From the NCBI RefSeq assembly GCF_020514235.1, contig NZ_VTLB01000007.1:1-46240 (forward strand): a stretch of 46,240 nt of DNA, in the 5' to 3' direction. The position numbers and the translations under genes are program-made. Of the stretch, positions 1 through 46,240 are shown piece by piece. The stretch comes from Synechococcus sp. MU1617. Lineage in GTDB: Bacteria > Cyanobacteriota > Cyanobacteriia > PCC-6307 > Cyanobiaceae. A model generated the notes under the pieces. It was given only the letters and a program-made list of their open reading frames with translations, did no database searches and was not told the origin of the DNA. Position 1 is the first letter of the stretch. Every line of letters starts with the position of its first letter.

Positions 1-143
1 CAGAAGATCCCGAATTCGAGACCTTCTACACCAAGAACATCCTTCTGAATGAAGGTCTGCGTGCCTGGATGGCACCGGCTGACCAGCCGCACGAAAACTT
101 CGTCTTCCCTGAAGAGGTTCTGCCCCGCGGCAATGCCCTCTGA
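1..143 (+). CDS. psbD: Photosystem II D2 protein, C-terminal fragment (cut by window edge)
   Basis: The last 46 codons of PsbD are visible, ending in [14 protein letters not shown], the conserved D2 C-terminus. D2 is a core reaction-centre subunit in the thylakoid membrane that, with D1, binds P680, pheophytin and the plastoquinones. The start lies outside the window. In the usual psbDC operon, psbC begins inside psbD and runs on downstream. Here no psbC follows and a strong terminator comes 22 bp after the stop. By inference this is the separate second psbD copy that many cyanobacteria carry, often induced by high light. The assignment to D2 is near certain; the solo-copy status depends only on the absence of psbC here. 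Confidence 0.95.
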
Positions 144-165
144 TCTCAGGTTCGATATTTCCTTC

Positions 166-192
166 AACCGCCCAGCAGGGCGGTTTTTTTTT
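166..192 (+). terminator. Rho-independent terminator of psbD
   Basis: A perfect 8-bp stem (AACCGCCC / GGGCGGTT) with a 4-nt AGCA loop is followed by a run of T. It lies 22 bp after the psbD stop and ends transcription before the minus-strand gene that finishes at 192. Confidence 0.92.
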
Positions 193-932
193 CAGTTTTC
201 GTCTGAATCAGCGCCCAGGCGCAAGGTGAGATCAATGCTGTTGCGTTGATCGAGCAGCGCTCGCAACAGTGCATCGATCAGCAAAATGATGCCCAGCAGC
301 TCCAATGCTTCCTCCAAGCCTGTGATGGCGCCATACCAGGGGCTATGCAGGCGGATCAGGCTGGATCGAACGGCAAAGCTGCCGATCATCTCCATGCCGA
401 TGGCGCCGCCGATGTAGACGGCACCTGATCGCAGCAACCGTGATGCCGTTGCTCGGGAGAGCGAGCTGAGGAAGCGGCGAAAGCGCCACAGCAGGATGAG
501 GGCGAGAACGGCGTAGGGCACCACCCAGGTGGATGCCAGAGCGGGGTGCACCTGGCGCCTAAGCCCTGGAATGATCAGGATCTCGTGGATCTGAAGGGCT
601 TCGTCGAGTGCCAGAAAGATGAAAATCTTCGACAGCAAACGCCAGCCTTGGGCCGCGATGCGATCGCTGCTCTGCCCCAGTCGTTGCATCAACAGGGCCG
701 CCATCAGCAACAGCGCGCTGCTGAACAGGGTGGGCAGGTTGAGTTCCCGGTCCATGTTGAGGCTGTCCAGCCAATGCTTCTCCGCCCCGAAGCCGTAAAT
801 GCCCACTTGCACGACGCTGTGGGCCACCAAAAACCCTGCGGTGATGGCCGTCAGCAGCTTGCGGATCGATCGTGGCGTGAGCGGAATGATTCCGATCTGA
901 TTTGGATTCGTTGCAGTGGGTTGCTGAATCAC
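192..932 (-). CDS. Hypothetical multi-pass membrane protein
   Basis: I do not recognise the family. The protein is about 246 aa with roughly six hydrophobic segments and a short acidic tail. Several membrane segments hold acidic or His residues: LDEALQIHE near residue 108, GMEMIG near 185 and LEEALELLG near 213, a pattern that could form a buried metal or active site (inference). The open frame continues much further upstream, but that part is Gln/His/Arg-rich and antisense to the next gene. I therefore place the start at the GTG at 932, just before the first plausible segment. The next gene is divergent and also encodes a membrane protein with an acidic transmembrane motif. Confidence 0.6.
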   Translation of the reverse strand: MIQQPTATNPNQIGIIPLTPRSIRKLLTAITAGFLVAHSVVQVGIYGFGAEKHWLDSLNMDRELNLPTLFSSALLLMAALLMQRLGQSSDRIAAQGWRLLSKIFIFLALDEALQIHEILIIPGLRRQVHPALASTWVVPYAVLALILLWRFRRFLSSLSRATASRLLRSGAVYIGGAIGMEMIGSFAVRSSLIRLHSPWYGAITGLEEALELLGIILLIDALLRALLDQRNSIDLTLRLGADSDEN

Positions 933-1019
933 GGTTGGCTTGTGCGGAGGATGAACCCCGGTCTCAGACTCCGGTTCTAAACCTCTGCTTAACCTGCGCT
1001 TCGCGCAAGGGACGGGTTG

Positions 1020-1955
1020 GTGCCTGTGATCTACACACGGGGTTGCGCCCTCAAGACCGCCATCGCTGCATTGTTCGTGGTGGTTGCGGGTGCGTCTTTG
1101 TTGACGGTGGCCGTGCAGCTGGTGATGTCTGTCTCTGGTGGTTCCAACCCTGATCTCGGTTGGGGCGTCTTGGCTGGGGTGAGCACGGGACTGGCGGTCT
1201 GGGCAACCCGTTCCCAGGGGCTGTTGCGGTTGCTGTCGGTTGCCGATCCATGGGCCCATCAGAGCCGCACCCGAGCGGTGTGGGGTCTGTTGGCGCTTGT
1301 GGTTCTGCTGGTTGTGGGCTTGAAGACCGGCTCGCCGGACCGTGACGCCTACAAAAATTTGGTGTTTGGTGAGGGTGGCTTGGTGGAGTGGAGCCAAGTG
1401 CTGGTCCTGCTGCTCGCCACCCGGGCGACCTGGTTGATCGGCTCCGATTTGAATGCGCGTTTGCAGGAACGCCGACCCGGGCGCTTGTTCCAGTTCGGCG
1501 CCGTATGTCTGGTCCTGGTCTTGATGGAGGAGCTCGCCTGGGGGCAGGTGATCTTCAGTTGGCGGACCCCGCCCTTGTTGAACGAGATCAACGCGCAGAA
1601 CGAGACGACCCTGCACAACATCGGTTGGTTTCAGGATCGACTGGATGTGGGCACCTTCCTGGCGACCCTTGGGGTTTTGGCTGTCGTGGTTCTGGCACCT
1701 CGTTGGATGCGAGCTCTCACAACAAACTGTTCTGAATCGATGGCGGTTGTGACCCGGGCTCTCACTCCAGCTGTCTACAGCTGGCCGTTGTTCCTGGCGG
1801 TGTCTGCACTCGCGTTTTGCATTGCCACGCGCACATTCTCCGATCTGATCCTCAATCGGGATCAGGAGTGGGGTGAGCTGGTGCTGTACGGCTCCATCTA
1901 TCTGTTGTTGTTGCGCACGCGCGTGCTGCTTGGCCCCGTCCAGGACCCTCCGTAA
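1020..1955 (+). CDS. Hypothetical multi-pass membrane protein
   Basis: About 311 aa with seven or eight predicted membrane helices; the family is not recognised. A helix near residues 165-175 carries LVLMEELAWGQ, followed by a loop with NETTLHN, again acidic and His residues at a membrane face. AAGGGA at 1007-1012 sits 7 nt before the GTG at 1020, which I prefer over the TTG at 1017 and the GTG at 1026. It is probably co-transcribed with the DUF2079 gene 29 bp downstream, which suggests an envelope role. The acidic-helix plus HE/HN pattern resembles the divergent neighbour, so the two may be distant relatives. Confidence 0.7.
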   Translation: MPVIYTRGCALKTAIAALFVVVAGASLLTVAVQLVMSVSGGSNPDLGWGVLAGVSTGLAVWATRSQGLLRLLSVADPWAHQSRTRAVWGLLALVVLLVVGLKTGSPDRDAYKNLVFGEGGLVEWSQVLVLLLATRATWLIGSDLNARLQERRPGRLFQFGAVCLVLVLMEELAWGQVIFSWRTPPLLNEINAQNETTLHNIGWFQDRLDVGTFLATLGVLAVVVLAPRWMRALTTNCSESMAVVTRALTPAVYSWPLFLAVSALAFCIATRTFSDLILNRDQEWGELVLYGSIYLLLLRTRVLLGPVQDPP

Positions 1956-1984
1956 CCTGCCCAAAATCCTTCAAGGACGGCTGC

Positions 1985-3616
1985 ATGCGTCGACCCACCG
2001 GCATTGATGCGCCCTCCACAACCCGGTGGCCACGCAAGGTGTTGGCAATGGCGGGTCTGTTTGCCCTGATCTGTTTTGCGCTTCAGGCCTGGCGGCTGTT
2101 CAGCCTGAGCGCAACCTATGACCAAGCCCTGTTTCTGCAGGAGCTCTGGGCGACTGCGCAGGGGCGGCCCTTTGAAAGCAGCCTCTCATCGGTGTTGTCG
2201 GGGGCGGTGGTGGCCGGTGATGGTCTCCCGTCCATCGATTACTTGCACCTGGGGCAGCACGCCAACGCCTTAACCGTATTGATGGCACCCCTGGTGGCTG
2301 TGTTTGGGATGTGGGCGCTTCCTTTGCTTCAGGTGGGGCTGCTCGCTGGCGCGGGTCTGGTGCTGTGGAGATTGGCCGATGCCCGACTTCCGCGGCCCTT
2401 GGCTGAGCGAATCACCCTTGCCTACTTCCTCAGTGGCGCGGTGATTGGCCCCGCCCTCGAGAACTTTCACGATCTGGTTTGGCTGCCCTTGTTGGCGTTT
2501 CTGGTGGTGGGAGGTCTTCTCGACGGTTGCCGTTGGCGGGTATGGCTGTTTGGTGCCCTGTTGCTGTTGGTGCGAGAAGACAGTGGGTTGTTGTTGTTTT
2601 CCCTTGGGCTCTGGGCCCTGGTGCGTCGTCCCGACCAACGCATCACCGGAGCCTTGCTGATGCTTGTGTCCTTCGCCTGGGTCGTGCTGGTCACCGGTTG
2701 GATTCAACCGATGGTGGATTCCTCCTTATCGGATCGCTTCTTGAAGGAGAAGTTCGGCCATCTGGTGGACGACCCGTCGGGGGGAACGGTTGCTGTGCTG
2801 TGGACCATGCTGCGCCAACCTTTTGCGTTGCTCGAGGCGCTGGTGTCGCCGCCGGGGGCCACCCTTGGCTTCGTGCTGGCGTTGAGTTTGCCGCTGGTTC
2901 TGGTGCCCCTGCTCTCGGTGGATGCCGTTCTGCTGATGCTGGCTCCGCTGTTGATTGCCTTGCTCTCCCAGGGGCGATCGGCCTTGTCCGTCACGCTGCG
3001 CTATGTGCTGGCTTTGGTGCCGGGGCTCTATCTCGGTGCTGTGCTCTGGTGGGAACGCCATCCTGGGGGGTGGTCGAAGCCCTGGCTGCGCCGCTGTTGG
3101 ACCGCAGCTCTATCTCTTGGCCTTGTGCTCACGCTGGTGGCGAACCCCCATCGCACGCTCTCGGCGGTGATCCCTGACAGCTTTTCCCCCTGGACCTATG
3201 TGTCTCCTCAGCAAATGCTGGAGCGTCGCCAGGCGGCTGCGGAGGCGGTGGCGCTGATTCCAGCGGATGCCAGCGTGGCGGCGGATACGCCTCTGTTGCC
3301 GTTGTTGGCCCAGCGGGAGGCGGCGATTCGTTTCCCGCGGCATGTTCAATACCGTGATCGCCAGGGACGCGTTCAACCTGTGGACTGGGTTGTGGCCCTG
3401 CCCGGTTACTACACGCCCCTGGCTCCAGTGTTCAAGGGATCGCGCAACAAACAGCAGCGCATTCAGCGGGAACTGCGGAAGCTCAAGGCATCAGGCGACT
3501 ATCGCTTGGTGCATTGCCACGGCGGGGCTGTTGTTCTGCAGCGGCAGGTGCCCGACACAGCTTCAGGCCAGTTGGCCAGCTCTGGCAGCTCCAGTTCTTG
3601 TCGGTGGCTTGAGTAA
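1985..3616 (+). CDS. DUF2079 membrane protein (GT-C-like)
   Basis: A 543-aa protein with about 11 membrane helices that fits the DUF2079 family, predicted GT-C-fold lipid-linked sugar transferases. Visible family features are YDQALFLQELW near residue 45, a His-containing loop (LGQHANAL) near 90, ENFHDLVWLP near 160 and REDSGLLL near 198. A soluble C-terminal part follows residue 400. AAGGA at 1973-1977 lies 7 nt before the ATG. The last 22 codons look added on: the family-like end (VVLQRQ) is at about 3547, and the frame then runs into the 3' end of the convergent DUF2079 gene, giving a 134-bp antisense coding overlap. Substrate unknown. Confidence 0.82.
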   Translation: MRRPTGIDAPSTTRWPRKVLAMAGLFALICFALQAWRLFSLSATYDQALFLQELWATAQGRPFESSLSSVLSGAVVAGDGLPSIDYLHLGQHANALTVLMAPLVAVFGMWALPLLQVGLLAGAGLVLWRLADARLPRPLAERITLAYFLSGAVIGPALENFHDLVWLPLLAFLVVGGLLDGCRWRVWLFGALLLLVREDSGLLLFSLGLWALVRRPDQRITGALLMLVSFAWVVLVTGWIQPMVDSSLSDRFLKEKFGHLVDDPSGGTVAVLWTMLRQPFALLEALVSPPGATLGFVLALSLPLVLVPLLSVDAVLLMLAPLLIALLSQGRSALSVTLRYVLALVPGLYLGAVLWWERHPGGWSKPWLRRCWTAALSLGLVLTLVANPHRTLSAVIPDSFSPWTYVSPQQMLERRQAAAEAVALIPADASVAADTPLLPLLAQREAAIRFPRHVQYRDRQGRVQPVDWVVALPGYYTPLAPVFKGSRNKQQRIQRELRKLKASGDYRLVHCHGGAVVLQRQVPDTASGQLASSGSSSSCRWLE

Positions 3617-4931
3617 GCAACCTTTCCTGCACCTCGCGGCTTGATCCCCAGCCCGGGTCATTGGGGTTGAGCAGCAGCACGTTCCAGGGTCCCGCTGTGG
3701 GGGATGGACTCATTTTTTTCTTGGGGAAGCCGATGTTGGTGCGCTGGCTGAGCTGTGGCACTAGGTAACTGGTGGTGAGCACCGCGTCCTGCGGTTGGAT
3801 CAGAGCCTGGGCCTCATCAACGGCTTGGAGTTGAGGCAGGCGGCCCAGGTAGGGCCCCGTGAAGAACCAGGGTTTGGCCAGCATCAGCCAGCAGGCCATG
3901 GCCCAGCACAGCATCCAGGGAAAGCCTCGCTGGGACTGGGGTTGCCCCCGCAGGCCGTCGATGCAGGCCACCACGGCCACCACGGCCAGGGGCAGGCTGT
4001 AGTGATGCACCAGGGTGCGGTAGCTGGTGGATGCAGAGAGCAGATTCACCAGCACCAACGGCAGCCCGATCAGCAATGTGCTGAGGCAGCTCCGCCGCCA
4101 CAGGGCGATGCAGGGAAGACAAAGCAGCAGCAGATACTCGGTACCGCCGCCCCAATCCAGGCCACTGAGAACACTGATCAGCCCGCCGTTCAAATGGCTG
4201 AACATCCGCCCTGCAGCCTTGGGGCCTTCCCCATCCCGGAGCAGTGGATAGAGCCAACGGCTGAGCATCAGCAGCCAGCCGACGCTGAGGCCCCCCGCCG
4301 CCAGGCTCCACCGCCATCGTCGGCGCCAGGCAAGGTCGATGGCCATGCCTGCTGTGATCAACACCAGACCGTCGCGGCAGCCCAGCATCACCAGCAGCAA
4401 ACCAAACCAGAGCCGGGGGCAGCCCTCGCGCTCGGCCCAGAGCGCCAGAGCGAAGGCGGGCATCACCCAGGTTTCGGGGTGGAAATCAAACAGAGCGGTG
4501 TTGAACACCACCGGTTGCAGCCACCAGAGGCCGCAGGCCAGCCAGCACTGCCGAGGTCCCAAGCCAGCCTGCTTCGCGAGCCACCAAACCGGTAAGGCGG
4601 TGCAACTCAGGGCCAGGGCCTGACTGGCCAAGAGCCAATGCACGCTGGGCAGAATCCGATAGGCCCCACCGGCCAGATAGAGCATCCAGGCCCCGTGGTC
4701 GGCCAGTACATGCACCTGCTCCATCGAGGAGATTGGTGCCGCTCCCGATCCGATCAGCCAGGCCCACTGATCGAACAGCCCCAGGTCATAGGCATTGCTT
4801 TGGAGCAGGCCATGGCGTGTCGCCGCAATGCCCCAGAGCAGCAGGCCCAGCCCTGCGGACAGCACCAGCAGCTGCGGGGGATAGCCCCGCGGCTGAGATG
4901 GCCGGGAGTCAGCGCTGGGGCTGGAGGTCAT
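3483..4931 (-). CDS. DUF2079 membrane protein (GT-C-like)
   Basis: A 482-aa relative of the convergent gene. It has the DUF2079 marks AYDLGLFDQWAW near residue 48, LADHGAW near 75, FDFHPETWVMPA near 150 and GCRDGLVL near 185, plus about ten helices. It is last in a minus-strand run of four envelope genes, and its ATG at 4931 lies 23 bp inside the end of the preceding gene, so coupled translation is likely. Its final 22 or so residues, after LKLCR at about 3552, are Pro/Arg/Gln-rich and antisense to the tail of the opposite DUF2079 gene. It probably transfers a sugar from a polyprenyl carrier to an envelope acceptor (inference from family). Confidence 0.82.
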   Translation of the reverse strand: MTSSPSADSRPSQPRGYPPQLLVLSAGLGLLLWGIAATRHGLLQSNAYDLGLFDQWAWLIGSGAAPISSMEQVHVLADHGAWMLYLAGGAYRILPSVHWLLASQALALSCTALPVWWLAKQAGLGPRQCWLACGLWWLQPVVFNTALFDFHPETWVMPAFALALWAEREGCPRLWFGLLLVMLGCRDGLVLITAGMAIDLAWRRRWRWSLAAGGLSVGWLLMLSRWLYPLLRDGEGPKAAGRMFSHLNGGLISVLSGLDWGGGTEYLLLLCLPCIALWRRSCLSTLLIGLPLVLVNLLSASTSYRTLVHHYSLPLAVVAVVACIDGLRGQPQSQRGFPWMLCWAMACWLMLAKPWFFTGPYLGRLPQLQAVDEAQALIQPQDAVLTTSYLVPQLSQRTNIGFPKKKMSPSPTAGPWNVLLLNPNDPGWGSSREVQERLLTQATDKNWSCQSWPTGLKLCRAPAAAEQQPRRGNAPSDSRLMP

Positions 4932-6444
4932 CGATCGGAATCAGATAGGTCTGGCTGCGTGAGTCCACCCAGGCGCGGGGGCTGGCGTCCACCATCTCTC
5001 GCAGGAGCTGTTGCCGCCGTTCCGGCATCGGCCGGTAAGTCTTGTCCCACACGAAGCTGCCGGCCAGATGGCTTGCTCCAGCACTTTTCCAGCGCTGGAG
5101 CCGTTCTGGTGTGAGTTGCTTGCTGGAGATCAGCCAGCCCTGACGGCGGGCCAGGTTGAGCAGTGTGGGATCGGTGCTGGTGACACTCACAATCCGCGCG
5201 TCGGGCGGCAGATCTCTGCGGATGGTGAGGGCCAAAGGCATCCACGCCTCTCTCTGCCGATGTTCCACAGCCCAGTAATCCAGTGAGACCACCGTGAGGC
5301 TCACCACCAGCGCAAGGCCGAGCAACAGCCGAGGCTGCCAGCGGGGTCGCCGCTGGTGCCAGGTCTGCCAGCCCAAGCCGATCAGTGGCGAGCTGAACAG
5401 CAGCAGCGGCAGCTGGTAGTACTCATGAATCGTGCTCGAGCGCATGGTGGCGATCGTGCAGAGCAGCACCCCCACCAAGCCGCTGAGGGCGGTCTGCCCG
5501 CCGCCGCTGCGCCAGCTTGCCCTCAGGCCGATCAGCAGGAACGGCACCCCCACCAGCGCCAGGAGGCGCAGGCTCACCCGCAGCAGCAGGTTGATCCAGC
5601 CGTTGAGGTCCAGCAGAAGACTGATGCTGCTGCGATCGGCTCCCGATCCCCAGAACCCGAAGCTCAGTCCACTGGCCTGTCCCAATTGATGGGCATGCCA
5701 GTACCAGCCGGCGATCGCCATCAGGCTGGTGCCGATGTACAGCCAGAAGCCAGGACGCCCCAGCAGGCGAAGCATGCGTCCGGGCAAGGTCTGCAGTGGT
5801 GGGGCCTGGCTTTGAGGGTTGGAGCTGAGCTGCACCATCAGCAGGGGTAGCCCCAACCAGAGCAGTGGAATCACCTTGATCAGGCCAGCGGTGGTGAAGC
5901 AAACCCAGCTCAGGGCCAGGGTCCAGGGCAACCGTCTCTCACTCCAAAGGCTCAGGCTCTCCAAGGCCCCAGCAGCACACAGCAGCAACAGGGCTTCGGC
6001 CTGGAAGGCGCGCCCGAAATACACCGCTAGAGGTGCGATGGCAAAGGCCAGGCCCGCCCACCAACCGGCTTCGGGGTTGAACCAACGTCTGCCCAGGCGC
6101 ATCACCAGCCAGATGGTCAGTGCGCTGCAGAGCACTGATAAACCGCGGCCCAGCCATTCCTGCACCCCCATCAGGCCGTAGAGGCGGCTCACCAGAAAGG
6201 GGTAGAGGGGAAATTCCGACTCCACGAAGCCTGCACTCGCACCACCCCAGTCGATCTGTGGCATCCAGATCGGTGTTCCTGCCTGGCTGAAATGCCTTGC
6301 CATGGCTGCGGTGTCGGCTTGCCGCCAGCTGTGAACCCCCAGCACCGGCATCCAGATCTGCACCAGCCGCAGCAGGCTTCCCAGGCCGATGGGCAGCCAG
6401 GCTGGCTTAGGGGTTGTTCCAGACAAAGCGGGATGACGCCGCAT
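4909..6444 (-). CDS. GT-C glycosyltransferase, ArnT/PMT (GT39/83-like) family
   Basis: About 511 aa with an N-terminal bundle of some 11-12 helices and a soluble C-terminal domain from about residue 400, the ArnT/PMT layout. HSWRQADTA near residue 38 is the family's first-loop signature, in which an acidic residue takes part in catalysis; FVESEFPLYPFL follows. Such enzymes take a sugar from a lipid carrier on the outer face of the membrane. I chose the ATG at 6444; an ATG at 6495 is also open but would overlap the upstream gene by 89 bp instead of 38. It is third in a four-gene operon whose upstream member makes and probably flips the lipid-linked donor. Confidence 0.82.
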   Translation of the reverse strand: MRRHPALSGTTPKPAWLPIGLGSLLRLVQIWMPVLGVHSWRQADTAAMARHFSQAGTPIWMPQIDWGGASAGFVESEFPLYPFLVSRLYGLMGVQEWLGRGLSVLCSALTIWLVMRLGRRWFNPEAGWWAGLAFAIAPLAVYFGRAFQAEALLLLCAAGALESLSLWSERRLPWTLALSWVCFTTAGLIKVIPLLWLGLPLLMVQLSSNPQSQAPPLQTLPGRMLRLLGRPGFWLYIGTSLMAIAGWYWHAHQLGQASGLSFGFWGSGADRSSISLLLDLNGWINLLLRVSLRLLALVGVPFLLIGLRASWRSGGGQTALSGLVGVLLCTIATMRSSTIHEYYQLPLLLFSSPLIGLGWQTWHQRRPRWQPRLLLGLALVVSLTVVSLDYWAVEHRQREAWMPLALTIRRDLPPDARIVSVTSTDPTLLNLARRQGWLISSKQLTPERLQRWKSAGASHLAGSFVWDKTYRPMPERRQQLLREMVDASPRAWVDSRSQTYLIPIDDLQPQR

Positions 6445-7537
6445 AGTTCCAGACGTAGACGACAACAATGCCCGCCAGTTGGGCCCAGAGCGCATGGGCC
6501 TGGATCAGGGTGTAAAAACTGGTTGCGAGGCCAACGTTGGCCAGGGCCGGCAGGGAGGCCACCAGAAGGAACTTCAGCAACCCCCGGATCAAATGCCTTC
6601 CGCTCTGGCGTCGGTCGCGGAAGGTGAGGGCGTTGTTCACCAGATAGTTCGAGCTTGCGGCTGTGATCACGGCCACCGGAAGCGCCTGCTGAAACGCCAG
6701 GCCGAAAAGACCCATCAGCAGTGCTGTGGAGAGCAGCTGCACCACCACGCCAGAGGCGCCCACAAGCCCGAAGCTGATGGCCCTTCGCGGTAGCAGCCGC
6801 AGGGTTGCGGTGTGAATCAGGGACACGACGAAGTCCCAGAGGACGGCGAGATCGAGCTTGGAGCTGCCATGCAGCCGTGGCTGAAAGCGCAGCGCAATTT
6901 CTCCCACCTGCAGACGACCGCGGCTGATGGCCAGGAGTTCATAGAAGAATTTGAAGCCGTTCACATCCACTTGACGCACCAGCGGCAGGCAGCGGTCGAG
7001 GCGCAGCACGATGAAGCCGCTCATGCAATCACTCAGGTGCCGGTACGACCTTGGCAGGCTCCAACGGGCTAGACGGTTAGCGAGGGTGGAGCCATCGGTG
7101 CGTCGATCGCTGAGGCCTCGGATTTCGGAGTGGTCGAGGAAGCGGCTCCCCGCCACAAGGTCCAGTCCCTCTCGATCCAGGAGCTGCACGGCCTCGCCAA
7201 CGGAGGCAGGTTCGTGCTGTCCATCGCTGTCCATCACCACGGCGATGGAATAGAGGGCTGCGATCAGGCCTTCTTTGATGGCGCTGGCCAGCCCAGAGCG
7301 TCCCACCCGTTGGATGATCCGGATCCTTGGGTCCTGTCGGGCCAGGGCGCGAACCAGATCAGGGGTGCCATCGCGGGAATCGTCATCGACGATCAGGATT
7401 TCGAGCGGATGATCCGTCCCCAGGTGCAGCAAGGATTCGATCACCTGGCGGATGGACCCACCCTCATTGAATGTGGGCAGCACGATGGACAGGCCGCTGT
7501 GGCTTATCGGTCCTTCACGTTCCGCGGTGGACGACAC
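6407..7537 (-). CDS. Polyprenyl-phosphate glycosyltransferase (DPM1-like) fused to a GtrA-like membrane domain
   Basis: 376 aa in two parts. Residues 15-235 are a GT2 domain like dolichyl-phosphate mannosyltransferase, with LSIVLPTFNEG, VDDDSRDGT and the DSDGQHE metal/nucleotide motif. Residues 245-374 are four helices of GtrA type with VWNYAASSRFVW at the end. The protein should load a nucleotide sugar onto a polyprenyl phosphate at the cytoplasmic face, and the GtrA part may help move it across. This is the donor that the neighbouring GT-C proteins would use. The GTG start at 7537 is 23 bp after the preceding stop. Confidence 0.88.
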   Translation of the reverse strand: MSSTAEREGPISHSGLSIVLPTFNEGGSIRQVIESLLHLGTDHPLEILIVDDDSRDGTPDLVRALARQDPRIRIIQRVGRSGLASAIKEGLIAALYSIAVVMDSDGQHEPASVGEAVQLLDREGLDLVAGSRFLDHSEIRGLSDRRTDGSTLANRLARWSLPRSYRHLSDCMSGFIVLRLDRCLPLVRQVDVNGFKFFYELLAISRGRLQVGEIALRFQPRLHGSSKLDLAVLWDFVVSLIHTATLRLLPRRAISFGLVGASGVVVQLLSTALLMGLFGLAFQQALPVAVITAASSNYLVNNALTFRDRRQSGRHLIRGLLKFLLVASLPALANVGLATSFYTLIQAHALWAQLAGIVVVYVWNYAASSRFVWNNP

Positions 7538-7560
7538 AGTGCGCTCCAGTCGGGCTCAGG

Positions 7561-9156
7561 CTACCGACAGTTGGACAGGGTCCATCGCCCTGCTTGGCCT
7601 TCGGTGATGCAGTCCTCCTGGGACTTGTCGCTGAGCCGGCGACCTGGGCCACCTTTGAATCGCTGAATGCGTTGTTCGGCATACCAGTTGAGGCTGGGAC
7701 GTTCGTCGTACCCCTTCAGCCTGATCTCGCTTCCAGGGTTGGCTCTGACCAAGGCTGCTACAGGTTGCACGGGCCAGGTCTCGTTGAGCTCCCACAACCA
7801 CAGGGGGGAGTGAAACAGTAGGGCCAGCGCTGCCACATTGCCGCAGCTGAGGCTGATCACCCCAAGGCGTCGTCGCTGTGGTGCGGCAGAGCGCAGCCAC
7901 CATCCGCCGCCACACCAGCCGAGGCCCAGCACACCCGCCAGGCCGCGGTAGGGCACAAGGCTGCTGCCGGTGCTGCTGAAGCTGCTTAGCCAAAGCAGCA
8001 GGAGCAGCAGTCCGAGCCCGCACCAGAACGCGGGGAGCTGCAACAGCAACCAGCGGCAAGGGGGATTTGGACTCTCTGGCGCATTCTTAGAGGAAAAGGG
8101 TTGCTCCACCAGCCAAGCCAGCAGCGGAGCGCAAATCAGGGCGAGCGGCAGCCAGAGCGGGTGGCTGTACCAGGGGAGCTGGGTGCGCAGCGGAAGAATG
8201 GCACCGGCCAGGGTGAGCAGGCCGGCCAAAGACCAACGCCCCCAGCGGCTCTGACGCCATCGCCAGGCCCAGACCAGGGCGAAGGGCAGCAGCGGCAGCC
8301 AGGGCCAGCCCCCCTCCAGTACTTCGATCACCGGGACCCGCCAGCCCAGATCACTGCCTTCGCCAGCATCCAGAAGAACCCGCCCGGCGCCATCACCGCC
8401 CCAGAGCCAGAGTGCTTTTCCCCCTCGGATGTGGGCATGCCAGAGATGCCAGCCGATCCCCGGTGCCAGGCCCAGCAGCATCCCGATCAAGGCTGCAGCC
8501 CTGTTATGCCAGTTTCTCCATTCCTGGCCCCAGGCCAGCGCCAATCCGCCGGCCACCGCCGCGGGCACCAGAAGCGGGGCTTTGAGCAGCAGCATGGCGC
8601 TGGCCATCAGGCCGGCGACTGCTCCCCAGAGTGCGCTGCATCGGCTGCGGTTGAGCTGCAGCAGGGCTAGCCAAAGCAGAGCCATGGCTGTCAGCTGGGT
8701 GCCATCCAGCATGGCCAGACGTCCATGCCGGGCCACCGGCAACAGCGTCAGCAGGATCACGCTGGTGGCGAGGGTGCTGGAGCGATCCCCTGGTCGCAGC
8801 ACCCATTGCAGCCAGCCCCCAATCGGTACCACCAGGCACGACAGCAAGGCCGGCGCCAGGCGGATCGTCCACTCCGAGGGGAGCTGGTCGGGCCTGGTTG
8901 TTGCGCCGATCACGAGGGCGATCAAACCGTGCAGACCCGGCGCCTTGTTGAGGTAAGGCTGGTCCCAGAGGGTGGGCAGCAACGGGGCTTCCCCGAGCCC
9001 TTGGCGCAGTTCGAAGGCCACCCGGGCCACGGTGGCTTCATCGAAGTCCCGCAGGGGGAGATCACCGAGGCCGATCAGGGTCAGAACGGCGGCGGCCAAG
9101 CCGAGCCCTGCCAATGCGCTCCAGGGGGCTGGTTCAGGAGCTGAGCCGGAGCGCAT
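7561..9156 (-). CDS. GT-C glycosyltransferase, ArnT-like
   Basis: 531 aa and about 12 helices. LRDFDEATVARVAFEL near residue 35 is the ArnT/PMT first-loop DxDE signature, and LNKAPGLHGLIAL near 70 matches the family's N-K-x-P motif. A soluble tail from about residue 460 holds NWYAEQRIQRF. It is first in the minus-strand operon leading to the DPM1-GtrA fusion, a second PMT-like enzyme and a DUF2079 protein. It probably moves a lipid-linked sugar onto a lipid or polysaccharide of the envelope; lipid A is not implied, because marine Synechococcus LPS is unusual. The exact sugar and acceptor cannot be read from sequence. Confidence 0.85.
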   Translation of the reverse strand: MRSGSAPEPAPWSALAGLGLAAAVLTLIGLGDLPLRDFDEATVARVAFELRQGLGEAPLLPTLWDQPYLNKAPGLHGLIALVIGATTRPDQLPSEWTIRLAPALLSCLVVPIGGWLQWVLRPGDRSSTLATSVILLTLLPVARHGRLAMLDGTQLTAMALLWLALLQLNRSRCSALWGAVAGLMASAMLLLKAPLLVPAAVAGGLALAWGQEWRNWHNRAAALIGMLLGLAPGIGWHLWHAHIRGGKALWLWGGDGAGRVLLDAGEGSDLGWRVPVIEVLEGGWPWLPLLPFALVWAWRWRQSRWGRWSLAGLLTLAGAILPLRTQLPWYSHPLWLPLALICAPLLAWLVEQPFSSKNAPESPNPPCRWLLLQLPAFWCGLGLLLLLLWLSSFSSTGSSLVPYRGLAGVLGLGWCGGGWWLRSAAPQRRRLGVISLSCGNVAALALLFHSPLWLWELNETWPVQPVAALVRANPGSEIRLKGYDERPSLNWYAEQRIQRFKGGPGRRLSDKSQEDCITEGQAGRWTLSNCR

Positions 9157-9185
9157 GGGTGCCCCTCATTACGTCAAAAACTGAG

Positions 9186-9443
9186 TATGGTCCGGGTGTT
9201 CAGGGTGCAGCGGCGTGGAGAGGTGAATGCTTCCTTCGGGGAGTGGTCATCATTCCGAAGGCGTTGCCGGCATTCACAATCCTTCAGGAGGAGGTGTCCA
9301 TGATTTCCAGTTGTTTGATTCAGGGTCTGCTGATCGCGGAGAACGCCGGCTGAACGGCGCCTTCTACTGATCATCCGGTTCCGCGGCAAAAGCGGACCCG
9401 GCGAGAGCCCCCGTCCGGACTTCCGGGCGGGGGCATCGTTTTT
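9186..9443 (+). ncRNA. Structured small transcription unit upstream of the porin genes (novel candidate)
   Basis: In the 429 bp between the ArnT-like gene and the first porin, a -10-like TATGGT sits at 9186-9191 and a strong intrinsic terminator at 9407-9443, defining a plus-strand transcript of about 245 nt. Within it are a long hairpin (8-bp GTGAATGC/GCATTCAC at 9223-9230/9270-9277 enclosing 7-bp CCTTCGG/CCGAAGG at 9233-9239/9255-9261), a strong Shine-Dalgarno run (AGGAGGAGG, 9287-9295), a 17-codon ORF, and a second hairpin (9375-9384/9392-9401, one mismatch). It could be a riboswitch or attenuator with a leader peptide, a small-protein gene, or a dual-function sRNA. I do not recognise a known RNA family. 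No clear -35 box is seen. Confidence 0.45.
9300..9353 (+). CDS. Possible 17-aa small protein or leader peptide
   Basis: An ATG follows AGGAGGAGG with near-ideal spacing, one of the strongest ribosome-binding sites in the window. It opens a 17-codon frame, MISSCLIQGLLIAENAG, ending in TGA. The frame could begin earlier at GTG 9243, giving about 36 aa, but that start lies inside the long hairpin. The predicted peptide is mildly hydrophobic with an acidic end and matches nothing I know. It sits inside a terminated, structured RNA, so translation may serve regulation rather than make a working protein. Confidence 0.35.
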   Translation: MISSCLIQGLLIAENAG

Positions 9444-9445
9444 AA
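9407..9445 (+). terminator. Rho-independent terminator of the small transcription unit
   Basis: A 12-bp stem (GCCCCCGTCCGG / CCGGGCGGGGGC, one wobble pair) with an ACTT loop is followed by ATCG and five T. No annotated gene ends here on the plus strand, so a short RNA must be the one terminated. Confidence 0.88.
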
Positions 9446-9468
9446 GAGGCCTCGCTCTGAGAAGAACA

Positions 9469-9482
9469 GTATCGACTGATAC
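9469..9482 (+). promoter_or_regulatory. NtcA-like palindrome GTA-N8-TAC upstream of porin 1
   Basis: GTATCGACTGATAC fits the NtcA consensus GTA-N8-TAC exactly. It lies about 104 bp before the porin-1 ATG. No clear TAN3T box is found about 22 bp downstream, as an NtcA-activated promoter would need, and the site overlaps the GATACAT element shared with porin 2. Repression or chance are therefore possible. Confidence 0.35.
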
Positions 9483-9484
9483 AT
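9478..9484 (+). promoter_or_regulatory. Shared GATACAT element of porin 1 (candidate promoter core)
   Basis: GATACAT lies 108 nt before the porin-1 ATG. The same heptamer lies 111 nt before the porin-2 ATG (11193-11199), although the leaders otherwise differ. The matched distance suggests a promoter -10 region or binding site that gives both mRNAs leaders of about 95 nt. Confidence 0.4.
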
Positions 9485-9570
9485 GTCGATGTAAGGACCG
9501 GCACAGGCAGCGTTGGTTGGTCGGCGAGCAGCCCTCACAATCTGGAAATGGCGTAGTTGCGCCTACTTCC

Positions 9571-9581
9571 TGTGTGAGGAA
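9571..9581 (+). promoter_or_regulatory. Porin-1 ribosome-binding site overlapping a Yfr1-type target motif
   Basis: TGTGTGAGGAA ends just before the start codon at 9586. GAGGA (9576-9580) is the Shine-Dalgarno. GTGTGAGGA is the exact complement of nine bases of the ultraconserved loop (ACUCCUCACAC) of the cyanobacterial sRNA Yfr1. The whole 11 nt is also perfectly complementary to 12983-12993 in the porin-2 3' UTR. Pairing would block translation initiation. Confidence 0.6.
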
Positions 9582-9585
9582 TTCA

Positions 9586-11082
9586 ATGAAGCTTTTCCAG
9601 CAACTGCTGGTGGCTCCTGCCGCCCTTGGCCTTCTGGCCACCGGCGCTAATGCCGCCGAGCTGAACATCAACGGCGTTTCTGATTACGCGGCTTCCGCTG
9701 ATCAGGTCACCAGCGTCACCCAATTCTCCGACGTCTACCCCACCGACTGGGCCTATCAGGCTCTGGCCAACCTGGTGGAGACCTACGGCTGCGTCGCCGG
9801 TTACCCCAACGGCACCTTCCGTGGCAACCGGGCCATGACCCGCTACGAAGCGGCTGCCCTGCTGAACGCCTGCCTCGACCGGATCACTGAAGTGACCGAC
9901 GAGCTGCGTCGTCTGCTCAAGGAATTCGAAACCGAGCTGGCCATCCTCAAGGGTCGCGTTGACGGCCTCGAGGCCCGCGTTGGCGAACTGGAAGCAACCC
10001 AGTTCTCCACCACCACCAAGCTCAAAGGTAAAGCTGACTGGGTCTTCGGTGCCGCTAAGGCTCACGGCCGTGGCAGCGATGCCTTCGAAGCCACCAACGG
10101 TGGCACCTCCTTCAGCTACAACCTGGCGCTGAACCTGGAGACCTCCTTCACCGGTAAGGACCTGCTCTACACCCGCCTGCGTGCAGGCAACATGAGCAAC
10201 GTCTACACCGGCCTGTTCGCCCAGGAGTACGGCTTCGATTCCGACAACGCTGTTGTCGTGAACCGCATGTACTACAGCTTCCCCATCGGTGAGAATTTCA
10301 CCGTGGTTGGCGGCCCTGTGGTTCGTATGGACGACATGCTTCCGGTGTGGCCTAGCGCCTATCCGTCTGCCATGACGTACGACTTCTTCACCTACGCTGG
10401 CGCGCCTGGTGCTTACAACCTGGCCCTCGGCGCTGGTGCTGGCGTGTACTGGAAGTCCGACGACTTCAGCATCGCCACCAGCTACCTCTCCACCAACGGC
10501 AACGACAGCAACCCCAACACGGGTGGTATCGGAACCGATGGTGCTGACTTCAGCGCCACCACTCAGATCGCCTATGCGCCTGAGAACTGGGGTATTGCTG
10601 CTGCCTACACCAAGGCTTCCGGCAACGCTGAGAAGCTGTACATCGGTAACGCCAACCCTCAAGCTGCGATCGCTTCGGGTATCGGTGGTCAGACCAACTC
10701 CTGGGGTCTGAGTGCCTGGTGGACTCCTGAAGATTCCGGCTGGATTCCTTCCATCAGCACCGGTGTGGGTTCTACCTACTTCGACGGCGGTACTGACGGC
10801 TACACCGCGTCCTGGTACGTGGGTCTCGAGTGGGACGACGTGTTCATCGAAGGCAATTCCTTCGGTATGGCCGTTGGTCAGCCCACCTTCGTCGCTTCTG
10901 TTGACGGCGACGCTGTCGAAGAAGGCGCCGGCTACGCCTGGGAATTCTTCTACAAGTTCCAGGTCACCGACAACATCAGCGTGACTCCTGCCATCACCTA
11001 CCTGAGCAAGCCCTTCCCTTCTCAGGACTCCAATGGCATGAACGCCTTCAGCGGCCTGGTCAAGACCCAGTTCAAGTTCTGA
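9586..11082 (+). CDS. Outer-membrane porin with SLH domain (Som/OprB type), copy 1
   Basis: 498 aa. The signal peptide is residues 1-22 (cleavage after ANA). A single SLH domain follows at about residues 44-107 (DVYPTDWAYQALANLVE ... YPNGTFRGNRAMTRYEAAALL), then a coiled coil at about 108-145 and a C-terminal beta-barrel rich in Gly and aromatic residues, ending in Phe (VKTQFKF) as outer-membrane porins do. The SLH part is thought to bind peptidoglycan-linked polymer, and the barrel forms the channel for small solutes. The start is set by GAGGA 5 nt upstream. The first 150 residues are nearly identical to those of the next gene, while the barrels diverge, so pore properties probably differ. 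Confidence 0.93.
   Translation: MKLFQQLLVAPAALGLLATGANAAELNINGVSDYAASADQVTSVTQFSDVYPTDWAYQALANLVETYGCVAGYPNGTFRGNRAMTRYEAAALLNACLDRITEVTDELRRLLKEFETELAILKGRVDGLEARVGELEATQFSTTTKLKGKADWVFGAAKAHGRGSDAFEATNGGTSFSYNLALNLETSFTGKDLLYTRLRAGNMSNVYTGLFAQEYGFDSDNAVVVNRMYYSFPIGENFTVVGGPVVRMDDMLPVWPSAYPSAMTYDFFTYAGAPGAYNLALGAGAGVYWKSDDFSIATSYLSTNGNDSNPNTGGIGTDGADFSATTQIAYAPENWGIAAAYTKASGNAEKLYIGNANPQAAIASGIGGQTNSWGLSAWWTPEDSGWIPSISTGVGSTYFDGGTDGYTASWYVGLEWDDVFIEGNSFGMAVGQPTFVASVDGDAVEEGAGYAWEFFYKFQVTDNISVTPAITYLSKPFPSQDSNGMNAFSGLVKTQFKF
9649..10025 (+). repeat. Homogenised tract shared by porin genes, copy 1
   Basis: These 377 bp match 11367-11743 at every base except one (T at 9801, C at 11519, silent). 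The tract covers the end of the signal peptide, the SLH domain and the coiled coil. Before and after it the two genes differ much more, including at silent sites, which points to recent gene conversion or strong recombination. Confidence 0.95.
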
Positions 11083-11092
11083 TCCTTGGTTT

Positions 11093-11112
11093 AAGGCCCC
11101 TTCAGGGGCCTT
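11093..11112 (+). terminator. Hairpin after porin 1
   Basis: A perfect 8-bp stem (AAGGCCCC / GGGGCCTT) with a TTCA loop starts 10 bp after the stop. It lacks a T-run, so it may protect the 3' end while the following hairpin terminates. Confidence 0.6.
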
Positions 11113-11130
11113 ATCCCTTTCAGATTCTTC

Positions 11131-11160
11131 AGCTCTCCACTTCGGTGGGGAGCTTTTTTA
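11131..11160 (+). terminator. Rho-independent terminator of porin 1
   Basis: A 10-bp stem (AGCTCTCCAC / GTGGGGAGCT, one wobble) with a TTCG tetraloop is followed by T6. The two-hairpin layout after the stop repeats after porin 2. Confidence 0.9.
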
Positions 11161-11192
11161 TGCGGCTCCAGCATGAAGGAATGGTCTTAACC

Positions 11193-11199
11193 GATACAT
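11193..11199 (+). promoter_or_regulatory. Shared GATACAT element of porin 2 (candidate promoter core)
   Basis: GATACAT lies 111 nt before the porin-2 ATG and matches the element at 9478-9484 in sequence and distance. No NtcA-like palindrome is present here, so the shared part is only this heptamer. Confidence 0.4.
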
Positions 11200-11284
11200 A
11201 AACAACCCTTGAGTTGCTGTTACCGACATGGTTGTCTCGCGCTAATAGCGTGAAGCCGCTGGCATGTCTTGCCGGCACTTTTCT

Positions 11285-11295
11285 CTTGGTGTGAG
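11285..11295 (+). promoter_or_regulatory. Porin-2 leader motif complementary to Yfr1-type sequence
   Basis: CTTGGTGTGAG lies 8 nt before the ATG at 11304. GTGTGAG complements the Yfr1 core (CUCACAC). CTTGGTGTG (11285-11293) is perfectly complementary to 12994-13002 in this gene's own 3' UTR. Ribosome binding must use the weak GTGAGAA, so the site is again over the translation start. Confidence 0.5.
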
Positions 11296-11303
11296 AACCC
11301 AAA

Positions 11304-12944
11304 ATGAAGCTTTTCCAGCAACTGCTGGTGGCTCCTGCTGCCCTTGGCCTGATCGCCAGTGGTGCCAATGCCGCCGAGCTGAACATCAACGGCGTTTCTG
11401 ATTACGCGGCTTCCGCTGATCAGGTCACCAGCGTCACCCAATTCTCCGACGTCTACCCCACCGACTGGGCCTATCAGGCTCTGGCCAACCTGGTGGAGAC
11501 CTACGGCTGCGTCGCCGGCTACCCCAACGGCACCTTCCGTGGCAACCGGGCCATGACCCGCTACGAAGCGGCTGCCCTGCTGAACGCCTGCCTCGACCGG
11601 ATCACTGAAGTGACCGACGAGCTGCGTCGTCTGCTCAAGGAATTCGAAACCGAGCTGGCCATCCTCAAGGGTCGCGTTGACGGCCTCGAGGCCCGCGTTG
11701 GCGAACTGGAAGCAACCCAGTTCTCCACCACCACCAAGCTCAAGGCCAAAACTGTCTGGGTGGCTGGTGCGACGCGCGCCAAAGGTGACAACTACAACAC
11801 CGGTGGCGAGAAGGGTGCCCGTGATGCTTACAACGCTGAGTACGGCGCTTTCTCCTTCAGCTACGACCTGCGTCTTGGCCTGAAGACCTCCTTCAGCGGC
11901 AAGGATCTCCTGTACACCCGCCTGCGCGCAGGCAACATGGGTGATACCAGTGTGTGGGATGGCAACGGCGTTGCTCTGAACAAACTCGACACCGCTGCCC
12001 CCGGCGACAACATCGTCGAGATTGATCGCATCTACTACCGCTTCCCCCTCGGCGACAGCTTCACTGTCCAGGTCGGTCCCCTGACCCGGAACACCGAGAT
12101 GATGGGCTATAAAGCCAGTGCCTACGCCAAGGGCGGCAGCAAGATCCTTGATTTCTTCGGTGGTTCCCTGGGTACCCCCGGCGTCTGGAACAAGGAGACC
12201 GGTGGTGGCTTCGGTGCCATTTACACCAACAAGAAGCAAGTGGAGAAGGGCAATCCCTACTTCACCGTGGCTGCTAACTACGTTGCCGACTCCGGTGAGG
12301 CCAATGACAGCAACCCCAACACGGGTGGCTTCATGACCGATAACTCCGAAGGCAACATCACCACTCAGATTGCCTATGGCAACAAGCAGTGGGGCTTGGC
12401 CGCCGGTTATCGCTACGGCCAGTGTGGTGCCAAGTTCCGTACCGCTACCGAGTTCGCTAAGGGCGGTAAGTACGGCACCCCTTGCACCGTCGCTGACGGC
12501 GAGCGCACCAACGCCGATAGCCACAGCTGGTCTGCACACGCCTTCTGGCGTCCTGAGGAGTCCGGCTGGATGCCTTCCATCAGTGCTGGCGTCGGTAGCT
12601 CCTACCTGACTGGCAACGATGCTTGGGATGACAACACCAACAAGCGGTCTATGGCCAGCTGGATGGTGGGTCTGACCTGGAACGATGTCCTCCTCGAGGG
12701 CAACGCTCTTGGTTATGCCGTGGGTCAGCCCCAGTTCGTCTACGAGGTCGAGGACGGCTTCGTGGCTGATGGCGGTTACGCCATGGAGCTCTGGTACAGC
12801 TTCCAGGTCACCGACAACATCCAGATCACCCCTGCTGTGTACTGGCTGAGCCGTCCCTTCGGTGACGACACCCAGAACGTCAACGGCGACTACAAGTCCC
12901 TCGGCGTCTTCGGTGGCCTGGTTCAGACCACCTTCAAGTTCTGA
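11304..12944 (+). CDS. Outer-membrane porin with SLH domain (Som/OprB type), copy 2
   Basis: 546 aa with the same plan as copy 1: signal peptide ending ANA at about residue 22, SLH domain at 44-107, coiled coil at 108-145, then a longer beta-barrel ending TTFKF. The barrel has extra loops compared with copy 1, including a Cys-containing stretch (GQCGAKF ... GTPCTV) near residues 373-394 that could form a disulfide. Motifs such as NDSNPNTGG and EESGWMPSIS are shared with copy 1, so the two are true paralogues. It is expressed from its own leader after a terminator. These are probably the major outer-membrane proteins of the cell (family knowledge). Confidence 0.93.
   Translation: MKLFQQLLVAPAALGLIASGANAAELNINGVSDYAASADQVTSVTQFSDVYPTDWAYQALANLVETYGCVAGYPNGTFRGNRAMTRYEAAALLNACLDRITEVTDELRRLLKEFETELAILKGRVDGLEARVGELEATQFSTTTKLKAKTVWVAGATRAKGDNYNTGGEKGARDAYNAEYGAFSFSYDLRLGLKTSFSGKDLLYTRLRAGNMGDTSVWDGNGVALNKLDTAAPGDNIVEIDRIYYRFPLGDSFTVQVGPLTRNTEMMGYKASAYAKGGSKILDFFGGSLGTPGVWNKETGGGFGAIYTNKKQVEKGNPYFTVAANYVADSGEANDSNPNTGGFMTDNSEGNITTQIAYGNKQWGLAAGYRYGQCGAKFRTATEFAKGGKYGTPCTVADGERTNADSHSWSAHAFWRPEESGWMPSISAGVGSSYLTGNDAWDDNTNKRSMASWMVGLTWNDVLLEGNALGYAVGQPQFVYEVEDGFVADGGYAMELWYSFQVTDNIQITPAVYWLSRPFGDDTQNVNGDYKSLGVFGGLVQTTFKF
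11367..11743 (+). repeat. Homogenised tract shared by porin genes, copy 2
   Basis: Partner of 9649-10025, with 376 of 377 bases identical at a constant offset of 1718 and no indel. Identity breaks at AAGCTCAA|G here against AAGCTCAA|A in copy 1. Confidence 0.95.
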
Positions 12945-12950
12945 TCTATT

Positions 12951-13027
12951 GGCCCGACTTCGGTTGGGCCTTCAGAACAACCTTCCTCACACACACACCA
13001 AGCTCTCCCCTGGGGAGGGCTTTTTTT
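12951..13027 (+). ncRNA. Yfr1-like module in the porin-2 3' UTR (hairpin, AC-rich single strand, terminator hairpin)
   Basis: Hairpin 1 (GGCCCGAC TTCG GTTGGGCC, 12951-12970) is followed by an unpaired stretch containing TTCCTCACACACACACACC (12983-12999) and then a terminator hairpin with T7 (13001-13027). Yfr1 is known as an RNA of 54-65 nt with two stem-loops around an unpaired ACUCCUCACAC; this element has the same order and nine of the eleven core bases. It may be released from the porin mRNA or act in place. From memory the usual Yfr1 gene lies near guaB/trxA, so this would be an additional copy or mimic. It could also be only a 3' UTR with an AC repeat. Confidence 0.4.
13001..13027 (+). 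terminator. Rho-independent terminator of porin 2
   Basis: Stem AGCTCTCCCC / GGGGAGGGCT (with wobble pairs and a minimal loop) is followed by T7. It is the second of two hairpins after the stop, as after porin 1. Confidence 0.88.
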
Positions 13028-13055
13028 ATGGTTGTTCTATGGCCAAGCTGCAGCC

Positions 13056-14024
13056 ATGAGCATTGCTCCTGACATCACGGCCTTGATCGGTGGCACGCCT
13101 CTGGTGCGGTTGAACCGTCTGCCCCAGGCCTGCGGCTGTCAGGCCGAGATCCTGGCCAAGTTGGAGAGCTTCAATCCATCCGCCTCGGTGAAAGACCGCA
13201 TCGCCAGCGCCATGGTGCTGGAGGCGGAGCAAGCCGGCACGATCGTTCCCGGCCGTACGGTGCTGGTGGAGCCCACCAGCGGCAACACCGGAATCGCCTT
13301 GGCCATGGTGGCGGCGGCCCGGGGTTATCGGCTGATTCTCACCATGCCGGACACCATGAGCACCGAGCGTCGAGCGATGCTACGGGCCTACGGCGCCGAG
13401 TTGCAGCTCACCGACGGTGCCCAGGGCATGAACGGGGCGATAGCGCTGGCGAAGGAGTTGGTGGAGGAGATTCCCAACGCTTATCTGCTTCAGCAGTTCG
13501 ACAACCCCGCCAATCCGGCCGTGCATGAACGCACCACGGCCGAGGAGATTTGGCGCGATACCCAGGGCCAGATCGATGCCTTTGTGGCGGGGGTGGGCAC
13601 CGGTGGCACGATCACCGGCTGCGCCCGTCTGCTGAAAGAGCGTCAGCCGCAGCTTCAGGTGATTGCCGTTGAGCCCGAGGCCAGTGCCGTGCTGTCCGGG
13701 AAGCCTCCTGGGGCCCATCGCATCCAGGGGATCGGAGCTGGTTTTGTTCCCGCGGTGCTGGAACTGGATCGGATTGATTTGATCCTTACGGTGAGCGATG
13801 AGGAGGCGATGCAGGTGGGTCGGCGCCTGGCCCGGGAGGAGGGTTTGCTCTGCGGTATTAGCAGTGGAGCGGCCATGGCAGCGGCCCTGCGGGTGGGCCA
13901 AGACCCCGCCATGGCGGGCAAACGGCTGGTGGTGGTGCTGGCTAGTTATGGCGAGCGTTACCTCTCCACCCCGATGTTCAGTGCCGCTTCGCAGCTTCCC
14001 GCCCGGAGGGATGGTCAGCTGTGA
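13056..14024 (+). CDS. cysK: Cysteine synthase (O-acetylserine sulfhydrylase)
   Basis: 322 aa, normal length. This cytosolic PLP enzyme makes cysteine from O-acetylserine and sulfide, the last step of sulfate assimilation. The Schiff-base Lys is K46 in NPSASVKDR. The substrate loop PTSGNTG is at about 73-79, the phosphate-binding loop GTGGTITG is near 180 and the SSGAA motif is near 270. The ATG at 13056 is chosen because the alignment of the first strand (IGGTPLVRL) fits; an in-frame start 24 bp upstream lies next to the terminator. The stop overlaps the GTG of the J-domain gene by 4 bp (GTGA). Confidence 0.95.
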
Positions 14025-14689
14025 GCGATCCCTATGCCGTGCTCGGTGTCAGCAGCACCGCAAGCAACGCTGAGATCAAAGCGGCCTACCGCCAGCTGGT
14101 GAAGCAGCACCATCCCGATGCCGGCGGCGACGACCAGGAGATGCTGGCCCTCAATGCCGCCTGGGAAGTGCTCGGGGATGCCGAGCGCCGTAAGGCCTTT
14201 GATCGCACGCGGCCCAAGCCGGGCCGTGCGGCATCGCCGACGGATCTGCGCCGGGCCAGCCGTGCCCACGACCGTGCTGTGGCCGCGGACGATGCCCTGG
14301 GGGAGTGGCTGCGGCGGGTCTATGCCCCGATCGACCGCATGCTTGGTGAGGTGATCAATCCATTTCCCAAGCAACTCAAGGCACTGTCGGCTGATCCCTA
14401 CGACGACGAGCTGATGGAGGCGTTCTGCAGCTATCTCGAGGCGAGCGGACGCCGAATGGAAAAAGTCAAGCAACTGTTCCAGTCGTTGCCCACGCCGGCC
14501 TCGGCCCGTGGTTTCGGCCTGAGCCTGTATCACTGCCTCTCGGAAGTTGAGGACGCTCTGGCCGAACTGGAGCGCTACACCATGGGTTACGTGGATGGTT
14601 ATCTCCACGATGGTCGCGAGATGCTGCGGGAGGCCAAGCAGCGACGCAAGCGGCTCCAGGATGAACGGCGTCGGTTGGAGATCGTGTGA
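14021..14689 (+). CDS. J-domain (DnaJ-like) protein
   Basis: 222 aa. Residues 3-64 form a J domain with the essential HPD at 31-33, so it should stimulate ATP hydrolysis by an Hsp70 (DnaK). There is no Gly/Phe region, zinc finger or DnaJ C-terminal domain, so it is a specialised co-chaperone. Residues 80-222 are helical with a very basic end ([19 protein letters not shown]), possibly a nucleic-acid or membrane-surface contact. The GTG start overlaps the cysK stop, and its own stop overlaps the next GTG. A role with either neighbour is inference only. Confidence 0.88.
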
Positions 14690-16752
14690 AACAGCGCTGG
14701 CGTTTCTGGGCTTCGGTTGCCCTGATCTGGGTGCTCTCCACTTTTGTGGATCGGCTTTGGTGGATGTTGCAGACCGGAGTCCCCGCCTGGGATCAGGCCG
14801 ACTACCTCAACAGCGCCATGGACCACGGCCGTGCCTTGGGCTTGTTGCCCGGTGGCGGTTGGCAGGGTTGGCAGGCGCTGCTGGATCTGTCACCGAAAAT
14901 TCCGCCCCTGGCCTCGCTGGTGAACGGCAGCGTGATGGCGCTGAGTGGCGATGCCCCGGAGCAAGCGGCCTGGAGCCTCAGCCTCTGGCACGGCCTGCTC
15001 CTGGTGGTGATGGCGGGCTGGGGGCGACGGCTGCAGGGGGATGGCCTGGCCCTGATTGCCTGCCTCTTGGCGGCATTGACGCCGGCCTTTCTGGATTTGC
15101 GCACGGATTACGTGCTGGAGATGGCCCTGGTGGCCAGTTGCAGCCTGGCTATCTGGCGTCTCGGGGTCTGGTGCGATCCCGAGAGCGGTGGCCGTTGGGG
15201 GCAGGCCTTGGGATGCACTGTGGCGGCATTGGCAGCGGTACTGGTGAAGCAAAGCGCCCTGTTGGTGCTTGTCCCCGCCGGTGTCTGGGCCGGAGCAATC
15301 GCGCTGCGGCGGGGCGGTCCCTGGTTGCGCCAGGCCCTGCTCTTACCCCTGCTCACGGCGGTACTGATTGGCCCCTGGTTGCGCCACAACTGGATCACCA
15401 GCCTGGGGGGCACCAACCGGGCCGTGTTCGAGTCGGCGGCCCGTGAAGGGGATCCCGGCGTGCTCAGCTTCGCCAGTTGGCTGTGGTATCCGCGCCTGTT
15501 GCCGGAGCAGCTCGGCAGCGTGCTGTTGGTGGTGGGGGTGTCGGGGCTGCTGCTTTGGTGCTGGCAGCGCCAGCAGCCTTCCACTGATCACGCCTGGTCC
15601 TGGCGCTGGCTCCTGATCAATCTGGTGGCGGCCTGGGTTCTTACCACCCTGAGTCCGAATAAAGGTGATCGCTACATCGCTCCCCTGCTCCCCTCCCTGT
15701 TGTTGCTGCTGGCCCGGGGGTGGTGGCAATGGGGCCATTGGTTGGAAGCCAGGCGTTCGAGGCTGGTGTGGCCCCTGTTCGGAGCGGGTCTGCTGGCCTG
15801 TGCTCCTGCGGGCTGGGCCCATCAGCTGCATCGTTTTGAAGACCGGCCCCGTGGCCCGGTGGAAGCGGTGGTGAAGGCTGCCGGCGGTGCAGACCCCAGC
15901 GCCCCTCCCGCCACCTTGATCGTGGTGCCCAGCACCTCCGATCTCAACCAGCACAATGTCAGCTTCTATGGCCGTCGCGACGGGGGGCAGACCGTTGGTC
16001 GGCAGCTGGGGGGCAGCCGCCAGGACCGTGAGCCTGTGCTGGCACGGACGGAATGGGTGGTGTTAGCGGAAGGGAATCAGGGATCGGTGCGCAAAGCGGC
16101 ACGACGGCTGGATCAAGCGGTGCGCAGCAGCGGTGTGTTCGAGCTGGTGAATCAGTTCGAGCGTCCCCGGGGGGGGAGTTATTCCCTCTGGCGCCGCCGC
16201 GCGACGCATCCGATTGCAGGCCCCTCCTTTGCGGAACGCTTCCCCGACCTCGCCGCTGGCCTGGCGGCAGGGCCGGTGGGGCTGGATCCGGTGTTCGCTG
16301 CGGTGGGGCAGGAGCACATGCTCGATGGCCATTTCAGCTATCGCGAGCCGGTGCGTTCTGAGGCCTTGGCGGCCTTGGCGCAGGATCCCGATGCTGTTCA
16401 ACCGCGTTGGACCCTTGCTCTGCTGGCGGTGCTGGAAAACCGCCCGGCGCAGGCAGCAGAGCAGTTCCAGGCTCTGCAACGGCTGTTGCCTGATAACCCC
16501 TGGCCAGCGGCTTACCGCAGTGTGGTCAGCTTGGCGGGTTGGAACCCCTGGCAGGCCGCCGCCGCTGCGGATGGGGCCAGCGTTTTGAATCCTGTGCTGG
16601 CGGCGCTTGGGGATCTCAGCGGCGTGCTGTCCGGAGCTGTTTGGCGCATCCCCGCCGCCATCACATCAGTTCCAGCGGCCGTCACTTCCGTGGAGGAGGC
16701 CCTGGAGCCCGCCTCCAATCAAGAGCAGGATCAGGAACAGGCTTCCAGCTGA
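14686..16752 (+). CDS. Large GT-C membrane glycosyltransferase-like protein with C-terminal soluble domain
   Basis: 688 aa. The first 400 residues hold about 11 helices and PMT/ArnT-like features: [11 protein letters not shown] near residue 35 in the first loop (acidic residue at the catalytic place) and [12 protein letters not shown] near 137. A soluble region follows residue 400, and 540-640 looks like short helical repeats ([32 protein letters not shown]), possibly TPR-like. It should use a polyprenyl-linked sugar. The GTG start overlaps the J-domain stop by 4 bp. The 3' end overlaps convergent ndhO by 22 bp. It is a further member of the envelope GT-C set, but outside the main cluster. 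Confidence 0.75.
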
Positions 16753-16985
16753 TCCATCCGCAGCCACACATCGGGCACTGGACGGTTCCAGCGCACCTGG
16801 CCGTAGTCCCCTTTCACCACCAGCAGCTCTCCGGGGCCTTCGAAGATGTAGGCGGGGGCCGTGGGGTCGCTGGCAGAGGCCTCAAGGCTGGCGCTGTAGG
16901 CGGCCTTGTTTACCTTGACCAAAGCACCTTTGCGCAGCGCAGCAGGCTTGGCCTTGGCGGGGGCAGCGGCGTCGGATTCGGCCAT
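16731..16985 (-). CDS. ndhO: NAD(P)H-quinone oxidoreductase subunit O
   Basis: 84 aa. The block from [15 protein letters not shown] through [10 protein letters not shown] and [19 protein letters not shown] is the NdhO family. NdhO is a small cyanobacterial and chloroplast subunit on the stromal side of thylakoid NDH-1, the complex of cyclic electron flow, respiration and CO2 uptake. The first 12 or so residues are an Ala/Lys-rich linker. The frame is open further upstream, but that part is antisense to the divergent gene; the ATG at 16985 gives the normal family length. Confidence 0.93.
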
Positions 16986-17066
16986 GGCAGGGGAAGGTGA
17001 TGGCACCAGGCTAAAACCAATCGCCCACAAACCCCTTAGCCTCCCAGCCGCACCACCACCGCTTTC

Positions 17067-17996
17067 ATGCGTCTGCTGCTGTTTGGCTGCACTGGTTTTG
17101 TTGGCCGTGAGCTCCTGCCGCTCCTGCTTCAGGCAGGGCATCAGCTCACGGTGGTCAGCCGCCGGTTGGCCCGTGGCTATGACGCTGAACGGGCGGATGG
17201 GCGATTGACCTGGATGCAGTTCGACCCTGCCAGCAGCAGCACCTGGGCCGACGCCGGGTTGTTGGATGCCCTCAACCAGGCCGATGCGGTGGTCAACCTG
17301 GCGGGCGAACCGATTGCCGAAAAACGTTGGAGCCCGACCCACCGGCAGCTGCTTGAAACCAGTCGTCTGGAGACGACCTCTCAGCTGGTGAAGGCGATTA
17401 AGGCTTGTGCAACGCCACCGAAGTTGCTGGTGAATGCCTCGGCGATTGGCTTCTACGGATCCAGCCTGGACCAGCGTTTTCTCGAATCGAGCGACCCGGG
17501 CGACGACTTCCTTGCGAGCTTGTGTCAGCGCTGGGAAGCGGCGGCTGAGGCGGTGCCTTCAGCGGTTCGGCAGGTGACCTTGCGCATCGGCATTGTTCTG
17601 GCCGCCGACGGCGGCGCACTCGGAAAAATGCTTCCGATTTTCCGCACAGGGTTTGGCGGTCCGATCGGCAGTGGCCGGCAGTGGATGAGTTGGATCCACC
17701 GCAGTGACCTCTGCGCTCTGATCCTTCAATCCCTCACGGACGAGAGCTGGAGTGGCGTGATCAATGCCGTTGCTCCCGAGCCGGTGTCCATGACGGCCTT
17801 CTGCAAGCAGTTGGGTCGCAGCCTGGGACGCCCCAGCCTGCTGCCGGTCCCTGGACCTGTGCTCCAGGTGCTTCTGGGGGATGGCGCCAAGGTGGTGCTG
17901 GAGGGTCAGCAGGTTGCTTCGGAGCGGCTTGATGCTCTGAACTTCAGCTTCCGCTACCCCGATTTGGCTTCAGCACTCGCCGCTGCCACCAGCTGA
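17067..17996 (+). CDS. TIGR01777 family epimerase-like SDR protein (YfcH/SDR39U1 type)
   Basis: 309 aa. The N-terminal Rossmann motif GCTGFVGRELL (residues 7-17) binds NAD(P). NLAGEPIAEKRWS near 79 and ASAIGFYG near 124, with a tyrosine in the catalytic region, are typical of TIGR01777. The tail, about 245-305, is the DUF1731 domain (GVINAVAPEPVS, LGRPSLLPVPGPVL). Substrate unknown; plant relatives affect plastid division or metabolism. Divergent from ndhO, and its last 53 bp overlap the convergent small membrane protein. Confidence 0.88.
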   Translation: MRLLLFGCTGFVGRELLPLLLQAGHQLTVVSRRLARGYDAERADGRLTWMQFDPASSSTWADAGLLDALNQADAVVNLAGEPIAEKRWSPTHRQLLETSRLETTSQLVKAIKACATPPKLLVNASAIGFYGSSLDQRFLESSDPGDDFLASLCQRWEAAAEAVPSAVRQVTLRIGIVLAADGGALGKMLPIFRTGFGGPIGSGRQWMSWIHRSDLCALILQSLTDESWSGVINAVAPEPVSMTAFCKQLGRSLGRPSLLPVPGPVLQVLLGDGAKVVLEGQQVASERLDALNFSFRYPDLASALAAATS

Positions 17997-18216
17997 AGAT
18001 GCCGCTCACCAGGGCGGCCATGATCAGGAGGCTGATGGCTGGAGCGAACAGGGGTTGCCACAACACCTGAACCTGGTCCATCAGCCAGTCATCGCCTTGG
18101 CCTTGTCTGACCACGGCAACGGCGAAGACCCCTGCTCCGATAAACACCAGCAGCACATTCACCATCAGCAGGCGGTCGAGCCAGCGTTTCCAGGCCGGTT
18201 CTGACGGGGCACTCAT
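17944..18216 (-). CDS. Small two-helix membrane protein, hypothetical
   Basis: 90 aa with helices at about 18-37 (MVNVLLVFIGAGVFAVAVV) and 57-77 (ISLLIMAALVSGIFSWW), short basic ends. I do not recognise a function. Its ATG overlaps the stop of the LpxB-related gene in ATGA, so translation is probably coupled and the two may work together at the membrane. The 3' end overlaps the SDR gene by 53 bp. Confidence 0.75.
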   Translation of the reverse strand: MSAPSEPAWKRWLDRLLMVNVLLVFIGAGVFAVAVVRQGQGDDWLMDQVQVLWQPLFAPAISLLIMAALVSGIFSWWQRRVLKPNRGSGS

Positions 18217-19382
18217 GGAAGCAGTGCGCAAATGGCTGCCGCCATTCTCGGGCCTCCACCCGCTTCTCCGAGGCGTCGTTTGGCTTCCACTTGGCATTGC
18301 TGTTGCAAGCCAGGATCCCTTCGCGCACGATCCAGCAGAGCCATGGCCAGCTCCGCTGTGGCCTTCAAGGCCTCACGGCTGCCACTCTCTCCGGGGGCGC
18401 AGAACACTGTGGGGCCCAGCAGGCGCCGTTGGGCTTCAGCGAATGCTGCTGTGAATTGAGGCCCCTGGCCCGGCACCTGCAGCACCGGTTTGGCCAGCCC
18501 CACGGCCTGCTCGATGGCGGTACCCGCCATGCCGATCACCAAGTCGCTGTGCTGCAGCACGGCACTGAAGCTCCCGCGGCAAACGTTGATCGCCCGGGCA
18601 CCCTCACGTTTCAGCACTCCGCTCTCCAAATGCCAACCGCATCGTTCGCTGAGCCGCTGCAAGTTGTCGTCATCGAGGCTGGGCACCAAGGCCAAATCCA
18701 CGTTGCAGTGAACTGTGCGGGGCAGCAGCTCGATCAGCAGCAGCAGCAGTTGCAGGTTCTGCTCCAGTTCCGGGCGGCGGCTGCCGGGCAACAGAGCGAT
18801 GCGTGCCGTGCTGGTGGGCGGGGGGAGTGCCGCTGTTAGCACCGAATCCATGAAGGGATTGCCCAGGAAGGTCACCCGCCTTTGTAGTTGCCTGCTGAGG
18901 TCCTCGGCGGTGCGTTGATCGCGGCTGTAAAGCGCTTTGAACCGGCGACTTTTCAGCAGAGTGGCGCAGGGCCAGGGCAGGCGCAGCGTCCCTTCGTAGT
19001 GACTGGAGTAGGCGACCAGGTACGTCGCCACTGGGCGGTGGCTGAGCCATGCCGCGATCACGGGGATCACATCCCCCACCACCAGGATCAGATCAAAGTG
19101 ATGCCGGTTGCGGATCAGACGGATCAGGCGTCTGAGCAGATACAGCACTTGCCCCTGGACAATCTCGGTGAGGCGACCGCGAAGACTGGTGTAGCCAATG
19201 CCGCCGGTGCTGAATTCATGGCTGCGTCCCAGCAGCCGCACTCCGGCGTTGCGATAGGGGCTGCCAAGCCCAGCGAGGGGTAGTGCCTGCACGCTGTGCC
19301 CTTTCTGCTGCAGCTCCTGGGCCAGCAGCGCGCCTGACTGGTCTTCGCCGTGGCCATTGCTGAGTAGCAGGATGCGTGCCAT
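18213..19382 (-). CDS. Lipid-A-disaccharide synthase-related protein (TIGR03492 type)
   Basis: 389 aa. It opens with ILLLSNGHGEDQSG, the TIGR03492 signature, and has ALLPGSRRPELEQNL near 205 and GMAGTAIEQAVGLAKPVLQVPGQGPQF near 285-310, both like the donor-binding half of LpxB/MurG GT-B enzymes. It is a paralogue family of LpxB found in cyanobacteria and may move a sugar to a lipid; the true reaction is not known. I chose the ATG at 19382 (MARILLLS) over an in-frame start 21 bp upstream. A 14-bp palindrome lies 30 bp before the start. Confidence 0.82.
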   Translation of the reverse strand: MARILLLSNGHGEDQSGALLAQELQQKGHSVQALPLAGLGSPYRNAGVRLLGRSHEFSTGGIGYTSLRGRLTEIVQGQVLYLLRRLIRLIRNRHHFDLILVVGDVIPVIAAWLSHRPVATYLVAYSSHYEGTLRLPWPCATLLKSRRFKALYSRDQRTAEDLSRQLQRRVTFLGNPFMDSVLTAALPPPTSTARIALLPGSRRPELEQNLQLLLLLIELLPRTVHCNVDLALVPSLDDDNLQRLSERCGWHLESGVLKREGARAINVCRGSFSAVLQHSDLVIGMAGTAIEQAVGLAKPVLQVPGQGPQFTAAFAEAQRRLLGPTVFCAPGESGSREALKATAELAMALLDRARRDPGLQQQCQVEAKRRLGEAGGGPRMAAAICALLP

Positions 19383-19411
19383 CGCCGGGGTGCTCTTCAC
19401 CACATCCAGGT

Positions 19412-19425
19412 GTTCGGATCCGAAC
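19412..19425. promoter_or_regulatory. 14-bp perfect palindrome upstream of the LpxB-related gene
   Basis: GTTCGGATCCGAAC is fully self-complementary and is followed by a second GATCCGA, in an otherwise plain 143-bp gap (19383-19525). It could be an operator for the LpxB-related gene. I see no gene in the gap. Confidence 0.35.
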
Positions 19426-19525
19426 GATCCGATGGAGGCCGCACGCGAACCTGGGACGGCAGGCGGTTGATGGTCCAGGTGGCTGTCATGCAGGGTCTGT
19501 CAGGCAGGCAGAGCGTCCGTTGTGA

Positions 19526-19945
19526 TCACAGCTCAAGCCAGGCTTTCACTTTTTCGAGGGCTTTCCAGCCGGGTTTGCGCTCGAGCCCGTCGGCGATCGA
19601 GGCCTTGAGTTCACTGGACACCTCTGGGGCCAGGGCCATCACCTGCTGCACCACCTGGATGTGGTCGCGCACGCCCTTGGATTGGGTCTCCAGCAACGCC
19701 AGGCTCAGATTGATCCTTGCTTGGGGGTCCTGGCCGTTGAGTTTCACGGCGAAACGTGCCGATCGCAGCGCCTCCTCCGCCTGGTCGCAAAGCAGCTGCA
19801 GCCAGGCCAGGCAGGTCCAGCCAGCTGATTGGCGGGGAGCTGCTTCAACGATGCGGGCGAAATCAGGCAGAACCTCTTCGGCCGCGGCGCCGGCCTGATA
19901 GCGGGCCATGGCCTGTTCAAACAGGCTGTCCTGGGAAGTCTCCAT
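19526..19945 (-). CDS. TPR-repeat protein, hypothetical
   Basis: 139 aa, mostly amphipathic helices with TPR-like spacing: SAGWTCLAWLQLLCDQAEEALRSA at about 40-65 and ARINLSLALLE near 76-86. No signal peptide is seen, so it is probably a cytosolic scaffold. The ATG at 19945 is preferred over a TTG just before it. It lies 49 bp after sufA on the same strand and may share its mRNA, but no link to Fe-S assembly can be seen in the protein. Confidence 0.8.
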   Translation of the reverse strand: METSQDSLFEQAMARYQAGAAAEEVLPDFARIVEAAPRQSAGWTCLAWLQLLCDQAEEALRSARFAVKLNGQDPQARINLSLALLETQSKGVRDHIQVVQQVMALAPEVSSELKASIADGLERKPGWKALEKVKAWLEL

Positions 19946-19994
19946 CAACAGGGAGAGGGCAGTGATCTCCCCTCAGATTCCCACGCGGCTTCGC

Positions 19995-20387
19995 TCATAC
20001 GGCGAAGGAACTGCCGCAGCCACAGGTCTGGCTGGCGTTGGGGTTGGTGAAGTTGAAGCCACCACCGATCAGGGCAGTGCTGAAGTCCAGCTGCATTCCG
20101 TAGATGTACAGCAGGCTTTTCGGATCACAGATCACCCGGAAGTTCTGGCCATCAGCGGCCACGTATTCGTAGGTCTCGTCGTCGTCGAGGGTGTCTGAGG
20201 CGGGCACGAAATCCATCGTGTAACTCATGCCACTGCAGCCCCCGGAGCGGACCCCGACGCGCAGCACTTGGTTCTCACCCTGTTCGCCACACAACTTCGC
20301 CAGCTGCTGCATCGCCGGTTCAGTGATCAGGATGCCCTTGCCGTCTTTGGCGGTATGGGCCGGCGCGGTATCGGGGGTGGAAGTCAT
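19995..20387 (-). CDS. sufA: A-type iron-sulfur cluster carrier/assembly protein
   Basis: 130 aa. The three ligands of the HesB/IscA/SufA fold are present: C51 in RSGGCSG and C122/C124 in TCGCGSSF. The protein holds or passes Fe-S clusters or iron in the cytosol, important for photosystem I and ferredoxins. The first 17 residues are a loose Thr/Ala-rich lead. SufA versus IscA cannot be told apart from sequence alone. Divergent from zds, with a perfect inverted repeat in the 70 bp between. Confidence 0.9.
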   Translation of the reverse strand: MTSTPDTAPAHTAKDGKGILITEPAMQQLAKLCGEQGENQVLRVGVRSGGCSGMSYTMDFVPASDTLDDDETYEYVAADGQNFRVICDPKSLLYIYGMQLDFSTALIGGGFNFTNPNASQTCGCGSSFAV

Positions 20388-20410
20388 GGTCGACGCAGGC
20401 TCGTGCTCTC

Positions 20411-20436
20411 ACTCTATGAACGCTCGTACATAGAGT
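20411..20436. promoter_or_regulatory. Inverted repeat between sufA and zds
   Basis: ACTCTATG and CATAGAGT form a perfect 8-bp repeat with a 10-nt spacer, central in the 70-bp divergent gap. It does not fit the SufR consensus CAAC-N6-GTTG. It could be an operator serving both genes. Confidence 0.4.
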
Positions 20437-20457
20437 CGCCTTAGTTGTCCAGATCTT

Positions 20458-21924
20458 GTGCGGGTCGCGATCGTTGGTTCCGGCCTCGCCGGCCTCTCCG
20501 CTGCAGTTGACCTCGTGGATGCAGGCCATGAGGTGAATCTCTACGAAGCCCGCCCCTTCATGGGCGGCAAGGTGGGCAGCTGGGTGGATGAGGGCGGTAA
20601 CCACATCGAGATGGGGTTGCACGTCTTCTTTTTCAACTACGCCAACCTCTTTGCCCTGATGCGCAAGGTGGGAGCGTTCGAGAACCTTCTGCCGAAGCAG
20701 CACACGCACCTGTTCGTGAACAAGGGGGGTGATCTGCGGGAGCTGGATTTCCGCTTCCCCATCGGTGCACCTTTCAACGGCCTCAAGGCGTTCTTCACCA
20801 CACCGCAGCTCAGCTGGATCGACAAGCTGCGCAATGCCCTGGCCTTAGGTACCAGTCCGATCGTGCGGGGTCTGGTGGATTACGAGGGGGCGATGCGTAC
20901 CATCCGAGCCCTTGACTCCGTCAGTTTCCAGGACTGGTTTGTGGGCCATGGCGGCAGCCCCGAAAGCATCCGGCGGATGTGGAATCCAATTGCCTATGCC
21001 CTGGGCTTCATCGACTGCGAGGCCATCTCCGCCCGCTGCATGCTCACCATCTTCATGATGTTTGCGGCCAAGACGGAAGCCTCCAAGCTCAATCTGCTGA
21101 AGGGATCACCCCATCGCTGGCTGACGGGTCCGATCTTCGACTACATCCAGCAGCGTGGAGGCAAGTTGCATCTGCGTCACCGGGTGAAGCAGGTGGACTA
21201 CAGCGAGGGTGAATCCCCAGAGATCACAGGCCTGCAGCTGGGAACGCCCGAAGGAGACATCCGTGTTGAGGCTGACGCCTACCTGGCCGCCTGTGATGTT
21301 CCCGGGATTCAGAAACTGCTGCCCGAGGCCTGGAACCGTTACCCCCAGTTCAAGGCGATTCATCAGTTGGAGGCCGTGCCCGTGGCCACCGTTCAGCTCC
21401 GCTACGACGGCTGGGTGACTGAGCTGGGCGATGCCCAGGAAGCCCAGCGCCGGGATGTGGCAACACCCACGGGGCTCAACAACTTGCTGTACACGGCTGA
21501 TGCCGATTTCAGCTGTTTTGCCGATTTGGCCCTGGCCAGCCCGGAGGATTACCGCAAGGAGGGAGAAGGCTCCCTGCTCCAATGCGTGCTCACTCCAGGT
21601 GATCCCTGGATTCCCAAGTCGGTGGATGAGATCGTGGCCCACACCGACCGCCAGGTGCGCGAACTGTTCCCCTCGGCTCGCAACCTCAAGCTCACCTGGA
21701 GCAACGTGGTGAAACTGGCTCAGTCGTTGTACAGAGAAGCCCCGGGCATGGAGCCCTACCGCCCGGAGCAGCGCACGCCGATCCGTAATTTCTTCCTGGC
21801 CGGCAGCTATACCCGCCAGGACTACATCGATTCGATGGAGGGGGCCACGATGAGCGGTCATCTGGCAGCGGCTGCCATCCTCGATCAGCCTGCGAAGCTG
21901 GCGACCAACGCGGCGGTGGCCTGA
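20458..21924 (+). CDS. zds: Zeta-carotene desaturase
   Basis: 488 aa, normal for the plant/cyanobacterial CrtQ (Zds) type. The FAD-binding [10 protein letters not shown] is at residues 7-16, with the E of [12 protein letters not shown] near 30-38. GLHVFFFNY near 53 and [16 protein letters not shown] near 450-465 are carotene-desaturase signatures; the bulk resembles Zds rather than phytoene desaturase. It converts zeta-carotene to lycopene via neurosporene at the membrane. The GTG start gives MRVAIVGSG, the expected N-terminus. The stop overlaps the next ATG (TGATG), so the SRPBCC gene is translated with it. Confidence 0.93.
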
Positions 21925-22361
21925 TGGGACGCTGGCTCGAACACACGGTCACCTCCGAGGTGCAGGCACCGGCCGCCAAGGTCTGGGAGGTCTGGAGTGA
22001 TCTCGAAGCGATGCCCCGTTGGATGCGATGGATTGAATCGGTTAAGCCCCTGGAGGATCCCGATCTCACCGATTGGACCTTGGCGGCCCAGGGCTTCCGC
22101 TTCAGTTGGAAAGCCCGAATCACGCAGCGGGTCGAAGCCCAGCAATTGCACTGGGAATCGGTGGGGGGGCTGCCCACCAAAGGGGCTGTGCGCTTCTACC
22201 CCGAAGCCAATGACCGCACTGTGGTCAAGCTGAGTGTGACCTACGAATTGCCTGGGGTCTTGGCACCGCTCATGGAACCCAGCATCCTGGGGGGCATCGT
22301 GACCAAGGAGCTCCAGGCGAACCTTGACCGTTTCCGTGACCTGGTGGAAGCAGGCGGCTGA
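21924..22361 (+). CDS. SRPBCC (START-like) family protein
   Basis: 145 aa. VTSEVQAPAAKVWEVWSDLEAMPRWMRWIESV is the typical N-terminal part of coenzyme-Q-binding/polyketide-cyclase-like proteins, and the rest fits one helix-grip domain with a hydrophobic pocket. It overlaps zds by one base, which in context suggests carotenoid or other lipid binding (inference); this gene pair is common in cyanobacteria. No catalytic residues can be named. Confidence 0.85.
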   Translation: MGRWLEHTVTSEVQAPAAKVWEVWSDLEAMPRWMRWIESVKPLEDPDLTDWTLAAQGFRFSWKARITQRVEAQQLHWESVGGLPTKGAVRFYPEANDRTVVKLSVTYELPGVLAPLMEPSILGGIVTKELQANLDRFRDLVEAGG

Positions 22362-22842
22362 GCGCTGGCTTGCCCCTGTTGCCGTGTTGGTGGTCGTTGG
22401 TGGCTGTGGCGGTGAAACGCCAACGGCCACGGTGCTGCCACCGGTTCCAGTGAAACCTGCGCCGCTGCCGGAAACCTCAGCGCCGGCGGCTCCACCGATT
22501 GGCCTCACCCCTCTGCCTTCGGCTGAGGATGTGCAGCAGGCCGCCCCCGGCGGACGGGCGGATCCCTTTGGCCCTCTGGTTGTTGTGGAGGCTGCGGATG
22601 CTCAGGACCCCACGACCGGCCTCACCCTGACGGGGGTTCTGCTGGTGGGAGACCAGAAACGAGCCATGGTGACCACCCCCACCGGTAGCGGTGTGATCTG
22701 TATGGGCTCCGATGGCCGCTGCGGCGAGGATGCTCCGGTGCTGCTTCCGACCGGATGGTCGGTGCTCAGCATCGATGTGGCGCGCGGTTGCATTCGCCTG
22801 GCGCTGAACGATGAGCCTCAGGATCCCTTCTGCATCGCCTGA
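22336..22842 (+). CDS. Putative lipoprotein, hypothetical
   Basis: About 168 aa. A short basic start (TWWKQAAERW), a hydrophobic stretch and VVGGC form a likely lipobox with acylated Cys near residue 24. A Pro/Ala-rich linker follows to about 70. The folded part begins at ADPFGPL and contains three Cys (VICMG, GRCGED, GCIRLAL) plus a Cys close to the end. The DPF plus LTGVLLVGDQ pattern is a little like PilP-type pilus proteins, but I would not assign it. The start is uncertain: GTG 22336 is chosen, TTG 22324 is possible. It overlaps the SRPBCC gene and, by 25 bp, convergent hemD. Confidence 0.6.
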   Translation: MTWWKQAAERWLAPVAVLVVVGGCGGETPTATVLPPVPVKPAPLPETSAPAAPPIGLTPLPSAEDVQQAAPGGRADPFGPLVVVEAADAQDPTTGLTLTGVLLVGDQKRAMVTTPTGSGVICMGSDGRCGEDAPVLLPTGWSVLSIDVARGCIRLALNDEPQDPFCIA

Positions 22843-23615
22843 GCGCAGGCTGCGGCTAACCCTTCGAGATCGTGGGGGTTGGCCTCAGCATCCATCCGGC
22901 CGAAGCATTGGAGGCAGCTGCGGCTGGTCTGGGGCCCGATCGAAATCACCTTCACCCCCTCCAACCGTTCAGCCCAGCCAGCGCCGAAGCGTTGCTCCAG
23001 CAGTTGCGCGGTGTGCTCCGCTGTCTTGCCGCTGCTGAAGGCGATGGCATCGACCCTGCCCTCCTGTAGCGCTACTGCTGTTGGCTCCGGCATCGCGGCG
23101 GGGCAGCCGGACTCGTAGGCCGCCACTTCCACCACCCTCACACCGGCCTCACCGAAGGCGTCCGCCAGCAGGGTGCGACCACCGCTTTGAACCCGTGGCA
23201 AAAGCATCTTGAGGCCCCAGCCCGAGACTGGGAAGTGATCGATCAAGCTGTCGGCCACGAAGCTCGGGGGCACGAAATCTGCAGCTGCCCCAAGGTCGTC
23301 CAGCACCTGCGCTGTTTTGCGACCCACCGCCGCAATCTTGAGGCTGGCGGGGCGTCGGGCTAAGCAACGGCCGAGGCGCTGCAGCCGCTGCTCCACGGCT
23401 TGCACACCATTGGCGCTGGAGAACACCAGCCAGTGAAAGCTCTCCAAGTCCTCGAGGGCATCATCTAGGGGCCCCCAGTGGTCGGGTGGTCCGATGACCA
23501 GGGCTGGAAGGTCCAGCACCGTTGCTCCACGCTCTTCCAGCAGCTGTCTCGCGGCCCCCTGCTGGTCGGCCGCGCGGGTGACGATCACCGTTCGGCTCTG
23601 CAAGGGATGGCTCAA
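22818..23615 (-). CDS. hemD: Uroporphyrinogen-III synthase
   Basis: 265 aa, one HemD domain of two lobes. Marks are VIVTRAADQQGA near residue 9, VFSSANGVQAV near 64, AVGRKTAQ near 96, AFSSGKTAEH near 190 and SIGPQTSRSC near 226. It closes hydroxymethylbilane into uroporphyrinogen III for chlorophyll, haem, bilins and B12. Start is the TTG at 23615, overlapping the stop of the upstream glycosyltransferase in TTGA, so translation is probably coupled. Confidence 0.92.
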   Translation of the reverse strand: MSHPLQSRTVIVTRAADQQGAARQLLEERGATVLDLPALVIGPPDHWGPLDDALEDLESFHWLVFSSANGVQAVEQRLQRLGRCLARRPASLKIAAVGRKTAQVLDDLGAAADFVPPSFVADSLIDHFPVSGWGLKMLLPRVQSGGRTLLADAFGEAGVRVVEVAAYESGCPAAMPEPTAVALQEGRVDAIAFSSGKTAEHTAQLLEQRFGAGWAERLEGVKVISIGPQTSRSCLQCFGRMDAEANPHDLEGLAAACAQAMQKGS

Positions 23616-24814
23616 GCCACAGCCTCCCCGTCCAGCTTCACGATCCCCCGCACCTTCTCGCGCAGTTGCTCAGCTGCGTCGGCGCTTCCTTGAGCCTGAA
23701 GCAGGTTGATGGCTCGGATGAAGCTGCTGCGAGCGGCGTCGATGTTGCCGCCCAGCAATTGCGCCACAGCATTGTTCTGATGGCACTCGGCGTTGTTGGG
23801 ATCCAGGGTGAGAGCGCGCCCATAGGCCTCCAGGGCCGCAGCGAGGTCGCCGCGCCTCCGCTGCATCAACCCCAGGTTGTACCAGGCAAGGGCCACTTCA
23901 GGAGCCCGCTGGGCGGCGGTTTGGGTGAGGCTTATGGCTTCCTCAAGGTCCCCCTGTTCCATCAGTCGGGCTGCCAGGTTGAGACGCGCTCCAAGACTCA
24001 CCCGCGTGTCCAGGGGGATCTCCAGGGCTTGCCGGTAGCAGCTCACCGCTTGGGTGGGATCACTGGGGCTTAGGGCCAGGCCCAGATGCAGCAGCAGCTC
24101 ATAGCGTTCGGCACTGGCCGTTGCGCACTGCTTCAGACCGCTTCGCAGCAAGGGAATGGCGTCTTCGGTCTTGCCTTCGCTGATCAACAGTCCCCCGAGC
24201 TTGGCGCTGGCGTAGGGATCACCGGGACGGTGCTTCAGATCGTCTTCCATGGCCTTCCGCAGCCGATCCGCCTTGTCGCTGCCGGCCAGCAGCTCAGGTC
24301 GGTAGCCGTCATGGAGGATTGCCGGCTCACTGCAATCGGCGATGCGCCATTGGGGTTCCGTCTCCAGCAGGGTGCGAACGCTGTCGTCGATCATCGAGTG
24401 GTACGGCCGGCTCCACCGGATCGAGGGGTGGCGGCGGAACAGACGACTGACGCTGGAATAGGGCGCCATGGCGGCCCCGACTTCGTAGCGCAGCAGGTTG
24501 ATCACCAGCACATCGGGCTGGGCCATCAGGGCTTTGAGTGCGGGGATGGCCTCAGCGCGCAGCTGCTCGTCCGCGTCCAGCACCAGCACCCAGTCACCGT
24601 TAAGAAATTCCAGGGCCGCGTTGCGGGCTGGAGCGAAGTCACCCGGCCAGGTGATCTGTTCAACCCTTGCTCCAGCAGCCTCGGCAATGGCCACCGTGGC
24701 ATCGGTGGAGCCGGTGTCCACCACCACCATCTCGTCGGCGAAGTCCTGCACGGAGCGCAGACACTCTCCGAGACGCGCCTCTTCGTCGCGCACGATCATC
24801 GAGAGGCTGAGCAT
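23612..24814 (-). CDS. GT2 family glycosyltransferase with C-terminal TPR repeats
   Basis: 400 aa. Residues 1-170 are a GT2/SunS-like domain: LSMIVRDEEARLGECL, VVDTGSTDAT near 31 and VLDADEQL near 80 (DxD). Residues 185-390 hold about five TPR units, clearest in EVALAWYNLGLMQRRRGDLAAALEAY. This domain pair is common in bacteria and may select protein or polymer acceptors. The frame is open 38 codons further up, but that part is antisense-like; MLSLSMIVRDEE is the natural start. Followed by hemD with a 4-bp overlap, although the functions seem unrelated. Confidence 0.87.
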   Translation of the reverse strand: MLSLSMIVRDEEARLGECLRSVQDFADEMVVVDTGSTDATVAIAEAAGARVEQITWPGDFAPARNAALEFLNGDWVLVLDADEQLRAEAIPALKALMAQPDVLVINLLRYEVGAAMAPYSSVSRLFRRHPSIRWSRPYHSMIDDSVRTLLETEPQWRIADCSEPAILHDGYRPELLAGSDKADRLRKAMEDDLKHRPGDPYASAKLGGLLISEGKTEDAIPLLRSGLKQCATASAERYELLLHLGLALSPSDPTQAVSCYRQALEIPLDTRVSLGARLNLAARLMEQGDLEEAISLTQTAAQRAPEVALAWYNLGLMQRRRGDLAAALEAYGRALTLDPNNAECHQNNAVAQLLGGNIDAARSSFIRAINLLQAQGSADAAEQLREKVRGIVKLDGEAVA

Positions 24815-24879
24815 GGCCGGGCGGCTTGAGGTTGGCGCGAGATTAGATGCGGTTGGCCAGTGCGGTTGGTTGGCGGTGG

Positions 24880-26469
24880 TCAGTCGGTGAATGCACCGCT
24901 GTTGCCAGTTGGCGTAGTTGTGGGGCACAGCGCGGTGAGTACCTGGCGTTGGGCTTCCTGCATCTGGCCGGCGGAATAGGCGGCAGGGCAGCCCCTGGGC
25001 AGAAGCGGCTGCAGGCTGTCCCAGAGGTAAGGGCTGCCGTAGATCACCACTCCCGCCAGGCGGTTGAGGGCGATCAGTTGTTGGATCGCTGCGGCCCAGG
25101 GTTCTTGGGCATCTCGCCCGGCGCGGAAGGGGTTGCCCCGCAGAAACAGCTGCAGCAGCACCGCTCCATCGCCGAGGCGGTCCAGCGCCAGGGGGGCCTC
25201 CGGCTGGCCGCTCCAGGGCGACAGGCCCTCGCCATGCAGCACCACCGAGCGAAATCCCTCGGCTTCAGGGATGCGCAGGGCCGGTGACCAGCCGCTGAGG
25301 GCGGCTGCGCTGGGCACCATTGCATCCACGCGCACCAGGTTGATTCCTGCTTCCGGGTGAACCGCTGTACCGCTGACCGTGATGCTGTGACGCACCAGCT
25401 CAGCCTCAAGGGCTTGCTCGGCTGCGGTAACGATCGGACCTGAAGGTGTGCTGGTTGGGATCGATGCCAGCGCATGAGCCCGGCGCTGCAGGCTCTCGTC
25501 CAACCTCGCGAGGGACAGCCGTCCGCTGCTGAAACCGTCGCAGAGACCATCGATGGCGGCATCCGCATCCGCCGGCATCAGAATCAGGTCGGCCCCGGCT
25601 TCAAAGGCCAGCACAGCTGCTTCGGCGGCTCCGTGCCGTGCGCTGATCGCTTCCATCACCAGGGCATCGGTCACCACCAGCCCGTTGAACCCCATCTGGC
25701 GCCGCAGCAGATCGGTGAGCACGGTTTTGGAGAGGGTGGCCGGTTGCTGCGGATCCAGTTCCGGCAGCACCAGATGGGCCGTCATCACGCTGTCCACACC
25801 TGCGGCAATGGCGGCACGAAAAGGCGGCAGTTCGATCTGATCCAGCCGCTCGCGGCTGTGGGGCAGCACCGGTAGGTCCAGATGGGAGTCGCTGGTGGTG
25901 TCGCCGTGGCCGGGAAAGTGCTTGGCGCATCCGAGAACACCCGCTTGCTTCAGTCCCCCCAGGAAGGCCACTGTCAGGGCGCTAGCACTGCTGGGATCTT
26001 CACCCCAGGCCCGCACGTTGATCACCGGGTTGGCGGGGTTGTTGTTGACGTCGCAAACCGGGCCCAGCACCCAGTTCAGGCCACAGCGACGGGCCTGTTC
26101 GCCGGTGCAGCGGCCATAGCGCTCACTCAAATTCAAGGCCAACTCGGGGTCCCGCTGGTGGAGACGACCAAGGGCCAGAGGCGGCACCAGCCAGCTGGCT
26201 CCTTCGAAGCGCTGGCCCACGCCCTCTTCAACGTCGGCGCAGAACAGCAATCGCTGGTCACTCCAGCCCTGCAGTTGCTGGGTGCGTTGCTGCAGTTCCA
26301 CGGCGCTGCCCCCCAGCAGGATCACGCCGCCCACACCCTCCTGCAGCAGACGTTGCAGTTCGCTGTTCGGCAGCTCCCACTGCGGGTAGCGGCGCTGCTG
26401 GTCGCTTTGATGGCCACTGGCCCGCAGCACCAGCAGTTCTGCCACCCGGCGCCGCAGGCTGTCATTCAT
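24880..26469 (-). CDS. Glycoside hydrolase family 3, beta-N-acetylhexosaminidase (NagZ-like)
   Basis: 529 aa. The GH3 domain spans about 1-340. KHFPGHGD (183-190) followed by TTSDSH is the NagZ His/Asp catalytic loop, and D268 in VVTDALVM is the nucleophile. A C-terminal domain of about 190 residues is extra relative to short NagZ proteins. It probably removes N-acetylglucosamine from peptidoglycan fragments or glycans. No signal peptide, so cytosolic. ATG 26469 is chosen; it lies 7 bp after the rbfA stop, while upstream starts would overlap rbfA. Confidence 0.88.
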   Translation of the reverse strand: MNDSLRRRVAELLVLRASGHQSDQQRRYPQWELPNSELQRLLQEGVGGVILLGGSAVELQQRTQQLQGWSDQRLLFCADVEEGVGQRFEGASWLVPPLALGRLHQRDPELALNLSERYGRCTGEQARRCGLNWVLGPVCDVNNNPANPVINVRAWGEDPSSASALTVAFLGGLKQAGVLGCAKHFPGHGDTTSDSHLDLPVLPHSRERLDQIELPPFRAAIAAGVDSVMTAHLVLPELDPQQPATLSKTVLTDLLRRQMGFNGLVVTDALVMEAISARHGAAEAAVLAFEAGADLILMPADADAAIDGLCDGFSSGRLSLARLDESLQRRAHALASIPTSTPSGPIVTAAEQALEAELVRHSITVSGTAVHPEAGINLVRVDAMVPSAAALSGWSPALRIPEAEGFRSVVLHGEGLSPWSGQPEAPLALDRLGDGAVLLQLFLRGNPFRAGRDAQEPWAAAIQQLIALNRLAGVVIYGSPYLWDSLQPLLPRGCPAAYSAGQMQEAQRQVLTALCPTTTPTGNSGAFTD

Positions 26470-26476
26470 GAGATTG

Positions 26477-26899
26477 TCAGCCGGCCGGCTGTTCATCGCT
26501 GCCGATCTCTTCATCGCTGCTCGCTGGAATCTCGCCTCGCTGCTGCCGTTCGTCCTCGAGGCGATTCAGCAGTCCCAGCACGGAGGTGCCGCGTTCCAGG
26601 CCACGGTCCAGCTGGAACACCACTTCGGGGGCGCGGCGCATCTGCAGCCGCCGCCCCAGTTCTCCCCGCAGGTAGCCGCTGGCGGCCTGAAGCCCCTCGA
26701 GTACCTGGTCGCGCTCCTGAGCTTCCCCAAACACGCTCACGAAGATCTTGCAGTGCTGCAGATCGCCGGACACCTCCACTTCGGTGATGCTCACCATGCC
26801 CTGGTGCACCCGTTCATCCCGGATGCCGTTGATCATCAGTTCGCTGACTTCTTTGCGGATCAGGGCGGCCACCCGCTCCACTCGACGCCCCTGTGCCAT
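26477..26899 (-). CDS. rbfA: Ribosome-binding factor A
   Basis: 140 aa. [22 protein letters not shown] near 32, [20 protein letters not shown] and [22 protein letters not shown] form the KH-like RbfA fold, which helps mature the 16S rRNA 5' end and 30S subunits. An acidic Gln/Glu-rich tail of 25 residues follows. The ATG at 26899 shares one base with the stop of the DUF751 gene upstream. It lies in an operon order DUF751, rbfA, GH3. Confidence 0.93.
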
Positions 26900-27105
26900 C
26901 ACGCCATCGGTGCTGAATTCACCATGGCACGCAGCACCAAGGTGAGGCTGATTCCACCGCTGATCAAGGCGCCGATCAAGGCCACGGCCGTGACGGGATT
27001 GCTCCGGCGTGCGGCCAGGGGTTCGGCGACGGAGTTCATCACCCCGAGGGTGAAGGCCACCAGATAACGGGGGTAACGGGAGACGTTGAGGAAAAACTCC
27101 CGCAT
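26899..27105 (-). CDS. ycf33: DUF751 family small membrane protein (Ycf33-like)
   Basis: 68 aa with [19 protein letters not shown] at the front, the DUF751/Ycf33 signature, and two hydrophobic segments (about 12-28 and 38-60). Ycf33 is conserved in cyanobacteria and some plastids; its exact role is not known, though photosynthetic electron transport has been proposed. First gene of the rbfA transcript, divergent from the GST gene. Confidence 0.88.
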
Positions 27106-27149
27106 GGTTCCGGCGTACTCGCAAATCTGCTGGCTACTCTGCCGGGCCC

Positions 27150-27890
27150 ATGGCTGTTTTGGACATGTTGGAGCTGCATCAATTCCGCCATTCCGCGTTT
27201 TGTCTCAAGGTGCGGATGGTGTTGCAGGCCAAGGGGCTGAGTTTCCGCACCGTGGAGGTGACCCCCGGCGTCGGCCAGGTGGCCGTGTTCCGGCTGTCCG
27301 GCCAACGGCAGGTTCCCGTGTTGGTTGATGGCGATCAGGTGATTGCCGACTCCAGCGCCATTGCGCTGCATCTGGATCAGCGGGAGCCGGACCCTGCCCT
27401 GATTCCTCTCGATCCGCGCCAGGCCGCCCAGGTGCATCTGCTGGAGGACTGGGCCGACACCACGCTGGCGATGGCGGGCCGCTCCTCTCTGGTGCAGGCC
27501 GCGGCGCTCGATCCCGAGCTGCGGGTTGCTCTGCTGCCTGACGATCTGCCCGACCCCGTGCGTTCGGTGATGGGTGTGATCCCCGGCGGTTGGGTCAGCA
27601 ACATCACCGAACTGGTCAACCAGAAGGAGCGCACCGAGCTGCTGGCCAGCCTGGAGCAGCTCGCCACATCTGTGCAGGCCAGCCCCTGGTTGGTGGGCGA
27701 CAGCATGACCTTGGCCGATATCGCCGTCGCCGCTCAGTTGTCGCTGCTTCGCTTCCCCTCCTCTGCAGGCTCAGCCCTGGCAGGCAGGGGGGTACCTGGG
27801 CTGAGCGATCACCCCAAGCTGCAGCCGCTGTTCCAATGGCGGGACCAGATTGAACTCAAATTGATGGAGCGGACCCTGGAAGAGGTGTGA
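27150..27890 (+). CDS. Glutathione S-transferase family protein
   Basis: 246 aa. The thioredoxin-like N-domain has ELHQFRHSAFCLKVRMVL (active-site Ser/Cys region near 15-18), QVPVLVDGD near 54 with the cis-Pro, and DSSAIALHLD near 67 for glutathione. The C-terminal helical domain has WLVGDSMTLADIAVAAQL near 192-210, the GST N-capping box. Substrate unknown. The ATG at 27165 would also fit. The last 35 bp overlap the convergent gene. Confidence 0.88.
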   Translation: MAVLDMLELHQFRHSAFCLKVRMVLQAKGLSFRTVEVTPGVGQVAVFRLSGQRQVPVLVDGDQVIADSSAIALHLDQREPDPALIPLDPRQAAQVHLLEDWADTTLAMAGRSSLVQAAALDPELRVALLPDDLPDPVRSVMGVIPGGWVSNITELVNQKERTELLASLEQLATSVQASPWLVGDSMTLADIAVAAQLSLLRFPSSAGSALAGRGVPGLSDHPKLQPLFQWRDQIELKLMERTLEEV

Positions 27891-28533
27891 AGCGCAATTG
27901 GTAGTGGTGCTGGGCGATGGCCTGATCCCGGAGACTCTCACCAGGTGAGGCATAGCGTCCTTGCCATTGTTCGGCGCAGATGTCCTCGCCGCAGCGTTTG
28001 TATCGGCTCAGGGTTTCGATCCGGCTCAGCCGCGGCGGGCCGGGGGCATGCAGGATCTGCAGCACCAATTCATCGGCCAGGAAGGTGTTGGCGCTCGTGC
28101 TCTCCTGGCGGCGGCCCGTCACCGTGGTTTCGAGATAGATATCGCCTTTGAGTCGCGCGACTTGGCGGTTGGCGGAGTCGGGGTCTTCTTCGACCCCCAG
28201 CAGCTGCTCCCCGAGCAGGGCACGACCGATGGCCATGGCATTGAAGCTGCGATCGCCGATCAGTCGACCGCGCCGGTCGGCTTGGAACCGTGCTTGATGC
28301 AGCAGCGGTGGATCGTCTGGGGCATCGAGATCAACGCTCTCCACCTGCCACAACCCAGTAAACCAGTCGGGATAGATCAGGTCGTCTCGATTCGATGGCC
28401 GCGGCAATGGTGCCGGCAGGCTCCAGTCGGGCCAACTGTTCAACCTCTGTTCAAGGCTTCCCTGAGCCCAGGCGGGCCCGCCACTGAGCAGGATGGTGAG
28501 GCCGATCAGCAGCATCCATAACCGCCGTTCCAT
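27856..28533 (-). CDS. Exported or lumenal hypothetical protein
   Basis: 225 aa. A basic start, hydrophobic core (WMLLIGLTILLSGG) and AWA|Q form a signal peptide of about 23 residues, so it is periplasmic or in the thylakoid lumen. The mature part has YPDWFTGLWQVESVDLD, like lipocalin-type or DUF6816-like proteins known from cyanobacteria and plastids; I hold that link loosely. Two Cys in KRCGEDICAEQW could pair. ATG 28533 is chosen from the signal peptide; the frame is open another 28 codons. The start codon shares CATG with the divergent gene. Confidence 0.75.
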   Translation of the reverse strand: MERRLWMLLIGLTILLSGGPAWAQGSLEQRLNSWPDWSLPAPLPRPSNRDDLIYPDWFTGLWQVESVDLDAPDDPPLLHQARFQADRRGRLIGDRSFNAMAIGRALLGEQLLGVEEDPDSANRQVARLKGDIYLETTVTGRRQESTSANTFLADELVLQILHAPGPPRLSRIETLSRYKRCGEDICAEQWQGRYASPGESLRDQAIAQHHYQLRFTPLPGSAPSI

Positions 28534-28795
28534 GTCTGATCCTCTGATCCGTGCCCTTGATGACTTTGTGGTGCTGGAGCCCGGCAAGCCGGAGCAGCTG
28601 CTGAGCGCTGCCGACACGTTGACATGGCTGAGCGGTTGGTTGCGCAGCCTTGATCAGTTGCCGGCCGATCTGGCGGATCAACCCGATGTGGAATCTGCGG
28701 CGCAGCGTTTGATCGATACGGCCTGTGATTTGGAGATCAGCCCCGGGTTGACTGTGCAGTGGTTTGCGGTGCGGTTGGAGCCGCCAACTGCATGA
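28532..28795 (+). CDS. Small conserved-looking hypothetical protein
   Basis: 87 aa, acidic and helical, with WLSGWLRSLDQLP in the middle and an ordered end (LTVQWFAVRLEPP). No motif is recognised and no signal peptide or membrane segment is seen. The start ATG is on the same CATG as the start of the minus-strand gene, so each promoter must lie inside the other gene. Convergent with aroK, 2 bp apart. Confidence 0.65.
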   Translation: MSDPLIRALDDFVVLEPGKPEQLLSAADTLTWLSGWLRSLDQLPADLADQPDVESAAQRLIDTACDLEISPGLTVQWFAVRLEPPTA

Positions 28796-28797
28796 GT

Positions 28798-29373
28798 TCA
28801 GTCGGTTCGGCGTTGGGTCGGATCCTTCAGCAGGCTTGGCAGCAGTTGCAGAATCCCGTCAGCCACGGTCTCTGGAGTTTCCTCGTTGATCACCACCGTT
28901 AGATCGGCTTCGGCATAGAGGGGACGGCGCTCGTTCAACAGCGCGTTGAGAGCCGCCTCAGGATCAGCGGTCTGCAGTAGAGGGCGCTCCGTGCTGTCGG
29001 CGTTCAGCCGTTGCAGCAACTGATCGGGAACCACATCGAGCCAAATCACGATGCCGCTGTGCAGCAATCCCCAGTTCTCCGGCTGGGTCACCACACCGCC
29101 GCCGGTGGCCACCACCAGGGAGTGGCGCTGACTGATGGCACTGAGCACCTGGCTTTCCAGGCTGCGGAAGCCTGCTTCGCCATCCCGATCAAAGATCTCT
29201 GGAATGCCGCAGCCCGCCGCCTGTTCGATCACGGCATCGGCATCCACAAAGCCGTAGCCCAGGCGTTCGGCCAGGGGGCGGCCAGTGCTCGTCTTACCGC
29301 TGCCCATCATTCCCACCAGATAAAGGCTGCGCCCGGCAAGACGCTGCTTGAGGGTGAGGGTGGAATCCGCCAT
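28798..29373 (-). CDS. aroK: Shikimate kinase
   Basis: 191 aa. Walker [10 protein letters not shown] is at 21-29, DADAVIEQ near 45 and ATGGGVV near 89 bind shikimate, and [11 protein letters not shown] near 148 is the lid/adenine region. It phosphorylates shikimate with ATP in aromatic amino acid synthesis, in the cytosol. Length is normal. It is divergent from the PTPS gene with 51 bp between. Confidence 0.94.
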
Positions 29374-29424
29374 GGCTCGGAAACGGCATTAGCTCATTAG
29401 GATGCCTCGCGGCCGGAACGTCAC

Positions 29425-30345
29425 ATGACTGAAACGAAGTCACCAGCACGGCACGGCCAAGGTCGTGGTTGTGTCATCACCAGGAGGGCCTGCTTCAGTG
29501 CCAGCCATCGCTATTGGCTGCCCGAGCTGTCGGCCGATGACAATGCCGCCCGTTTCGGGCCCTGCGCTCTGGCTCCTGGCCATGGCCACAACTACGAGTT
29601 GATTGTTTCCATGGCTGGCGGCCTGGACGCTGACGGCATGGTGCTCAACCTTTCGGAGGTGAAGCACGCCATCCGCAATGAGGTGACGGGCCAGCTCGAT
29701 TTCCGCTTCCTCAATGAGGCCTGGCCGGAATTTGACGTTTCCACCCCTGCAGGTTGCCTCCCCACCACCGAGGCCCTGGTGCGGGTGATTTGGCAACGCC
29801 TCAGCCCTCATCTGCCGATCACGGCGTTGCGCCTCTACGAACAACCGGGCCTTTGGTCCGACTATCTCGGACATCCCATGGACGCATTCCTCACCATCCG
29901 CACCCACTTCGCCGCCGCTCACCGACTGGCCCGCCCGGAGCTCAGCCAGGAGGAGAACGAAGCGATCTACGGCAAGTGCGCCCGTCCCCACGGCCATGGC
30001 CACAACTATTTAGTGGATGTGACCGTGCGCGGTGAGATCGATCCCCGCACCGGTATGGTCTGCGACCTCTCCGCGTTGCAGCGCCTCGTGGATGATCTGG
30101 TAGTCGAGCCCTTCGATCACACCTTTCTCAATAAAGACGTGCCCTTCTTTGAGGAGTGTGTTCCCACGGCAGAGAACATTGCCCTTCACGTCGCTGATCG
30201 TCTCTCCAGCCCGATCAAGGCCATCGGCGCCAGCCTCCACAAAGTGCGGCTGCAGGAGAGCCCAAACAATGCGGCCGAGGTCTACGCCGAAACACCGCAA
30301 CTGGAGATGTCTCCGGCTGCTCTCGATGCCGTGGCTGCCGTCTGA
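29425..30345 (+). CDS. Tandem-domain 6-pyruvoyl-tetrahydropterin synthase / QueD family protein
   Basis: 306 aa, twice the family length. Domain 1 (about 17-140) has SASHRYW (H28), C47 and PGHGHNYEL (H53, H55); domain 2 (about 155-300) has AAAHRL (H166), C185 and HGHGHNYLV (H191, H193). Both have PTxE (E116, E250) after the core. Zinc ligands and the catalytic Cys therefore seem kept in both. Domain 2, with VRGEIDPRTGMVCDLSAL, looks like the PTPS that turns dihydroneopterin triphosphate into 6-pyruvoyl-tetrahydropterin; domain 1 is less like any standard type. Products could feed cyanobacterial pterin glycosides or queuosine. Confidence 0.9.
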   Translation: MTETKSPARHGQGRGCVITRRACFSASHRYWLPELSADDNAARFGPCALAPGHGHNYELIVSMAGGLDADGMVLNLSEVKHAIRNEVTGQLDFRFLNEAWPEFDVSTPAGCLPTTEALVRVIWQRLSPHLPITALRLYEQPGLWSDYLGHPMDAFLTIRTHFAAAHRLARPELSQEENEAIYGKCARPHGHGHNYLVDVTVRGEIDPRTGMVCDLSALQRLVDDLVVEPFDHTFLNKDVPFFEECVPTAENIALHVADRLSSPIKAIGASLHKVRLQESPNNAAEVYAETPQLEMSPAALDAVAAV

Positions 30346-30356
30346 TCGACGGCTTG

Positions 30357-31049
30357 ATGCCACAACGCCCCACCTCTTCACGCCCCTTCGTTCGGCTGGT
30401 GCTGGCCATCAGCCTCGATGGCCGTTTGGCTCCGCCAGACGGGGGTGCCGCCCAGCTGGGAGGGGAGGGTGACCGTCGCGCTCTGGAGCAGGCGCTCGCC
30501 TGGGGGGATGCCTGCCTGATCGGTGCCGGAACACTGCGGGCCCATCAGTGCACCTGTTTGATCCGTGACCCTCAGCTGCTTGAGCAACGCCGCCTTGAGG
30601 GGCGGGCGGAGCAGCCGGCTGCTGTCGTGGTGAGCCGATCCCCCGACTTCTCGAGCACCTGGCGTTTCTTTGATCAACCGCTTCAACGTTGGCTGCTGGC
30701 TCCTGAGCCTGTGGATCAAGGCTTTGATCGTTGGTTGCCTTTGGCACCAACCTGGCCGGAGCGGCTCAATGCGCTTCGAGCAGCTGGGCTTCAGCGTCTG
30801 GTGCTCCTGGGTGGCGCCCAACTCAGCGCCGATCTGTTGCAAGCCGATTGCGTCGATGCGCTTCAGCTCACCTTGGTGCCCCAGCTCCTGGGCGGCCGCT
30901 TCAGTTGGCTGCCTTGCACCGATGCGCGCTTGCCAGCTGCCTTGATGCAACCGGGTGCTTGGCAGTCCGATGGCGCTGAGGATCTCGGGGATGGGGAGTG
31001 GCTTGTTCGCTACCAACGGATCCGCTCGGAAACACCCTTGCCGCCCTGA
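30357..31049 (+). CDS. RibD C-terminal domain (pyrimidine reductase-like) protein
   Basis: 230 aa with only the reductase domain of RibD: LVLAISLDGRLAPPDG near 14-29, DACLIGAGTLRAHQC near 52-66, RLVLLGGAQLSADLL near 146 and LTLVPQLLGG near 171. It probably reduces 5-amino-6-ribosylaminouracil phosphate in riboflavin synthesis using NADPH, or a similar dihydrofolate-reductase-like step. The deaminase half is absent, so it acts with a separate enzyme. It follows the PTPS gene by 11 bp, which groups two pterin/flavin-related genes. ATG 30357 is used. Confidence 0.85.
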   Translation: MPQRPTSSRPFVRLVLAISLDGRLAPPDGGAAQLGGEGDRRALEQALAWGDACLIGAGTLRAHQCTCLIRDPQLLEQRRLEGRAEQPAAVVVSRSPDFSSTWRFFDQPLQRWLLAPEPVDQGFDRWLPLAPTWPERLNALRAAGLQRLVLLGGAQLSADLLQADCVDALQLTLVPQLLGGRFSWLPCTDARLPAALMQPGAWQSDGAEDLGDGEWLVRYQRIRSETPLPP

Positions 31050-31107
31050 TCAGCCCATGCAGCTCTCTGGTTAAGGTCATCCCACAAAGGCCAAAGGCAC
31101 CGTCGCA

Positions 31108-32283
31108 ATGACGTCACTCACGGCCCGCTGGCATCGCTCCATTAACGAGATCCCAGAGCAGCAGTGGAACAGCCTGGTGGGAGCTGACGCGATCCCTTTT
31201 TACCGATGGAGCTGGCTGGAGGCTTTGGAAAGCTCAGGCAGCACCATCCCCAAGCAGGGCTGGCAGCCACTGCATCTGGCCCTCTGGCGCGATGACACGC
31301 CGATTGCGGTGGCTCCGCTGTTCCTCAAGGGCCACAGCTATGGCGAATTTGTGTTCGACCAGACCTTTGCCCGTCTGGCGGCGGATCTGGGGCTGCGCTA
31401 CTACCCCAAGCTCCTGGGCATGAGTCCGGTCAGCCCCGTGCTGGGCTACCGCTTCCATGTGCGATCTGGAGAAGACGAGGCTCTGCTCACCCGGGAGTTG
31501 CTGCGGGCGATCGATCGCTTCTGCGAACACAACGGCATCCTCAGCTGCAATTTTCTCTATGTGGATCCGCAGTGGCGGCCCCTGGCGGAGGCCGCCGGCT
31601 GTGCCGCCTGGCTGAATCAGCAAAGCCTGTGGAATCGCGGCGACGACAAGAGTTTTGAGGATTACCTCAAGGGCTTCAATGCCAACCAGCGCCGCAACAT
31701 CAAGCGGGAACGCAAGGCTGTAGCCAAGGCTGGGATCACCGTGACACCCCTCAGCGGCGACCAGCTGGACCTAGCGCTGTTGCAGACCATGCATCGCTTC
31801 TATGAGCAGCACTGTGCTCGCTGGGGACCGTGGGGCAGCAAGTACCTGGAGGAGGGTTTTTTTGAAGCGTTGGCACGGCTGCATCGCGATCAGTTGGTGC
31901 TCTTTTCAGCCCATCGCGGTGACCCGCGCGATCCGGTGGCGATGTCGATGTGCGTGCAGGACGGTCGTCAGCTCTGGGGCCGCTACTGGGGCAGCCATGA
32001 GGAGGTTGATTGTCTTCACTTCGAAGTCTGTTACTACGCTCCGATCGAATGGGCCCTGGCTAATGGCATCGTCAGCTTTGACCCTGGAGCTGGCGGCAGC
32101 CACAAGCGCCGGAGAGGCTTTGTCGCACGTCCCCACGCCAGCCTGCACCGTTGGTATCAGCCCCAGATGGATCAATTGATTCGCACCTGGTTGCCCAAGG
32201 TGAATGGCTTGATGCTGGAGGAGATCGAGGCCATTAATGCAGAGCTGCCCTTCAAAGCTGAACCTCCGGCCTTGGCTTTGTAG
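31108..32283 (+). CDS. GNAT/FemAB-like protein, COG3146 (DUF482 family)
   Basis: 391 aa. The blocks FYRWSWLEALESSGS, GEFVFDQTFA, YYPKLLGMSPVSPVLGYR and the C-terminal HFEVCYYAPIEWAL, FDPGAGGSHKRRRGF match the COG3146 family of predicted acyltransferases. The family has a GNAT-like fold and is often called peptidoglycan biosynthesis-related, but no reaction has been shown that I know of. AAAGG precedes the ATG. It starts 58 bp after the RibD-like gene and is followed 9 bp later by the DUF4346-like gene. Confidence 0.86.
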   Translation: MTSLTARWHRSINEIPEQQWNSLVGADAIPFYRWSWLEALESSGSTIPKQGWQPLHLALWRDDTPIAVAPLFLKGHSYGEFVFDQTFARLAADLGLRYYPKLLGMSPVSPVLGYRFHVRSGEDEALLTRELLRAIDRFCEHNGILSCNFLYVDPQWRPLAEAAGCAAWLNQQSLWNRGDDKSFEDYLKGFNANQRRNIKRERKAVAKAGITVTPLSGDQLDLALLQTMHRFYEQHCARWGPWGSKYLEEGFFEALARLHRDQLVLFSAHRGDPRDPVAMSMCVQDGRQLWGRYWGSHEEVDCLHFEVCYYAPIEWALANGIVSFDPGAGGSHKRRRGFVARPHASLHRWYQPQMDQLIRTWLPKVNGLMLEEIEAINAELPFKAEPPALAL

Positions 32284-32292
32284 GTTGAAGGC

Positions 32293-32700
32293 ATGACCAC
32301 CACCCCGGAAGCACCGGCCTCCACCGCTGCGGCGATGGATGCTCTGGATCAGCGACTGTCCCAGCGGTTCATCGCTCTGGATCCCAGTGGCTATTTCTTG
32401 ATCAAGCTGGATCGTGAAGCCGCCCAACTGGTGCTGGAGCATTACGGCAACACCATCGATGACAAGGGGTTGGCCAGGGATTCGGAAACCGGTGAGGTGT
32501 TGCGCTGCGACGGCGGCAATGCTCCTCGCCGTCCCTCAGCTGTCTATCGCGGCAATACAGCCAAACAGCTGGGCATTCAGCTCACGGAAGGTGAAGACCC
32601 ACACCCGGTCAGTCGTCTCGACCATGCCCTCTATCTGGGGAGGGAGTTGCAGAAGGCCGAGCAGTGCCTGCGCGACGGCACGGTCTACGTCCAGGACTAA
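32293..32700 (+). CDS. DUF4346-like small protein
   Basis: 135 aa. The central block FIALDPSGYFLIKLDREAAQLVLEHY, with DSETGEVLRCDGG after it and HALYLGRELQKAEQCL near the end, resembles DUF4346, found alone in cyanobacteria and fused to dihydropteroate-synthase-like proteins elsewhere. Function not known. It could relate to one-carbon or pterin chemistry, given the PTPS and RibD-like genes nearby (inference). Its stop is 3 bp from the end of the convergent radical SAM gene. Confidence 0.72.
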   Translation: MTTTPEAPASTAAAMDALDQRLSQRFIALDPSGYFLIKLDREAAQLVLEHYGNTIDDKGLARDSETGEVLRCDGGNAPRRPSAVYRGNTAKQLGIQLTEGEDPHPVSRLDHALYLGRELQKAEQCLRDGTVYVQD

Positions 32701-32703
32701 CGA

Positions 32704-34278
32704 TCAGGCTGGCTGCAGTTCTTTTGCTGCCGTGGGTTCCTCCGGTGGAAGCGATTCCAGTTGTTCGCGGATTTCCTGCTGAACGATCGAGCGGTACTCG
32801 AGGAAGTGCTCGTTGTGAGCTAACACCACCAAGAACTGCTCTAGCAGGGCGGGGTTATGGCGGGCCATGCCAAACATGTACTTCCAGAAGCGGCTGCGGG
32901 TGTTGCGTTTGATTCCCTGGCGCCAGACAACTGTGCTCAAAGCCTTGATGTCAATCCAGGTCGGCAGCTTGGCGGCAGTTTTCCAGCGGGGCGCGCCCAT
33001 CTTGAGGTAGTAGCTGTAGACCCGATCCATGTAGGCGTTGGGTTCGTAGAGCGCGCAGAACGCTTCCACGTACTCGTTGGCGATGTCCCGAATGGGGCGG
33101 GTGGGTTCGAAGTTGAGCAGGTTGGTCTGATTCACCCCCTTGGCGGCGTCTTCCCCCTGAATCAGGCGACCTTCCCGCTCCAGTCGTGCCCAGAGAGCTG
33201 TCTTGGGCAGAGCCTGAAGCATGCCCATCATCGCGGCGGGGATGCCGGTGCGGGTTACGAAGTCCACGATCCGGCGACCTGCGCCATCCTTCTCGCCGTC
33301 GAAACCGATGATGAAACCCGCCATCACGCGGATGCCGTTGGCGGTGATCCGATCCACGGCGGCATCGAGTGGGTTGCGCGTGTTCTGCACCTTGCGGGCC
33401 GTTTCGAGGCTGGCTTCGTCCGGAGTTTCGATGCCCAGGAAGACGCTTTCAAAGCGGGCGTCGTGCATCATCCGCATCATCTCTTCGTCGTCGGCCAGAT
33501 CCACCGAAGCTTCGGTAGCGAAGCTGAACGGGAATTGCCGTTCCTCTTGCCAAGTGCGGATCTGCGGCAGTAGCAGCTTGGCGTTGCGCTTGTTGCCGAT
33601 GAAGTTGTCGTCCACCAGGAAGATCGAGCGCCGCCAGCCCAAGTCGTAGAGGTACTGCAGCTCAGCCACCAGCTGCTCAGGGGTCTTGGTGCGTGGTTTG
33701 CGGCCGTAGAGAACGATGATGTCGCAGAACTCACAGTTGAAGGGGCAGCCCCGCGAGAACTGAACGCTCATTGAGTCGTAGGCCTCGAGCTGCAGCAGGT
33801 CGAAGCGGGGAATCGGCGTGGAGGTCACATCTGGCTTGTCGCCATTGGAGGTGAAACGGCCACTTGTCTCGCCCCGTTCAAGGGCGTCCAGGAACATCGG
33901 CAGGGTGATTTCTCCCTCATCAAGGATCTTGAAATCCGCCAGATCCAGTTCCGGCGCATCCGGTGTGGAACTGGCGTAGGGGCCACCGATGGCCACAGGA
34001 AGACCTCGCTGTTTGGCCTTTCCGATCTGAACGGCCATGTCGTCCTTCTGGACGATCATCCCTGAGATGATCACGAGCTCGGCCCAGTTCCACTCCTCCT
34101 CCGTCACCTCCCGCACGTTTCGGTCCACCAACTTCATCTCCCACTCCTGGGGAAGAAGTGCTGCCACGGTCACCATCCCCAGAGGAGGCAGAAGCACCTT
34201 CCGGTTGACCAACTCGAGAATTTTCTCGTAACTCCAGAAAGTCTTCGGGAACTCTGGGTAAACAAAAAGAGTGCGCAT
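32704..34278 (-). CDS. B12-binding-domain radical SAM protein with DUF4070
   Basis: 524 aa. Residues 1-140 form a B12-binding-like domain (LPPLGMVTVAALLP, IGGPYASSTPD). The radical SAM domain holds C178, C182 and C185 in RGCPFNCEFC, which bind the 4Fe-4S cluster with SAM. The tail (about 375-500) fits DUF4070. Related proteins include hopanoid and bacteriochlorophyll methylases, so a methylation of a lipid or pigment is possible; the true product is unknown. A 20-bp inverted repeat lies 45 bp before the start. Confidence 0.88.
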   Translation of the reverse strand: MRTLFVYPEFPKTFWSYEKILELVNRKVLLPPLGMVTVAALLPQEWEMKLVDRNVREVTEEEWNWAELVIISGMIVQKDDMAVQIGKAKQRGLPVAIGGPYASSTPDAPELDLADFKILDEGEITLPMFLDALERGETSGRFTSNGDKPDVTSTPIPRFDLLQLEAYDSMSVQFSRGCPFNCEFCDIIVLYGRKPRTKTPEQLVAELQYLYDLGWRRSIFLVDDNFIGNKRNAKLLLPQIRTWQEERQFPFSFATEASVDLADDEEMMRMMHDARFESVFLGIETPDEASLETARKVQNTRNPLDAAVDRITANGIRVMAGFIIGFDGEKDGAGRRIVDFVTRTGIPAAMMGMLQALPKTALWARLEREGRLIQGEDAAKGVNQTNLLNFEPTRPIRDIANEYVEAFCALYEPNAYMDRVYSYYLKMGAPRWKTAAKLPTWIDIKALSTVVWRQGIKRNTRSRFWKYMFGMARHNPALLEQFLVVLAHNEHFLEYRSIVQQEIREQLESLPPEEPTAAKELQPA

Positions 34279-34322
34279 GACCTCGGGCGTTGGTGGATTG
34301 TCGTCCGGTTGGCCCGGCTAGG

Positions 34323-34342
34323 GATACCTCTCAATAGGTATC
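34323..34342. promoter_or_regulatory. Inverted repeat upstream of the radical SAM gene
   Basis: GATACCT and AGGTATC form a perfect 7-bp repeat with a 6-nt spacer, 45 bp before the start at 34278. Position and symmetry suit a repressor or activator site; no known consensus is recognised. Confidence 0.4.
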
Positions 34343-34367
34343 AGCTGTTCACAAACCCTAAGCGCAA

Positions 34368-34385
34368 TGGCCTGAACCCAGGCCA
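34368..34385 (+). promoter_or_regulatory. Perfect hairpin upstream of petL
   Basis: TGGCCTG AACC CAGGCCA is a perfect 7-bp stem with a 4-nt loop, 37 bp before the petL ATG. A possible -10 box (TCTAAT) lies between it and the gene, so it is probably just outside the transcript or is a binding site. No T-run follows, so it is not a terminator. Confidence 0.35.
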
Positions 34386-34422
34386 GTGGGTGATCTAATG
34401 GTGGTCACCTCCGTACTTGCAC

Positions 34423-34515
34423 ATGGGCGTCGGCATCTATCTCGGCCTGGTTGGTTCCGGTCTGGTGACGGCTTTTGTGCTCACCAAGCTGCTCAAGGGA
34501 ATCAAGCTCATCTGA
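34423..34515 (+). CDS. petL: Cytochrome b6f complex subunit PetL
   Basis: 30 aa: a single membrane helix (IYLGLVGSGLVTAFVLTKLL) followed by KGIKLI. The end (xxIKLI) is the same as in known cyanobacterial PetL, and the length is right. PetL is a one-helix subunit that stabilises the cytochrome b6f dimer in the thylakoid. Too short for most gene finders. Its last 8 bp overlap the convergent MFS gene. The start has no strong Shine-Dalgarno. PetL is the best match; PetM and PetN differ clearly. Confidence 0.8.
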   Translation: MGVGIYLGLVGSGLVTAFVLTKLLKGIKLI

Positions 34516-35731
34516 GCGGTTCCAACGTCTTCGTACCTCGTTTTCGCATCCAGAGCACAGCCACAGCAGCGCTGAGGCCACCGGTGATTGCGAAAGCCGT
34601 GGAGAGGCTGCTGCACATCACCATCAGGGCAACGATCAATCCACTCAGTCCGCCTCCGCCCAGGAAGGCGATCTGGCTGAGCCCAGCCATGCGACCGCGC
34701 ATCACCTGCGGTGAGCCGATCTGACTGATCAAGTTGCAGCTGCTCAGCAGTCCGGCTGTGCCGGCGCCGATCAGAAAGGCCATGGCCAGGCTGAAGACAG
34801 GCCCTGGCGTCCGGGCCATTCCCAGCTGGGCCACCGCGGTAATCAAGCCAAAGCCCCCGAGGGTGAGGAAAGGGCGCCGGCAGAAACGCTGGCTGTTGCG
34901 TTGCAGCACCAGGCCGCCCACGATGCTTCCGCCCGCCAGCACGCTGGTGAACAGCCCCAGATCCGTGGGCTTGGGCCCCAGTTGATCGAAGGCAATCAAT
35001 GGGGCCAGTCCCGGGTGATAGAACCCGATCAGACACAGCACCGCGGTGAAGCTGAGCACCCCCTGCAGGGTGCTGCCGCAGTGGCGCCAGGCATTGAGCA
35101 GGCTGGCGTCTTGGCCGCCCCTGCTGCGCACTTCCCGTTCCCGATTCGGGTTGAGCAAGAACATCACACTGGCGATTGGCAGCAAATAGCTGGCAGCATC
35201 AATGCCCAGGGCCCAGGCCGGGCCAGTGGCCGCCAGCAACAACCCGCCGATCGGGGGACCCACCAGCTTGCCCACGTTGAACACCACCGAAAAGCTGGTG
35301 AGGTAGCCCGCCAGTTGGTCAGGGCGTTCCACCAAAATTGAGCAGTACTTGTTGCGGGCCGTCAGCTCGTAGGCGCCGGCGATTCCCACCAGCAGCGTGC
35401 TGAACAGCAGCAGCAGCACCTGGGCTGTGCCTTCCAGCAGGGGGATCGCCAGGGCCCCCAGGCCAGAAGCGGCCAGCAGTGCCCATTGCGCCTGAACCAG
35501 CACCTGTTCACAGCCAACGCGGTCGGTGCGCACCCCCGCTGGACCACTCACCAGCAGTGTGGGCAGCGATAGCGCTGCGAAGTTCAAGGCCAGCACGAAG
35601 GGATCCACGCCCCCTTTCATCAGAATCCAGCCCTTGGCGGTGATGCCGGCGAAAGAACCCGCCGTGCTCATGCCGGAGGCGATCAGAAAAAGCTGGCGTT
35701 GCTGTTCGGCCCGCAGTTGGAGGAGGATCAA
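34508..35731 (-). CDS. MFS transporter (EntS/MFS_3-like)
   Basis: 407 aa with 12 predicted helices and the MFS loop motifs ([12 protein letters not shown] near 62-73, [13 protein letters not shown] near 124). It is closest in type to exporters such as EntS, which pump out siderophores or drugs; substrate unknown. The TTG start at 35731 overlaps the rimO stop in TTGA, which supports this start and coupling. The 3' end overlaps petL by 8 bp. Confidence 0.85.
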
Positions 35732-37104
35732 CCCTGGCGTCTCGCTGCGGCCACCATCGCGCGGGCACCAACAATCCGCCCGCCGAGGTCGTAGATGTCG
35801 GCCCCGGTGATCTCCACCGGCACCAGGCTGCCCGGCGCGGCCTGCTGACCATCGTCGCCGGGTTGCACTCGCACTTCACCGTCCACTTCGGGTGCAAAGC
35901 GGGCGCAGCGACCGATCATCTCGCCGGTTTGCGGGTTGTGCTGTTCGATCAGCACGTCAACAGTGCGCCCTACCCAGCGGCTGTTCCGTTCCGCCGAAAT
36001 GGGTTGTTGTAGAGCCATCAGGGCATCCTTGCGGGCCTGAGCTACCTCGGGATCGACGCGATCGGGCAGGTCGGCAGCTGCCGTGCCGTCCTCCGGCGAG
36101 AAGGTGAACACACCCACGTGATCAAAGCGCTGGCGCTCGAGGAAGCCCATCAGGTGCTGGAAGTGCTCCTCGGTTTCGCCGGGGAACCCCACGATCAGCG
36201 TGGTGCGCAGCACCGCGTCGGGCAGTTGGTCGCGGATCTGATCCAGCAGGCGGTCGTTCACATCCGCCTGCCAGGGGCGGTTCATCGCCCGCAGCACTTC
36301 CGGATGGCTGTGCTGCAACGGCAGATCCAGATAAGGCACCACATTGGGCACCTCCCGGTATGCCGCCAGCACATCTGGGGTCAGCCCGGTGGGGTAGGCG
36401 TAGTGCACCCGGATCCAAGGGATTTCCACTTCGCCCAGGGCCCGCAGCAGTTCCGCCAGCTTGGGTTTGCCGTAGAGGTCAAGGCCGTAGTTGGTGGTGA
36501 TCTGGCTGATCAGGATCAGCTCCTGCACTCCCTGTTCCGCCAGTTGGTGGGCTTCGGCCACGATTGATTCGATCGGTCGGCTGCGCTGATCTCCCCGCAG
36601 CTTCGGAATGATGCAGAAGGCGCAGCGGTAGTCGCAGCCTTCAGCCACCTTGAGGAAGGCCACTGCTTGGTCGGTGGTGCGCTGGCGCGGCAGGTGTTCG
36701 TCACCCACAAAGGTGGGAACGGCGCTGACCTGGTTCACCCGCTCGCCCGCTTCCACCCGCTGCAGCACATCCACGATGTGCTGGTAATCGCCGGTGCCCA
36801 CGATCGCTTTGGCCTCGGGGATCGACTCCAGCAACTCCTCCTGGAAATGCTGGGCCAGGCATCCCGCAATGATCAGTTCCTTTCCTTGTTCCGCTAGTCC
36901 CACAAGGGTGCGCACCGATTCCTCGCGGGCGTCCTGGATGAAGCTGCAGGTGTTCACGACCACTACGGCGGCATTGCTCTCATCGGTGCTGACGCCGTAG
37001 CCCGCTTCCGCCAGCAGCCCCACCATGTGTTCGGTGTCCACTCGATTCTTCTCGCAGCCCAGGTGGGCGAAGGCGACCGTCGGTTTCGTCGGGGTGCTTG
37101 TCAT
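35728..37104 (-). CDS. rimO: Ribosomal protein S12 methylthiotransferase
   Basis: 458 aa. The N-terminal UPF0004 domain has C17 ([10 protein letters not shown]), C53 (NTCSF) and C82 (AGCL) for the second cluster. The radical SAM domain has C157, C161 and C164 (CDYRCAFC), and a TRAM domain covers about 385-455. [10 protein letters not shown] separates it from MiaB. It adds a methylthio group to an Asp of S12. ATG 37104 is used; a GTG just before it is also open. Followed by the MFS gene with a 4-bp overlap. Confidence 0.94.
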
Positions 37105-37189
37105 CACGTCGCCGGCAGGCCAAAGATCAGCCTACGAAGCGGCCTGATTACTCCAGAACTGACAGAATCCGATCACTTGAAGATCAAGG

Positions 37190-38119
37190 ATGGGCACCAC
37201 CCGTCTCGTTAGCCGTCGCCGCCAGGATTCCGGCGCCAAATGGGCTCGCATCGCCATGGCGGTGCTGGCCACCGCGGGGCTGATCGACACCGGTTCGATC
37301 ACCCTGAAGCGATGGGGTTTGCTCGGCAATCTCACCTGTCCGATGGGTGCCGACGGTTGCGACAAGGTGCTCAACAGCGCCTGGGGGACGGTCTTCGCCG
37401 GGATTCCGTTGTCGATGGTGGGGGTGCTGGCCTACGGCGCCGTGCTGCTGATGGCGTTGCTGCCCTTGTTGCCAGGCTTGCAGGAAAACAAGAGCGACCT
37501 GTCACGCCGCACCTGGTGGGGCTTGTTCACGGTTTCCCTGGCCATGGCTGTCTTCAGCGGTGTGCTGCTGGGGGTGATGTTGCTCAAGATTCAGGCCTTC
37601 TGTTTCTTCTGCGTTCTCTCCGCTGGGCTTTCCCTGGCCCTGTTCGTACTTTCCATCGTTGGTGGCGGTTGGGACGACTTGGGGCAGCTGCTGTTTCGCG
37701 GCGTTCTTCTGGCCCTGGCGGTGCTGTTGGGGGGCTTGATCTGGGCGTCAGTGGTGGATCCGAATCGGCCCGAGACCGTGGCCACCGGATCCGGCGTCTC
37801 ACCTGTTGTCACCACCGAGAGCACGCCAGCTTCGATTGCCTTGGCTGAGCACCTCACCAGCAGCGGCGCAGTGATGTACTCCGCCTACTGGTGCCCCCAC
37901 TGCCATGAACAGAAGGAATTGTTCGGCAAGGAGGCCTCCGATCAGCTGAAGGTGGTGGAGTGTGCGCCGGATGGTGAGAACAACCAGGCCGACCTTTGCC
38001 GCAGCAAAGGATTGGAGGGTTTCCCCAGCTGGGAGATCAACGGCAGCATTGATTCCGGGGTGAAAGGGCTCGACGCCCTGGCGGAACTCAGCGGCTACAA
38101 GGGCGACACCGACTTCTGA
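37190..38119 (+). CDS. VKOR-thioredoxin fusion (disulfide-bond oxidase)
   Basis: 309 aa. A four- or five-helix VKOR domain has loop cysteines C50 and C57 and the active CFFC (C138, C141) next to the quinone site. A linker is at about 190-215, then a thioredoxin-like domain with WCPHC (C235, C238). It moves electrons from protein thiols to quinone, making disulfides in the lumen or periplasm; such fusions are known in cyanobacteria and plant plastids (LTO1). Divergent from rimO. All expected cysteines are present. Confidence 0.92.
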   Translation: MGTTRLVSRRRQDSGAKWARIAMAVLATAGLIDTGSITLKRWGLLGNLTCPMGADGCDKVLNSAWGTVFAGIPLSMVGVLAYGAVLLMALLPLLPGLQENKSDLSRRTWWGLFTVSLAMAVFSGVLLGVMLLKIQAFCFFCVLSAGLSLALFVLSIVGGGWDDLGQLLFRGVLLALAVLLGGLIWASVVDPNRPETVATGSGVSPVVTTESTPASIALAEHLTSSGAVMYSAYWCPHCHEQKELFGKEASDQLKVVECAPDGENNQADLCRSKGLEGFPSWEINGSIDSGVKGLDALAELSGYKGDTDF

Positions 38120-38132
38120 ATCAGGGAGGCTC

Positions 38133-39791
38133 TTAGTCCCGGACGGCACGGGTAACGATGCCCCGCTGCCGTTGCTGCCGGGAATGCTGCATCCATTGCG
38201 GCAGCGGGGCGGGAGCATCACTGCGGTAGTGGCCTCCTCGGCTTTCTTCGCGAAACATGCAGGCCTCCAGCATCAGACGGCTGGTCAGCAACCTGTGGTG
38301 GAGATCCAGCAATAGGTTCAGATCGCGTCGGCTGCTTTCAGCTAAAAGCCTGGGGGCACAGGGATCCTCCTGCAGGAGGGCTCGCAGCAGTGCCTGCTGC
38401 TCCAGGTTCTGTTCGTCGGTCTTCACTTTGCCGATGGCCTGGCGCAGTCCAACGGCGGATCGTTCCACCCCCGCCCGTTGCCAGCAGAGCTGTCGAAGCT
38501 GCTCGATGGCGTCGATCAAGTGCGAGCTGCTGCCGCCGTCAAGGTCCAAAGCGAGCTTTTGCGATGTGCCTTGGGCTCGGGCCGTTGGGATCGGCCCGAG
38601 CTCGATCTCTTTGAGGCGATGGGCGAACACCAGGCACTCCATCAGGGAGTTGCTGGCGAGTCGGTTGGCGCCATGCAGGCCAGTACAGGCCACTTCGCCC
38701 ACGGCATAGAGCCCGGGCAGCGTGGTTGCGGCCTGCAGGTCTGTGGCCACCCCTCCCATCCAGTAGTGGGCGGCTGGGGCCACGGGGATCGGCCGTTCCA
38801 ACGGATTCAGTCCGAGTTCGTCGCAGCGGTCCAGGATTGTTGGAAAGCGTCGCTCCGCCTGGTCGCGTGGGATGGCGGCGAAGTCGAGCCACATCTGTTT
38901 TACCTGCTGCCGCTGCATGGCCTGCATCAAGGCTCGGCTCACCTGGTCCCGCGGTGAGAGGTCGCGTTGGGGCAGATGGGCCACAGGGCTGCCCCCGAGT
39001 GCATCCACCAGCACCCCGCCCTCGCCACGAACGGCTTCGGAGATCAGAAAGCAGGGGGCGTCATCCAGGCGGATGGCCGTTGGATGGAACTGGACGAATT
39101 CCAGATCTTCCACGGCTGCGCCCGCCTGCCAGGCGAGGGCGATGCCTTCGCCGCAGGCCTGGGCAGGGTTTGTGGTGTTGGCGAACAGATGGCCACCTCC
39201 GCCGCTGGCCAGCACCACGGCGCGGGCTTCGATTCCGTGAAGATGTGCCCCATCCAGCACCTGTACGCCGCAACAGCGCCCATCGCGCACCAGCAGCTGC
39301 GTCACGCGAACGCCGCGGCGGTGCAGCAACCCCGGCCTCTGCTCTACACGATCCCGCAGCACATCCACCAGGGCTCGCCCGGTGCGGTCTTGCACATGCA
39401 GCACTCGTCTGTGGCTGTGGGCTGCTTCCAGGGTGGTGGCCAGGCCGTCCTGATCCCGGTCGAAGGCCATCCCCAGCTGCCCCAGGCGCTCCACGCAATG
39501 GGGTGCCTCCTGCACCAACAGCCGTACCGCATCGCCATCACAAAGGCCTGCTCCAGCCAGAACGGTGTCCTCCGCATGGCTTTCGGCGCTGTCCTCTTTG
39601 CGGGTCACCGCTGCGATTCCCCCCTGGGCCCAGCGGCTGCACGAACGCCGTCCTGTGTTGCGGTTGAGCAGCAGCACCTTGAGCCCATGGGGCAGATCAA
39701 GGCAGGTCATCAAGCCAGCCGCCCCGGCACCGATCACCACCACGTCCCAGGGACCTGAGGGGATGGGGTCAGAGCTGCGGGGCTGTGCCAT
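38133..39791 (-). CDS. nadB: L-aspartate oxidase
   Basis: 552 aa. GAGAAGL (21-27) binds FAD; RWAQGGIAAV near 53, HPTAI near 240 and HYWMGGV near 350 are the flavoprotein signatures shared with succinate dehydrogenase, with the NadB-like C-terminal helical part from about 430. It oxidises aspartate to iminoaspartate for NAD synthesis with NadA. ATG 39791 is used rather than a TTG one codon earlier. Ends 13 bp from the convergent VKOR gene, with no terminator between. Confidence 0.93.
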   Translation of the reverse strand: MAQPRSSDPIPSGPWDVVVIGAGAAGLMTCLDLPHGLKVLLLNRNTGRRSCSRWAQGGIAAVTRKEDSAESHAEDTVLAGAGLCDGDAVRLLVQEAPHCVERLGQLGMAFDRDQDGLATTLEAAHSHRRVLHVQDRTGRALVDVLRDRVEQRPGLLHRRGVRVTQLLVRDGRCCGVQVLDGAHLHGIEARAVVLASGGGGHLFANTTNPAQACGEGIALAWQAGAAVEDLEFVQFHPTAIRLDDAPCFLISEAVRGEGGVLVDALGGSPVAHLPQRDLSPRDQVSRALMQAMQRQQVKQMWLDFAAIPRDQAERRFPTILDRCDELGLNPLERPIPVAPAAHYWMGGVATDLQAATTLPGLYAVGEVACTGLHGANRLASNSLMECLVFAHRLKEIELGPIPTARAQGTSQKLALDLDGGSSSHLIDAIEQLRQLCWQRAGVERSAVGLRQAIGKVKTDEQNLEQQALLRALLQEDPCAPRLLAESSRRDLNLLLDLHHRLLTSRLMLEACMFREESRGGHYRSDAPAPLPQWMQHSRQQRQRGIVTRAVRD

Positions 39792-39800
39792 CAAGGGGAC

Positions 39801-39828
39801 AAAAAAACCGCCGGTGGTCCGGCGGTTT
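39801..39828 (-). terminator. Rho-independent terminator of psbU
   Basis: On the minus strand AAACCGCCGG ACCA CCGGCGGTTT is a perfect 10-bp stem followed by a T-run. It lies 34 bp after the psbU stop and just before the nadB start, so it separates the two genes. Confidence 0.93.
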
Positions 39829-39861
39829 AACCAGTCACAACCAGTGTGACGGAGTTAGGAA

Positions 39862-40269
39862 TCAGCGGTACTGGCCGTCATTGATGCGGTCGTCGCCCTC
39901 GTTCAGAGCAATGGAGGGAGGGGTGACGGTGAAGTTGTCGCGGTATTTCGCGAATAGCTCCTGCTGACGCTCGGTCAGGTCAAGCGACAGCACGTCGTCG
40001 ACGCTGTCGTAAGGACCACCCAGAACGATCTTTCCAGCCATGGTCGGGTACATCCCGGGGAACTGCTGGAAACGCCGCACTGAGGAATTGTTCAGGTCAA
40101 CCTTCCCTTCACGTTCAGCGATCTTGTCGTCAACAACGTTGCGGATCACGTTGCCGGAATACTTGTCGCGAAGGTCGTCTTCGGCGTGGACGCTGCTGGG
40201 AAGCACAAGGCCTGCCATCAGACTTGCCATCACCAGGGCGCCGGTCAGCCAGCTCAGAAGCCGCTTCAT
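39862..40269 (-). CDS. psbU: Photosystem II extrinsic protein U (12 kDa)
   Basis: 135 aa. A lumen-targeting signal peptide occupies residues 1-29 (ends VHA|ED). The mature part has VDLNNSSVRRFQQFPGMYPTMAGKI, a helix-hairpin-helix, and PYDSVDDVL, the PsbU signature. It sits on the lumen side of PSII and stabilises the oxygen-evolving cluster. It is transcribed alone with a strong terminator. Confidence 0.95.
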   Translation of the reverse strand: MKRLLSWLTGALVMASLMAGLVLPSSVHAEDDLRDKYSGNVIRNVVDDKIAEREGKVDLNNSSVRRFQQFPGMYPTMAGKIVLGGPYDSVDDVLSLDLTERQQELFAKYRDNFTVTPPSIALNEGDDRINDGQYR

Positions 40270-40383
40270 CTCAACTCTCGATCAGGGGGGTCGGAACGGG
40301 TCGACCGGCGGTGCCGGCTCCGGAAGACTACAAGTCGTTGCACCGTTCAAGCTCCTGAATCGGTGGAGCTTTTGCAGTTCGTT

Positions 40384-41094
40384 TCACTCGATCAGGCCAC
40401 TGAGCCCGGGCTGCAGCAAGGCTGAAAGCAGGAACAAGCCGTCCACCCACAGGGTGGTGATTAAGACAGCAGCGGCCATGGATCCAGCATCACCCGCGAA
40501 ACCGCTGCTGTTCTTGCTCAGGCGACGCCCAGCCATCAGCACAAGGACTGCTGAAATCAGCAGGGTGGCCAGAGGAAGGGGCTGGAGCAGATGCAACCCC
40601 GCTTGATGCAGCAGCAGCGGCGCTTGATCCAGGGAGGCGGTCACCACCGCGGGCCAGAACTGCATCACTCCGGCAGCCGCCATGGCCAGGTCTGTACAAG
40701 CTGTGCCCACCAGGGACGACAGATAAAACGTCGCGGCCAGGCGCCAGCGCCCCTGTAGGCCGCCCAGGGCCACAGGCAAAGCGAAGGCTTCAACCGGTAG
40801 ATGCAGAACTGGATGGGCTCGTAGCCATCCCCAGAAAATGCAACCCGCGAGCCAGCTGCCGCTGAAACCCACCAGTAGGGAACCCAGGTCGGATGCCGTC
40901 TGGGAGCGGCTCTGATGCAAGACGAGGCCGGCTGCAATCAGAACTGCAGTGAACAACGTGGCCGAAAATGGATCCAGGCGCACCCACGGAGCTTGAAGGA
41001 ACACCGGCAGCACCACCATTGCTGCGGCAATACGGGCCACGGGGAAGGACCACGACCGAACGGGGGCTGAGGTTTGCCAGGTGCCGCCGATCAA
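40384..41094 (-). CDS. DUF3120-like membrane protein
   Basis: About 236 aa with seven hydrophobic segments. PVARIAAAMVVLPVFLQAPWVRLDP at the front resembles DUF3120, a family of cyanobacteria and plants with no known role. Start uncertain: TTG 41094 follows AAAGGA closely and gives the family length; a later GTG is possible, and the frame is open upstream to 41223 in a Cys/Arg-rich stretch that does not look coding. Lies between psbU and uppP, divergent from uppP. Confidence 0.7.
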   Translation of the reverse strand: MIGGTWQTSAPVRSWSFPVARIAAAMVVLPVFLQAPWVRLDPFSATLFTAVLIAAGLVLHQSRSQTASDLGSLLVGFSGSWLAGCIFWGWLRAHPVLHLPVEAFALPVALGGLQGRWRLAATFYLSSLVGTACTDLAMAAAGVMQFWPAVVTASLDQAPLLLHQAGLHLLQPLPLATLLISAVLVLMAGRRLSKNSSGFAGDAGSMAAAVLITTLWVDGLFLLSALLQPGLSGLIE

Positions 41095-41204
41095 ATGTCC
41101 TTTGTGAAGAAAGTCACGGAACCTTAGAAGACATCTCCAAGTGACGCGGCCGACATGCCCGCTTCGCCTGCTGGGGATACCGTCAAAGCGACATACACAC
41201 GTTG

Positions 41205-42068
41205 ATGGCGGACCCCTCTGCATCCCTCACCCTGCTTGAGGCCTGCTGGCGTGATCTGGTGTTGGGGGTGGTGCAAGGACTCACTGAATTTTTGCCGATC
41301 AGCAGTACCGCTCATTTGAAGGTGGTTCCTGAGCTTTTGGGTTGGGGCGATCCGGGTGTTTCTGTAACCGCCGCCATTCAGCTGGGCAGCGTCGTTGCCG
41401 TCATCGCCTATTTCCGCACTGATCTCAGCCAGGTGCTGCGGGGTATCAGCCGCGCCTTTCGCTATGGCCAGTGGCGTGAACCCGAGGCGCGTCTCGGGTT
41501 CGCGATGGTGGTGGGAACCCTGCCGATTTTGCTGATCGGTTTAGGAATCAAATTCGCCTGGGCTCAGGGCTATGAACAGTCACCCCTGCGCAGCGTTCCC
41601 TCGATTGCCATCGTCTCGATCGTGATGGCGCTGCTGCTGGCCCTGGCTGAACGGGTCGGCGCTCGGCGTAAGCAGCTTCCAGTTGTTTCAGGCCGTGATG
41701 GCCTTCTGGTGGGACTGGCCCAGGCGCTTGCGTTGCTCCCGGGGGTGTCGCGTTCCGGGAGCACCCTCACCGCGGCGCTGTTCGACGGTTGGCAGCGTGC
41801 TGATGCAGCCCGGTTTTCCTTCCTTTTGGGTATTCCCGCCATCACCATCGCGGGTCTGGTGGAGCTCAAGGATGCTCTGACCGCTAGCCCTGGCACCGGT
41901 CCCCTTCCGTTGCTGGTCGGAATTGGTTCGGCTGCAGTGGTGTCGTGGCTGGCGATCGATTGGTTGCTGAACTTCCTGCAGCGCAACAGCACCTGGCTCT
42001 TTGTCGCCTACCGGCTGCTCTTCGGGCTGCTGCTTCTGGTCTGGTGGGGCGTTTACGGCGCACACTGA
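41205..42068 (+). CDS. uppP: Undecaprenyl-diphosphatase
   Basis: 287 aa with about eight helices. GLTEFLPISSTAHL (25-38) and PGVSRSGST near 181 are the two BacA/UppP catalytic motifs with the essential Glu, Ser and Arg. It returns undecaprenyl diphosphate to the monophosphate carrier used for peptidoglycan and the lipid-linked sugars of the GT-C proteins in this window. ATG 41205 is preferred to the TTG before it. Confidence 0.94.
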   Translation: MADPSASLTLLEACWRDLVLGVVQGLTEFLPISSTAHLKVVPELLGWGDPGVSVTAAIQLGSVVAVIAYFRTDLSQVLRGISRAFRYGQWREPEARLGFAMVVGTLPILLIGLGIKFAWAQGYEQSPLRSVPSIAIVSIVMALLLALAERVGARRKQLPVVSGRDGLLVGLAQALALLPGVSRSGSTLTAALFDGWQRADAARFSFLLGIPAITIAGLVELKDALTASPGTGPLPLLVGIGSAAVVSWLAIDWLLNFLQRNSTWLFVAYRLLFGLLLLVWWGVYGAH

Positions 42069-42087
42069 GTTCAGATGAAGTCGGCTT

Positions 42088-43485
42088 GTGTGGAATGAGC
42101 CATCCGCCGGGGTTGCTGTTGCAGCTCTGGATCCAACTAGCAAAGGTCGTCAACCGCAGCCAGCGGTCGTGGCGTCCGTGGAGTCCGGCTCGATTGGGGA
42201 GGAGCTGGGTTTTGAGCCGGGCGATCAGTTGCTCAGCATCAATGGCATTCGCCCACGCGATCTGATCGATTACCGCTACCTCTGCGTGGAGGAGGAGCTT
42301 TGCCTTGAGGTGCGTGATGCAAAAGGTGCGCTGCATCAGGTGGAGCTTGAAAAAGATGCCGATGACGGCCTTGGGCTGGCCTTCACCGAGGCTCTTTTTG
42401 ATGGCTTGCGCCAGTGCAACAACAACTGTCCGTTCTGTTTCATTGATCAGCAGCCCCCTGGGCGGCGCGACAGCCTGTATCTCAAAGACGACGATTACCG
42501 GCTGAGTTTTCTTTATGGCTCCTATCTGACGCTCACCAACCTGGGCGAGGCCGACTGGCAGCGGATTGAGGAGCAGCGCTTATCGCCTTTGTTTGTTTCG
42601 GTGCATGCAACGGATCCCGAGCTGCGCTCACGACTGCTGGTGAATCCGCGTGCTGCCCAGGTGATGGACCAGCTCGCCTGGTTTGACCAGCGTGATTTGC
42701 AGATCCATGCCCAGGTGGTCGTTTGCCCAGGGCTGAACGACGGTCCTGCCCTGGAGAGAACGCTGAATGACCTCGCCGCCTTCGCGGCAGGCCCCTGGCC
42801 GGCGGTGCTGTCTGCGGCGGTGGTGCCGGTGGGGCTCACCCGCTTCAGGCCAGCGGACGACGGCTTGGTTCCTGTGGATCCGGACTGCGCCCGCAGGGTG
42901 ATTGCTCAGGTGGAACCCATGCAGCAGCACTTCCAGGAAGTATTGGGCACCCGTTTTGCTTGGCTCTCCGATGAGTGGTACCTGGTGGCGGGATTGCCTT
43001 TGCCTCCCCGGGATAACTACGAGGATCTCCCGCAGCAGGAAAATGGCGTGGGCAGCATCCGTGCCTTCCTTGAAGCGTTGGATGCTGCAACTGAGGATTT
43101 GCCCAGCGTCGTCCCTGGGCCCCGTCGTTGCAGCTGGGTGGTCGGACAAATCGTGGCTCAGGCGTTGCAGCCTGTGGCTGAACGGCTGAATGCTGTTGAT
43201 GGCGTCGAGTTTCATCTGATCGGGTTGCCGAGTCCCTATTGGGGGCAGGAGCAGGTGGTGACCGGACTGTTGACGGGACAGGATCTGCTCACTGGCCTCA
43301 AGGGCCAAGAGCTGGGCGATGAGCTGCTGCTCCCGTCGGTGATGCTGCGACAGGGGGAGCCCGTCTTCCTGGATGACATGACCCTGGAAGCCCTCGCCGC
43401 GCAGCTTCCGGTCCCCATTCAGATCGTTCATGGGGCGGCTGACGTCGTGGACTCAGTTTTGGGTGTCGTAGGAAAAAGTCCCTAA
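42088..43485 (+). CDS. TIGR03279 radical SAM-like protein with PDZ and DUF512
   Basis: 465 aa. Residues 25-85 are a PDZ-like domain (SIGEELGFEPGDQLLSING), then C110, C114 and C117 in CNNNCPFCF, a cluster-binding motif of radical SAM type, and DUF512 in the C-terminal part (about 280-455). TIGR03279 is described as a putative cyanobacterial FeS oxidoreductase; relatives elsewhere include proteins near EngA. Reaction unknown. The GTG at 42088 is weakly supported; a start some 25 codons later would also keep all domains. Follows uppP by 19 bp. Confidence 0.87.
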   Translation: MWNEPSAGVAVAALDPTSKGRQPQPAVVASVESGSIGEELGFEPGDQLLSINGIRPRDLIDYRYLCVEEELCLEVRDAKGALHQVELEKDADDGLGLAFTEALFDGLRQCNNNCPFCFIDQQPPGRRDSLYLKDDDYRLSFLYGSYLTLTNLGEADWQRIEEQRLSPLFVSVHATDPELRSRLLVNPRAAQVMDQLAWFDQRDLQIHAQVVVCPGLNDGPALERTLNDLAAFAAGPWPAVLSAAVVPVGLTRFRPADDGLVPVDPDCARRVIAQVEPMQQHFQEVLGTRFAWLSDEWYLVAGLPLPPRDNYEDLPQQENGVGSIRAFLEALDAATEDLPSVVPGPRRCSWVVGQIVAQALQPVAERLNAVDGVEFHLIGLPSPYWGQEQVVTGLLTGQDLLTGLKGQELGDELLLPSVMLRQGEPVFLDDMTLEALAAQLPVPIQIVHGAADVVDSVLGVVGKSP

Positions 43486-43510
43486 GCTCCGTCAAAGGTT
43501 TTTGATTGCT

Positions 43511-45298
43511 GTGCGCCGGATCACTGCGGGTATCTGTCTCGTTGCGGGTGTCGTTTCCACCGGTGTTCCCTCTGCGCTCAGCCAGGAGACTGCGCAGTCT
43601 GAGTCGGTCTTGGTCGACCAGGCAACGCTCCCGGATGCGATTGATCTGAAGGGTGCTCGTCCCAAGGCAGACCCCTCTGCGATGGCTCCAGCAATGGATG
43701 CTTTGCCTGCATCCCTCCAACCGCTGGTTGCTCCCCCAAGCCTGGCTCTCCCCGATGCGCCGTCTCAGGTGCGCATCCATGAGCTGCGCCCGCTCACGCT
43801 CGAAGAAGCCGTACAGCTGGCGGAGTTCAACAGCCCGAAGCTCAAAGCTGCGGCCAGTCAGGTGGATCAGGCCAAATCTGCACTGCGTGCAGCCATTGCT
43901 TCGTGGTATCCCACCGTCGACCTTTCGGCCAGCGGACTCCCCGAATATTTCAAGTCGTACTCCTACCGAAATCCAGACTTCGTCCCCGATCGGGTCGTGC
44001 AGAAACCCACGGGTCAGATCAACCCCGCAACTGGTGAGGAGATAACCCGTCCTGAGACACGAGATGGATACAACGAGCGCTATGGCCGCGAGTGGCGCGC
44101 CAACGTCAGCCTTCAGGTGAGCTGGGATTTGATCAATCCGGCCCGGGTTCCTGAAATTGCGGCAGCTCGGGATCGGTTTGAGCGAGCCGGGGATGCCTAC
44201 TTGATCGCCCTTCGTGATCTTCGTTTGGAGGCGCAGCAGGCTTACTTCGATCTGCAGCAAGCCGATGAAGGGGTGCGCATTGGCCAGGCTTCTGTCAAAG
44301 CATCATTAGTCAGCTACCGAGATGCCAGGGCGCGCTTCAATGCAGGCGTGAACACGAAGCTAGAGGTTCTGGAAGCTGAAACCCAACTCGCGCGTGATCG
44401 CAACACTCTGACGACAAATCTTGGACTTCAAGATCTTCGGCGCCGCAATCTCGCTGCTTCGCTTGACCTTCCTCAGGACGTCACACCGACGGCTGCAACG
44501 CCCGCACGTCCTTTGGGGCTCTGGGAGCCTTCATTGCAGGAAAGCATCGTTGCTGCCTACAACTACCGCGAAGAGCTAGATCAGCTCATTCTTGATATTT
44601 CGATCAATAACAGCCAGGCCAATGCCTCTCTGGCCGCTGTTCAGCCTGTTCTTCGCTTTGTGAACTCCACCACGGCGTCCCGCTCAGAAGGACAGAGCGG
44701 TCAGACGTCGCTGAGTGACATCGATATGGGTGATTTCACCTATGGGGTGCAGAACAGTACGTCGCTCAGGGCGAGCTGGCGCTTGTTTGATGGTGGTCGC
44801 GCTCGTGCTGACTATCGGCGTGCCAAACAGGCCGCTGAAGAGAGTCGCTTCAACTTTGCAAGAACCCGTGATCGGATCCGGCTTGAAGTGGAGGAAAGCT
44901 TCTTTGGCTTGCGTTCGGCAATCCAGAGCATCGACACCACAGCGATCGAGGTTCTTTCATCACGCGAATCACTGCGCCTCTCGAACCTGAGGGTTCAGGC
45001 AGGTGTTGGCGTCCAAAGAGAGGTGGTCAACAACCAGCGTGATCTCACCCAAGCAGAGTTGAAATACGCCCGTGCGATCAAGGATTACAACAGCAGCCTG
45101 GCGCAGCTGCAGCGGCGCACAGGCCTGGATGCCTTGATTGCCTGTAACGCAGTCTCACTGTCGGGAACCAAGCAGGAACCTGATCAAGAACCCATTCCGA
45201 TTGAGCCAACGCCACTCAAGGCCGCCTGCCCATCGATCGCGTCTGTCGGCTCGTCGGTGACTCAAACTGATAGCAGTCCTGTTCAGCCTCTGTGGTGA
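43511..45298 (+). CDS. TolC-like outer-membrane efflux protein
   Basis: 595 aa. Signal peptide of about 25 residues (RRITAGICLVAGVVSTG ... SALSQ), then an 80-residue Pro/Ala-rich lead, then two OEP repeats at about 95-310 and 345-545. LTLEEAVQLAEFNSPKLKAA and ARFNAGVNTKLEVLEAETQLARD are the TolC coiled-coil signatures. It forms the outer-membrane channel of type I secretion or RND pumps. GTG 43511 is chosen; TTG 43502 sits too close to AAAGG. No inner-membrane partner is next to it. The stop overlaps the next GTG. Confidence 0.9.
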   Translation: MRRITAGICLVAGVVSTGVPSALSQETAQSESVLVDQATLPDAIDLKGARPKADPSAMAPAMDALPASLQPLVAPPSLALPDAPSQVRIHELRPLTLEEAVQLAEFNSPKLKAAASQVDQAKSALRAAIASWYPTVDLSASGLPEYFKSYSYRNPDFVPDRVVQKPTGQINPATGEEITRPETRDGYNERYGREWRANVSLQVSWDLINPARVPEIAAARDRFERAGDAYLIALRDLRLEAQQAYFDLQQADEGVRIGQASVKASLVSYRDARARFNAGVNTKLEVLEAETQLARDRNTLTTNLGLQDLRRRNLAASLDLPQDVTPTAATPARPLGLWEPSLQESIVAAYNYREELDQLILDISINNSQANASLAAVQPVLRFVNSTTASRSEGQSGQTSLSDIDMGDFTYGVQNSTSLRASWRLFDGGRARADYRRAKQAAEESRFNFARTRDRIRLEVEESFFGLRSAIQSIDTTAIEVLSSRESLRLSNLRVQAGVGVQREVVNNQRDLTQAELKYARAIKDYNSSLAQLQRRTGLDALIACNAVSLSGTKQEPDQEPIPIEPTPLKAACPSIASVGSSVTQTDSSPVQPLW

Positions 45299-46095
45299 CG
45301 TTGGTGCTCAGTGACGATCAACTGGGCGCTGTTCATCTGTTGCTGGATCGCATTCGTGCTCGTCAGCTGCAGGACTTTGGTCGGATCAGCTCGGATGTGA
45401 AGCCTGATGGTTCGTTAATTACCGACTGCGATCGCTGGAGTGATGGAGCCTTGGTGGAGGGGTTGGCCAGCATCGCCCCTGGGGAGGGTGTCCTCAGTGA
45501 GGAGGGATCAAAAACAGTTCCCACGACTCGGGCTTATTGGGTGGTGGATCCCCTGGATGGAACCACCAACTTTGCGGCCGGCATTCCCTACTGGGCGATT
45601 TCGGTGGCGCGCTTCGTCGATGGTCGTCCCAGTGAGGTTTTCCTGGATGTGCCAGCGCTTGACCAACGCTTTGTCGCTTTGCGTGGACGCGGTGCCACGC
45701 GAAACAATCAATCGCTCACTTCGGAGACCCGAGCCTTGGCCACCAGTGCTTGTGTTTCGCTCTGCAGCCGCTCGATTCGTGTCCTGCAGCGCAAACCTGA
45801 TCAGCGCTTCCCAGGAAAGATTCGTCTGCTGGGTGTTGCCAGCCTCAATTTGGTGAGTGTTGCGATGGGTCAGACCATCGCTTCACTGGAGGCCACGCCC
45901 AAAATCTGGGATCTTGCGGCGGCATGGTTGGTGCTTGATGAACTGGGCTGTCCGATCCGCTGGTTGGATGCGGATCCTGCGCAGCTCTCCCCGGGAGAAG
46001 ACGTCGCTGAACGCGGATTCCCGATGTTGGCGGCCGGTTCATGGGCCCATTTGGCGCGTTTTCTTCCCTGGGGAGAGGCTCTGGTGCAGCGCTGA
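45295..46095 (+). CDS. Inositol monophosphatase family protein
   Basis: 266 aa. Metal ligands of the Li-sensitive phosphatase family are present: E69/E70 in LSEEGS, D85 and D88 in VVDPLDGTTNF, and KIWDLAAAWLVL near 203. Substrate could be inositol phosphate, histidinol phosphate or another sugar phosphate. The GTG at 45295 overlaps the tolC-like stop (GTGA); a GTG one codon earlier is equally open. Confidence 0.9.
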   Translation: MTLVLSDDQLGAVHLLLDRIRARQLQDFGRISSDVKPDGSLITDCDRWSDGALVEGLASIAPGEGVLSEEGSKTVPTTRAYWVVDPLDGTTNFAAGIPYWAISVARFVDGRPSEVFLDVPALDQRFVALRGRGATRNNQSLTSETRALATSACVSLCSRSIRVLQRKPDQRFPGKIRLLGVASLNLVSVAMGQTIASLEATPKIWDLAAAWLVLDELGCPIRWLDADPAQLSPGEDVAERGFPMLAAGSWAHLARFLPWGEALVQR

Positions 46096-46105
46096 AATGT
46101 CGCTA

Positions 46106-46135
46106 TTGCATGTGTGAAGGTTGTGGTGTTATGGT
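46106..46135 (+). promoter_or_regulatory. Candidate sigma-70 promoter at the right edge
   Basis: TTGCAT (46106-46111) and TATGGT (46130-46135) are 18 bp apart, close to the -35/-10 consensus. Transcription would start near 46141, exactly where a stem-loop begins. Confidence 0.5.
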
Positions 46136-46140
46136 TTTGT

Positions 46141-46172
46141 CTTGCGCGGGAGCCGAGAGGCTGTTGCGCAAG
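46141..46172 (+). other. Structured 5' leader hairpin
   Basis: CTTGCGC (46141-46147) pairs perfectly with GCGCAAG (46166-46172); inside is AGCC GAGA GGCT, a 4-bp stem with a GNRA tetraloop, and a symmetric 3x3 internal loop lies between. It would be at the very 5' end of the RNA from the promoter just upstream. Confidence 0.5.
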
Positions 46173-46200
46173 CCGAAGCGCTTGAGGCGAAAGTCTTGAT

Positions 46201-46240
46201 GTGTCTGCGGCGACTTACAAGACCAAGAGGGAGCGATCCC
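46201..46240 (+). CDS. Possible start of the next gene (cut by window edge)
   Basis: A GTG at 46201 opens a frame (SAATYKTKRERS) that reaches the window end. An ATG at 46199 opens another frame that also stays open. A promoter and leader lie just upstream, so a gene probably begins here, but frame and product cannot be decided from 13 codons. Confidence 0.25.
   Translation, partial: MSAATYKTKRERS

Follow-up and report, generated by a model that had tools for sequence, protein, structure and literature searches.

The 3' untranslated region (UTR) of porin 2, the second of two neighbouring porin genes in Synechococcus sp. MU1617, carries a Yfr1-like seed, UUCCUCACACA, between a hairpin and the terminator of the message, and the seed recurs in porin 3' UTRs of the genus and of other genera. 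We tentatively favour, at less than even confidence, the reading that this UTR is an mRNA-borne pairing element of the Yfr1 type that acts in trans on the sister porins 1 and 3. Computation gave the sequence, the predicted fold with its exposed seed, the complementarity and the recurrence in porin UTRs across genomes and genera; that the RNAs pair inside the cell, in which direction this acts and which form of RNA is responsible are inferences. The exposed UUCCUCACACA would serve as an anti-Shine-Dalgarno seed, carried by the whole porin-2 mRNA or by a 3' fragment derived from decay or RNase cleavage, and would pair with the GUGUGAGGA(A) start sites of the mRNAs of porins 1 and 3; translation of these sister porins would be lowered as by Yfr1, so that abundant porin-2 mRNA would keep the other pores low.

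In the window (the whole stretch of DNA analysed, 46,240 nucleotides), porin 1 (9586-11082) and porin 2 (11304-12944), both with OprB and SLH domains, are followed by a PALP-family, cysteine-synthase-like gene that we take to be cysK (13056-14024); these and all features below lie on the forward strand. The porin-2 3' UTR is predicted to fold into a first hairpin (12951-12970), the unpaired seed (12983-12993; the exact 11-mer is TTCCTCACACA) and an intrinsic terminator (13000-13027) common to the porin-2 mRNA. This fold, with the seed unpaired between two hairpins, has a minimum free energy of -33 kcal/mol (z -4.45), and none of 200 shuffled sequences was as stable. The first-pass annotation had described the same two hairpins, which the fold bears out, and an unpaired run that was one AC unit too long, the actual run being TTCCTCACACACACACC (17 nt). 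Covariation also points to hairpin 1, where five of eight pairs were changed on both sides among 16 aligned sequences and 98.4% of the cells remained paired. The predicted probability of the seed being unpaired averaged 0.95 in loci L002-L052 (above 0.8 at 13 of 13 sites) and 0.88 in the remaining loci (above 0.8 at 71 of 92 sites). As modelled, the UTR thus combines an accessible seed with a shared mRNA terminator, two traits of a 3'-end-derived sRNA; it might be released as an sRNA by cleavage or from an internal promoter, but no promoter-like site was found in 12500-13100. A read-through stem formed by AGAACAACC and GGTTGTTCT showed a single compensatory case (L019); it is missing in L006 and L023, and L036 keeps the left arm without the right.

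The seed is a perfect 11-nt complement of TGTGTGAGGAA (9571-9581), which includes the porin-1 Shine-Dalgarno (SD) sequence GAGGA upstream of the ATG at 9586. The adjoining CACACCAAG (12994-13002) complements CTTGGTGTG (11285-11293) in the porin-2 leader, a variant Yfr1-type site without GAGGA that is followed by AGAACC and lies before the ATG at 11304. The first-pass annotation had placed both pairs of complements correctly. Porin 3, a further porin gene located elsewhere in the genome, has the same 11 nt as 9571-9581 in its leader; the leader of a fourth, given the start as placed in this analysis, has no such site. Net pairing of the porin-2 UTR was predicted at -4.6 kcal/mol with the porin-1 leader, -10.9 with porin 3 and -3.3 with its own leader, against -1.3, -1.7 and +2.4 kcal/mol respectively for porin 1, porin 3 and porin 2 when the porin-1 UTR was used as a control. 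Yfr1 itself reached -1.2 kcal/mol with the porin-1 leader and -5.4 with that of porin 2, so that the pairing first suggested for porin 1 is predicted to be at least as good as that of Yfr1. The SD of porin 1 is predicted to be folded away, with an opening cost of 12.1 kcal/mol. In the minimum free energy fold of 9500-9620, CCTCACA (9533-9539) pairs with 9573-9579 over the SD, although this fold is weak (17 of 200 shuffles were at least as stable), and a possible small SD hairpin, TTCCT-GTGTG-AGGAA, lies at 9567-9581. Against shuffled versions of the short linker, the duplex energy of the porin-2 UTR was not exceptional: 52, 198 and 33 of 500 shuffles did as well with porins 1, 2 and 3, respectively. 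By the same measure the Yfr1 core did stand out, the corresponding counts being 4, 1 and 8 of 500.

The second complement is weaker than the first. In the porin-2 leader GUGAGAACC stands in place of GUGAGGAA, the AAG of CACACCAAG forms the base of the terminator stem, and CACCAAG is exact in only four of the 16 aligned sequences (L002, L004, L005 and L006). Since the predicted pairing with the own leader is weak, and worse than that of Yfr1, the earlier suggestion that porin 2 represses itself is not supported. For the same reason, closure of the message in cis, by pairing between its own 3' UTR and leader as in icaR of Staphylococcus aureus, appears very improbable here. Complements of 7-9 nt do exist between own leader and UTR, and GUGUGAGGAA is kept in the own leader of L009, L011 and L014; yet the own leader reads GUGAGAA in the window and in L003, L005, L006, L008, L010 and L020, which would match UUCUCAC, and those UTRs keep UUCCUCAC or a variant of it.

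Yfr1 is a free, abundant RNA of 54-69 nt whose usual place is between genes read here as guaB- and trxA-like. The porin-2 UTR was considered as Yfr1 and rejected: it does not lie between such genes, and the covariance search proposed in the first-pass annotation located a true yfr1 on another contig (G000:C1:648024-648080, 67.5 bits). The Rfam model RF01116 gave no match at its gathering score over the window and none at E<=10 for 9400-13100. What stands of the original label of a Yfr1-type RNA is the architecture, since both share a hairpin, an unpaired UCCUCACAC seed, a terminator and the same leader sites in porin mRNAs. They differ in that the UTR core is CUUCCUCACAC instead of ACUCCUCACAC (9 of 11 positions identical; the Yfr1 core was invariant in all 18 family genomes inspected) and in that the UTR is part of an mRNA, with no promoter of its own found. 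The consulted part of the literature describes Yfr1 as targeting porin mRNAs in MED4 and as only slightly altered in expression under the stresses tested (PMC6778093). Yfr10-like RNAs, as far as the consulted sections go, likewise carry the Yfr1 seed outside yfr1 and are otherwise poorly conserved (PMC6778093; PMC2518516); Yfr10 was verified in WH8102 (Fig. S6 of PMC6778093), and in MED4 its seed sits in a loop on a stem, whereas that of the porin-2 UTR is a linker. As far as can be judged, the latter lies within the porin-2 transcript, and a separate Yfr10-like candidate with ACUCCUCACACC and a terminator is found at G000:C4:33164-33208. From the excerpts consulted, the 3'-end-derived sRNAs OppZ/CarZ, MalH, SroC and ApcZ similarly use an mRNA terminator and a seed in the 3' UTR; MalH lowers porin mRNAs, OppZ acts on the operon it comes from, SroC serves as a sponge and ApcZ is cyanobacterial (PMC9438474; PMC8136909). 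Unlike these, the porin-2 seed copies a global sRNA (Yfr1), and its likely targets would be paralogues of the parent gene. No description of such a porin-UTR element was found in the literature searched, which comprised papers without their supplements (where, for example, the position of the WH8102 Yfr10 is given).

Among the 19 near-complete genomes of the genus, 11 have a porin 3' UTR that contains UCCUCAC exactly and four more (G004, G022, G027 and G028) a one-base variant; G001 and G003, where a relaxed-pattern match lies inside a hairpin (CCCTCACG), were scored as absent. The other porins of seed-bearing genomes mostly lack the seed. In G005 and G006 it is placed behind the neighbouring porin, which favours a kept function over a relic. 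When UTRs were picked by gene order and read by eye (n=16, leaving aside G005 and G010, with no such porin UTR ahead of the gene, and G021 and G024, where the porin abuts the gene), eight had the exact UCCUCAC, six a one-base variant and two neither. In sequences chosen for having the motif, a choice that biases the comparison, conservation stood at 0.855 for the seed and 0.668 for fourfold sites (105 of 100,000 draws). For 12 UTRs selected by gene order instead (L302, L028, L017 and L312 had no full porin ORF and were left out), the two values were 0.785 and 0.703, and 12,088 of 100,000 draws reached that of the seed, which is not significant. Excess conservation in the genus is thus strong only for the motif-picked sequences; of the comparison with relatives that had been proposed, the recurrence in porin UTRs held and the excess conservation by gene order did not. 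A model of the UTR found 59 of 400 family genomes at E<=0.001, and 20 genomes, 19 from the genus, scored at least 42 bits, but the result is mostly circular because the model was trained on motif-picked sequences from 16 of the same genomes, and weaker matches were not taken as members; G006, G024, G028 and G128 and the second copies in G021 and G023 lay outside the training set. No relative was found in viral contigs.

That the seed is a chance product of the AC-rich linker, without function, is unlikely. Low complexity, the weak duplex shuffle test, the lack of a significantly slower rate in the seed columns than at fourfold sites when UTRs were picked by gene order, and the eight near-complete genomes without the exact motif would all fit it. 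TCCTCACAC is not enriched genome-wide (12 occurrences on both strands of 2.32 Mb, against 10 for a reversed control pattern); at that frequency, by our own arithmetic, it would be expected in about 75 UTR positions about 2 times in 10,000. That the motif turns up again behind porins in other genera counts against chance, as do the exposure of the seed and its relocation in G005 and G006. In a sample of 32 other genera, one genome each and not picked by motif, CCTCACAC was present in 11 of 84 porin UTRs (shuffled mean 0.39, maximum 3, 500 shuffles), and in the genus sample in 10 of 41 (shuffled 0.23, maximum 2). A further count gave 27 matching UTRs of 97, about three of which seem to lie inside the next gene (G069 L277, G076 and G077 L249). 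A pattern search matched 105 of 400 genomes against about 48 for the reversed control (hand count); we relied on the sites that follow a porin ORF, which make up 46 of the 63 unique ones in L138-L219. The pattern also matched a conserved Prochlorococcus-like g17 locus, present in about 15-17 genomes (AAGTTCTGAACAAGG...), that looks unrelated to porins. Alternatively, the seed may be a protein site or a 3'-end stability element with leader complementarity as a side effect, since the Yfr1 motif was suggested, in the consulted part of PMC2190773, as a possible protein site, and a CAGAAC upstream of the seed also recurs among relatives. This is quite unlikely given that GTGTGAGG, the exact reverse complement of CCTCACAC, is the commonest octamer of porin leaders in other genera (33 of 45), and pairing explains the exposure equally well.

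The two bases before CCTCAC in other genera were CT at 38 and TT at 20 of 78 sites, and the leaders mostly read GAGGAC (42) or GAGGAA (20); UTR seed and leaders showed no covariation beyond the core. Yfr2 blocks Yfr1, and the seed might be a sponge for the 5' GUGUGAGGAG/GUGAGGAAA of Yfr2-family RNAs that frees Yfr1 and thereby represses its targets, porins included, indirectly; we regard this as possible, if doubtful. Both Yfr2-type RNAs of the genome, absent from the first-pass account, bear the same GUGAGGA site, and with predicted net pairing of -9.6 and -11.0 kcal/mol they fit the seed as well as or better than the leaders do. By length of the longest perfect run, Yfr2 surpassed the leaders at 27 of 60 sites in other genera, fell short of them at 15 and tied at 18 (the rows of the genus itself, where several genomes were represented by their own leader alone, were unusable for leaders), and CACUCCUCAC, complementary over 10 nt to GUGAGGAGUG of Yfr2, is common among the UTRs. 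On the other side, the fit may be a by-product of the likeness between the seed and the Yfr1 core, since that core fits Yfr2 as well; the base before UCCUCAC in the genus is mostly U, which suits GAGGAA leaders and the second Yfr2 type alike; and a hint that UTRs have CCCUCAC where Yfr2 has GAGGGG (4 of 10 against 7 of 50) is not significant with all rows (p 0.07; 0.04 after dropping rows). Judged from sequence, action on the sister porins and titration of Yfr2 are alike plausible. The interpretation first given is partly upheld, for the seed, its recurrence and the porin-1 pairing and not for self-repression; a balance between pores and competition with Yfr1 are both possible.

Regulatory proteins are scarce in picocyanobacteria, whose best-known RNAs include Yfr1, Yfr2 and Yfr10. 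We cautiously suggest that, over much of the Synechococcus side of this family, the 3' UTRs of porin mRNAs may bear the Yfr1 seed in one copy or more and together form a regulator without a dedicated gene. This would repress sister porins, soak up Yfr2 and make the whole Yfr1 regulon, with its envelope, carbon and nitrogen genes, depend on how strongly porins are expressed. A recurrent Yfr1 seed in porin mRNAs offers an input to Yfr1 activity, namely the level of porin mRNA. If true, outer-membrane composition, the entry of phages and nutrients and the Yfr1 network would be joined, and this would be an example of an mRNA 3' UTR copying a global sRNA.

Two OprB/SLH porins, porin 1 (9586-11082) and porin 2 (11304-12944), lie in tandem; the next gene, of the PALP family (cysteine-synthase-like), starts at 13056. 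The porin-2 3' UTR is predicted to fold (z-score -4.45) into a hairpin (12951-12970), an unpaired linker that holds the seed UUCCUCACACA (12983-12993) and an intrinsic terminator (13000-13027); the first-pass annotation had placed these features correctly, although the linker it quoted had one AC unit too many. Complementary arms, AGAACAACC (12974-12982) and GGTTGTTCT (13030-13038), enclose seed and terminator, with a single compensatory change (locus L019) that is not general. The two porins are identical at 433 of their first 445 bases (9586-10030 against 11304-11748) and diverge in the remainder, a pattern suggestive of gene conversion in the SLH region. The porin-1 3' UTR (11090-11168) has a sub-threshold match to the Rfam suhB/mmgR model (28.8 bits against a gathering cut-off of 41), probably merely two GC-rich hairpins.

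The element recurs, and its enrichment across genera in porin 3' UTRs is the strongest evidence for its being real. Porin ends were read in 32 other genera, each represented by one near-complete genome, and CCTCACAC is present in 11 of 84 porin UTRs that were not picked by motif, whereas 500 dinucleotide-shuffle sets averaged 0.39 and never exceeded 3; the figure is conservative because loci already chosen for the motif were excluded. Its exact reverse complement, GTGTGAGG, is the top leader octamer (33/45 leaders). With the previously collected loci included, 27 of 97 UTRs match, in 15 of the 32 genera; about three of the 27 are probably false, which would leave 14 genera. Most small genomes (1.7-2.0 Mb) lack the seed, several of them retaining GTGTGAGG in leaders, and so do some larger ones (G040, G064, G066, G081). 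Among motif-chosen loci, 46 of 63 unique pattern sites lie directly behind porin ORFs, and two CCTCAC copies are present in 11 of the 67 CCTCAC-bearing UTRs (loci L180-L301).

Within the genus, exact UCCUCAC is found in a porin 3' UTR in 11 of the 19 near-complete genomes whose porin 3' ends were examined; a relaxed pattern brings this to 14 by admitting the one-base variants of G004, G022 and G027. G028 has UUCCUUACACA in place of the exact seed, and the seed was not found in the porin 3' ends examined of G001, G003, G029 and G033, the porins of the last being cut by contig ends. It lies behind the neighbouring porin in G005 and G006 and, as seed or variant, behind two porins in G021, G023 and G024; the remaining porins of the 19 genomes mostly lack it and form an internal control. 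In an alignment of 16 genomes selected for having the motif, 5 of the 8 pairs of the first hairpin have changed on both sides with pairing kept, and 98.4% of cells are paired. In 14 motif-picked sequences, a set biased towards the motif, the ten seed columns have a pairwise identity of 0.855, compared with 0.668 for 106 fourfold sites in that same gene, and 105 of 100,000 random draws match the seed value. A second set was taken by gene order alone, with the porin directly before the PALP gene: by reading, exact UCCUCAC stands in 8 of these 16 UTRs and a one-base variant in 6, leaving 2 with neither. Four of the variants are G-U compatible through C to U changes (UCUUCAC twice, UCCUUAC, UCCUCAU) and two (UCCCUCAC) would break the pair. 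In the 12 gene-order UTRs whose porin ORF is complete, the seed columns have an identity of 0.785 and the fourfold sites 0.703; 12,088 of 100,000 draws reach the seed value, which is not significant, so that seed conservation inside the genus is suggestive only. The comparison with related genomes that the first-pass annotation proposed shows recurrence, but no significant excess of conservation in gene-order UTRs.

That the UTR is itself Yfr1 is ruled out, since the Rfam Yfr1 model has no match anywhere in the window and the true Yfr1, a separate copy of which the first-pass annotation had thought worth seeking, gives a strong match (67.5 bits) on a different contig, between what we take to be guaB- and trxA-like genes. 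An intergenic Yfr10-like candidate (G000:C4:33164-33208 in the organism's own genome; L175/L407) carries GTCGAC-UCCUCACACCACC, the exact core, followed by a terminator; by reading, its block recurs in nine further genus genomes (10 with its own), G012 having a variant, and it is likely a Yfr10-type RNA. As both lie elsewhere in the genome, the porin-2 3' UTR is an additional seed carrier beside them. TCCTCACAC/GTGTGAGGA occur at 12 sites in this genome against 10 for the reversed control; by reading, four are seeds preceding a terminator (Yfr1, the Yfr10-like candidate, the porin-2 3' UTR and one 3' of a sigma-factor gene) and three are partner sites (one Yfr2 and the leaders of porin 1 and of porin 3, a further porin elsewhere in the genome). 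At L177 (C6:107856) a Yfr1-type seed, CUCCUCACAC, stands ahead of a terminator, 3' of a sigma-70 factor gene (Pfam); its TCCTCACACGGAA block is also present in nine other genus genomes, is preceded by a TATAA-like box in all eight loci read, with the sigma ORF upstream confirmed in two, and appears to be a free-standing sRNA gene. Five genus genomes (L394, L402, L403, L417, L419) show another seed class, with UCCUCACACAAG... and a second copy of CCUCACAC ahead of the terminator. TTCCTCACACAC occurs elsewhere in the own genome only at L032 (C2:414551), within an imperfect inverted repeat.

With accessibility counted and gapless helices only, the porin-2 3' UTR is predicted to pair at -4.6 kcal/mol with the porin-1 leader, -10.9 with that of porin 3, -3.3 with its own and -9.6 and -11.0 with two Yfr2 RNAs; the corresponding predictions for Yfr1 are -1.2, -7.6, -5.4, -8.6 and -10.1. 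The porin-1 UTR, as control, gives -1.3 kcal/mol on the porin-1 leader, -1.7 on that of porin 3, +2.4 on that of porin 2, and +0.2 and -2.1 on the Yfr2 RNAs. In these predictions the UTR is at least the equal of Yfr1 on the five partners, its own mRNA excepted; that it falls short solely there argues for action in trans rather than on its own mRNA, and the porin-2 leader has lost GAGGA. The pairing with both porin leaders first proposed is supported for porin 1 and predicted to be weak for porin 2. When duplex energy alone was compared with that of shuffled linkers, the porin-2 3' UTR was unremarkable, and the Yfr1 core stood out on the leaders of porins 1-3.

The seed may pair with porin leaders or with Yfr2. 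Yfr2-type RNAs (Cyano-1, RF01701) were found in 44/44 genomes searched, 42 above the family cut-off; of 52 that were read, all 52 carry GTGAGG and 39 carry GTGTGAGG near the 5' end. Of 60 sites in other genera, 27 have their longer perfect run with Yfr2 and 15 with leaders, and 18 are tied. The Yfr1 core shows no variation in any of 18 genomes, whereas the UTR seeds vary, and their covariation with Yfr2 variants is a hint that falls short of significance when all rows are used (p 0.07). Given these run lengths, this invariance and this hint, leader pairing and Yfr2 pairing are both retained as candidate readings. The genus also has another type of Yfr2, with GUGAGGAAAAACGCCUCAC or a near match (L221, L342, L344, L345, L346, L350, L352, L353, L355), and there the complement of the pairing site comes directly after it.

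PMC6778093 reports that in MED4 Yfr1 base-pairs with porin mRNAs, that Yfr2 blocks Yfr1, and that Yfr10-like RNAs have their seed in common with Yfr1. PMC9438474 and PMC8136909 describe 3'-end-derived sRNAs elsewhere that regulate porins, the operon they come from or a different sRNA, and ApcZ as a cyanobacterial 3'-end-derived sRNA. Such sRNAs and UTR seeds are of a known kind; the porin-2 3' UTR differs in that its seed is a copy of that of a global sRNA. The literature searched, outside which lay the WH8102 Yfr10 position (supplement only), describes no porin 3' UTR that bears a Yfr1 seed, and within it the element is so far undescribed. We infer from the sequences a putative porin regulatory circuit, for which leader and Yfr2 pairing alike predict that abundant porin mRNA would lead to stronger Yfr1-type repression.
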